DNA of 35,794 nt, taken from the IMG/VR virus record IMGVR_UViG_3300021230_000018, positions 1 to 35,794 of that record; one strand, given 5' to 3'. The notes under the pieces were generated by a model. That model saw only the letters and a program-made list of their open reading frames with translations. It was not told where the DNA came from and made no database searches. Shown here piece by piece: positions 1 to 35,794 of the stretch. Numbering within the stretch: the stretch's first letter is position 1; every line of letters starts with the position of its first letter. Position numbers and translations under genes: made by a program. This DNA comes from a virus.

Positions 1-12
1 TTAATATATGCA

Positions 13-285
13 TTAAGCGACATCTTCATTGCTCTCCTGTCTTACCATCATATTGTGCTGCTCAAGCTTCATCCGAGCTAATTCCATACGCTCTGTGAAC
101 CAATCTGTATCAAGCATCTTTTTTAGTTCATGCAAAGCGACTAAAGTCTCACACCGTCTTATTTTCCATGGTGATAGCTTTTCTGTTAATGGTTTATTCA
201 GGAACCTCATTGGTTCCCTGACAACCATAAATGCTACTCGAATAGTTAAAGCCTTTGTGTCTTTGGTTATTTTATATCTAGACAT
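13..285 (-). CDS. hypothetical protein, last gene of the replication operon
   Basis: A 90-residue basic, mostly helical-looking protein that I do not recognise. It has no signal peptide, membrane segment or cysteine motif. Its ATG overlaps the stop of the upstream 131-residue gene (TAATG), so the two are probably translationally coupled. It is the most downstream complete gene of the leftward operon that starts with the DUF3987 gene, which suggests a role in DNA replication or recombination, but that rests on position only. A further in-phase ATG overlaps its own stop (positions 13-11) and may start another gene that runs off the window. Confidence 0.7.
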   Translation of the reverse strand: MSRYKITKDTKALTIRVAFMVVREPMRFLNKPLTEKLSPWKIRRCETLVALHELKKMLDTDWFTERMELARMKLEQHNMMVRQESNEDVA

Positions 286-680
286 TAGAACTCTTTCATC
301 ATAACTATGAGTTTTTTAGCTTCTTCATAATTTTGTTCAAGCTTCTTCTCATTAAGCTCGCGGAAGTCTTTATTGTATACTGCATGAGTTGTTTTCCACA
401 CTACCGTATTCATATTATTTTCAGCTGCAGATTTTTCCCGTCTATTAGATATTATATACAACGCAAGCTCATATCTATCTTGAAAGTACTCATCTGGATT
501 GCGCTTAAATTTAAACGGTGATAGGTTCTTTTGTATTGGAAAGTCGTCTATATAGTCAGAGACTCCAGACTTGGCCCATTCAACGAATTCATCTGCAAGC
601 TTTTTTAGTTCTTCACGATCGATTGAATCTCCATAAACGGATGTATTTGGTTTTAGTTTAGCTAGTGGATCATTATTCAT
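285..680 (-). CDS. hypothetical protein, replication operon
   Basis: A 131-residue charged, soluble-looking protein with no family I can name. The reading frame extends to a TTG at 707, but the ATG at 680 has a strong AGGAG Shine-Dalgarno seven bases upstream, so I choose 680. The start overlaps the end of the RusA-like gene by 8 bp, as expected for a tightly packed operon. The acidic N-terminal half and helical C-terminal half would fit a small DNA-metabolism accessory factor, but no motif supports a specific function. Confidence 0.75.
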   Translation of the reverse strand: MNNDPLAKLKPNTSVYGDSIDREELKKLADEFVEWAKSGVSDYIDDFPIQKNLSPFKFKRNPDEYFQDRYELALYIISNRREKSAAENNMNTVVWKTTHAVYNKDFRELNEKKLEQNYEEAKKLIVMMKEF

Positions 681-1107
681 AATCTGTCTCCTTAATAAGC
701 CTTTCAAAGTAGAATTCTGTTCTGCTGGGATCTCCGTAAAGCTTTCTTGCTGTTATTGATGCAATAAGGCAATCATCCTCAATTATTCCAACATCTACAC
801 AGACATCTTCGATCATCTTTATAAGATTAGATAAATCTGGTCTGTATACATGATATTTTTGTTGTATAAGATGTTTTCTGTGCGACTTAGTCTTTGGTAA
901 CGGCATATAGAAGTCCATATGCATATGTAACATCCCACAAAGAGTAGCATCTTTATTTCTTTGTAATTGCAGTTCATGCATCATCTTAGCTTTTACAGAT
1001 CGTTGTGAATCATATACTCCATACTCGCCCATTCTTGGTCTGTTTAAGGGTACAGGTTTTCCCTGTACCACATAAACTCTAGACTTTTTAGTTGTATAGT
1101 CACTCAT
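673..1107 (-). CDS. RusA-family Holliday junction resolvase
   Basis: A 144-residue protein matching the RusA endonuclease family, which cuts Holliday junctions and other branched DNA during phage recombination and before packaging. Visible features are the N-terminal G-x-P-x-P-x-x-R-P-R segment (residues 16-25), the PDLSNLIKMIED segment (90-101) and IIEDD (108-112) followed by a late K-x-Y. The acidic residues D91, D101, D111 and D112 would form the metal site. Where E. coli RusA has a second Asp (D-x-D), this protein has Ser (D-L-S), a change I believe also occurs in some phage members. The frame is open to an ATG at 1152, but the ATG at 1107 has a GGA-containing ribosome site and overlaps the upstream stop by 8 bp. 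Its place next to a helicase-like gene fits a replication/recombination role. Confidence 0.9.
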   Translation of the reverse strand: MSDYTTKKSRVYVVQGKPVPLNRPRMGEYGVYDSQRSVKAKMMHELQLQRNKDATLCGMLHMHMDFYMPLPKTKSHRKHLIQQKYHVYRPDLSNLIKMIEDVCVDVGIIEDDCLIASITARKLYGDPSRTEFYFERLIKETDYE

Positions 1108-2965
1108 TATTATATATTCCATTGTCACTCGACGGTTCACTGGTATTTTCATTTTTTAGGTTCTTTAAAGAACTTAGCATTTTATAATCCCGTTCGATAG
1201 ACTCTGCAGAATATTCTTCTTTTTTATGCATTTTCACTGGCTTATTAATTACTGGACTTGGCTCATCAGGGAACATATTCTCCCTAGTTGGCCCATTTGG
1301 CCTATATGTACCGGTATTTATAGACACTCCCTGTCTAAATATAAGCTTGCCTTCATCCACTAGGGTAGTCAGAACCTCAGTATACTCTTTAGACCCGCCT
1401 GTAAGCACTTCTGATGCGCATATAGCCTGCCTTGTAAGCGGTTGCTCATTAACAGAAAACTTATTATCAATAAACCGATACAACTTTAAGCACTTATCTT
1501 GATGATCAGACATTCCAAGATGGTTCTCAAACAGATCAATAGTTGAGCAAATAGCTGGCCACAACATGGACTTTGCAGCTTTCATAGCTTCAAGTCCAAT
1601 GTGAGTAGACTGTGGATCAATAATCATCTGAAATATTATACCCAGCTTTATTGTATATGGAGACCATCTCTTTAAATATGGAGTCAATCTATCTTTTAAG
1701 CTTGGTTTGTCTTCCCACACCATCTTATACATATCTTTATGCATCTGCTTACCAAACTCTTTAGCTTCATCATTAAGTCTAAGCTTTATATCACCTGCCC
1801 TATCATGTCTTAAGCGAACTTCTTTTAGAATACGCTTTAAACCACTTCCGTCTGCAGTATCATTAGACCCAAAACACTCTGGTATATATTCTGGAGCATT
1901 AACTGAATACTTAGGTGTATACAGCAAGAATCGGGCAAAGAAGCCTGATTCGACATCTGTAGGTTTAATCTTTTCTTTGATCCATGGCAAATTAGATACG
2001 CCATTAATAGAAAAGCACGGCTTCTCAATAATAAAATCACCTTGAGACTTGGTATAATACCTATAAGGATGCCCATCATAAAGCTCAGTAAATAAAGCTT
2101 TAAGATCACCACTTTGTGAGTTCTCCAAATTAGCCAACCATCCACCAAACTCATTAGACATAATAGTCCCACCATGACCTTGATCAAGCAAAGATAATAA
2201 CGCCTCTGGTGTAATCTTATTGGGCAATATTGGATTTCTACGAGATACCTTAACCATCTCGTTATGGAGCTCTTGCTTACGTTTTGGATCAGTTTCTAAC
2301 TTTATCTCTTCATAATACTGTTTTACTTTAAGAGATACTTCTTTTGAGTAGTCATAGGCAATCTTTGACCCCTTAGACAAAGCAGAAGACTTGAATGACC
2401 CACTCTTTGTTATATTTAACATCCATAAATTAGGATACAAATCTTGGTAATAAGCGCCTTCTGGTACCAATACCCTAGTGCCCAAAAACCCTGACATCAT
2501 GGTAAGAACACTAGAAGCAACCATAATTGGATGCGCTTCAGTTGTCTTACATATATCTTCTACATATCTTCTCATAACAGACGGTAAACTTTCTACTTTA
2601 AAATCCTCACAGAGATCTTTATCTTCTTTAGATACAATAACTTCTTGAACATCACCAGACCTAGAGCCCAAACCATCTTCATTAATAGACTGTTTTTCTA
2701 AACTCTGACGACTTATATCATCTCGCTGTGCATTGTGTTGCTTTTCCATCTCAGACTCAAGCCTAGAGTAATCTAAAGCCAAATTTAGACCCTGTGCATC
2801 AGAAGACAGCCTTACAATATTCTCAGCAACATCAAACGTATCCTTGTATGGCTCATTAAGGTAAGCATATATTTTCTCACGTACCACTTTTAATTTAGCT
2901 TCGTACACTTCTACCCATGACTCTTGATTTAAATTAGCATTTGTGCCATAATAATTAGTGTTCAT
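1100..2965 (-). CDS. DUF3987-type helicase/primase-like P-loop protein
   Basis: A 621-residue protein with the organisation of the DUF3987 family, found in phages and mobile elements and generally read as a replicative helicase or primase-helicase. A variable charged N-terminus (1-120) is followed by the core: a helical segment (about 127-180), the P-loop region (TKSGSFKSS, 186-194), a helical insertion, an acidic segment G-T-I-M-S-N-E-F (267-273) and an arginine-finger-like GFFARFLLYTP (341-351). The C-terminal 120 residues look like a winged-helix or linker region. The P-loop is degenerate: a Ser-Gly-Ser-Phe precedes Lys-Ser where GxGK is expected. It is the first gene of the leftward operon and starts 512 nt downstream of a strong predicted promoter. 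A rightward promoter and terminator flank its start codon (separate entries). Confidence 0.85.
   Translation of the reverse strand: MNTNYYGTNANLNQESWVEVYEAKLKVVREKIYAYLNEPYKDTFDVAENIVRLSSDAQGLNLALDYSRLESEMEKQHNAQRDDISRQSLEKQSINEDGLGSRSGDVQEVIVSKEDKDLCEDFKVESLPSVMRRYVEDICKTTEAHPIMVASSVLTMMSGFLGTRVLVPEGAYYQDLYPNLWMLNITKSGSFKSSALSKGSKIAYDYSKEVSLKVKQYYEEIKLETDPKRKQELHNEMVKVSRRNPILPNKITPEALLSLLDQGHGGTIMSNEFGGWLANLENSQSGDLKALFTELYDGHPYRYYTKSQGDFIIEKPCFSINGVSNLPWIKEKIKPTDVESGFFARFLLYTPKYSVNAPEYIPECFGSNDTADGSGLKRILKEVRLRHDRAGDIKLRLNDEAKEFGKQMHKDMYKMVWEDKPSLKDRLTPYLKRWSPYTIKLGIIFQMIIDPQSTHIGLEAMKAAKSMLWPAICSTIDLFENHLGMSDHQDKCLKLYRFIDNKFSVNEQPLTRQAICASEVLTGGSKEYTEVLTTLVDEGKLIFRQGVSINTGTYRPNGPTRENMFPDEPSPVINKPVKMHKKEEYSAESIERDYKMLSSLKNLKNENTSEPSSDNGIYNNE
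2924..2952 (+). promoter_or_regulatory. candidate rightward promoter inside the DUF3987 5' end
   Basis: TTGATT (2924-2929), 17 bp, CATAAT (2947-2952): four and five of six matches to sigma70 consensus. It points against the DUF3987 gene and would start a transcript near 2959, just inside the start codon. Because the region is AT-rich, a chance match is possible. Confidence 0.4.
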
Positions 2966-3014
2966 TACTACTCTCTTTTTTTTGCCCCTAGCTTCTTACT
3001 AGGGGTTTTGCTTT
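2959..3014 (+). ncRNA. candidate antisense RNA over the DUF3987 start
   Basis: Inferred from the promoter at 2924-2952 and the rightward terminator at 2985-3015. The product, about 55 nt, would be complementary to the DUF3987 start codon (2965-2963) and ribosome-binding site. The geometry repeats what is seen at the four BRO genes, which is why I list it, but this copy has no comparative support within the window. Confidence 0.35.
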
Positions 3015-3015
3015 T
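2985..3015 (+). terminator. rightward intrinsic terminator in the DUF3987 leader
   Basis: A perfect 7-bp stem CCCCTAG / CTAGGGG (2985-2991, 2999-3005) with a 7-nt loop, followed on the plus strand by TTTTGCTTTT. On the minus strand the hairpin is followed by A residues, so it terminates rightward transcripts only. No rightward gene precedes it, which implies a non-coding or antisense transcript. In the leftward mRNA it would be a stem-loop just before the ribosome site. Confidence 0.6.
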
Positions 3016-3094
3016 AATATTGGGGATTTATCTATTAACCAACACAGTTAATGTTATTATATGTTAACACAAACTATAAAATAGTCAACTGTCA

Positions 3095-3123
3095 TTGTTA
3101 AATAAATATTTATACGATAAGAT
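3095..3123 (+). promoter_or_regulatory. candidate promoter of a rightward small RNA
   Basis: TTGTTA (3095-3100), 17 bp, TAAGAT (3118-3123), about 75 bp before a good rightward terminator with no ORF in between. The match is moderate in AT-rich sequence. Confidence 0.4.
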
Positions 3124-3129
3124 AGATGT

Positions 3130-3200
3130 ATCATCTGTTCTCTGCTTTCGGTAGAGGTACCACTACACCCAAGGACTCACTCCCCTTGGGTTTCTTTTTG
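3130..3200 (+). ncRNA. candidate ~70-nt small RNA with two hairpins
   Basis: Between the promoter at 3095-3123 and the terminator at 3167-3200 lies a segment without an ORF. It begins with a small hairpin, CTCTGC / GTAGAG (one G.U pair) around a TTTCG loop at about 3140-3156. The terminator follows: ACCCAAGG / CCTTGGGT (3167-3174, 3184-3191) with a 9-nt loop and TTCTTTTTG. The terminator is convincing; the RNA is inferred. It is antisense to the leader of the replication operon, so it could act on that mRNA or in trans. Confidence 0.45.
3167..3200 (+). terminator. rightward intrinsic terminator
   Basis: A perfect 8-bp stem ACCCAAGG / CCTTGGGT with a 9-nt loop, followed by TTCTTTTTG on the plus strand. 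The minus-strand reading lacks a U-tract. Confidence 0.75.
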
Positions 3201-3408
3201 TACACAAACAATAACAATAATATGAGACAGAATACGAACGATGCGTAAGCAATAGTTGAGTATTCGTGTGATTGAAGAAAATATACAGATAATTAAGTGT
3301 ATTTGCTATTAGAATTATGAGTCGTAGAAGAATAGAATTATGCTTAAGCGTTTTTTGAATTCGGTATTGCTTTCTTCGTTGTTGACTTTCTCTTGCGTCT
3401 TCGGGGGG

Positions 3409-3460
3409 TCTTTCTAACCCCCGTCAGACTCGGTTTGTCGAGTTCTTGGAAGTGTTTCTT
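3409..3460 (-). promoter_or_regulatory. paired hairpins in the leader of the replication operon
   Basis: In the leftward transcript, an ACTCG / CGAGT hairpin with a 6-nt loop (about 3428-3446) is followed within a few bases by a GGGGG / CCCCC hairpin (about 3403-3424). Both lie within about 75 nt of the predicted transcription start at 3477. Two closely spaced stem-loops at the start of an early phage transcript could be an antitermination site, processing site or stability element. The sequence does not say which. Confidence 0.35.
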
Positions 3461-3483
3461 GTAATTGTAGTGGGACTATATTC

Positions 3484-3513
3484 ATTTTACACTAGGTAAC
3501 AAAAACGTGTCAA
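3484..3513 (-). promoter_or_regulatory. strong leftward promoter of the replication operon
   Basis: On the minus strand: a perfect TTGACA (3513-3508), 18 bp, TAAAAT (3489-3484). The predicted start is near 3477. The first gene downstream is the DUF3987 gene at 2965, giving a leader of about 510 nt, unusually long for a phage operon. Confidence 0.65.
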
Positions 3514-3649
3514 GTTTTATTTTAAATTCGTTATTATCAGGTTCAAATCAAAACACGTAAAATAATTATGCGACATGTATATATTGGAAATCTTTGATTG
3601 ATGTTTTCTATTATAAATGCTCTATTGCTGTAGTTGCTATTTATTGGCA

Positions 3650-3675
3650 CTAAAAAACCCCCGATGAAGGGGGTT
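3650..3675 (-). terminator. terminator of the two-gene HTH operon
   Basis: On the minus strand a 7-bp stem AACCCCC / GGGGGTT with a 6-nt loop is followed by a T-run. It lies 40 bp after the stop of the second HTH gene and just upstream of the next leftward promoter, so it insulates the two leftward units. Confidence 0.85.
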
Positions 3676-3714
3676 ATACTAAGTAGTACTCAGTGCGTCA
3701 TTACTAATGACTTA

Positions 3715-3921
3715 CTAGAATCGTTTAAAATAGTCATAATCTAGTCTGTTAAGCCTCCACCGGACTCTGTCTAGTTCTTGCTTGGGGAAGAACTTTTGAT
3801 TGCTTGATGGCGTTCTTATTGATGTAACTTTTCCGACACCTTCCCATTTTAATAAAGAGCTTGGGCTGATGCCAAGGTACTTAGCTGCCTCGTTAACAGT
3901 ATATAGTTTTTTGTCGTACAT
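3715..3921 (-). CDS. MerR/excisionase-type HTH protein (second of a pair)
   Basis: A 68-residue protein consisting almost only of a winged helix-turn-helix of the MerR/excisionase type: Y-T-V-N-E-A-A-K-Y-L-G-I (about residues 7-18), then L-L-K-W-E (23-27) and a wing with a Phe-Phe-Pro segment near 44-46. Such small proteins bind DNA as repressors, activators or directionality factors. It has no dimerisation or effector domain. It is a paralogue of the gene directly upstream (same A-A-x-Y-L-G, L-x-K-W pattern), and the start overlaps the upstream stop by one base (TAATG), so the two are co-translated. A likely target is the divergent promoter region 4140-4240. Confidence 0.85.
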   Translation of the reverse strand: MYDKKLYTVNEAAKYLGISPSSLLKWEGVGKVTSIRTPSSNQKFFPKQELDRVRWRLNRLDYDYFKRF

Positions 3922-4109
3922 TATAATACCTTGTCTTCATTAATGTTGTAAACTTTATCAAGATCTTCTTTTCTGTAGAATCTACGATTGTTTATTGTGT
4001 TACGCACAGACTTTAATTTACCCAAGTTGTCCCATTTTCTTAATACTCCTTTGCTGACTCCCAAATACTCTGCAGCTTCCTGAATTGACATCAAGTCTCT
4101 TATTTCCAT
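3921..4109 (-). CDS. MerR/excisionase-type HTH protein (first of a pair)
   Basis: A 62-residue winged-HTH protein: S-I-Q-E-A-A-E-Y-L-G-V-S (8-19), L-R-K-W-D (23-27), then a wing ending in a R-R-F-Y segment. The frame is open to a TTG at 4121, but GGAGG lies six bases before the ATG at 4109, inside the longer version, so 4109 is the start. It is transcribed leftward from the predicted promoter at 4151-4179, divergently from the early rightward operon. With its paralogue it is the best candidate for the regulator of the divergent promoters. Similar proteins serve as excisionases or as repressors; no integrase is visible here to decide. Confidence 0.88.
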   Translation of the reverse strand: MEIRDLMSIQEAAEYLGVSKGVLRKWDNLGKLKSVRNTINNRRFYRKEDLDKVYNINEDKVL

Positions 4110-4150
4110 AATTGCCTCCAATAATGTATATATAATATTTACTTATTACT

Positions 4151-4179
4151 ATAATACACACTATCATATGCTATGTAAA
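4151..4179 (-). promoter_or_regulatory. leftward promoter of the HTH operon
   Basis: On the minus strand: TTTACA (4179-4174), 17 bp, TATTAT (4156-4151); five of six matches in each box. The predicted start is about 35 bases before the GGAGG site of the first HTH gene. Confidence 0.6.
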
Positions 4180-4209
4180 GATATATTAATTAAAGTTGTT
4201 ATAAATTGC

Positions 4210-4238
4210 TTGACATTGTATAAATGATGTACTAATAT
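4210..4238 (+). promoter_or_regulatory. rightward early promoter
   Basis: A perfect TTGACA (4210-4215), 17 bp, TAATAT (4233-4238), about 44 bases before the first gene of the rightward operon. It diverges from the HTH promoter 30 bp away, the usual place for a repressor-controlled switch. Confidence 0.65.
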
Positions 4239-4281
4239 GGAATTAGTTAGTAGATGAATAACCAATAAACGGAGTGAAAAG

Positions 4282-4506
4282 ATGGAAAATTACAAAAACT
4301 ATACCTATAAAGATACGCCATGTTCATGGTGCTATGAAGAAATAGTAAATGAGGTATATGTTCTATCGACAAACAAAACATATTGCCGCACTGAATGTAT
4401 GGTGAGCGATATTAAATGGGCTCGACAATTCGTGCAAGAAGAGCAAGACGAAATTAAGTTAAATAATGAACTAGCGTTAATCAAAAACAATGAGATGGCT
4501 TTCTAA
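4282..4506 (+). CDS. small Cys-rich (putative zinc-binding) protein
   Basis: A 74-residue protein with C14-x-x-C17 and C35-x-x-x-C39, a spacing that suggests a single zinc site of treble-clef or ribbon type. The C-terminal half is a charged helix. GGAGTG precedes the ATG. It is the first gene after the early promoter. The next gene and the partial gene at the right window edge share the C-x-x-C ... C-x-x-x-C layout, so this is probably a small phage family. Function unknown; a role in binding host proteins or nucleic acid is speculation. Confidence 0.75.
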   Translation: MENYKNYTYKDTPCSWCYEEIVNEVYVLSTNKTYCRTECMVSDIKWARQFVQEEQDEIKLNNELALIKNNEMAF

Positions 4507-4518
4507 TAGGAGTATGTA

Positions 4519-4779
4519 ATGAACGTAAGAACTAATCATAATGTTGTTGAAGTACCAGAAAACGATACTAATCACTGCCGATACTGTAAGGAAAGACTTG
4601 GGAAACGTTTTATTATTGAAAATAGCAAGTTCTACTGTAACATTGATTGCCTCAGGGGTTACCTATCATTCCTTAGGGAATATGATTTTCGCAAAAATGA
4701 GCATCATTATTACTTGGTAAGTGTGCTATATGCTGTAGTTGGAGTTTTAATCTTAATATTAACAATTAAATCGTTTTAA
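4519..4779 (+). CDS. Cys-rich protein with C-terminal membrane segment
   Basis: An 86-residue protein with C20-x-x-C23 and C39-x-x-x-C43 (same pattern as the gene before it), followed after a basic stretch by a hydrophobic C-terminal helix (about residues 65-84) ending in Lys-Ser-Phe. It looks like a tail-anchored version of the preceding zinc-binding protein, placing the metal site in the cytoplasm at the membrane. TAGGAG precedes the ATG. An early phage protein acting on a host membrane complex is possible but not shown. Confidence 0.75.
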   Translation: MNVRTNHNVVEVPENDTNHCRYCKERLGKRFIIENSKFYCNIDCLRGYLSFLREYDFRKNEHHYYLVSVLYAVVGVLILILTIKSF

Positions 4780-4794
4780 CTAGTTGGAGATACC

Positions 4795-5208
4795 ATGAGC
4801 TTAGGTAATAAATTAAAAGACTTCTTCACATCAGGCGGATGTGTATTGGAAACAAAGCATATAACGCTCGATACAATTCAAGATGCATTGAACCTAATAA
4901 AAGACATTAAAAGTAAAAATATCTCAGATGGTGCTCCAAAGGTATTGATGATTGTAGAGCAACTTGTGTACTGGGTTGAAGTTATGCAAAAAGATATGGA
5001 TCTTGTTAAATATGATAAATTAAGGACCATTATCCAAGACATAGCTGCAATAAAGATCCAGCTTATGAATATGACATCTGACATTGAATCATTGAAAACA
5101 GCTCAGCAAGAAGAAGCAAGTGTTATGCAAGACGAGTGCATATCTAAAATAAAAGACACTGTTAAAAAGATTAAAAAACAAAAAGAGAACAAAGATGACA
5201 ACCAATAA
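4795..5208 (+). CDS. hypothetical helical protein upstream of ERF
   Basis: A 137-residue helical protein, with one Cys near the N-terminus (C16) and a highly charged Lys/Glu-rich C-terminus. GGAG precedes the ATG. Its end overlaps the start of the ERF gene by 14 bp, so the two are probably coupled. The position just before a recombination protein would suit an accessory nuclease or SSB-like partner, but I see no catalytic or OB-fold motif. The long helices with heptad-like spacing suggest a coiled-coil oligomer. Confidence 0.7.
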   Translation: MSLGNKLKDFFTSGGCVLETKHITLDTIQDALNLIKDIKSKNISDGAPKVLMIVEQLVYWVEVMQKDMDLVKYDKLRTIIQDIAAIKIQLMNMTSDIESLKTAQQEEASVMQDECISKIKDTVKKIKKQKENKDDNQ

Positions 5209-5803
5209 CAACATTACCTCAATTCCAACTCCTAGCTCAAATTGTGATATGGAATTTGTAAAAGCGATGATATTAGCTCAGTCTGAATTCTCTGTACCCG
5301 TCCTTGATAAGGCGGGGCAGAGAAACAAGTACGCATCAATAAAGTCTATCTTTAATGCTACATTACCGAGCCTAAGACGTCATGGTTTGTTGTTCTCTCA
5401 GCATGAAATATACAGTGAAGAAAATAAATGTACCTTGCTGGAAACACGTATTACCCACATATCTGGCAAGTTTATTAGCTCAACGGTTAAATTAGAAGTG
5501 TCTGCTACAGCTCCTGGTCTTAGCGATGCACAAAAGTATGGATGTGCGCTAAGCTATGCAAGACGATACTCAGCTATGAATATACTTGGATTATATGCAG
5601 ACGAAGAAGATATGGATGATTACGATCATTCAGAAGAAATGGTTCCAAAAAAAGATGTAGATGCAGTAGTGAATAAAATAAATATACTATCCGCTAAAGA
5701 TGTTAACATAAAAATAGAAGCTCAAAAGATATTGGGTAACACACGTAGCATCTATGACATATCAAAAATACAATATCAGAAATTCTTAAGATTAATCCAA
5801 TAA
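5195..5803 (+). CDS. erf: ERF-family single-strand annealing protein
   Basis: A 202-residue protein of the ERF superfamily, named after P22 Erf, which anneals complementary single strands for recombination and genome circularisation. The N-terminal region (about 35-62: N-K-Y-A-S then L-P-S-L-R-R-H-G) and the signature Q-K-Y-G-C-A-L-S-Y-A-R-R-Y (113-125), followed by L-G-L-Y-A-D-E-E-D (131-139), are diagnostic. The C-terminal 50 residues are a separate charged tail, often a partner-binding part in this family. It works naturally with the RusA-like resolvase of the divergent operon. The ribosome site is weak (AGAG), in keeping with coupling to the upstream gene. Confidence 0.9.
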   Translation: MTTNNNITSIPTPSSNCDMEFVKAMILAQSEFSVPVLDKAGQRNKYASIKSIFNATLPSLRRHGLLFSQHEIYSEENKCTLLETRITHISGKFISSTVKLEVSATAPGLSDAQKYGCALSYARRYSAMNILGLYADEEDMDDYDHSEEMVPKKDVDAVVNKINILSAKDVNIKIEAQKILGNTRSIYDISKIQYQKFLRLIQ

Positions 5804-6162
5804 GTCTCGTTTTATCTACTCCGTGCATAGGTTGTTGTGGTGACTGCCTATGCACACCTAAAGATCTTTGAAATTATATATATAGAATGGAATAGATCTT
5901 TACGATTTTCCCGTAAAGATCTCAATGGGATTCAGTCTGTTACAAAATGTAACGAACTGAAAAGTGAAAATTAAAAGATTTGACTTCAGTTGCACGATTT
6001 TTCCGTGCAACTCACACACGGTTTCAACCGTACGGTTTTACCGTATAGTTTAAACTGCAAACAGGTACTGCCGTTTTGGCAGCAACTGAACCATAGAAAC
6101 AGAAAACCCCAGACGGTGATCTGAGGTTAACAATTAATAAACACAACATAAAAGGACTATGT
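5804..6162. other. 359-bp gap upstream of BRO1 holding palindrome array 1
   Basis: No gene. It holds a 9-bp hairpin with a 15-nt loop directly after the ERF stop (GTGCATAGG 5823-5831 / CCTATGCAC 5847-5855), palindrome array 1 (5894-6090) and the BRO1 leader with the antisense RNA terminator (6105-6128). I see no clear rightward promoter for BRO1, so it may be read from the early operon. Confidence 0.7.
5894..6090 (+). repeat. palindrome array 1 (five to six units)
   Basis: Units: 5894-5922 (11-bp stem, 7-nt loop), 5939-5953 (GTTAC-AAAAT-GTAAC with an outer TTCAGT / ACTGAA stem), 5988-6012 (9-bp stem, 7-nt loop), 6018-6045 (two overlapping ACGGT palindromes) and 6068-6082 (CTGCC-GTTTT-GGCAG). 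In units two, three and five a Leu codon (ctg, ctc, ctg) begins exactly 11 nt after the palindrome centre, as inside the BRO ORFs. Reading in that phase gives T-K-C-N-E-L-K (unit two) and L-P-F-W-Q-Q-L-N (unit five). These resemble T-K-C-K-Q-L-K of BRO4 and S-P-I-W-R-Q-L-K of BRO2. Confidence 0.75.
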
Positions 6163-6168
6163 ATGTCT
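6100..6168 (-). ncRNA. sar-like antisense RNA of BRO1
   Basis: Minus-strand promoter TTGCCG (6203-6198), 17 bp, perfect TATAAT (6180-6175); predicted start near 6168. The terminator is AACCTCAGA / TCTGGGGTT (6128-6120, 6113-6105) followed by TTTTCTGTTTC. The RNA, about 69 nt, covers the BRO1 start codon and its AAGGA ribosome site. On the plus strand the stem has a C.A mismatch (6109, 6124) that is a G.U pair on the minus strand, showing which strand is structured. P22 sar RNA has the same relation to ant. Confidence 0.6.
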
Positions 6169-6936
6169 ACAAATATTATAACAAAACTATTATCATTCGG
6201 CAATAAACCAATAAGATCAGCTATGCATGAAGGCCAAGTTTACTGGTCAGTTGTAGATATATTGAAATCGGTCTTACGAGATGATCAAGATGCGAGCGAT
6301 ACACTAGTCAATATTAAAAGAAGTGAAAAGCAGATTCCGTTAATTTTACGGAAACTGAAATTGCCTGGAACAGATGGTAAAATGTACCCAACAGACTGCG
6401 CTACTGAAGAAGGCATATTTAGAATACTTCAGTCTGTAAACTCAGAAAAAGTAGAAGACTTTAAGTTATGGTTAGCTAAAGTCGGTAAAGAACGATTAGA
6501 AGAAGAGCAAAACCCACAACTTGCAGTAGATCGAGCAGTAAGAACATGGAAAAAACAAGGTAAACCTGAAGATTGGATAGCAAATCGTCTTAAAGGTATA
6601 GCGGTACGAAACACAACAACTGATACTTGGAAAGCTCATGGAATTAAAGGCGATGAGTACGCTAAACTTACAAACTCCTTACACGTTGGTGTATTTAATA
6701 AGACGGTAAAAGAGCACAAAAAAGAACTAGCTGTTACAGGTAATTTGCGTGACAATTTATCAAGAATGGAATTAATAGCATTAGAATTTGCTGAAGCCGC
6801 AGCTGAAGAACTAACAAAACACCGCAACTCACAAGGCTATAACGAAGTCAAAAAAGATGTTAAAGAAGGCAGCGCTATAGGTGCTGACGCATTAAGTAAA
6901 TATAAAAAACTCATAAACTCACAGGAAGATAAATGA
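6163..6936 (+). CDS. BRO-N/DinD-like antirepressor paralogue (BRO1)
   Basis: A 257-residue protein of the BRO-N (prophage antirepressor / DinD-like) family. The BRO-N domain spans about 10-115 (V-Y-W-S-V-V-D, 26-32; K-L-K-L-P-G-T-D-G-K-M-Y, 64-75; F-K-L-W-L-A-K-V-G, about 99-107). It is followed by the DinD-type C-terminal part (W-I-A-N-R-L, N-L-R-D-N-L-S, N-S-Q-G-Y). Such proteins bind DNA or repressors and act in lysogeny control. The start has AAAGGA; a 19-nt palindrome (TTCCGT / ACGGAA, 6335-6353) lies in the ORF, centred on the Ile61 codon. The end overlaps the next gene (ATGA). The gene is probably controlled by the antisense RNA at 6100-6168. Confidence 0.88.
   Translation: MSTNIITKLLSFGNKPIRSAMHEGQVYWSVVDILKSVLRDDQDASDTLVNIKRSEKQIPLILRKLKLPGTDGKMYPTDCATEEGIFRILQSVNSEKVEDFKLWLAKVGKERLEEEQNPQLAVDRAVRTWKKQGKPEDWIANRLKGIAVRNTTTDTWKAHGIKGDEYAKLTNSLHVGVFNKTVKEHKKELAVTGNLRDNLSRMELIALEFAEAAAEELTKHRNSQGYNEVKKDVKEGSAIGADALSKYKKLINSQEDK
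6335..6353. repeat. in-ORF palindrome of BRO1
   Basis: TTCCGT (6335-6340), 7-nt centre TAATTTT, ACGGAA (6348-6353). The centre, 6344, is the middle base of codon 61 and lies 11 nt before the ctg codon of Leu65 in K-L-K-L. Confidence 0.8.
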
Positions 6937-7217
6937 AAAAACTATTATTACCAATATTATTACTAGCATCATCTCTTAACGCAAAATTAATGTTTAGACC
7001 GGAAACTGATACATATTACTCAACTAATCTTACGCCAGATCTAAACAGCATTAAGTATGACACTCTTGCTAAGTACGCTGTAAGAATGATAGACGTTGCC
7101 TATCGTGAAGAAGTAGGGATTATTTACATAATAACTCATCTAAAAGATGTCCTTATGGCAGATGGGTCTAAAGAAGCTGATATTCTATACGATGATTTAG
7201 TTGAAGTATGGGGATAA
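6933..7217 (+). CDS. small exported protein
   Basis: A 94-residue protein with a typical signal peptide: Met-Lys-Lys, a Leu/Ile-rich core (residues 4-13) and an A-S-S-L-N-A-type cleavage region near residue 17. There is no lipobox Cys. The mature part is a charged, helical domain of about 77 residues without known motifs. The start overlaps the BRO1 stop (ATGA), so BRO1 and this gene are coupled. An exported protein joined to an antirepressor-like gene could be a small superinfection or lysogenic-conversion factor, but that is inference. Confidence 0.75.
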   Translation: MKKLLLPILLLASSLNAKLMFRPETDTYYSTNLTPDLNSIKYDTLAKYAVRMIDVAYREEVGIIYIITHLKDVLMADGSKEADILYDDLVEVWG

Positions 7218-7218
7218 A

Positions 7219-7410
7219 ATGGAATGGATTAGCGTAAAAGATAGATTACCAGACAAAAGCGAAGAGGTATTAGCGCTAGACGATGAAGGTGGAATCGATC
7301 TTGCATTTATTAGATCAGAAGACGGCGTAATTAAGTATTCACGGTGTCGTTGCTGCACTAATTTAATGTACGAATTGACACACTGGATGCCGCTGCCAGA
7401 TAAGCCATAA
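7219..7410 (+). CDS. DUF551 protein
   Basis: A 63-residue protein with the DUF551 signature: W-I-S-V-K-D-R-L-P at the start and T-H-W-M-P-L-P near the end. A C-R-C-C cluster lies near the middle (about residues 44-47). DUF551 is common in phages and has no assigned function. The frame extends upstream to a TTG at 7201, but GGGGAT before the ATG at 7219 and the conserved M-x-W start in the paralogues fix the start. It begins one base after the preceding stop and ends the BRO1 operon, followed by a terminator. Confidence 0.85.
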   Translation: MEWISVKDRLPDKSEEVLALDDEGGIDLAFIRSEDGVIKYSRCRCCTNLMYELTHWMPLPDKP

Positions 7411-7413
7411 ATA

Positions 7414-7442
7414 AGGGGACCTAATTGGGTCCCTATTTTTTT
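7414..7442 (+). terminator. terminator after the BRO1-DUF551 operon
   Basis: GGGACC (7416-7421) / GGTCCC (7428-7433) with a 6-nt loop, followed by TATTTTTTT. A standard intrinsic terminator four bases after the DUF551 stop. Confidence 0.85.
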
Positions 7443-7515
7443 GTATTTACTTGACTTTATATTATTACAAGTTATCATAGGTTGTATATCTTTGAAATAT
7501 ACGAACATTAAAAGC

Positions 7516-7625
7516 ATCTTTTCGAATTTGGAAAAGATTAAGTCGTACGGAAAAATCGTACAACTGAAACTTGAGTTACAGCCAATTTGGCTACTACTGA
7601 TACTTCCGATATTTTCGGAATTATG
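7516..7625 (+). repeat. palindrome array 2 (four units)
   Basis: Units: 7516-7538 (ATCTTTTC / GAAAAGAT, 7-nt centre), 7545-7561 (GTACG / CGTAC), 7580-7592 (AGCC-AATTT-GGCT) and 7604-7620 (TTCCGA / TCGGAA). In all four a Leu-like codon (tta, ctg, ctg, atg) begins exactly 11 nt after the centre. In that phase they read F-R-I-W-K-R-L-S-R, Y-G-K-I-V-Q-L-K-L, L-Q-P-I-W-L-L-L-I-L and S-D-I-F-G-I-M-K-L. These align with L-S-P-I-W-R-Q-L-K-L of BRO2. The third unit has nearly the same palindrome as the BRO2 ORF. Confidence 0.8.
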
Positions 7626-7628
7626 AAA

Positions 7629-7656
7629 TTGATAAAAAGTGGTTATTAAGTATAAT
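7629..7656 (+). promoter_or_regulatory. BRO2 promoter
   Basis: TTGATA (7629-7634), 16 bp, perfect TATAAT (7651-7656). Transcription would begin near 7662, at the foot of the leader hairpin, so the BRO2 mRNA starts almost exactly where the antisense RNA ends. The last unit of array 2 lies 8 bp upstream of the -35 box. Confidence 0.65.
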
Positions 7657-7657
7657 A

Positions 7658-7721
7658 ATAAAAAAGCCCCTGAATGGTTCAGAGGCTAAAACTATACAAA
7701 TCGGTAACGAGGATTTATATG
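7658..7721 (-). ncRNA. sar-like antisense RNA of BRO2
   Basis: Minus-strand promoter TTGTCG (7756-7751), 17 bp, TATGAT (7733-7728); start near 7721. Terminator: 10-bp stem AGCCTCTGAA / TTCAGGGGCT with loop CCA (7687-7665) and the run TTTTTTATTATT. The plus-strand C.A mismatch (7669, 7683) is a G.U pair on the minus strand. The RNA, about 64 nt, covers the BRO2 start codon and GAGGA ribosome site. Confidence 0.65.
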
Positions 7722-8513
7722 AATAATATCATATCACAACCTTTGTCATTCGACAATAGCGAAATTCGTAGAACAATAAATGATGGCGTTACTTATTACT
7801 CAGTAGTTGATGCAATAAGAGCTTTGAATGTTTCTGAATACCCGTCTAAATATTGGAATCAGTTAAAAGATCGCCACTTAAATCAGTTATCGCCAATTTG
7901 GCGACAACTCAAATTGCAGTCTTCAGATGGCAAAAGTTACATGACCGATGCTTCAACCAGAGAGCAATTATTTGAGATTATAACTTATATACCATCTCAA
8001 AAAGTAGCGCCTTTCAGAAAATGGCTTGCCTCTCTTGCTGAAACAGAATTCCAAAAAATGGAGTCGGGTGAAAATCCATTATGGAATAAAGTTAGAGATA
8101 AAAGCAAAAAGATTAGAAATGAACTCACTACTGATCTAATAAATCATGGAGTTGAAGGGTCTCAAATAGGAGAGATAACTAACACCTACTATAGATATGG
8201 ATTTGGCAAAACAGCTTCATCTTATAGAGAATATAAAGGCCTTAACAATCAAAATCTTAGAGATCATATGACGCCAACAGAACTTCAGATAACATCTACA
8301 ATGGAAACAATACTACCTCAAGTAATGGATAATCATAACTCGAATGGGTTCAATATGGTTAAATGTGATGCTATAGAAGTTGGAGAATTTGGTGCAAAAA
8401 TGATCAGAGAGATAGAAAGAATGACTGGACGCCCAGTTGTATCAAAAGAGAACAATCTTTCGCCTAAGAAGAAATTAGACACTAAAAAAGAAAAACAGTT
8501 AATAATCGAATAA
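7719..8513 (+). CDS. BRO-N/DinD-like antirepressor paralogue (BRO2)
   Basis: A 264-residue paralogue of BRO1 with the same two parts. BRO-N includes Y-Y-S-V-V-D (26-31), Q-L-K-L-Q-S-S-D-G-K (63-72) and F-R-K-W-L-A-S-L-A; the C-terminal part has N-L-R-D-H-M-T, N-S-N-G-F and a Lys-rich tail. The frame is open from 7674, but GAGGAT before the ATG at 7719 and alignment with BRO1 fix the start. Its in-ORF palindrome (CGCC-AATTT-GGCG, 7891-7903, with an outer AGTT / AACT pair) is centred on the Ile60 codon. It has its own promoter (7629-7656) and antisense RNA. The next gene follows 12 bp after the stop. Confidence 0.88.
   Translation: MNNIISQPLSFDNSEIRRTINDGVTYYSVVDAIRALNVSEYPSKYWNQLKDRHLNQLSPIWRQLKLQSSDGKSYMTDASTREQLFEIITYIPSQKVAPFRKWLASLAETEFQKMESGENPLWNKVRDKSKKIRNELTTDLINHGVEGSQIGEITNTYYRYGFGKTASSYREYKGLNNQNLRDHMTPTELQITSTMETILPQVMDNHNSNGFNMVKCDAIEVGEFGAKMIREIERMTGRPVVSKENNLSPKKKLDTKKEKQLIIE
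7885..7909. repeat. in-ORF palindrome of BRO2
   Basis: Core CGCC (7891-7894), AATTT, GGCG (7900-7903), with an outer AGTT (7885-7888) / AACT (7906-7909). The centre, 7897, is the middle base of codon 60, and the Leu64 codon (ctc) begins 11 nt later. Confidence 0.75.
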
Positions 8514-8525
8514 TAGGAGAAGAAG

Positions 8526-8894
8526 ATGAAATGGATAAAAGTTGGACAAGAAGAGTATTCAGAAAAATATATGGACATAATTACTATATATCCATCTGAG
8601 GGTGTCGATTATTTAGTTCTGAAAGTCGATGGAACAATGTCGGTATGCAAGGGAAGATTTAATGAGGACTACGATAACTTCCTATGGGATATAGACGAAG
8701 AAGTGTTATTTTACTCTAAGCTACCTAAAAGGCCTGCAGGCAACTCAGAGGTCTCTCTAAGAAGGAAAAATAATGCAGAAAAGAAAAGACTTAGAAAGAT
8801 AGAAAAATCAAAAGAAGGAATAACTCGATTCTGCTCTATTGACGAATTATTTCCTGGTTTTACAAAGTTTATGCAAGAGCGAGAGTCTAAATAA
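8526..8894 (+). CDS. divergent DUF551-like protein with basic C-terminus
   Basis: A 122-residue protein. The first 75 residues begin M-K-W-I-K-V and reach F-Y-S-K-L-P-K-R-P (about 62-70), the bracketing pattern of DUF551 (W-I-x-V ... H-W-M-x-L-P-x-x-P), but the central His-Trp is missing. Residues 78-100 are very rich in Arg and Lys, followed by a short hydrophobic tail. AGGAG lies upstream and the gene sits 12 bp after BRO2, in the same operon. I read it as a diverged DUF551 member with an added nucleic-acid-binding-like tail; function unknown. Confidence 0.7.
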   Translation: MKWIKVGQEEYSEKYMDIITIYPSEGVDYLVLKVDGTMSVCKGRFNEDYDNFLWDIDEEVLFYSKLPKRPAGNSEVSLRRKNNAEKKRLRKIEKSKEGITRFCSIDELFPGFTKFMQERESK

Positions 8895-8905
8895 AGGAGT
8901 AGGTC

Positions 8906-9013
8906 ATGAATGAATCACTAATTGGTCTTAGACATTATAATTTTGTAACTAAAGAACTATTTGTGTTGGTTGCCTTTGTAGGCGGCCAACCAGTATGGGA
9001 GAAGGTAGCATGA
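8906..9013 (+). CDS. very small protein (35 aa)
   Basis: A 35-codon ORF starting at an ATG preceded by GGAG with 6-nt spacing. It runs from Met-Asn-Glu-Ser to Glu-Lys-Val-Ala and has a short hydrophobic middle (L-F-V-L-V-A-F-V). Its stop overlaps the ATG of the next small gene (ATGA), a typical coupled arrangement. I do not recognise it. Confidence 0.55.
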   Translation: MNESLIGLRHYNFVTKELFVLVAFVGGQPVWEKVA

Positions 9014-9105
9014 ACGAAGCTACAATAATAACAATGGTTGCGTTTATCTTTCTTTACAATTATTTCTCTGCGAAAGAAAAGGATGAGTCTGATGAGCTGG
9101 ATTAG
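9010..9105 (+). CDS. very small membrane protein (31 aa)
   Basis: A 31-codon ORF overlapping the preceding stop (ATGA) and the start of the next DUF551 gene. It has a single hydrophobic segment (about residues 5-20) followed by an acidic and basic tail (K-E-K-D-E-S-D-E), so it looks like a one-pass membrane peptide. AAGGTAG lies upstream. No homologue recognised. Confidence 0.55.
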   Translation: MNEATIITMVAFIFLYNYFSAKEKDESDELD

Positions 9106-9307
9106 CGTAAATGATAGATTGCCTGATGGTTTTCATACAGTTATTGTATGGGTAAACAATGCGTCTAAATTTTATAAAAAGGGTACCACTTTTGCATTTT
9201 TGTTTGAAGGAAAAGAATGGGTAATGCTAGAAGAGGGTAAATTCACAAAACCACAAATAAGTCACTGGATGGAACTACCGAAAGGGCCTACTGATGAACT
9301 GGATTAG
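9092..9307 (+). CDS. DUF551 protein
   Basis: A 71-residue DUF551 member: M-S-W-I-S-V-N-D-R-L-P at the start and S-H-W-M-E-L-P-K-G-P near the end. Three ATG codons are possible (9038, 9083, 9092). The last has AAGGAT about 8 nt upstream and gives the M-x-W start shared by the paralogues. The end overlaps the next DUF551 gene by 14 bp. Function unknown. Confidence 0.82.
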   Translation: MSWISVNDRLPDGFHTVIVWVNNASKFYKKGTTFAFLFEGKEWVMLEEGKFTKPQISHWMELPKGPTDELD

Positions 9308-9509
9308 TGTTAAAGATGGATTGCCAAAAGAAGACGAAGATTTTGTCATTCGTTATAAGTCTGTTTCTTTCTCTGGCAATGATCATTTTGATATAGGTTA
9401 TATAAAAAACAATGAAATTGATCGAAAAGGGTGTGATTGTTGCACCGATAGTATTAGTGAGATTACCCACTGGATGCCATTACCGAAGGGCCCCGATGAA
9501 AATAAATAA
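9294..9509 (+). CDS. DUF551 protein
   Basis: A 71-residue DUF551 member: M-N-W-I-S-V-K-D-G-L-P at the start, then C-D-C-C in the middle, and T-H-W-M-P-L-P-K-G-P near the end. It is closest in pattern to the DUF551 protein at 7219-7410, which has C-R-C-C at the equivalent place, so these two share a possible metal site that the 9092-9307 copy lacks. It overlaps both neighbours and is clearly co-translated with them. Confidence 0.85.
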   Translation: MNWISVKDGLPKEDEDFVIRYKSVSFSGNDHFDIGYIKNNEIDRKGCDCCTDSISEITHWMPLPKGPDENK

Positions 9510-9783
9510 AGTAGAAATGAATAGACCGCCTGAGAATACCAAGATAACTATCAACAACGAAGTATGCAAATGCATTAAACACAACAATAAAACATGGATT
9601 AATATAAAAGATTTAACACTAAAAGGTCGTGATGAAGTGTATAACTTAATTAGGCATGCACCTGGACTATTAGATCAAATCATGGAGCTATCTCTTTATG
9701 GTCAAGGAGATTACTACGTTGAGGCAACAACTGGATTAGAGTCGTTGAAAAAAGCTATAGACAACAATAACTTTTGGTATTAA
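9496..9783 (+). CDS. hypothetical protein
   Basis: A 95-residue protein starting at the ATG at 9496 with AAGGG upstream; an internal ATG at 9517 is also possible. It overlaps the DUF551 gene by 14 bp. There are two Cys (E-V-C-K-C) near residue 30 but no complete metal motif. A segment W-I-N-I-K-D-L ... V-Y-N-L-I-R-H-A resembles I-E-D-I ... Y-K-L-I-R-D-A in the protein at 11345-11635, so the two may be distant relatives. Function unknown. Confidence 0.7.
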   Translation: MKINKVEMNRPPENTKITINNEVCKCIKHNNKTWINIKDLTLKGRDEVYNLIRHAPGLLDQIMELSLYGQGDYYVEATTGLESLKKAIDNNNFWY

Positions 9784-9785
9784 TC

Positions 9786-9947
9786 ATGGAAAAATGTTTA
9801 CAATGCAAGAAAGATTACACGTATCATCTTACAGATGCTAAAACTGGCCTTAGAGATTATTATTGCAAGCAGTGCTTTTATACTTACTTAAGAACTAGAG
9901 AGACTGCTAATATGCCTGAATTTATTAAAAAAATGGTAACAAAGTAA
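9786..9947 (+). CDS. small zinc-finger-like protein (53 aa)
   Basis: A 53-residue protein with C4-x-x-C7 and C27-x-x-C30, a zinc-ribbon spacing with about 19 residues between the pairs. It is basic. The ATG at 9786 follows the previous stop by two bases, and the stop lies immediately before the BRO3 leader hairpin. It is the last gene of the BRO2 operon. Function unknown; nucleic-acid binding is plausible for a basic zinc ribbon. Confidence 0.65.
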   Translation: MEKCLQCKKDYTYHLTDAKTGLRDYYCKQCFYTYLRTRETANMPEFIKKMVTK

Positions 9948-9998
9948 AAGACTCCCAGCCTTCTTTACGACTGAGAGCCAAAAATGAAAGGATATTTA
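9942..9998 (-). ncRNA. sar-like antisense RNA of BRO3
   Basis: Minus-strand promoter TTGTTA (10033-10028), 17 bp, TATGAT (10010-10005); start near 9998. Terminator: GGCTCTCAG / CTGGGAGTC (9979-9971, 9958-9950) with a 12-nt loop, then TTTTACTTTG. Two plus-strand mismatches (A.C and C.A) are both G.U pairs on the minus strand. The RNA, about 57 nt, covers the BRO3 ribosome site. Confidence 0.55.
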
Positions 9999-10316
9999 AT
10001 GAGTATCATAACAAAAGAATTATTATCTAACAATAACATACGCAGAGCAAATTACAACGGAGTCGTATGTTATTCTTTGGTCGATGTATTTAATGAGTTA
10101 TACACAATAACTGTTCCTAATGTGTATATAAACAATCTAAAGTCTAAAGATTTTACATTACAGTCTAAGATCCATCGGTTAAAGATATTATGTAAAGACA
10201 ATAAGTATAGAATGTCGTATTGTGCGCCTGAAGAAACCATAGAGTTGATCATGAATATGGTGCCGGATAAGTTGCTAAAGTCATATTCAGTTGAATTGCC
10301 GGAAGATGAATGGTGA
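9999..10316 (+). CDS. truncated BRO-N paralogue (BRO3)
   Basis: A 105-residue protein matching only the first part of BRO1, BRO2 and BRO4: V-C-Y-S-L-V-D-V, then R-L-K-I-L-C-K-D-N-K in place of L-K-L-P-x-x-D-G-K, and E-E-T-I-E-L-I-M. It stops before the W-L-A segment and lacks the whole C-terminal half. Its last codons run into an inverted repeat (10288-10297 / 10316-10325) at the border of palindrome array 3. It has no palindrome at the homologous codon. AAAGGAT before the ATG at 9999 fixes the start rather than 9984. It is either a degraded paralogue or a short regulator able to pair with the full-length proteins. Confidence 0.75.
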   Translation: MSIITKELLSNNNIRRANYNGVVCYSLVDVFNELYTITVPNVYINNLKSKDFTLQSKIHRLKILCKDNKYRMSYCAPEETIELIMNMVPDKLLKSYSVELPEDEW

Positions 10317-10411
10317 ATTCAACTGTCCGGTTTTACCGGACGTTTCACCATGTTAGTACAGTTGCATACATTTCCTATGCAACTGAATTGGTTACATTTT
10401 GTAACATGCTA
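10288..10411 (+). repeat. palindrome array 3 (three units plus inverted repeat)
   Basis: An inverted repeat CAGTTGAATT (10288-10297) / AATTCAACTG (10316-10325) is followed by GTCCGG-TTTTA-CCGGAC (10325-10341), a 10-bp stem with 7-nt loop (10359-10385), and GTTAC-ATTTT-GTAAC (10391-10405). In the second and third units the codons ctg and cta begin 11 nt after the centre, giving L-H-T-F-P-M-Q-L-N and V-T-F-C-N-M-L-R-L in the BRO phase. The third palindrome is the exact reverse complement of 5939-5953 in array 1. Confidence 0.75.
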
Positions 10412-10520
10412 AGATTGTTAAATTAATATCAAAAATAGTGTATAATAATATCAAATAAAAAGACTCTTAGTGCGTGGCTAAGAGTCCAAACAATATAAAC
10501 CCCAAACGAAAGGTATTCAT
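10317..10520. other. 204-bp gap upstream of BRO4
   Basis: Non-coding; contains most of palindrome array 3, a candidate BRO4 promoter and the antisense terminator hairpin. No small ORF of note. Confidence 0.7.
10418..10446 (+). promoter_or_regulatory. candidate BRO4 promoter
   Basis: A perfect TATAAT (10441-10446) within TATAATAATA, the same ten bases as at the BRO2 promoter. The -35 is weak: TTAAAT at 17 bp, or TTGTTA at 20 bp. Transcription would start near 10453, at the foot of the leader hairpin, as at BRO2. Confidence 0.5.
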
Positions 10521-10523
10521 ATG
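10454..10523 (-). ncRNA. sar-like antisense RNA of BRO4
   Basis: Terminator: perfect 9-bp stem GACTCTTAG / CTAAGAGTC with a 7-nt loop (10486-10462), then TTTTTATTTGA on the minus strand. The promoter at the homologous place is weaker: TTGTCT (10558-10553), 17 bp, TAAGCT (10535-10530). An alternative is TTGTTT with TATGAA slightly downstream. The RNA would be about 65-70 nt and cover the BRO4 start codon and AAAGG site. Confidence 0.5.
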
Positions 10524-11342
10524 AATACAAGCTTATCACAAACAATATCATTAGACAATATTAATATCAGATCTGCGGTTCATGAAGGCGTTAGATATTA
10601 TTCTGTAGTCGATTGTGTGGAGTATTTAGTAAAAGATGAAACAACTAACGCAAAAGTCTATTGGTCTTCTACTAAAGCAAGATGCAAAAATAAAGGGATC
10701 GAGTTGTTTACAAAATGTAAACAACTGAAACTACCTAGTTCAGACGGAAAAATGTACCTGACTGACTGTGCAACTCAAGAAAATATATTCTATATAGTTC
10801 AATACATCCCATCAAAGAAATCTGACAAGTTCAAAGAAGCTTTCGCCAAGATTGTTAACGAGCGTATCGAAGAAGAAAAGAATCCTGAATTAGCTATAAA
10901 GCGTGGGATGGACTCTTATCGTAAGAGAGGCATGAGTGAGAAATGGATTAAAACTAGAATTGAAACAATAAACTCTAGAAATCATCTTACCGATACATTG
11001 AAAGATCATGGTATAAAAGGTAATGAATACGCTAAAACAACAAATATACTTTATGAAAGAACTTTTGATTTAAATGCTCAAGAACTTAGAGATGCTAAAG
11101 GTCTTGATGATAAAGACAGGTTGCGTGACAACATGAGCAAGGATGAGCTTACTGTTGTAAATATATCAGAGAACTTACTTGAAGGTATTATAAAAAAGAA
11201 CAATTCACAAGGGTTTAAAGAAATAAAGGAAGATGCAAAAACTGCAGGGGATTACGGAGCACGAATCCGAGAAATCATGGAAGAAGCGCTTGGGAAGACA
11301 ATAATCACTAAAAAACAAGATTTAATTGAAGAGGGTGAATAG
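10521..11342 (+). CDS. BRO-N/DinD-like antirepressor paralogue (BRO4)
   Basis: A 273-residue, full-length paralogue: Y-Y-S-V-V-D (26-31), Q-L-K-L-P-S-S-D-G-K-M-Y (68-79), then S-E-K-W-I-K-T-R, D-R-L-R-D-N-M-S and N-S-Q-G-F. It contains the longest perfect in-ORF palindrome of the set (10-bp stems, 10702-10726), centred on codon 65. That sequence is very close to array units at 5939-5953 and 10391-10405. CGAAAGG precedes the ATG. A candidate promoter lies at 10418-10446 and an antisense RNA covers the start. The next gene follows two bases after the stop region. Confidence 0.88.
   Translation: MNTSLSQTISLDNINIRSAVHEGVRYYSVVDCVEYLVKDETTNAKVYWSSTKARCKNKGIELFTKCKQLKLPSSDGKMYLTDCATQENIFYIVQYIPSKKSDKFKEAFAKIVNERIEEEKNPELAIKRGMDSYRKRGMSEKWIKTRIETINSRNHLTDTLKDHGIKGNEYAKTTNILYERTFDLNAQELRDAKGLDDKDRLRDNMSKDELTVVNISENLLEGIIKKNNSQGFKEIKEDAKTAGDYGARIREIMEEALGKTIITKKQDLIEEGE
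10702..10726. repeat. in-ORF palindrome of BRO4
   Basis: AGTTGTTTAC (10702-10711), AAAAT, GTAAACAACT (10717-10726): a perfect 10-bp stem with a 5-nt centre. The centre, 10714, is the middle base of codon 65, and the Leu69 codon (ctg) starts at 10725, 11 nt on. Confidence 0.85.
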
Positions 11343-11344
11343 TA

Positions 11345-11635
11345 ATGGAAAACTTTGAGTATGAAAAAGGATTTGTAAGAACAGTTACCGTTGACAACAA
11401 AAGCTATGGTGAGATTGAAGATATAATAAAAATGTACGACACTGACGAATACAAATTAATAAGAGACGCATGTTTATTGTATCAAGCAAAAAACTTAATA
11501 TGTAAAATATCTAACTTATTTATAAACAAAGAATTAGATAGCGTTTTATTTATAATAGATGAAGAAAGAACGTACGTAATAAATATGAATGAAATAATCA
11601 AATTTCACGATACTGACCTATATTTTAAATCATAG
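11345..11635 (+). CDS. hypothetical protein, BRO4 operon
   Basis: A 96-residue protein directly behind BRO4 with GAGGGTG upstream. It is acidic, without signal peptide or metal motif. A segment near residues 26-46 (I-E-D-I ... Y-K-L-I-R-D-A) resembles the 95-residue protein at 9496-9783. It is the last rightward gene before a bidirectional terminator. Function unknown. Confidence 0.7.
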   Translation: MENFEYEKGFVRTVTVDNKSYGEIEDIIKMYDTDEYKLIRDACLLYQAKNLICKISNLFINKELDSVLFIIDEERTYVINMNEIIKFHDTDLYFKS

Positions 11636-11644
11636 CAATAAAAG

Positions 11645-11675
11645 ACCCCGGTGTGTAGCCGGGGTTTATTTTGTT
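11645..11675. terminator. bidirectional terminator between converging operons
   Basis: ACCCCGG (11645-11651) / CCGGGGT (11659-11665) with a 7-nt loop. It is followed by TTTATTTTGTTT on the plus strand and by TCTTTTATTG on the minus strand. It ends both the rightward accessory region and the leftward late region. Confidence 0.85.
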
Positions 11676-11696
11676 TAGGGAATTAGGGGGAAAGCA

Positions 11697-12287
11697 CTAA
11701 ACAAAAATATCATTTGGCTCGTCTTCAGAAATCACAGTAACATCTTTTTTCTTGGCATCTACAGAATCCATTTCTTTATCAGTAAGATGCCATTTATTAT
11801 ATCGCGGCATTTGTTTCTCAGTTTTAGCAATAATAATATCAATCTTATTCATAATCTCTTTTGTATCTTCGTTTCTACGTTCGAACTCTTCTTTAATTCT
11901 TTTTTCTTTTAGCGCTCTTTTCGATTTTTTTTTGTCTTTATCAAGTCGAGCTTTTTCTCTGTAGAGCTCATCAAGAGTAGATTCTAATTCTCTAATCTTC
12001 TCTTTAATTGATTTTTCTACAATTACAGGAATATCTATTACTTCTATAGCCTCAGCAACCTCAATTGCTCCCTCAATCACGGTTTCAATTATTTCCTGTA
12101 TAACAGATTCTTCTTTTTCTTCTTTTGGGGAATCCTCTTCTTTAACAATAAACTCACTATTGGCCACTTGCTCCTGAGTCAATGAGCTAACCGGTTTAAT
12201 CGGTTTTGGCTTATGGAATATTGATCCAATAGAAGAGAATAATAACGCTATAGATAAACCAATTTTTTTGAAAAATGAACAAAACAT
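11697..12287 (-). CDS. membrane-anchored coiled-coil protein
   Basis: A 196-residue protein with an N-terminal hydrophobic segment (about residues 9-22) after two Phe and two Lys, then a Pro/Lys linker, an acidic stretch rich in Glu and Ile (about 45-95), and a long charged coiled coil (about 95-160). GGAGT before the ATG at 12287 decides against the GTG at 12293. It is the last gene of the late region. An N-terminal anchor plus a periplasmic coiled coil would fit an inner-membrane spanin, but no partner spanin, holin or endolysin is visible nearby, so I leave it as a putative membrane protein. Confidence 0.7.
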   Translation of the reverse strand: MFCSFFKKIGLSIALLFSSIGSIFHKPKPIKPVSSLTQEQVANSEFIVKEEDSPKEEKEESVIQEIIETVIEGAIEVAEAIEVIDIPVIVEKSIKEKIRELESTLDELYREKARLDKDKKKSKRALKEKRIKEEFERRNEDTKEIMNKIDIIIAKTEKQMPRYNKWHLTDKEMDSVDAKKKDVTVISEDEPNDIFV

Positions 12288-12376
12288 AGTCACTCCAGTT
12301 ATAGTTAATAATATATCATCTATAAAGATGTTACCAAACTTTTTAGGGTTTGGTAACTATTTACAAAAATATTATA

Positions 12377-12700
12377 TTAAATGTTATTATTCTTAGATTC
12401 AAAATCACGCTTAGATTCCAAGTCACGTTGTTTTCTAGACTTGTAGTTAGGCTGATTAAAAACTAATTGAGCATAGAGATCTGGTTTTGTTGGTATCATG
12501 TTAACATTGTTAGCTAATAGCTTATCGTCCCACTCTTCTTTTAGTTTCTTAAATGCCTGCTCATATAGATGCGTAAGGATCCACTTCACTCTACGCTTCA
12601 TGTCCTCTTCAAATACATCTTCATCAATATAGTGCTTTATAACACGTTTTTGTATAGGCGTAAGTTCAAATAAATCTTTATTATCTATTGTTATTTTCAT
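12377..12700 (-). CDS. hypothetical late protein
   Basis: A 107-residue charged, helical protein with AAGGAA before the ATG, 10 bp after the fibre gene. There is no recognisable domain. The Trp-rich middle (V-K-W-I-L, E-E-W-D) and basic, low-complexity tail (Lys, Arg, Ser, Asn) give no functional clue. The position next to fibre genes would allow a chaperone or minor tail protein. Confidence 0.65.
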   Translation of the reverse strand: MKITIDNKDLFELTPIQKRVIKHYIDEDVFEEDMKRRVKWILTHLYEQAFKKLKEEWDDKLLANNVNMIPTKPDLYAQLVFNQPNYKSRKQRDLESKRDFESKNNNI

Positions 12701-12710
12701 ATAAGTTCCT

Positions 12711-13865
12711 TTAACAAATTAAATATCCACCTACCGAAGTTAAACCATTCGCTCCACCTGAATAAACTTCAACTGTTTTTGTCCCTCCAGAAACAATAAT
12801 ATTGAATACGCAGGTATCTCCAGCTGTCATCTGACATATAACTGATCCATTCCCACCAAGAAATGCACCTGCCGCATTATTAACAAATCCGTTTTGATAG
12901 GCTTGATTGAACCCAGCAGCAGTAGTCTGAATTACTAACTGAAATGTAGTCATAGCTGATGTGGTATTTTGAGTAATAGCAAACACATAAAAGTAATATT
13001 TACCAGTAACAGGAGCTGTGAATGTCCCATTGGTGTTGAAATCTGAATTATTATCAAATACTTCAGTTAAAGCGTTTCCAGAACCTATTCTAAATATTGT
13101 TCCATCACCTGTTACGTTGCTATCTGTTGTTCCTAGGTACGCCTGAAAAGCTGGCTGCAGAGGATATGTAATTTCTCCAGTGTCTAGTGCGCTCATAATG
13201 GTACCAGTAGCGCTAGCTAGTGTAAAATCAGCAGTTCCGTATCTTAACGCAAGACTAGAAGTACTATTTGTAGATCCTAATGTTACTGTTTTTGCTGCTG
13301 CACCAGTTGCTATATTTACTGCTGCGGCTCCAGTATCCGCTGATATTGCAACCCCTCCAGATCCAGATCTAATATCAATAGAGGAAGTTCCTAAGTTGTT
13401 ACCAATATTAACAAACGATGATCTTGCATTTGATGTATTTGATCCAATATTTATTGTCTCATTTGCCAAAGACAGGTTTCCCAAGTTTATTGTACCACTT
13501 GATCTAACTGTTACAGTTGGTCCTGAAGCCAATAATCCGCCAGACCCACTATTTATGTTTGTAGTCCCCGTTCCTCCACTACTACCAATGTTTACTGTGC
13601 CATTTGATCCTGCTCCTAGAGTTGTTGTTCCATTGTTAGACAGAATAAGTATTGCATTTGATCCAGTTCCACCGTTAATAGTAGTTTCGCTTGTCGTATT
13701 TAAAGATCCAACGGTAACTGTTTTTACCGAAGCTCCAGTCCCAATCCCAATTGAGTTATTAGTTGCGTCAGTACCAATGTTTATTGCGTTGGTACCAGCA
13801 TTAAGCGTTATTGCGCTATTAGCTTGGGCAATCTGGTTATTCCATGAATTAATTGTTCCAGGCAT
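12711..13865 (-). CDS. tail fibre with C1q-like C-terminal head
   Basis: A 384-residue protein. The N-terminal two thirds are Gly/Asn/Ser/Thr-rich repeats (recurring T-I-N-I-G-S, T-V-N-I-G-S-like units), as in beta-structured fibre shafts. From about residue 240 the sequence resembles a C1q/TNF-like globular head: A-F-Q-A-Y-L, then F-T-A-P-V-T-G-K-Y-Y-F-Y, then T-A-G-D-T-C, and a final G-G-Y-L. Such heads are trimeric and often carry receptor binding. AAGGA precedes the ATG. It lies beside two other repetitive fibre proteins, so the three probably form one adhesin assembly. Confidence 0.75.
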   Translation of the reverse strand: MPGTINSWNNQIAQANSAITLNAGTNAINIGTDATNNSIGIGTGASVKTVTVGSLNTTSETTINGGTGSNAILILSNNGTTTLGAGSNGTVNIGSSGGTGTTNINSGSGGLLASGPTVTVRSSGTINLGNLSLANETINIGSNTSNARSSFVNIGNNLGTSSIDIRSGSGGVAISADTGAAAVNIATGAAAKTVTLGSTNSTSSLALRYGTADFTLASATGTIMSALDTGEITYPLQPAFQAYLGTTDSNVTGDGTIFRIGSGNALTEVFDNNSDFNTNGTFTAPVTGKYYFYVFAITQNTTSAMTTFQLVIQTTAAGFNQAYQNGFVNNAAGAFLGGNGSVICQMTAGDTCVFNIIVSGGTKTVEVYSGGANGLTSVGGYLIC

Positions 13866-13880
13866 TTCATTTCCTTTTTA

Positions 13881-14837
13881 TTAAGCAGGTGTCCAGTTAC
13901 CCCATCCAGAAGCAACTCTCCAGGTAAGGTTAGCTGTAATGCACACAAGGCGTAATGAATCTCCTACCGCAGATGAAGTCAGAGTGCCTGTTGCTCCAGA
14001 CGTAGTGCTGCTAGATCCAATAAGTATTTGCTGACCTGCTGATTGAGTAAACTGTATTCCTAGTGCGGTATTTTCATTGGTAACTTCTATAATACTACCT
14101 ACTGCTGACGTTGCCGGTAATGCCAATGCTAATGTTCCAGCTTTGTTACATATGTATCCATTATTAATTGCAGCTGTTTGATCGGCAGTGATAACTGACC
14201 ATGAAAATGAACTTCCGCCTGTTGCCGCTATTGTAATAGTATTTGCCCCTGGAGTAACGGTTATTCCAGATCCTGCAGTAATAGTTGCACTTCCAAGCCT
14301 ATCTGTGTCTATAGTAACAACTTTTGCTACGCTACCAACGTTAACGTCTTCTATTCCAGATATATAGACTTCTGCAGTAGTATCATTCCCAATAACCGTA
14401 TTATTTGTTATTGACCCAGGAACTGCCGTTGGATTTCCTATTATAATATTGTTATTGCCAAGAGTTGCTGAGTTAGCGCCTCCGCCACCTATAACAATAT
14501 TGGATGATCCCGTTGTTGTTGCCCCCATAGACTGATAACCGATAGCAATATTAGAACTACCCGTTGAAACAACATTAAGAGAGTCTTTACCCAGAGATGT
14601 ATTATTTGTCCCTGTTATCCCAGGGTCTCCTGCTCCCAAACCAAGTAAAGTGTTGCCTCCAGAGTCAGTTATATCTAAAGCGACTGTTGAGCCTGATGCA
14701 TTAAAGAAGACAGACTGCCCAGCCCCAGGATAGGCATCAAATGTTATCGTTGCACCTGTTGCACTACCTATATCGCCATTGATGGTGACTACGCCGCCTC
14801 CACCACCGCCTAAACCATACGTAGAACTTTGTGACAT
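13881..14837 (-). CDS. repetitive fibre protein with YadA-like repeats
   Basis: A 318-residue protein with a run of six Gly near residue 9. Repeats such as N-N-T-S-L-G-K-D-S-L and S-N-I-A-I-G-Y-Q-S (about 80-130) resemble the left-handed beta-roll head repeats of trimeric adhesins, and a Ser/Thr/Gly-rich C-terminal domain ends in a Trp-rich segment. GGAG precedes the ATG. It is 15 bp upstream of the C1q-like fibre gene. Role inferred: a trimeric fibre component for host attachment. Confidence 0.7.
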   Translation of the reverse strand: MSQSSTYGLGGGGGGVVTINGDIGSATGATITFDAYPGAGQSVFFNASGSTVALDITDSGGNTLLGLGAGDPGITGTNNTSLGKDSLNVVSTGSSNIAIGYQSMGATTTGSSNIVIGGGGANSATLGNNNIIIGNPTAVPGSITNNTVIGNDTTAEVYISGIEDVNVGSVAKVVTIDTDRLGSATITAGSGITVTPGANTITIAATGGSSFSWSVITADQTAAINNGYICNKAGTLALALPATSAVGSIIEVTNENTALGIQFTQSAGQQILIGSSSTTSGATGTLTSSAVGDSLRLVCITANLTWRVASGWGNWTPA

Positions 14838-14839
14838 AA

Positions 14840-15178
14840 CTATTCTCCTTTAGCGTAAAACCCAGAAAAGTATACTGAACCTGTCGTTGGAGATGCACTT
14901 ATTCTTCTTACATATAATTGAGTGCCATTTTCCAGGTATAGCCCTGTTTGATTTTGGTTTTGATTTGCATTGAAGTCTAACAGTACAAAAGAACTTGCTG
15001 TAAGAGGAAAGTGGTCATTAACTGCATCAAATGAAAACATTAAAGTAGCGTCTGTAAGATTTTGAATCCATGCAATCCGCAATGCGTTCTCAATCCTAGA
15101 GCCAACGTTTGCATAAGATGCTCCTATAGATGCAAATCCTAAAGAATCTAAGGGTATAGCCCTAACTGGTTGTGCCAT
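14840..15178 (-). CDS. small virion protein near the fibre genes
   Basis: A 112-residue beta-rich protein with a segment F-P-L-T-A-S-S-F-V-L-L-D-F and a run of alternating Asn/Gln, ending two bases before the next fibre gene. AAGGA precedes the ATG and the start overlaps the upstream gene by 17 bp. It resembles small accessory structural proteins; I cannot name a family. A fibre adaptor or decoration role is possible. Confidence 0.65.
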   Translation of the reverse strand: MAQPVRAIPLDSLGFASIGASYANVGSRIENALRIAWIQNLTDATLMFSFDAVNDHFPLTASSFVLLDFNANQNQNQTGLYLENGTQLYVRRISASPTTGSVYFSGFYAKGE

Positions 15179-15398
15179 CGTCTTCCTTTGGGGTTATAAC
15201 TGGTTCAACTACTTTACTAGCAGCTTCAGCTTCTTGCTTTTCTTTTTCAAGAGCGTTTTTAGCCATCTCTTCAATCATAGATTTGAACAGCTCCAAAACT
15301 TCTTGAACTTCATCAAATGATACACCAATAGGCGCATTGAATTGATATGTACGTTCTTCTTTCTGAGTTTCTAACATTAATCCGTAAAATGCTTTCAT
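15162..15398 (-). CDS. small acidic helical protein
   Basis: A 78-residue protein: a beta-like N-terminus (Y-Q-F-N-A-P-I-G), then a single long amphipathic helix rich in Glu, Lys and Ala, and a Pro/Asp tail. The ribosome site is weak (AAAGAAAG). It overlaps the next gene, so translation is coupled. It could be a small assembly chaperone for the fibre proteins, by position only. Confidence 0.6.
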   Translation of the reverse strand: MKAFYGLMLETQKEERTYQFNAPIGVSFDEVQEVLELFKSMIEEMAKNALEKEKQEAEAASKVVEPVITPKEDDGTTS

Positions 15399-15421
15399 AG
15401 CTTTCTTTCGTATTTAGAAGT

Positions 15422-15446
15422 ATTCCCCACCGATAAAGTGGGGAAT
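15422..15446. other. intercistronic hairpin
   Basis: ATTCCCCAC / GTGGGGAAT with a 7-nt loop, between two leftward genes, without a U-tract on the minus strand. Probably an mRNA processing or stability element, or a partial terminator. Confidence 0.6.
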
Positions 15447-15451
15447 ATAAA

Positions 15452-16207
15452 TTAACTTATTACCATTAATGACATGTAACAATCAGAAGCAATGGCATCT
15501 CCGCCGTTGTTAGTGTATGTAATAGTAGCGACCCCGTTAGTTATTGTAATTTTATCAATAGTCATAGTTGCATCTTCAGCTCCAGCAAGAGCAAGATTAA
15601 CAAAGACAGAAGAACCAACCTTAACAACAGAGTTTGTGGCTGTTATTGTACCAGATACTCCAGCACCAGTAGTTAAATTTGAAATAGTTGCAGCAACTAT
15701 GCCAGCATTTGCAGTAAATGCTGCATTAGGTGTTGTACCTCCGGCATCGTTTGCAACTTTAAACGCAAATATTTCAATATCAGATGTTCCACCAATTGAA
15801 CCAATTTCTACTATATCAGTTCCCGCACCAACAGCTAAAGTTCCACCAGAAGATATTGTAATATCTCCAGCGTTTACGCTTCCTATGGTTACGTCTCCAG
15901 TAGAAGTTCCTGTATTTATTAAAACATTTTGATCAACATTGGCGTTAATTGATAACTCACCATTAATAACGTTTTGCCCCGTTGAAACATTTATAGAAGT
16001 AAATGAACCAGCGCCTCCAGAGCCAATCCAAATAGCATTGCCTCCAACAGTTCCGCCAAAGATATAATTAGCCCCAGTAAGTGTATTAATCCACAGCTGC
16101 CCAATAACGAACTCTTTATTATTTATTGTTGGCGCAGCTTTAGCTAGAATTGGTAATGGCATAGCTTCAGATACGCCATTTAGACCATATAATTGTAAAT
16201 ATTGCAT
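15452..16207 (-). CDS. putative fibre or tail protein
   Basis: A 251-residue protein. The frame is open to 16258, but GGAGA before the ATG at 16207 marks the start. The N-terminal domain includes F-V-I-G-Q-L-W-I-N and N-A-I-W-I-G-S-G, a pattern often seen at the base of phage fibres. Then come Gly/Thr/Ile repeats (T-I-G-S-V-N-A-G-D-I-T-I) and a beta-rich C-terminus. It belongs with the two repetitive fibre genes downstream. A perfect 9-bp hairpin (15422-15446) separates it from the next gene. Confidence 0.68.
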   Translation of the reverse strand: MQYLQLYGLNGVSEAMPLPILAKAAPTINNKEFVIGQLWINTLTGANYIFGGTVGGNAIWIGSGGAGSFTSINVSTGQNVINGELSINANVDQNVLINTGTSTGDVTIGSVNAGDITISSGGTLAVGAGTDIVEIGSIGGTSDIEIFAFKVANDAGGTTPNAAFTANAGIVAATISNLTTGAGVSGTITATNSVVKVGSSVFVNLALAGAEDATMTIDKITITNGVATITYTNNGGDAIASDCYMSLMVIS

Positions 16208-16257
16208 AAAATCTCCAATAAGTTTTAATTTTATCACTACAACTAGGATACTCATCA

Positions 16258-16286
16258 TTGCTTTAGCATTGCAACAAGTTTATAAT
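16258..16286 (+). promoter_or_regulatory. candidate promoter of the RHH gene
   Basis: TTGCTT (16258-16263), 17 bp, perfect TATAAT (16281-16286), 28 bp before the RHH start codon. Around the -10 box lies the palindrome TTTATAATTATAAA, a possible autoregulatory operator. Confidence 0.5.
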
Positions 16287-16314
16287 TATAAATATATATG
16301 CTATAGGAATAAAT

Positions 16315-16488
16315 ATGATTAAATTAACCCCCAAAAGACTCATAATAGACATAGAGCCACCATTACATGCAAAGATAAAAACAATTGCATCAAGAAAGGG
16401 CCAATCTATTAAGGACCTTATTACAAATTTAATAGTTAAAGAAATAATAAGAGTCGAGTATAAAAACAATGTTGACTCCAATATATAA
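16315..16488 (+). CDS. Arc/CopG-type ribbon-helix-helix regulator (57 aa)
   Basis: A 57-residue protein on the strand opposite to the late region. Residues 7-13 (K-R-L-I-I-D-I) fit the DNA-reading beta strand. They are followed by H-A-K-I-K-T-I-A-S-R-K-G (18-29) and S-I-K-D-L-I-T-N-L-I (31-40), the helix-turn-helix spacing of RHH repressors such as Arc and CopG. AGGA lies 7 nt before the ATG, a TATAAT promoter lies upstream and a strong terminator downstream (16549-16584), so it is an independent unit. In P22, RHH proteins (Arc, Mnt) control ant; a similar link to the BRO genes here is possible but unproven. Confidence 0.8.
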   Translation: MIKLTPKRLIIDIEPPLHAKIKTIASRKGQSIKDLITNLIVKEIIRVEYKNNVDSNI

Positions 16489-16548
16489 ATATATTATATT
16501 TATTGTTGACAGCGACATACCGCTTCGCGATAATTCTCCTTGTTTTTG

Positions 16549-16584
16549 CCCGTAGTTTAATCCCTTTTACTACGGGTTTTTTTA
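16549..16584 (+). terminator. terminator of the RHH gene
   Basis: CCCGTAGT (16549-16556) / ACTACGGG (16569-16576) with a 12-nt loop, followed by TTTTTTTATT on the plus strand. The minus-strand side is A-rich, so it acts on the rightward RHH transcript. Confidence 0.85.
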
Positions 16585-18087
16585 TTCAATATAATAACCC
16601 ATTCTGCCTTCTTTAGGTGGATAGTACGTACCCTTTTTCCCTGAAGGCTTAGAGCTTAACTTCTTAAGGTCATTCCCCAAATTGTTAGCATGCTTTAAGA
16701 ATAAAGGCGTGTCTTCTTTTAATGCAGCAGCTGCCATTTTTAAATATTCATTTTTAATATTAGGATGCTTAAAGAAGTTCTTTATAAATGAAGCGGTTTT
16801 TCCAGCGACTCCTGATGCAGCTGAACCTGCTGCCCCCAACCCAGTTGCTGTTAGCGCAATAGGTGAAAAGTTACCGCCTATCATTTTACCTAATATAGCA
16901 GCTCCTCCTCCAGCTTTAGATAATACATCTGCTTTGCTTTTTATCCATGATGCAGCTTTCTGGCCTTGCTTAATGTTAGACCATATATTATCAACATCAG
17001 TAAGCAATTTAGCGCCTTCTTTTGGCATAGCGGGACTATTTTTAAGTATATTGTTAAGCCCGTTATTTAACTTTGCAAATTGAACTTGAGCGCTTTTCCA
17101 TCCTTCTTTCCCTAGGTCTCCTGCGCTTTCTCTAAGAATTTGCCCTGATTGTTGTTTGAATTTAATCAAGTTTCTAATGTTTGTAGTTGGCCCAGAGGCG
17201 GCATCCTTTAGTTTATCAACAAAACCTTTAAACAATGCTCTATCTTTTAGTAAATCTCCAGCTCCCTCATTTATCCATTCGTATTGATCTTGAATCAAGT
17301 TTCTTACTGAGTGACTTGGTATATTTGAAGTCTTTGGAACTATTTCTTCCAACTTCTTATACCCATCCGAACCCTTTTTTAAAAGTCCACCTCCAAGCCC
17401 TAGGGTCGTTAAAAGCATTACCCCAGCTTTAACTTTATTTTGAGTGCCTTCAGAGCCACCAATATTTTTAGTTAAATACTTTGCTGCATTTCCAAAACCA
17501 GCAATCTTAAAAGCCCTGCCTATTTTAGTTGCTGAACCCAATGGAAACAGCATTGAACCAATATCGCTAGAAAGTTCATTAACAAAATCTTGATGCTGCC
17601 CAGAAGATTTTAAGTAATCTTCTGGTAGAGCCTTTGATATAGCGCCTTTTACATCTTCGCCAGACGGAACATATTCAGACGGTATAACATTACCAGTAGC
17701 AAAAGAAGCCAATTCAGGATGAGCCTCAAGATTTCTTCTTACATCTTCGGTCATTTCTGGTCTTGTTAAGTTTATAGCTGAGCTTGCAGCATCAAGTATA
17801 TTTCTAGGAACCCCAGCAAGGCCACTAATGCCACTAGCTAATGCGCCAGCTCCAATACGGGCAGCTTCTTTTGCGCCTTTCCATAGCATACCTTCTGGAG
17901 CGCTTTTAGCTTGTTGCTGATTTTGGCCAAAACCTTCAAATTTCATCTCAGGCGAATCATTTTGCATGTCGCCATAAGATGTATCGATACCACCTGCTTC
18001 CTTCCCGTAGCGTTGATATTTATTTGGGTTTTTTCGAATATCCTCTAATGAATATTCTTGACCTTCGGGTATCATTACTAGTGCCAT
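16582..18087 (-). CDS. putative ejection (internal virion) protein
   Basis: A 501-residue protein with a polar N-terminus, several Gly/Ala-rich hydrophobic helices (about 75-100: A-A-R-I-G-A-G-A-L-A-S-G-I-S-G-L; 220-235; 390-435), and a charged C-terminus ending near Y-Y-P-P-K-E-G-R-M. This mix of long soluble helices and membrane-seeking segments is typical of podovirus proteins carried in the head and injected with DNA (P22 gp7/gp16/gp20-like in role, not by clear sequence match). It is the last of a run of such genes. The ribosome site is weak. Confidence 0.6.
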   Translation of the reverse strand: MALVMIPEGQEYSLEDIRKNPNKYQRYGKEAGGIDTSYGDMQNDSPEMKFEGFGQNQQQAKSAPEGMLWKGAKEAARIGAGALASGISGLAGVPRNILDAASSAINLTRPEMTEDVRRNLEAHPELASFATGNVIPSEYVPSGEDVKGAISKALPEDYLKSSGQHQDFVNELSSDIGSMLFPLGSATKIGRAFKIAGFGNAAKYLTKNIGGSEGTQNKVKAGVMLLTTLGLGGGLLKKGSDGYKKLEEIVPKTSNIPSHSVRNLIQDQYEWINEGAGDLLKDRALFKGFVDKLKDAASGPTTNIRNLIKFKQQSGQILRESAGDLGKEGWKSAQVQFAKLNNGLNNILKNSPAMPKEGAKLLTDVDNIWSNIKQGQKAASWIKSKADVLSKAGGGAAILGKMIGGNFSPIALTATGLGAAGSAASGVAGKTASFIKNFFKHPNIKNEYLKMAAAALKEDTPLFLKHANNLGNDLKKLSSKPSGKKGTYYPPKEGRMGYYIE

Positions 18088-18092
18088 AATTA

Positions 18093-19373
18093 TTAACCCT
18101 TTTTTTCTCTTACTAGATATTTTCCATTTTGTAATTTGAATTCAAGTCCAGTATCTTCGTCTACAAAAACTATGTTTTCTGGGGCTTCTTCAATTGGTGG
18201 CAATGTGTACAGAGTTTTAACGGGTACCATATATTTCATAGCCGAAGAGAAGTCTACCGGAACTGGTACTGAAGCTAAGCTAAGAGCATATCTAGATCTT
18301 TTATGTAGCTCTTTTGTTTTCGGCTTTGTAATTCTATCTCGCTCCGTAATAGTATCTGGCTCAACACCTTTAGATGCCAATCTATCAAGCTCTTTAGACT
18401 CTATATATTGAGCCTCTGACGTGTAATAAAGAGCATTTGCAATAGCTTCAAATGCCTCTGGATTTTGCATCAAATTTGGCACAGATGCTTTTATGTTTTG
18501 TAATCCCTGTATTGTATTAGCCGTTGCTCCATGCGTTGTTTGAGACTCATTTACTATGATTCTGCTTACTAATTTATCTACAATGTCAGACAATGGAGAC
18601 TGCCAAAAGTTACCAAGCCCAAATTTATCTAGAAATTGTCTTCCCTTACCAATCCGTAGATTTTCTGGGTTTTTAGCTATTTCTACCAAGTCCTTATAGT
18701 TATTTCTTTTTTCTTTTAATATTGGTTTACTTGTGTAGTTTTCAGCCACCAATTTATTTATACCTTGTAATTGAGTGAGCTCTTTTTTGTTTCTAAATGC
18801 ATTTTCTTGTGCTTGCTTTCTTTCAATCGATCTTAGGTAGTCTTGTTGCTTCTTATAGTCAAGTTCCTCTCTTTTTATAGCGTTTGCCTCTTCTTTCTCG
18901 TGATTCCTTGCTATTTGGTTTATTTCGTTATTGTCTAATCCAGCAGCTAAGGCTTCGTTTATCTTATCTTCAAGCGTAAGTTTTCTTGGTTTATCTTGTC
19001 TACCCTGTGTCGGCATATTATCAACAGGCTGCATATTATCAACAGGCGGCATTTGTCCAGGTTGGTTCATGACTTGCTGGGGCTGCATTCCATCAGTAGG
19101 CGGCATTTGCTCCATCATTTCATTAGGCATCATTTGATCTTGAAATACACTTCTACCCTTTATTAAATTTCCAATTATACCAGCTTTCCTTTGCCTCTCG
19201 ACTTCCTTTGCCTGTAATGCTCTTTGCCTAGCAGCCTCTTGCTCTAGCATCATTTGTTTTCTTTGATCAAATTCTTGTTGTTGGGCTTTTCTTTGAAGAG
19301 ATATATCTCCATAGGTATTTAACCCAGCTCCAAGTGAACTACCAAGTAGCTCGCCTAATTTACTCCATTCCAT
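18093..19373 (-). CDS. putative ejection protein, Gln/Met-rich
   Basis: A 426-residue protein. A long helical, coiled-coil N-terminal part (about 25-70) is rich in Gln, Arg and Lys. It is followed by a low-complexity stretch of Pro-Gln-Met-Gly repeats (P-P-V-D-N-M-Q-P-V-D-N-M type, about 80-125), then more charged helices and a folded C-terminal domain. AAGGAGT precedes the ATG. It lies between two other ejection-type genes and probably belongs to the same injected complex. Confidence 0.6.
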   Translation of the reverse strand: MEWSKLGELLGSSLGAGLNTYGDISLQRKAQQQEFDQRKQMMLEQEAARQRALQAKEVERQRKAGIIGNLIKGRSVFQDQMMPNEMMEQMPPTDGMQPQQVMNQPGQMPPVDNMQPVDNMPTQGRQDKPRKLTLEDKINEALAAGLDNNEINQIARNHEKEEANAIKREELDYKKQQDYLRSIERKQAQENAFRNKKELTQLQGINKLVAENYTSKPILKEKRNNYKDLVEIAKNPENLRIGKGRQFLDKFGLGNFWQSPLSDIVDKLVSRIIVNESQTTHGATANTIQGLQNIKASVPNLMQNPEAFEAIANALYYTSEAQYIESKELDRLASKGVEPDTITERDRITKPKTKELHKRSRYALSLASVPVPVDFSSAMKYMVPVKTLYTLPPIEEAPENIVFVDEDTGLEFKLQNGKYLVREKKG

Positions 19374-19393
19374 ACTGACTCCTTAAGATAGTT

Positions 19394-20218
19394 TTAACGA
19401 CCATAACGACCAGCTAACACTTTTGTTCCACCTGTCACTATTGGCTCTACATAATCAATTGCGCCTGGCTGAGCAGGGTTGTATTGAGTTTGGTATTGTT
19501 GCCCTAGCCCAATATTCTGAGCATTACTAATTCCTTGCTGCATACCTTGCATGCCCTGAAGGCGTCTATTGGCATTTGAAGAAGTAGCACCGTATATTGA
19601 GTTAAATGCATTAATATATGGGTCCCAAGATTGTTGCTTTTGTTGTTGATTAAATTGGTATTGTTGCTGACCAAGTTGATTCTGCTGATTAACAAAATTG
19701 CCTAACAGACCCAGTTGTTGAAGGTTTTGGCCTCTATGTTGCATCATCTGGCTTTGCTGATCTCTAGCATGATTTTCTTGTAATTCAGCAAGCTTCTGAG
19801 CTAATCCTGAACCAGCGTTTCCTAAAGCATTAGCAAATCCACTAGACCTCTGTCCCCCAACTCCACTAAATTGCTCTTTGATTTTAGGTAGTATTTCTCC
19901 AAAGAATTTTTGCTCTGTCCCTTGAAGTATATTATTTATGTTTGTTGGTTGGAATTGTGGTTGTTTTTGCAGTTGATCAAGTAAATTAGACTGGGCACCT
20001 TGTAATTGATTATAAAAGTTTTGGTTTGTTCCTGAGAATGGCTGCATTTCCTGTATTGGAGCACTCCCTGTATAATCATTCAACCATTCACCAGCTTTTT
20101 TACCTAGAACACCGCCTATACCTGTGCCAAAAGGACCTCCAAGTGCAGTGCCTATGAGGCTACCTCCTAAACCAAAACCTGCTGGAACCAACTGACCTAT
20201 AAGACTATTTAAATCCAT
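19394..20218 (-). CDS. putative ejection protein, Gly/Gln-rich
   Basis: A 274-residue protein. The first 50 residues are a Gly-rich hydrophobic segment (G-L-G-G-S-L-I-G-T-A-L-G-G) of the kind that inserts in membranes. The rest is Gln/Asn-rich, with many Q-Q-Q-x-Q clusters around 190-215. TAGGAG precedes the ATG. Composition and position match small podovirus internal virion proteins; no precise family is assigned. Confidence 0.6.
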   Translation of the reverse strand: MDLNSLIGQLVPAGFGLGGSLIGTALGGPFGTGIGGVLGKKAGEWLNDYTGSAPIQEMQPFSGTNQNFYNQLQGAQSNLLDQLQKQPQFQPTNINNILQGTEQKFFGEILPKIKEQFSGVGGQRSSGFANALGNAGSGLAQKLAELQENHARDQQSQMMQHRGQNLQQLGLLGNFVNQQNQLGQQQYQFNQQQKQQSWDPYINAFNSIYGATSSNANRRLQGMQGMQQGISNAQNIGLGQQYQTQYNPAQPGAIDYVEPIVTGGTKVLAGRYGR

Positions 20219-20220
20219 TA

Positions 20221-20937
20221 TTATCTCCTATATTGACCACGGTTATTCCATAGGTCACTTAATGCGTTTATACCCTGATTATAATATCCGCTATTATCTA
20301 ATGGCATGCTCCCTGTAGGTTGTTGCTGTTGCATAGGAACTTGCCCCATGTTTCCCTGAGAATTATTACCCATCAGACGTTGACTAGCTATTGACCCGAT
20401 TAAAGACTGAAGAATATCTCCTATGCCGCCGCCAGTTAATCCAGCGCCTACTCCAGCACCTAATAATTGAGGCATATATTGTCCAAGGCCTCCAAGCAAA
20501 CCTTGTATTCCTTTTTCTGTTTCATCGCCAAATAATTCACCTAAGACGCCCCTATTTGCTAACCTGGACCATTCATCGTACATTTGAGGGCTTCTTTCTG
20601 ATGCAAACTTCAATGCATTGCTCATATATTGTTGTTGCTCAGGAGTATTTAATGGTATTTGCTCTTTCCATCCCGGTTTACCAAAAAGAATTGAACCTTC
20701 TGGCTCAACATGCCCTGGAATTGCAGCTTGTCCATATCTTTCTACACCAAAATCTTTATCTTTATATGGATCATATAATTGCTTTGTAGTATGAAGCTTC
20801 TTAGTAAGTGCTTCAAACTCCCTCGCGGCTTCATCATCTCCTCTTTTTATCATTCGCACCAATGGATGAGTTTCTGGAATTCCATATTTCTTAGCGTTTC
20901 TTAAATAATGATTAATAATCCCTGGACTTATAGCCAT
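20221..20937 (-). CDS. putative internal virion protein
   Basis: A 238-residue protein. The N-terminal 130 residues are soluble and charged; residues about 145-185 are Gly/Leu-rich (L-L-G-G-L-G-Q-Y ... G-A-G-V-G-A-G-L-T-G-G-G), and the tail is Gln/Asn/Pro-rich. The frame is open to 20949, but GAGG six bases before the ATG at 20937 fixes the start. It is the first of four consecutive ejection-type genes and ends two bases before the next. Confidence 0.6.
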   Translation of the reverse strand: MAISPGIINHYLRNAKKYGIPETHPLVRMIKRGDDEAAREFEALTKKLHTTKQLYDPYKDKDFGVERYGQAAIPGHVEPEGSILFGKPGWKEQIPLNTPEQQQYMSNALKFASERSPQMYDEWSRLANRGVLGELFGDETEKGIQGLLGGLGQYMPQLLGAGVGAGLTGGGIGDILQSLIGSIASQRLMGNNSQGNMGQVPMQQQQPTGSMPLDNSGYYNQGINALSDLWNNRGQYRR

Positions 20938-20951
20938 ATAAAACCTCATAT

Positions 20952-20979
20952 TTGAAATGATTTCACATATAATGATAAT
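20952..20979 (+). promoter_or_regulatory. candidate promoter of the 21021 gene
   Basis: TTGAAA (20952-20957), 16 bp, GATAAT (20974-20979), 41 bp before the start codon of the only other rightward gene in the late region. Confidence 0.5.
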
Positions 20980-21020
20980 CTACTATAGATATCATACACT
21001 GAATACTTATAGGAAATGAA

Positions 21021-21566
21021 ATGGCAGCAACAAATACAGGTTTATTCGTTCCTACAACGGATAATTACGATTTAACAAGACTGGAAGGAAAGGACCTTGG
21101 GTCTATAGAATTTAAACAATTTATGATTAAGCTCATGCAACGAACAAATCAAATAGCTCTAGCTTTGAACTTAAAAGATTCTGCTATGTATTATCAGCAA
21201 GAATTTGTAAATGGGCAAGTGTTTTTCCCCAATCCAGCGCTATCTTCAACTACACAGCAAGCTCCTACTCCTAGGCAGGTTTTTAGAAGCGTCTACAGCA
21301 TAGGAGCACTTCCTAATGCTGCAACAAAGACAGTCGCTCATGGGATTGCCGTAAATGGACTTTTTACATTTACTAGGATATATGGATGCGCAAGTTCAAC
21401 GGGAACTTTAGATTACATACCATTGCCGTATGTAGATGTTACAGGAACAATACTTGCAGGAAACACTGAATTAACTGTTGATGGTACAAATATTTATGTT
21501 ACAACAACAGGAAATGGAGCATTTTTCGATACAACGTATATTATATTGGAATATCTAAAAAACTAA
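21021..21566 (+). CDS. rightward fibre-like or accessory virion protein
   Basis: A 181-residue protein in opposite orientation to its neighbours. N-terminus: helical (F-K-Q-F-M-I-K-L-M-Q-R-T-N-Q). C-terminal half: beta-rich, with V-A-H-G-I, I-P-L-P-Y-V and a final Y-I-I-L-E-Y-L-K, a pattern I associate with small phage fibre-knob domains. AGGAAATG precedes the ATG. It has its own predicted promoter and a downstream hairpin, so it looks like an independently expressed insertion (moron-like) or a separately regulated adhesin. Confidence 0.65.
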   Translation: MAATNTGLFVPTTDNYDLTRLEGKDLGSIEFKQFMIKLMQRTNQIALALNLKDSAMYYQQEFVNGQVFFPNPALSSTTQQAPTPRQVFRSVYSIGALPNAATKTVAHGIAVNGLFTFTRIYGCASSTGTLDYIPLPYVDVTGTILAGNTELTVDGTNIYVTTTGNGAFFDTTYIILEYLKN

Positions 21567-21610
21567 GTATAGACTGTCTATAGTATGCTTTCCATCTTCT
21601 TCTCTCTAGT

Positions 21611-21640
21611 TATCCCCGCATTTTAACGTGCGGGGATATT
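21611..21640. terminator. hairpin between converging genes
   Basis: A perfect 10-bp GC-rich stem TATCCCCGCA / TGCGGGGATA with an 8-nt loop, directly after the gp10-like stop and 45 bp after the 21021 gene. The U-tract is poor on both strands (TTATTAA on the plus strand), so it is a likely but not textbook terminator. Confidence 0.6.
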
Positions 21641-21641
21641 A

Positions 21642-23849
21642 TTAACCACCAAAATTGCCAGAAGTCTTAGTTGTATAAAATAGCATAGCGCCTATTTCTA
21701 TATCTTGTGATATAACTCTTGGATCTACAATCTGGTCTTCATTAAAGTATATCTTTAACTGTACGTTTTCACCTTGTGATTGTGGATATACATAATGCCA
21801 GAACCTATCTTGAGATGCTTCAAGTGGTATAGATGGATATGGGCTTGTTTCTAGTATGTTAGTACCCATAGCAGCTCCCGAAGCTACCGAACCAGCAAAC
21901 AAATTGGTGTTCGATGTTGAGCATATATAATCAACCGCAACAGACCCAGTCGCTGTTCTATCAACCAAAAAGTCTACTCTAGATACTGCAATATTTTGGC
22001 CTATCTTATTATAAAAGTTGTACTGCTTAGTTAGCACTTCTATTTTGCTTACTCGGCTAAAGTTACCTTTTCCTCTATAAACGCCATTTGGAGTGGCTGC
22101 AACAACAACAAAAAATGTGTTTGCAGTAATGGTATTAACTTGGTAAATATTACCGTTCATAATGGCGCCTATAGTGCCAGAATCAGTTATACTAGAAAAT
22201 TGAACGTAGCTACCATTTGGAAGATTATGATCAATGCTAGTAACTGTAACAACCCTGTTAACAAAAGTAATGTTAGTTATATACTGAGATGGGGCATTTG
22301 TATTAAGAGCGGCGTTAGTCAAGAAAGTAAACCCTTGCTGGTTTCCTGCAATAATAGACCTAAATCTAGATTGCAAGCTTGGATCCCTCCATTGCAAATC
22401 GCTATCTTCCCAACTATTACTAAAGTCTTCCCATGCAATATTCTGCTGTATAAGGTAATAACCTAATGCAGTAATTGAATCATCGTTATATGCCCATGTT
22501 TGATTTACATAATCATAAACCAAGACTGTGTTAGGAAATACCCCAGTATTAGAATCCGACTGGTCTGAAGAGTTAAACGTCCAATAAGCAAGCTCATTAA
22601 AATAGTCTCGAATGCCGCCAACTCTTTCGGGGCTATTATTTTGATCAGAAACATCAAATAATGTAAATGGGATTAATTGATCTATACGGTCAACGTTTAT
22701 ACCATTAGATTCTAGTAATCCTTTTGTTCCAAATCCAAGAATTGTTTTATCAAATTGAATAAGTGATCCAGTTGCATCAACTCCCAGCTCAGCGTTAACC
22801 TGTTGAGTAACAAATGGCAATAACTCGTTTCCAGTGTATGCAAGCTCCCACACAGACTCTTCGCACACAATAATTAACCTGTCTTTGATAAACCCGACAG
22901 ATATTATTGATTCGTTATTTGGTATCTCTATAAAACCGCCCTTACCAGCTATATCTTCGCGCCATGCATTAGCTTGCAAAGGGTCTCCATTTTGACAATA
23001 CCTTATTCTATTTGCGTATACCTTGCTATTGCCGCCTACTAATTCCTTAGTATTTAACATTAAAAGTCTATCTTTGAATGGGACTATTATTTTTGCCGTT
23101 TGTATTCCATTTGCAGCTGTTGTAAGAAATGGACCAGTCTGTGCCCAAGTAGCTCCATCATAATACCATATAAGATCTGCAACAACGTAATTGACCACAA
23201 AAAGATTGTATATATCAGCGCTAACACCGCGATAATTACAAGAATAATAAAAGTTAGAATTTGAGCCAGTCCATATCGGTAGTCCAACTATTTCCCTTTG
23301 CCATCCTATTGCGTAAGTAAATCTATAAACAAATTGTGTATCAAATCCAAACGTAACTTCATCATTTTCTATTGTATTATAATATGAAACGATGTTCATA
23401 ACAGGTTCTGAGGGGTAGAAGTACACATCTGTATTTAATGGGCCAGTAGTCAATACGAATTGACCTGTTGTTGTATTAAATGTGGCAGATGCAGCTACCC
23501 CAGATATAAGTAAGTTTGCTGGAGCTCCAGCAATATTTACAGTATAAACAGAGCTGCCCGCAGAAAAACTTTGTCCTACTTTAAATGTAATGCCTGGTAC
23601 AGTGACGGTTAAATTCCCTGTTTCTTCATTGGTAGTTCCTATCTTTACACGGAATCTTGATAGCAACTGTTGATCTGCAATTGCTGGAGTTTGACTCATA
23701 AATTGAGCGCCAAACCTTTTCTTTAACCTTCCTCGCCAAACATACATATTTCTTAACTTTTCAAATGCCTCATCCATAATTAACCATGGGCGAACATTCT
23801 TTTGTTGGCCTCCAGTAATAGGGGCTATGAGGAATTTATCATATGCCAT
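21642..23849 (-). CDS. gp10-like tail hub / DNA-stabilisation protein
   Basis: A 735-residue protein. Several beta-propeller-like blades lie about 220-440 (F-K-D-R-L-L-M-L, F-I-K-D-R-L-I-I-V, E-S-V-W-E-L-A-Y), and further blade-like repeats (W-A-Y-N-D, I-A-W-E-D, L-Q-W-R-D) follow. An inserted FCCH-like barrel lies around 505-575 (I-T-F-V-N-R-V-V-T-V ... H-N-L-P-N-G). This matches the organisation of podovirus tail hub/nozzle proteins such as P22 gp10, which close the portal channel and hold adhesins. The frame is open to 23879, but AGGAGT before the ATG at 23849 fixes the start. It overlaps the upstream fibre gene end. Confidence 0.75.
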   Translation of the reverse strand: MAYDKFLIAPITGGQQKNVRPWLIMDEAFEKLRNMYVWRGRLKKRFGAQFMSQTPAIADQQLLSRFRVKIGTTNEETGNLTVTVPGITFKVGQSFSAGSSVYTVNIAGAPANLLISGVAASATFNTTTGQFVLTTGPLNTDVYFYPSEPVMNIVSYYNTIENDEVTFGFDTQFVYRFTYAIGWQREIVGLPIWTGSNSNFYYSCNYRGVSADIYNLFVVNYVVADLIWYYDGATWAQTGPFLTTAANGIQTAKIIVPFKDRLLMLNTKELVGGNSKVYANRIRYCQNGDPLQANAWREDIAGKGGFIEIPNNESIISVGFIKDRLIIVCEESVWELAYTGNELLPFVTQQVNAELGVDATGSLIQFDKTILGFGTKGLLESNGINVDRIDQLIPFTLFDVSDQNNSPERVGGIRDYFNELAYWTFNSSDQSDSNTGVFPNTVLVYDYVNQTWAYNDDSITALGYYLIQQNIAWEDFSNSWEDSDLQWRDPSLQSRFRSIIAGNQQGFTFLTNAALNTNAPSQYITNITFVNRVVTVTSIDHNLPNGSYVQFSSITDSGTIGAIMNGNIYQVNTITANTFFVVVAATPNGVYRGKGNFSRVSKIEVLTKQYNFYNKIGQNIAVSRVDFLVDRTATGSVAVDYICSTSNTNLFAGSVASGAAMGTNILETSPYPSIPLEASQDRFWHYVYPQSQGENVQLKIYFNEDQIVDPRVISQDIEIGAMLFYTTKTSGNFGG

Positions 23850-23857
23850 AGCTACTC

Positions 23858-24481
23858 CTATATGCCTACCGCTAACCAATTGACTGTTATAGGAACTGCA
23901 GTATTCCCAGAATCCTTGGTTAATGATGAATATCTAAAGTTGAATTGCAAATTAGTATTTAATCCTGCGGTGTTGATACTATATGCAAAAGCAGAAAACC
24001 GAGTGTTACCACTAAAAGCATCGCTAAAAAAGGTAAATAACGCAGGCTGTGTAAATGCCCTTATATTTTCAACAGGATATGCTACTACCTGAGATTGAGT
24101 TGTGTTGTATGGTCCTGCATTAATAGTTATAGTTCCCCATTTTACTACTAAGCCACAAGGCAATATAGTCCATCCTGGGGATGCCAAAACACCTTCAGTG
24201 AATGGAATTGAGGCGCCATTACTCTGGCGTCTAAAATTAAGCTCTGAGACGCCAGAATTTGCCCCAAGGAAAGCAAATAACCCTAAATCGGTAGCGTCTG
24301 TTGCTGGAGCTATTCCTTGGCGAGGCATCTGTAAAAATTTATGCTTTCCTTGATCTCCAAGATTAAATCCAACATGGTTAACGTCTAGAATAGTATTAAT
24401 TTCTTGGAAGTTTGCCAATAACTGGGGTTGTGAGTTTTTCAGTTGATCTGCTGGTTGAGGTATATTTTGGTTATAAGCCAT
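23858..24481 (-). CDS. tail protein with gp53-like knob
   Basis: A 207-residue protein. The N-terminal 60 residues are helical (P-A-D-Q-L-K-N-S-Q-P-Q-L-L-A-N-F). The C-terminal half resembles the gp53-like fibre knob: L-P-C-G-L-V-V-K-W-G-T near 105-115, and the end V-N-W-L-A-V-G-I. Such domains form the trimeric tip or collar part of short fibres. AGGAA precedes the ATG. It lies between the gp4-like adaptor and the gp10-like hub, so it is probably part of the tail. Confidence 0.7.
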   Translation of the reverse strand: MAYNQNIPQPADQLKNSQPQLLANFQEINTILDVNHVGFNLGDQGKHKFLQMPRQGIAPATDATDLGLFAFLGANSGVSELNFRRQSNGASIPFTEGVLASPGWTILPCGLVVKWGTITINAGPYNTTQSQVVAYPVENIRAFTQPALFTFFSDAFSGNTRFSAFAYSINTAGLNTNLQFNFRYSSLTKDSGNTAVPITVNWLAVGI

Positions 24482-24503
24482 TTTATTTCCTATAAACTAT
24501 GTA

Positions 24504-25541
24504 TTATAAAGTATTATTCCACCAACCAATAGGCCCTGCATTTAGCCCTGTTTGATCAGTATAAATTGTCATCGATCTTTGTATTCCCTGTTGGACTAAA
24601 GTACGTCGTTCAACTAATAATTCTTGTTCCTTAAGGCCTGGCATTAGGTTTGCTACTGAATCATAATCTGTTCTATCTTCTAGAATCTTCTTAGCTGCTA
24701 GAAAAGCAAGATACTGCCACCACTGATCTATCTTAGGAGCGTCTCCATTATTAATAAGAACTGAAGGCAAAACGTATCCTTCTATTGTAATAGCATATGG
24801 CTGATCAGGAACTGGTCGGACTATAAAAGAATCATCAAAATATAAAATCGATGTTGGTTTATTAGGCACATAGGGATAACACTGAATATTAACAGAAGCG
24901 CGATTTTTAGGAGCAATAGGAAATGTAACAGTAAATACGCCAGTAACATAGTTAATGGTATTTGCTGGAGTAGTAAATACTGGTGGGTTAGCTGGGGCAG
25001 TATTAGGGATATAAAGATTTCCATTTTGAGTTGCAACTCCTGTTGCTCCATCTACTACTGGTGTGTCAGCAAGAACAACTCCGGCATTTAGATTTGTTAC
25101 AGAACTAAATACAACTTGGTTCTGTAGTATTGGGCCACCAGTAAATTGACCAGTAAACTGTGTTTTCAACCCATCGCCAATCCCAATCTGAAGTATTTGA
25201 TCTACCGCTGGCCATCTTCCATAGAACTGCTCTCTTGATTGAGATAGCCAACCCTTTTGTCCAGCTATATATACAGGAGATGTTGATGAGAGTTGTAAGT
25301 TCTTGAAGTTATACATAGGATTTGTAGGATCTTCTGTATTTGTAGAATATTTATCTATATAAGGCTCAGTATAGAAAGTAAATGTATTATAAAGACTCTC
25401 TAAATGAACATTGTTTGGAAAGTCATACAAAAATGCTGTATTAATATAATTTGTTATTTCTGCATCAGGCATTTGACTTGTAGAAGGCGTCCGAGTGAGA
25501 CGCCTTACTTTAGTTATTATGGTCCGTAAATCCGCTGCCAT
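24504..25541 (-). CDS. putative head-tail adaptor (gp4-like in position)
   Basis: A 345-residue protein beginning with L-R-T-I-I-T-K-V-R-R-L-T-R-T-P-S (about 5-20) and I-T-N-Y-I-N-T-A-F-L-Y-D-F-P, a helical opening often seen in podovirus tail-accessory/adaptor proteins that bind below the portal. A beta-rich domain fills 110-260, and a final helical part (W-W-Q-Y-L-A-F-L-A-A-K-K-I-L-E-D-R) closes the protein. AAGGAG precedes the ATG. The order capsid - small proteins - this gene - hub fits an adaptor. Confidence 0.65.
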   Translation of the reverse strand: MAADLRTIITKVRRLTRTPSTSQMPDAEITNYINTAFLYDFPNNVHLESLYNTFTFYTEPYIDKYSTNTEDPTNPMYNFKNLQLSSTSPVYIAGQKGWLSQSREQFYGRWPAVDQILQIGIGDGLKTQFTGQFTGGPILQNQVVFSSVTNLNAGVVLADTPVVDGATGVATQNGNLYIPNTAPANPPVFTTPANTINYVTGVFTVTFPIAPKNRASVNIQCYPYVPNKPTSILYFDDSFIVRPVPDQPYAITIEGYVLPSVLINNGDAPKIDQWWQYLAFLAAKKILEDRTDYDSVANLMPGLKEQELLVERRTLVQQGIQRSMTIYTDQTGLNAGPIGWWNNTL

Positions 25542-25550
25542 AGTATCTCC

Positions 25551-25913
25551 TTAAGGTACTCTTATTAATGAAGGTAGTGTGTTATACGTCGCTCCATATA
25601 CTGTACCATTAACTTCTGCTATTGGTATACATTGTGCAAATTGATCGTTATTTGGGTCGTTAAATACATCATAATTCGTTGTATCTATATCCATTGAGAA
25701 CGTTGTCGGATTTAAAACAGTTATAGCGCTAAACTGACCATTAATTTGTTGCATTCCCCATTCCAATGGAATAATGATGCGTACAATATCACCTGTAAAA
25801 AAGTTGTTATCAAATGATGTTGTTACTACGCATGGAAATGCATTAGTTATATCAGTAACGACTCTCATTGCTGGTTGGAATATAGGTCTCTGTACTGCAC
25901 CATTATTTGCCAT
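25551..25913 (-). CDS. small virion protein with FCCH-like fold
   Basis: A 120-residue protein of beta type: G-D-I-V-R-I-I-I-P-L-E-W-G-M-Q-Q-I-N (about 38-55), then F-S-M-D-I-D-T-T-N-Y (about 72-81). This pattern is shared with the larger protein at 26380-27369 and corresponds to the small barrel often labelled FCCH-like in phage proteins. GGGAA precedes the ATG. Probably a minor structural protein of the head or connector. Confidence 0.65.
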   Translation of the reverse strand: MANNGAVQRPIFQPAMRVVTDITNAFPCVVTTSFDNNFFTGDIVRIIIPLEWGMQQINGQFSAITVLNPTTFSMDIDTTNYDVFNDPNNDQFAQCIPIAEVNGTVYGATYNTLPSLIRVP

Positions 25914-25927
25914 AGTTATTCCCTAAA

Positions 25928-26314
25928 TTAGATAGACATATTTTGGTAACCAGATCCAAGACTTTCTACTGTTACTAAGTTAGATGGCTCTTCTTTGTTG
26001 AATATAAAATTTATAGGTATTATTCCGTACCTTTGAACTGTTTCACCAACTCTAACTACAAATTTGCCATCTTCGTCTTGTTTGTGACTATGAACTGGGT
26101 AGCTTGTATTAAAATGCAAATGTTCAGCTACAGAGTAAGGAGCTTCGTATATTCCGCCATCTTTAAAGTGGTATGATGCATCTGGAGTCTCGTCATCGCC
26201 ATAAAAAAAAGATAGGTCTCCGCCTCTTACTTCATAGTTTTTGAACTTAAATTTAACTATCTTTGCGCCATTGTTTTTAGCTATTATTTTTTTAGTATCT
26301 TCTTTTTTTGACAT
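25928..26314 (-). CDS. hypothetical structural-region protein
   Basis: A 128-residue soluble protein with a basic N-terminus (Lys-rich, 1-25), beta-rich middle (Y-E-V-R-G-G-D-L-S-F-F-Y-G) and a His-containing segment (V-A-E-H-L-H-F-N, about 62-69). AAGGAA precedes the ATG. An 8-bp hairpin separates it from the gene upstream. No family recognised; head completion or decoration is possible by position. Confidence 0.6.
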   Translation of the reverse strand: MSKKEDTKKIIAKNNGAKIVKFKFKNYEVRGGDLSFFYGDDETPDASYHFKDGGIYEAPYSVAEHLHFNTSYPVHSHKQDEDGKFVVRVGETVQRYGIIPINFIFNKEEPSNLVTVESLGSGYQNMSI

Positions 26315-26342
26315 AATATTTCCTTCTTCTAGTTATTAAGGG

Positions 26343-26366
26343 GTGATGGGCTTTTACACCCATCAC
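26343..26366. other. intercistronic hairpin
   Basis: GTGATGGG / CCCATCAC with an 8-nt loop, between two leftward structural genes. No U-tract, so probably a stability or processing element rather than a full terminator. Confidence 0.55.
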
Positions 26367-26379
26367 TTAATCAATTATA

Positions 26380-27369
26380 TTACGGATTTTGCGTATAAGA
26401 TGATTTACCAGCTACCCAGTAAATAACATCATTATTAGCGCCTGCAGGAGAGTTAGCTCCACCTGCAAGAATAACACCGATATAACCAGTGTTATATGTT
26501 GCGTCATTTAAAATATCAACGCCAGATGAAATAGCTTGTGCTGTATTTTCACCAACAGGAACAACCATTGCTGGAGAGAATGCATAGTCAGCGGTAACAG
26601 GAAACTTAAACGCAGTAAATGTAGTAGTATCTATATCTACAGTAATTGTTTGAGTTGCCAATGCGTCATCAACGGCAGTAATAGTAGCAACTTGTTGATC
26701 TAACTCAACCATGCCAAATGCAGAAGAAACAATGAATCTTACTACTTGCCCAACTTTATACCCAGAAGGAACTGTTAGTGTTACAACAGCTTGTGCAGCT
26801 TGAGTTATATTAGCTATATAGCGACTTCTTGGGTAATATAATGGGTCAAATTTAACAATACGGTATTGCCCAGCTTGAGCCGCAGTACCATCGGTAGCGG
26901 TGGCAAGTAATGAAGCAATACGGAAATTGGTATTTGCGTTAATTGTGTCAATTGCAAAGTCATAACCATTTATTTGGCGTGTATTTATGTTGCTTGTTAT
27001 TCTAACAATAGAACCAGCAACAAGCCCTGACGTGTCTCCAGTTGAAATAACAGGTCGTTGTGCATTTGTTACGTTTGTCGTTGCAACTGCTGCGCTAAGT
27101 GGATTTCCAGCGCTGTCAACAGGCGTGAACCCTGTATTAACAGCAAGAGCTGTGAGTTGTAATGTGTTAGCTCCACCTGAACCATTATATTTTATGCCTT
27201 GACCTGTAGGCATTCCAAACTGCCAGTATGACTGTAAGGTAACGTTAGCTGGTGTAGTTATTTGAGTCAGATTATAAGTTTGTATCCAATCAAACCCTGA
27301 TCGAATCTGTAATGTTTTAGCTTGACCATTTGAGGTAAATCTACCTGATTGAATTATCGCTGCATCCAT
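26380..27369 (-). CDS. virion protein with FCCH-like barrel
   Basis: A 329-residue, Ala/Thr/Val-rich beta protein directly after the capsid gene. Two barrel-like segments are visible: G-S-I-V-R-I-T-S-N-I-N-T-R-Q-I-N (about 121-136) and G-Q-V-V-R-F-I-V-S-S-A-F-G-M (about 207-220) followed by V-D-I-D-T-T-T-F. The second matches the smaller protein at 25551-25913. AGGAAT precedes the ATG. A gene of this kind after the capsid gene is common in related podoviruses; it may decorate the head or form a tail component. Confidence 0.68.
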   Translation of the reverse strand: MDAAIIQSGRFTSNGQAKTLQIRSGFDWIQTYNLTQITTPANVTLQSYWQFGMPTGQGIKYNGSGGANTLQLTALAVNTGFTPVDSAGNPLSAAVATTNVTNAQRPVISTGDTSGLVAGSIVRITSNINTRQINGYDFAIDTINANTNFRIASLLATATDGTAAQAGQYRIVKFDPLYYPRSRYIANITQAAQAVVTLTVPSGYKVGQVVRFIVSSAFGMVELDQQVATITAVDDALATQTITVDIDTTTFTAFKFPVTADYAFSPAMVVPVGENTAQAISSGVDILNDATYNTGYIGVILAGGANSPAGANNDVIYWVAGKSSYTQNP

Positions 27370-27387
27370 ATTAATTCCTATTTTAGC

Positions 27388-28335
27388 TTAAAGTATTGTA
27401 CAACGTAGATTGCCCAACCAAGCATCATTCAAGATTCTTGGAACTTCAGCCATTTTCCAACCAACAGTAACGTTCTGAGCCAATGGTCCAGAAAGATATG
27501 CAGGACGGTAAATAAATTGAGCTGATGCACCGTCTTGTTTGATACAAGCATATGCTTCTTTAGCACAAGTAATAACATTATATACATTTGCCGATTTAGC
27601 AGATGCATTTGGTGTTACTGACCCAATAGATGAAACCAAGAATCGAACGTTATTTACTGCGCCCCATTCAGATTCAAGGACTCTCTGCTGGCTAGGATAT
27701 GCAGATTGTGGAATAAAGTTTGTAACTTGGTTCAAGTTATTAGTTAAAGCTGTGTTACACAATGCAATATATGCATTACGTACAGGCGCTGTACCAAACT
27801 TGTCATCACCTTCTATTGAAGAAGTGAACATATAACCGTTATTGTTAAGCAATAACGCAGTCATACGGCTAATATCAGGAAGAGTGATATTTGTTGGAGA
27901 ATCACCATTTGTACCGCCAATACAGTTAATTTGTGACGCAGTAGACGCAAGCATATTACGTACTAATTCATCTTCTGTTTGACGAAGAGAAACACCTAAA
28001 CGAAGAGCTGCCTGGTTTAAAACAGACTCTTGATTCTGTAAAACGACCTGTTCATTTATCTCTACCCACTGACCGTACCAATCAATCTTAGCATCAATAT
28101 CCAATGCAGTAAGATTAGTAGATGGGGGAGTAACACCTGAGTTACCAAGTGGTACAAGTGCAGTAGTTAATGGATTATAACGTCTGAAACGCATGGTTGT
28201 ACCACCATTTCTAGGCATCATTTCTTCCATTGCAGGAATTTTGTGAATCATGTTTGGAACTGGAACTGAGAGTAGTTTCAAGTTAAACGACTGCTGAACT
28301 GGAGCAGGCAAACTTGATGAAGTTGTAATTGCCAT
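27388..28335 (-). CDS. major capsid protein, N4-gp56 type
   Basis: A 315-residue protein with the pattern of the N4-gp56 capsid family (HK97 fold). The features are a N-terminal M-M-P-R-N-G-G-T-T-M-R-F-R-R (about 39-52), then P-P-S-T-N-L-T-A, I-D-W-Y-G-Q-W-V-E-I-N-E (about 83-94), then V-R-N-M-L-A-S. The frame extends to 28416, but AAGGAT before the ATG at 28335 and the M-A-I-T-T start fix the real beginning. A scaffold-like gene precedes it. The 157-bp leader carries a candidate promoter and two related hairpins. Confidence 0.8.
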   Translation of the reverse strand: MAITTSSSLPAPVQQSFNLKLLSVPVPNMIHKIPAMEEMMPRNGGTTMRFRRYNPLTTALVPLGNSGVTPPSTNLTALDIDAKIDWYGQWVEINEQVVLQNQESVLNQAALRLGVSLRQTEDELVRNMLASTASQINCIGGTNGDSPTNITLPDISRMTALLLNNNGYMFTSSIEGDDKFGTAPVRNAYIALCNTALTNNLNQVTNFIPQSAYPSQQRVLESEWGAVNNVRFLVSSIGSVTPNASAKSANVYNVITCAKEAYACIKQDGASAQFIYRPAYLSGPLAQNVTVGWKMAEVPRILNDAWLGNLRCTIL

Positions 28336-28375
28336 TATTATCCTTAAAGTTAAATATTTTGACTTAACTTCAAGC

Positions 28376-28451
28376 TGGACGAATTCTTGATAAGGCTTTT
28401 GCGTCCGAAAAGACATAAGGTGGACGAATTCTTATAATTTATGCGTCCACC
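28376..28451. repeat. two related hairpins before the capsid gene
   Basis: The 13-bp sequence TGGACGAATTCTT occurs at 28376-28388 and 28421-28433. Each copy is followed by GCGTCC, so each can pair: GGACG / CGTCC at 28377-28381 and 28402-28406, and GGTGGACG / CGTCCACC at 28419-28426 and 28444-28451. They may be operators or processing sites for the high-output capsid mRNA. Confidence 0.65.
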
Positions 28452-28454
28452 ATT

Positions 28455-28484
28455 ATTATATACAGGTATAGATATCAAATGCAA
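28455..28484 (-). promoter_or_regulatory. candidate capsid promoter
   Basis: On the minus strand: TTGCAT (28484-28479), 18 bp, perfect TATAAT (28460-28455), just upstream of the hairpin pair. The -35 is weak. Confidence 0.4.
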
Positions 28485-28492
28485 TAATAGAG

Positions 28493-29323
28493 TTAATATT
28501 GACCAGCTTTCTCTAACATTTCCTGATAAAGCTTCTTTTGTAGATCTTTTGTTAGGCCATTAGCAAATGCATTAGCTTGATTTAATGGAGAGTCTCCAGA
28601 TTGTGGAGCAACAGAGTTAACTGATCTAGGTTTAGAGAAGTTTTTTTGCGCCACTTCTTTTTGTTTCACAAAATCATCTTTTCTGTAGATACCAAGGTCC
28701 CTGATCGCTAAATATGTTTCTTCTGCTTTTTCACGCATATCTGGGTTTAAATAAAGGCTTTTTGCTAATCCAGGTCTGAGCTCTCTGAGTTTAGCAATAT
28801 TGTCAGTGTTAACAACATCATAAAAATCATTATATTTAGATTTGAGTTCATTCTCTAACATTTTCTCTTGCGCTATTTTTTGTTGACGTAGCATGTCTTC
28901 ATAAAGCTTTTGCTGCGACTTTTGTTGTTTGCTTAAAACCTTTTTTAAATCCTTGCCAGAAAGAAGGTCATCATCAGGGATATTATTAAGATCGAAGCCG
29001 TCATCCTCATCCTCCGGAGCTGCTCTTTGCTGTAAGTTTTGCTGTTGCATGTATGCCTGCTGCTCGATCTGCTGAAGAACTCGATAATATTCATCTCGTT
29101 CCCTTTGATATTTATCTGCAAGTTCAGCCTTTTCACGAAGTTCTTTCCAACTCTGTTTATGATCTTTCTGTTGTTCTACTGGAACTTCTTCATGTTGATT
29201 ATCTAATTGCTCAACTTGCTCTTCAGGTTGTTCAATTAATTGTTCCTGCAATTGGTTCTGTTGCTGGTATTCCTGCTGGGGATACAATTGACTTACTAAG
29301 TCTACTTTGTTTTCTTCCATCAT
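28493..29323 (-). CDS. putative scaffolding protein
   Basis: A 276-residue, very Gln/Glu-rich helical protein: an acidic Gln/Glu N-terminus (about 10-55), long coiled-coil helices (65-160) and a basic C-terminal region (about 225-276). This composition and the position immediately before the capsid gene are typical of phage scaffolds, whose basic C-terminal helix binds coat protein. AGGAG precedes the ATG. It overlaps the upstream gene by 92 bp in another frame, an unusually long overlap for this phage. Confidence 0.72.
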   Translation of the reverse strand: MMEENKVDLVSQLYPQQEYQQQNQLQEQLIEQPEEQVEQLDNQHEEVPVEQQKDHKQSWKELREKAELADKYQRERDEYYRVLQQIEQQAYMQQQNLQQRAAPEDEDDGFDLNNIPDDDLLSGKDLKKVLSKQQKSQQKLYEDMLRQQKIAQEKMLENELKSKYNDFYDVVNTDNIAKLRELRPGLAKSLYLNPDMREKAEETYLAIRDLGIYRKDDFVKQKEVAQKNFSKPRSVNSVAPQSGDSPLNQANAFANGLTKDLQKKLYQEMLEKAGQY

Positions 29324-29849
29324 CTTCTGTCTCCTGCGTTTCTTTTAGTACAACTAAGCTTTCTAGTTCTTGTTCATTATTTAATTTTTTACATAACTTG
29401 TATAGTTCACCTGTTGCAAATGCTACAACATTATCGGTTAGCTCTTTTATAGATGGGTCTATTATAGCAACATTTTCGAGCAACTTGAAGCAATATTCTC
29501 TGTTAGGAATAGTCCAAACAAGATAAAGCCCATCATCTTTATATTTGTATTGCCAGACTGTCTGGTCATAATTTGGAGTTGGGCATGATATTCTAGCAAT
29601 AAAATAATTTCTTATAACGTTGTGTAGCAGCCTAGGTTTTACGGTCTGAACTTCAACAAAGAAATCAGTGTTAACATTTTTTGCTTTGTAATCCAGTATG
29701 CACTGATATAGTTCTGCAAGGTAATTCTGAGTCATCCACTCGCCTTGCTCATTTACATCAGTAGTCTCTGGAGCCTTTTGTTGAAGCTCCAGAGCAATCT
29801 TTCCTACCGTATCTCTATCTTGTTTAATATGCTTTTTCTTCTCATCCAT
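29232..29849 (-). CDS. hypothetical protein overlapping the scaffold gene
   Basis: A 205-residue soluble protein with AGGT before the ATG. It has mixed alpha/beta composition, with a Trp-containing core (Q-T-V-W-Q-Y-K-Y, L-Y-L-V-W-T-I-P, about 98-118) and a polar, disordered-looking C-terminus in the stretch that overlaps the scaffold gene. Because the overlapping 30 residues are low in structure, they may be constrained by the other frame. No family recognised. Confidence 0.65.
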   Translation of the reverse strand: MDEKKKHIKQDRDTVGKIALELQQKAPETTDVNEQGEWMTQNYLAELYQCILDYKAKNVNTDFFVEVQTVKPRLLHNVIRNYFIARISCPTPNYDQTVWQYKYKDDGLYLVWTIPNREYCFKLLENVAIIDPSIKELTDNVVAFATGELYKLCKKLNNEQELESLVVLKETQETEDDGRKQSRLSKSIVSPAGIPATEPIAGTIN

Positions 29850-29857
29850 AGTTATAC

Positions 29858-30172
29858 CTATTTTTTCTTCTTAGATGCTCTTCTTTTCTCGCTGTAAGCT
29901 ATCGCAATAGCCTGCTTAGGATTGGTTACAACTGGCCCTTTTTTAGATCCGCTATGAAGTTTATTTTCTTTAAACTCTGCCATAACCTTTTTAATTTTAT
30001 CTTTTGACTTTACTTTGCTATGCTCTTTTTTTTCTTGCTTCTTAGTCTCTTTTTGTTCATGTTTTTTGTTTACCATAGACTCCAAAAGCTCTTTATCTTC
30101 TTTCATCATATGCTTTTGTTCTTTGATGTCATTTTTAATGTGCTTTACGATCTTTTTAGCTGTTTTTTTCAT
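29858..30172 (-). CDS. very basic Lys-rich protein
   Basis: A 104-residue protein with more than a third Lys, in helical Lys/Glu repeats (K-E-T-K-K-Q-E-K-K-E-H-S-K) and a C-terminus ending R-R-A-S-K-K-K-K. AGGAA precedes the ATG. Such proteins in the head operon can be DNA-binding internal proteins or assembly factors. A short folded-looking segment (V-T-N-P-K-Q-A-I-A-I-A-Y-S, about 81-93) resembles small phage proteins with an N-P-x-Q-A-I-A-I-A motif. Confidence 0.65.
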   Translation of the reverse strand: MKKTAKKIVKHIKNDIKEQKHMMKEDKELLESMVNKKHEQKETKKQEKKEHSKVKSKDKIKKVMAEFKENKLHSGSKKGPVVTNPKQAIAIAYSEKRRASKKKK

Positions 30173-30180
30173 TATATTTC

Positions 30181-30378
30181 CTATAAGAAGCTATCGTAAT
30201 TACTACCGTCTTTTCTTGGGTTAGTATTAGGCCATGCATATGTTGGATTATCTATATTAGACTCTTTAGGTTTCAACTTACGAAACCCTTTGAAGCACTC
30301 TTTAAGATTATCAGGGATACCTATAATACTGAATGCTATCTGAGTAGCTTTCTTATTAGATCTTGGAGCTGCTGGCAT
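30181..30378 (-). CDS. small hypothetical protein
   Basis: A 65-residue basic protein with P-R-S-N-K-K-A-T-Q-I-A-F-S-I near the N-terminus and a polar tail. GGAG precedes the ATG. It lies between the portal and scaffold genes and is separated from the upstream gene by a strong hairpin (30395-30417). No family recognised. Confidence 0.6.
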   Translation of the reverse strand: MPAAPRSNKKATQIAFSIIGIPDNLKECFKGFRKLKPKESNIDNPTYAWPNTNPRKDGSNYDSFL

Positions 30379-30394
30379 ATTATTCTCCAGTTAT

Positions 30395-30417
30395 TGGAGG
30401 GGGTAATTCCCCCTCCA
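30395..30417. other. intercistronic hairpin
   Basis: TGGAGGGGG / CCCCCTCCA with a 5-nt loop: a 9-bp, very GC-rich stem in an AT-rich genome, between two small leftward genes. Its minus-strand 3' side has no U-tract. Confidence 0.6.
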
Positions 30418-30423
30418 TAACAA

Positions 30424-30627
30424 TTAGTACTTTTTGCTTGCTAATTGTTTACGAACACCGCTTACGCCTGAGTTCATTTGACGATCAATACCTTCAATTG
30501 TGTCATCAATTGGCTGGTAAAGGTAATCAACTTTTGGGTACTCTTTCATTATCACTTCTCTTGGAAGATTTGAAGGAGCTGATTTATCTTCGTGGATCAT
30601 TCCACCTTTATTAGAATATTTTTTCAT
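30424..30627 (-). CDS. small hypothetical protein downstream of portal
   Basis: A 67-residue charged protein starting after a GGAATGG ribosome site, 30 bp after the portal gene. There are no membrane or metal motifs; the middle has P-K-V-D-Y-L-Y-Q-P-I. Probably a minor head-operon protein. Confidence 0.6.
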   Translation of the reverse strand: MKKYSNKGGMIHEDKSAPSNLPREVIMKEYPKVDYLYQPIDDTIEGIDRQMNSGVSGVRKQLASKKY

Positions 30628-30657
30628 ACCATTCCTATATACTTAGCCTCTTAATTA

Positions 30658-32673
30658 TTACATAGTTCTAGATGGAGGCATTTCACCTAGCCCTACTTCT
30701 TTCAATGTATCATTATTATTTTTAAAAGCATTATGCATCTGAAGAACTTTACCAATATTATCTATATCCATCGACTCTAATTCTTTTAGAGCTTTAATGA
30801 AATTCAATAATGATTGTGTATGATCTTTTTCAGCCTCAGCTTTACGTTCTTGAGCCAGCTGCTGATTCTCTGATATGCGAGATTTGCGTTCTTCAGCGGT
30901 TGAATTATCTGCATTAGCTCTAGCTTGTGCCATTTCCATAGTAGCTTGTTGTTGTTGCATTTGCATTTGAGCCTGTGCTTGAGCTTGTTGTGCTTGAGCT
31001 TGCTCTTGAGCCTTGATAGCCTCAATAAGTTGTTGTTTGTTTTGCAATGTAGCTGACTCAAGTAATATCTCAGACGGAACAGGTACTCCAACTTCCCTAA
31101 GGTGTAATAGCTGAGCAAATTGCATTTGTTTCTGTGTTGTTGTATCAAAGCCTTCTTCTACTGCTGCATCATATTTTCCGAAGTTCTTATTGTAAAATGA
31201 CTCTGATGGAGTTCCACCGATAATCTTTTCTACTTTCCCTGGGGTAAAGTTTGCCTGTATAAGTTTAATCATTAACTTGCCAAGTTGTTTTTGCGACATG
31301 TCTAACTGATCAAACAATCTCTGAAGCGTAGTTAGTCCAGCACCTTGTCTTAACATAGACAGTATGCCAGCTTTATCATCGGTAGCAGCACCAAGAAGCT
31401 CTTCATTCACGCCAGATATTTGCATCATATCATTATCTAGATTCTGAGACGCTTGGAACATAGAAGGTGGTACCTGAGGCGCCTGTATCTGTCTCAGGTC
31501 GTCCATGTTTGAATCTTTTTTTGTCCATATAACTTGACCTTGTCCAGTCTTATACAGAGACATAGGGTCAATTACAGTACCTTCTTTAGCTATGTATCCA
31601 GAGTTTATTTGGGACTCAAATATATCAAGCTCGATAATCTTACGACGATTAAATAAATACTGTGGATCTCTAAGAGAGCGAACCATGCCCTGAATACGGC
31701 TTTGGAAGTAAGGTAATTCTGGCTGATAGTAACCCAAAACAGGAACAAATGGATACTCATCTATGCCCATAGGGTTTGGCCCATCATACATAACTTGACC
31801 TTGGCATACTATGGCAAGTTTTGTTGTTTGGATATCTTGCATTAAAGATGTGACCTGAGGATATCTTTGCAAATATAGCTTAAGAAGTTCATCATCTCCT
31901 TGCCATTCCATTGACTCGCCCGTCTGAGTATCTACAATCATGCGCTGTTTGCGGTTATCTCTGTAATAAAATTCATCATATGTTAACAGATTAACATTGT
32001 TGTCATATGAAAAGTTTTCAGGCATATACTGAAACTTGCCGTCTTTATTGTATTGTTGGTACAAAGCATGAAGTTCTTCTGCTCTTTCAGGTAATAATGA
32101 AGCTACTTGGCCCCTTGTCAGAAATGACCTTTTCCAGATTGCTGTACAATCTGACAGGTCTTGCTTCTTAAAGAACGGATCTATCATAAATGAGTTATAC
32201 GAGCAGTTACTCACTCTTATGTCACCAGATAATGGGTCGTCCCTGTAGTCCATCCATACTTGAAGCAAGTTCATACCAGTAATCATTGAACCAGTGAACG
32301 CCTCTGATATCGTATGCCCAACTGATTCTGTTCTATTTATCCATGATAATACTTTAGAAAACTGATCAGCAGTCTCTTGGTTTGCATTCTCAACAGGAAT
32401 CGCTATGGTGGACTTTCTATTCTTGCGCTGGTAACCGCAAGGCATTTCAATAATCTTTCTTATGCGATTGAAATTGTACTGCTTACGTGCCATTGCTGGT
32501 GCGTTACCATATATCTCGCTCCATATGTTCTGATCACCGCAGTAAAATCTCGTATCAAGGTCCGCTTCGGCCCAGTACAGTTGGTTCATAGTAACACTAT
32601 TCGTATAGAAATTCTCCATACGGTCAAGTATACCTCTGTCACCTCCTGTCTTCATATTACTAAATAGTCCCAT
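30658..32673 (-). CDS. portal protein, P22 type
   Basis: A 671-residue protein with the length and layout of P22-type podovirus portals: an N-terminal segment, a large core with Y-W-A-E-A-D-L-D-T-R-F-Y-C-G-D (about 33-47) and W-M-D-Y-R-D-D-P, the D-D-K-A-G-I-L stretch near 430, and a long Gln/Ala-rich helical C-terminal region (about 530-620) that would form the barrel. The dodecameric portal is the DNA channel and the docking site for terminase. GAGG precedes the ATG. Terminase lies upstream and the capsid genes downstream, the usual order. Confidence 0.85.
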   Translation of the reverse strand: MGLFSNMKTGGDRGILDRMENFYTNSVTMNQLYWAEADLDTRFYCGDQNIWSEIYGNAPAMARKQYNFNRIRKIIEMPCGYQRKNRKSTIAIPVENANQETADQFSKVLSWINRTESVGHTISEAFTGSMITGMNLLQVWMDYRDDPLSGDIRVSNCSYNSFMIDPFFKKQDLSDCTAIWKRSFLTRGQVASLLPERAEELHALYQQYNKDGKFQYMPENFSYDNNVNLLTYDEFYYRDNRKQRMIVDTQTGESMEWQGDDELLKLYLQRYPQVTSLMQDIQTTKLAIVCQGQVMYDGPNPMGIDEYPFVPVLGYYQPELPYFQSRIQGMVRSLRDPQYLFNRRKIIELDIFESQINSGYIAKEGTVIDPMSLYKTGQGQVIWTKKDSNMDDLRQIQAPQVPPSMFQASQNLDNDMMQISGVNEELLGAATDDKAGILSMLRQGAGLTTLQRLFDQLDMSQKQLGKLMIKLIQANFTPGKVEKIIGGTPSESFYNKNFGKYDAAVEEGFDTTTQKQMQFAQLLHLREVGVPVPSEILLESATLQNKQQLIEAIKAQEQAQAQQAQAQAQMQMQQQQATMEMAQARANADNSTAEERKSRISENQQLAQERKAEAEKDHTQSLLNFIKALKELESMDIDNIGKVLQMHNAFKNNNDTLKEVGLGEMPPSRTM

Positions 32674-32728
32674 TCAATACCTCTATATTTATGTATCCAT
32701 AATTTATTATAACACTACCACAATATTA

Positions 32729-34522
32729 TCATGGAAATGAATTATTTAATGGAAATGAATTATTAGTTCTAAAGAACTCAGGTATATTACTCTGAGATCC
32801 ATGCATAGATTCGTTCCTAAGACGCGCTACATCTTCTTTAGTCATTCCGTCTTTTACTTTAGGCAATGATACACACATATAACGTACTGCATCTGCGCAA
32901 TGGCTAAATTCATTATGCAATGGCGTCTGCTTGTACACCTTTTTCTTTGAGTCAAATTCCTGCCTATAATTCTCTAGTGATTTAATAACACGATCACATT
33001 TGTTCTTATCGATAAACATCTTAGGTAGGTTAGACCTTACGGCTTCTATACCGTCTTCTATAGACAATCTGTTACTAATCGTAAAGTCTATACCCAGATG
33101 CATTGCCTTCTCAAGCCTTGTCATACCGGATCCAAACTCTTTTACCGCTATATCATGAGGAGCAATGTGTTTTCCATAAAGGTAAGGCTTATCTTTTACT
33201 ATTTTAACATAATGTTCAAGCCCCTCTTTGGACTTTTCATAGTAATCTATAATGCGTATTGATGTCCCAATAGACTGAAAGAATATAATTGAAGTGCTAT
33301 CTCTGACACCAATATCCCAAGCTGTATGAACAGGGAATGCTGGTTCCCATGCAACATAATCAATTCTGTTTTCCAGGCGCATATTGTCTATGTATTTAGC
33401 ATAATAGCTGCCTTCTACGCCCATATCGAAGCTGCAATAATACTCTTGCATGGCAAGGTCTTCAGAGATCTCTCCTGATGCGATTTCTTTTTTGATATCA
33501 TCAACAGATATATGCTTTGTATCTTCTACCGTCTTTATATATGAGAACCATGATTGCGGATTATCTTGAGCTATCTTAAATAGTTCCCAAAACGAGTTTC
33601 TTCCACGAGGTGTAGATTGTATAAAGCACCATCCCCCATTAGCGGTTAGAATAGGCCTGACAAACTGATAAGCTCTTGGGTCTGTAAGCGCAAACTCAGA
33701 GAAGATTACCCCCATTGGGTTAGTCCCAACAAGTGTATTATCATAGTTATCAGAGCCAATAATTTGCAGAACTGAACCATTAACAAAACGTATACGCATT
33801 TGTTGTTCATTTCTCGTTTCCACTAATTCTTTTGGTATATAATCTAATATTCTCATCCCATCATTTTGTATCGCATCCCAAATGATTCTTCGCCCCTGAG
33901 AGAAAGTGGGGAACACGTAAAATACGGTTCCCACCTTCTTTAGGCATTGGCGTATAGCTATATTAAATGCTGTTATATCTTTGCCTGAGTTGTGAACTAC
34001 TAGTCCATTTGCAATAAAGTTGTGATGAGTTTCGGTTTCAATATCAAAAAGTTCTTCATCTATATGGTCGCTATACGTGAATGACGTACACTCAAACGCT
34101 AACAGTGACCCTGTGTACACTATTAGCATATCGTTATGAGCAATATCCTTTAAAGGTTTCCATGTTATAGGCGCATCATGTTCGTTTATTGTTGCAAATA
34201 CATGATCCAGCGAAGATACTAAGGGAAGGTCGCCTCTGGTATTAACCTTAACTGTTTTCTTTATACCAGTACTCCATTTGTTTTTCACCGTGTCTTCTAC
34301 AAAAGCGCTACCATTAAATGAAAGTATCTTATCCCCAACTTCAATATCCCTGAGAAGTTTAAATGACCCATCATACATAGTTATATGAGTATCGCCCGAT
34401 AAACAACGTCTAGGCATCACTGCAATGATCCGCCTGAATCCGTCTTTCTCAAGGGCGTTTATTAAAGGAATTTGATACTCTCGTGGTTGAAACTTATTGA
34501 GATGTATTACTTCCTCTTTCAT
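32729..34522 (-). CDS. large terminase subunit with mini-intein
   Basis: A 597-residue precursor. After removal of residues 40-178 (intein) the extein is 458 residues, a usual length. The spliced Walker A is M-P-R-R-S-G-K-D. The Walker B-like segment is G-V-I-F-S-E-F-A (271-278), and the coupling motif is Q-S-T-P-R-G-R-N-S (302-310). The nuclease half contains A-W-D-I-G-V-R-D (401-408) and H-C-A-D-A-V-R-Y near residue 550. It is the packaging ATPase/nuclease. AAGGA precedes the ATG, and it overlaps the upstream gene by 29 bp. The C-terminus ends in a tandem 18-bp duplication (N-N-S-F-P-L-N-N-S-F-P). Confidence 0.9.
   Translation of the reverse strand: MKEEVIHLNKFQPREYQIPLINALEKDGFRRIIAVMPRRCLSGDTHITMYDGSFKLLRDIEVGDKILSFNGSAFVEDTVKNKWSTGIKKTVKVNTRGDLPLVSSLDHVFATINEHDAPITWKPLKDIAHNDMLIVYTGSLLAFECTSFTYSDHIDEELFDIETETHHNFIANGLVVHNSGKDITAFNIAIRQCLKKVGTVFYVFPTFSQGRRIIWDAIQNDGMRILDYIPKELVETRNEQQMRIRFVNGSVLQIIGSDNYDNTLVGTNPMGVIFSEFALTDPRAYQFVRPILTANGGWCFIQSTPRGRNSFWELFKIAQDNPQSWFSYIKTVEDTKHISVDDIKKEIASGEISEDLAMQEYYCSFDMGVEGSYYAKYIDNMRLENRIDYVAWEPAFPVHTAWDIGVRDSTSIIFFQSIGTSIRIIDYYEKSKEGLEHYVKIVKDKPYLYGKHIAPHDIAVKEFGSGMTRLEKAMHLGIDFTISNRLSIEDGIEAVRSNLPKMFIDKNKCDRVIKSLENYRQEFDSKKKVYKQTPLHNEFSHCADAVRYMCVSLPKVKDGMTKEDVARLRNESMHGSQSNIPEFFRTNNSFPLNNSFP
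33989..34405 (-). other. mini-intein inside the terminase Walker A motif
   Basis: Residues 40-178 of the terminase ORF. Block A starts at C40 (C-L-S-G-D-T-H-I), with G-D-K-I-L-S-F; block B is around S-S-L-D-H-V-F-A (103-110); block F is L-F-D-I-E-T-E-T-H-H-N-F (159-170); block G is V-V-H-N (175-178), with Ser179 as the +1 residue. At 139 residues there is no room for a homing endonuclease. The insertion splits the ATP-binding loop between Arg-Arg and Ser-Gly-Lys, so packaging requires splicing. Confidence 0.9.
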
Positions 34523-34757
34523 CTAGTTCCTTTTCTTCTCTATACATTTCTAACCATATTCTTGATGCTTTAAGGTAAGTCCTCACATCATCATTTTCTG
34601 GGCAATACTTTATAATAACTTCTAGTGCATTTTTAAGGCTGTCTCTAGTTCCTTTAATGCATTCATATACTTTATCGGATACATACTTTTCATGTTTTAG
34701 TTTATCTAATAATTTGGGGCAGTTACTACAATAAGCCATTTCAACTGTTTCTTTCAC
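34494..34757 (-). CDS. small protein upstream of terminase
   Basis: An 87-residue helical protein with C-S-N-C near the N-terminus (C10, C13) and one later Cys (C34). The GTG start at 34757 has AAGGA five or six bases upstream; an ATG at 34739 is possible but has a poor ribosome site. It overlaps terminase by 29 bp and the preceding gene by 17 bp. By position it could be a small terminase subunit, but I see no HTH to support that. Confidence 0.6.
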   Translation of the reverse strand: MKETVEMAYCSNCPKLLDKLKHEKYVSDKVYECIKGTRDSLKNALEVIIKYCPENDDVRTYLKASRIWLEMYREEKELDERGSNTSQ

Positions 34758-34941
34758 AAACTTCCTTCACATTTTTTACCCACCGAGCATCTTTGTACTT
34801 AATCTTATTATTTTTATACATCTTATACGCATCTTCTAAATGGTTTATACAAAACTCAGTGGGCTTATCATTGTCGTTACCAAAAATAAATATTGTCGTA
34901 TGATTATCTATACACTTATAACATCGAGTCTTAATCATCAT
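34741..34941 (-). CDS. small Cys-containing protein
   Basis: A 66-residue basic protein with C7-x-x-C10 and a later C-x-x-H (C31, H34), a possible zinc site, then a Lys-rich helix. The ribosome site is AGAGAG, within a 16-bp sequence that also precedes the next gene upstream. Two adjacent ATG codons are possible. Function unknown. Confidence 0.65.
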   Translation of the reverse strand: MMIKTRCYKCIDNHTTIFIFGNDNDKPTEFCINHLEDAYKMYKNNKIKYKDARWVKNVKEVCERNS

Positions 34942-34954
34942 CTCTCTATAGTTA

Positions 34955-35395
34955 TTAACTTAATTCTGTATGATTTCCATCTTCAATTCTTCTAATCTTC
35001 TTTATAAGCTCTTTTATTGCACCATCTTTTTCTTCTTTAACTGCTTGAGATGTAAGTTCTTTAAAGCATAAGAAATATACTTTCAACAAATTTCTATATT
35101 TTTTCGACAACGCAGACATTTCTTCTATATGACTATAATTTGATTCAATCTCTCTTTTTTCTGTGATCTCCAGTAAATCTTTAAGTGTTTTAATCTCTTT
35201 TTCTTTTATTTGTATAGACTCTTTTATTTTTTCCAACTCTTCTTTAAGCTCTTCATTTTCTTCAGTAAGGTTGTCCGAGTGGTTAATAAGAAATATTTCA
35301 TAATCTGATATCTTCTTTTCTAAAGCTTCGAGACGTTCTATTTTTTCGTCTTGAACTACTATTCTTTTTAATAATTCATCTACCATTTTTTCCAT
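34955..35395 (-). CDS. coiled-coil protein
   Basis: A 146-residue protein dominated by one long coiled coil (about 1-90, Glu/Lys/Leu/Ile heptads), then a shorter segment with one Cys and a charged tail. AGAGAG precedes the ATG. No enzymatic motif. Coiled-coil proteins of this size near terminase can be packaging or early host-interaction proteins; nothing decides between these. Confidence 0.65.
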   Translation of the reverse strand: MEKMVDELLKRIVVQDEKIERLEALEKKISDYEIFLINHSDNLTEENEELKEELEKIKESIQIKEKEIKTLKDLLEITEKREIESNYSHIEEMSALSKKYRNLLKVYFLCFKELTSQAVKEEKDGAIKELIKKIRRIEDGNHTELS

Positions 35396-35396
35396 G

Positions 35397-35582
35397 TTAT
35401 CTCTCTATAGTTATTGACTCAATATGATAAAGGTTTAAATAAGTATCTTTTATTCTTAACAGTGGCGTTGACAGGTCACGTCTTCTACAATCGCCCCAAT
35501 CTTTAATAAGTGCATCAAATGCTTTATGGCTCATTTCTGTGAGAAATCTATCCCCGCTACAGGTCACGATTACGATATTCAT
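35397..35582 (-). CDS. small hypothetical protein
   Basis: A 61-residue protein beginning M-N-I-V-I-V-T-C-S-G-D-R. The frame also has a GTG at 35597 with GAGGAA upstream, so the start is uncertain; I prefer the ATG because it gives a typical beta-strand opening. It overlaps the end of the partial upstream gene. Not recognised. Its last codons contain the first of two identical 16-bp sequences that act as ribosome site for the next gene. Confidence 0.55.
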   Translation of the reverse strand: MNIVIVTCSGDRFLTEMSHKAFDALIKDWGDCRRRDLSTPLLRIKDTYLNLYHIESITIER

Positions 35583-35793
35583 TAAATTCTTTTCCACTAT
35601 GTTCCTCTTTGTTAGTTTCTAGTACAATATGGTTCATACATCTTATAGAACACATACGATTTTCTTTTATATACGCGCGTGTTTGATCGTGCGTGTTTAT
35701 GTCTTGCGTAGCTGGTAATGTGAAGTAATTGTCATTTAAAAACTTCTTGCAAACAAAGCATTTTTCTTTAAATGAGCCTTTATCTTTAAAGTC
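35557..35793 (-). CDS. partial small Cys-rich protein (5' end outside window)
   Basis: The last 78 codons of a leftward gene that enters from the right edge. The visible part has C-F-V-C (near its residue 12) and C-S-I-R-C further on, the C-x-x-C ... C-x-x-x-C layout of the proteins at 4282-4506 and 4519-4779, here with a longer spacer. The C-terminal tail is charged and overlaps the next gene. Probably another putative zinc-binding phage protein. Confidence 0.6.
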   Translation of the reverse strand, partial: DFKDKGSFKEKCFVCKKFLNDNYFTLPATQDINTHDQTRAYIKENRMCSIRCMNHIVLETNKEEHSGKEFNEYRNRDL

Positions 35794-35794
35794 A

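Follow-up and report, generated by a model that had tools for sequence, protein, structure and literature searches.

What purpose do the palindromes serve that lie inside the BRO genes of this virus, and how are they related to the similar palindromes in the non-coding DNA upstream of these genes? The window analysed here is the whole stretch of 35,794 nucleotides of IMG/VR record IMGVR_UViG_3300021230_000018. An earlier note on this DNA had suggested that the non-coding arrays are homologous to a coding segment of the BRO-N domain. It considered two models: silent cassettes exchanged into the open reading frame (ORF), or proteins whose recognition segment is encoded by their own DNA site.

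Results

BRO1 (6163–6936, forward strand) encodes a Bro-N domain and a DinD/DdrC-like C-terminal domain. Its Pfam Bro-N (PF02498) score of 27.8 bits (E=4e-6) is above the cut-off of 25.6, and that of BRO2 (7719–8513, forward strand), a member of the same family, is just below it at 24.4. BRO4 (10521–11342, forward strand), also of this family, had no match in the Pfam search, but is nevertheless 42% identical to BRO1. The window BRO proteins belong to the same family as PDC-S13, a single-gene phage-defence candidate of PADLOC for which no mechanism is given; the PDC-S13 model matched BRO1 (E=3e-69), BRO2 (7e-55), BRO4 (1e-73) and the homologue L016 (1e-124). The C-terminal domain and overall fold resemble those of Escherichia coli DinD, although the scores for the DinD equivalog NF008573 (21.9 bits for BRO4, 27.5 for the homologue L072) are below its cut-off of 242. 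The same similarity is seen with Deinococcus DdrC (Foldseek E=7e-9), with 22–24 bits against a cut-off of 150 for the DdrC equivalog NF033622.

The AlphaFold model of BRO4 (pLDDT 90) has a winged-helix fold, with a recognition helix at residues 44–57 and wing strands at residues 67–72 and 78–84. We looked for a structure of a Bro-N protein with DNA and found none. The helix codons of BRO4 (10650–10691, forward strand), which include the covarying face described below, are followed by a palindrome with 10/10 pairs (10702–10726, centre 10714). The arrangement in BRO2 is the same, with helix codons at 7842–7880 (forward strand; PSKYWNQLKDRHL) and a palindrome with 9/10 pairs at 7885–7909 (centre 7897). 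In BRO1, alignment with the BRO4 model places the presumed helix codons at 6286–6324 (forward strand; QDASDTLVNIKRS), and a palindrome with 8/10 pairs, orthologous in position to the sites of the homologues, is located at 6331–6357 (centre 6344). The helix region of BRO1 is aberrant, and its helix assignment is the least certain of the three. BRO3 (9999–10316, forward strand; E=6e-7 to BRO4 over 11–101) is a truncated paralogue that has lost its site, with 2/10 pairs at the expected centre, and serves as a negative control.

The palindromes of BRO1, BRO2 and BRO4 are thus as real as the earlier note had claimed, and in all three the centre lies exactly 11 nt before the leucine codon of L-K-L. 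The A/T-only centre that it had described is better called A/T-rich, since unit 5894–5922 contains ATTTTCC. The window as a whole contains 14 palindromes with a score of at least 9, compared with 2–10 in shuffled sequences. This enrichment is only modest; the real palindrome statistics come from the homologues.

A search of viral contigs with the window proteins alone returned no relatives, and a broader alignment was then used as the query. Our family set comprises 228 related genes that span many phyla and are carried by phages, bacteria and archaea. A palindrome of 21–33 bp is present between the recognition-helix and wing codons in 225 of the 228 genes, and in 208 of the 228 it has at least 8/10 pairs and its centre falls precisely 11 nt ahead of the leucine of L-K-[LM]; at other positions of the gene, only 0.07% score 8 and 0.008% score 9. 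The prediction of a palindromic, hypervariable segment at a set codon before L-K-L, beyond what is seen in the rest of the gene, was therefore borne out. The arms are highly variable yet complementary: offset 5 is paired in 163/163 cases using four pair types, with 53 expected. E. coli dinD has a palindrome at the equivalent place, as do the majority of 40 DinD genes that we examined. Of 70 classic Bro-N genes, 50 have at least 8/10 pairs, compared with 7% of control windows; their palindromes are less uniform than those of the family set. Terminal inverted repeats were considered as a general property of these genes and rejected, as they are confined to a Bacteroidales group. Solitary gene copies are found inside restriction-modification and CRISPR-Cas operons.

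The palindrome is conserved as DNA, not as peptide. One subfamily translates GACAAATTGTC to VTNCH, a second uses a different frame of this identical DNA to encode GQIV, and a synonymous-codon control gave 6.3/10 pairs against the observed 9.5/10 (54/83 genes with p<=0.01). These two results rule out selection at the peptide level. Given that the palindrome is kept in different reading frames, with variable but complementary arms, selection must act on the DNA.

The site covaries with the protein. We tested this in the family set; residue numbers are family-model columns. In identity-matched pairs, the columns that stand out are 17, 19, 20, 23, 24, 27 and 28, which form one helix face. Over 89 disjoint pairs from a tree built without the helix or the site, R28 is associated with offset 3 (p=4e-15), K24 with offset 5 (p=3e-11), R19 with offset 8 (p=4e-12) and K20 with the half-site (p=1.6e-16), and a wing residue, Y53, is associated with offset 11 (p=3e-19). 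The residue-to-base map is collinear. Between genes that are less than 60% identical elsewhere, the helix residues predict 5.68 of 6 half-site bases (flanking columns, 3.35; random, 2.55), and the exact half-site is predicted in 79% of cases.

Two other explanations of a conserved palindrome next to a variable helix have to be weighed against these data. The palindrome could be an mRNA hairpin for translational control, as the sites are able to fold in this way and the arrays could lie in transcribed leaders. However, G.U and A.C mismatches are equally frequent (33 vs 33), leaving no wobble signature, some array units lie in reverse orientation, and the residues that covary with the site belong to a DNA-recognition helix and a wing; an Rfam search gave no match. 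We regard a hairpin as very improbable. Alternatively, the site could be read by another protein, such as a nuclease, integrase or host factor, and covariation with the helix could reflect linkage in a recombining block, given that helix and site are adjacent and exchanged together. Against this, covariation is confined to a single face of the helix and a single wing residue, with collinear base assignments, and the predictions hold between genes less than 60% identical elsewhere. Linker columns 30–31 are equally variable and closer to the site, but show a weak association at most, and on this ground we reject linkage as the source of the covariation; a separate reader of the site is highly unlikely.

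Because the half-site bases covary with the helix face and the wing, and the helix predicts the site, the operator lies almost certainly within the protein's own gene. It is very likely, judging from these sequence patterns, that each gene carries the operator of its own protein in its coding sequence. The specificity residues appear to be those of the recognition helix upstream of the palindrome and one wing residue downstream. The idea that the recognition segment is encoded by its own site thus holds for the self-reference of gene and site, but the recognition residues flank the palindrome and are not encoded within it.

Helix and putative operator co-diversify, and they are exchanged between alleles as a single cassette of ~90 bp: genes that are 94–99% identical outside this block have different helices and different sites. 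The L056 and L072 types, for example, are near-identical alleles with different cassettes, the site being TGTCCCA in the former and TGTCCGA in the latter. A change of specificity by cassette exchange, as had been proposed, does occur, and the unit that moves is the block of helix plus operator.

The non-coding palindromes, given earlier as about ten in three arrays, amount to 12 units. Array 1, upstream of BRO1 (5894–6088), has five operator-like palindromes (5894–5922, 5936–5958, 5988–6012, 6026–6048 and 6064–6088); array 2, upstream of BRO2 (7516–7624), has four (7516–7538, 7541–7568, 7574–7598 and 7600–7624), with a promoter-like site directly 3' of it at 7629–7656; and array 3, upstream of BRO4 (10325–10408), has three (10325–10341, 10359–10385 and 10386–10408). 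As anticipated, units of the window recur in ORFs of other genomes. Unit 5988–6012 differs at 1 of 14 compared bases from the in-ORF site of L027 (ELHEKIVQL), unit 7541–7568 at one base from that of L157 (YEKIVQL), and unit 5936–5958 at 1 of 14 bases from that of L258. The specificity of some units fits no resident Bro protein. The arrays are predicted to be further operators, many with specificities found in the ORFs of other genomes, and the BRO genes downstream are therefore probably cross-regulated by other Bro proteins.

The arrays had been taken for relatives of a coding segment, partly because a Leu-like codon follows most of the centres. This codon is merely the shared outer arm (CAGTTG/CAACTG), and the coding segment is itself an operator-like site conserved as DNA across frames. 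The proposal that array copies are silent cassettes exchanged into the ORF draws on the similarity of array units to in-ORF palindromes of other genomes, and cassettes do get exchanged. Yet specificity lies in the helix, and the array units, having none, are unable to act as a store of silent specificity cassettes. The swapped block comprises helix and site, and arrays are missing from most loci whose specificity varies. This proposal is hardly credible.

Discussion

In our proposal, the product of each gene is a Bro-N protein of the winged helix-turn-helix type that acts as a dimer, and its cognate operator would be the dyad-symmetric site of 21–33 bp between the recognition-helix and wing codons. 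The helix would read half-site offsets 3–8 and the wing offset 11. Helix and operator would diversify together and move between alleles as one cassette, and the phage arrays would provide further operators, many for foreign Bro specificities. Physical binding of the Bro protein to the in-ORF site and the dimer geometry are what the covariation and the dyad symmetry lead us to expect.

What would binding achieve? The in-ORF site is the sole genome-wide site in 7/14 genomes, and since it is the only close match in many genomes checked, the main target of the protein appears to be its own gene. Most loci have no second operator copy at the promoter, so that ordinary promoter repression is unsupported; the few loci with upstream sites mostly carry other specificities, and we rejected a promoter copy as a general rule. 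Binding within the ORF may instead block transcription through the gene, acting as a roadblock. The site would then act as a portable feedback element with no need for its own promoter, in keeping with the copies that stand alone in restriction-modification and CRISPR-Cas operons. We consider the chances of such a role to be even.

A different purpose can be built on the same self-operator core. Bro-N genes may be self-recognition loci, in which the resident protein finds and silences copies of its own allele on incoming phages or mobile elements that have the same operator. New specificities would escape silencing, and negative frequency-dependent selection would favour diversification of helix-operator pairs, as in phage immunity groups. 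Such a role would account for the rapid co-diversification with cassette swaps, the frequent status of the own gene as sole genomic target, the cataloguing of the family among phage-defence candidates, and the foreign-specificity sites in phage arrays and several bacterial promoters. On the other hand, the inner half-site is common to 3/32 pairs of co-resident copies, which is not below the 5.5% of random pairs, and there is thus no sign in this comparison that same-site copies exclude each other from one genome. We offer self-recognition as a tentative possibility. Equally tentatively, key (the recognition helix) and lock (the operator) would sit within one ~90 bp segment that diversifies in the manner of mating types or immunity systems in phages, bacteria and archaea, and the phage arrays might report foreign Bro alleles in the cell.

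Operators within coding sequences, read by a dimeric repressor, are familiar from lac O2 in lacZ and the gal internal operator. In those cases a regulated gene contains the operator, whereas in the Bro genes it would lie in the codons of the regulator's own DNA-binding domain, superfamily-wide, and be swapped with the helix. Specificity modules are likewise exchanged on a conserved backbone in phage immunity regions and in the domain swapping of type I restriction-modification specificity subunits; of these systems, only Bro places site and recogniser in the same ~90 bp. To our knowledge, no other family has the target of a DNA-binding domain at a fixed place inside the coding sequence of that domain, across such a wide evolutionary span, and exchanged along with the recognition helix. 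The open-access literature that we searched contains no description of an operator inside the coding region of a Bro-N gene (PF02498; phage antirepressors and BRO proteins), no paper linking Bro-N to an operator in its own ORF, and no other family with a target embedded in its own DNA-binding-domain codons.

For a very common and unexplained family, which includes PDC-S13, DinD and phage BRO proteins, our results pose a concrete question: what is gained from binding one's own gene? If every gene displays its own target, DNA-binding specificity would be readable from the gene sequence alone, and the superfamily would be a natural table of the protein-DNA recognition code. Its many natural helix-operator pairs would be material for learning that code, and may provide orthogonal regulators for synthetic biology.

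BRO genes and palindromes of the window

Between 5.8 and 11.4 kb, the window (a complete IMG/VR virus record of 35,794 bases) contains four paralogous genes on the plus strand: BRO1 (6163-6936), BRO2 (7719-8513), BRO3 (9999-10316) and BRO4 (10521-11342). Pfam calls Bro-N in BRO1 (over the cut-off) and BRO2 (slightly under it). All three full-length proteins, BRO1, BRO2 and BRO4, belong to PADLOC family PDC-S13 and match phrog_15286, annotated as unknown function. Each of the three full-length ORFs contains a palindrome, and further palindromes make up non-coding arrays, three in all, 5' of BRO1, BRO2 and BRO4 (5894-6088, 7516-7624 and 10325-10408, respectively). BRO3 is truncated (the C-terminal domain is missing) and its decayed palindrome retains 2/10 pairs, which makes it a natural negative control. 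The helix region of BRO1 is aberrant. Three small DUF551-like genes (7201-7410, 9038-9307 and 9294-9509) lie among the BRO genes and were apparently duplicated together with them. A putative large terminase gene, assigned from gene order and sequence, is located at 32729-34522 (minus strand) and contains an intein splicing domain (Intein_splicing match).

A minus-strand terminator is predicted 20-45 nt 5' of the start of each BRO gene, and the first codons of BRO1-3 hold a minus-strand extended -10 promoter-like site. These signals (6203-6105, 7756-7665 and 10033-9950, minus strand; also 10487-10461) predict antisense RNAs of ~60-70 nt across the ribosome-binding site of BRO1-3, which recall the P22 ant/sar pair.

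Conservation of the in-ORF palindrome

A genome scan yielded 80 diverse relatives from many phyla, about 35-42% identical, and in nearly all of them the palindrome centre lies 11 nt 5' of the L codon of L-K-[LM]. The earlier note's proposal of a palindrome at this fixed codon thus holds across homologues: of 228 non-redundant genes, a non-random sample sharing common ancestry, 208 reach 8/10 pairs or more at -11. Several viral loci from the same contig were taken out by sequence identity. Mean pairing at the site is 9.54/10 (83 genes), compared with a mean of 2.5 and a maximum of 4.7 at other positions, and with 6.3/10 expected when synonymous codons are drawn from each gene's own usage. A further 17 of the 228 genes come from a diverged subfamily. 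Set against the protein alignment, their palindrome is displaced by 1 or 7 nt, and the DNA is therefore read in a different frame; the same GACAAATTGTC is translated V-T-N-C-H in one subfamily and G-Q-I-V in the other. At this site the DNA is kept and the peptide is not.

Related genes carry comparable sites. In 40 DinD genes, E. coli dinD included, an even-length palindrome of the GACCATTTTGnnGACGTCnnCAAAATGGTC type occurs at one place directly past the helix, with at least 8/10 pairs in 68% of the genes; the next-ranked positions reach 3% at most. Classic Bro-N antirepressors have a helix-to-wing palindrome in 50/70 genes, versus 7% of control windows. E. coli dinD (6761-7585 of homologue locus L338) also matches PADLOC 'Specificity_I' (E=3e-114) along most of its length, the probable cause being that DinD occurs fused to type I specificity subunits or is encoded with them.

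Recognition of the site

The palindrome arms covary strongly among 163 distinct 29-mers. Offset 5 from the centre is paired (CG, GC, TA or AT) in every one of the 163, with 53 expected for independent sides. The mismatches that remain give no hint of an RNA helix, since A.C is as frequent as G.U (33 each).

In protein pairs matched for overall identity, with the half-site changed or unchanged, columns 17, 19, 20, 23, 24, 27 and 28 of the family model change together with the half-site. In an AlphaFold model of BRO4 (pLDDT 90) these columns form one face of helix 44-57, which is followed by wing strands 67-72 and 78-84. Across 89 phylogenetically disjoint pairs, on a tree from which helix and site had been left out, residues associate with particular bases in collinear order: R/K28 with offset 3 (p=4e-15), column 24 with offset 5 (p=3e-11), column 20 with offsets 5-6, column 19 with offset 8 (p=4e-12), and wing residue Y/R53 with offset 11 (p=3e-19). 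Offset 3 is C in 136/137 genes with R28 and A in 38/41 with K28; offset 5 is T in 45/45 genes with V24 and C in 32/34 with D24. Linkage does not account for this pattern: columns 30 and 31, in the linker that separates helix from site, vary just as much, yet their association with the site is weak at most. The seven helix residues predict 5.68/6 half-site bases (79% exact; random choice, 2.55) when only genes <60% identical elsewhere are drawn upon. Helix-site covariation was computed within the main family, apart from DinD and classic Bro-N genes. The simplest reading is that a Bro-N dimer would bind the in-ORF palindrome.

Exchange and mobility

Gene pairs such as L056/L072, L009/L035, L033/L006 and L049/L068 (homologue loci) share 94-99% protein identity outside a block in which both helix and site differ. 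Their DNA identity falls in the 90 bp that lead up to the L codon, in the clearest pairs to about 45-65%, and regains about 90% on either side. Recogniser and target travel as a single cassette.

In bacteria the gene mostly stands alone, and it often runs in the same direction as a neighbour within 150 bp (121/189 upstream, 107/191 downstream). The neighbours are varied, recurrently including type I/III restriction-modification and CRISPR-Cas genes; at L348 (7932-8828), on an Arcobacter plasmid, the gene occupies the cas4-cas1 interval of a type I-B CRISPR-Cas operon. In a Bacteroidales group (L005, L006, L009, L021, L023, L024, L035), the ends of the solitary ~1-kb gene are marked by a terminal inverted repeat of 12 bp, ATACTGATTTGC...GCAAATCAGTAT, and the DNA beyond is unrelated. 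This makes it a mobile unit of one gene, with no transposase.

Genomic targets and arrays

Of 14 genomes searched with a 12-specified-base pattern, seven matched it only once, at the in-ORF site. Extra matches in others were a second gene copy, sites immediately 5' of the gene itself, or isolated hits as frequent as those of the control pattern. A minority of loci (L056, L071, L045, L248 and L262) have 1-3 sites about 35-160 bp 5' of the gene, usually not of its own specificity. These promoter-region family palindromes of another specificity class, about 235-360 nt before the L codon, suggest cross-regulation between Bro alleles.

The window arrays show the same pattern of foreign specificity. 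As the earlier note anticipated, array units occur in the ORFs of other genomes: most of 12 units (10386-10408 uncounted) differ from such in-ORF sites at no more than 3/14 compared bases, versus 7% of random palindromes. Several lie at a distance from all of the resident BRO sites in sequence. The units are operators, and the proposed reservoir of silent coding cassettes is rejected.

Implications

Intragenic operators and autoregulation are known. The open-access literature searched yielded no case of an operator that lies, across a whole superfamily, within the codons of the DNA-binding domain itself and that diversifies and is swapped together with the recognition helix. Diversification also suggests that selection favours orthogonal specificities or alleles that escape being silenced by a resident one (immunity); co-resident gene copies, the sole available check, gave a neutral outcome. 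A gene with an internal operator could enter any operon, where the bound operator would block transcription through the operon and so provide negative feedback.
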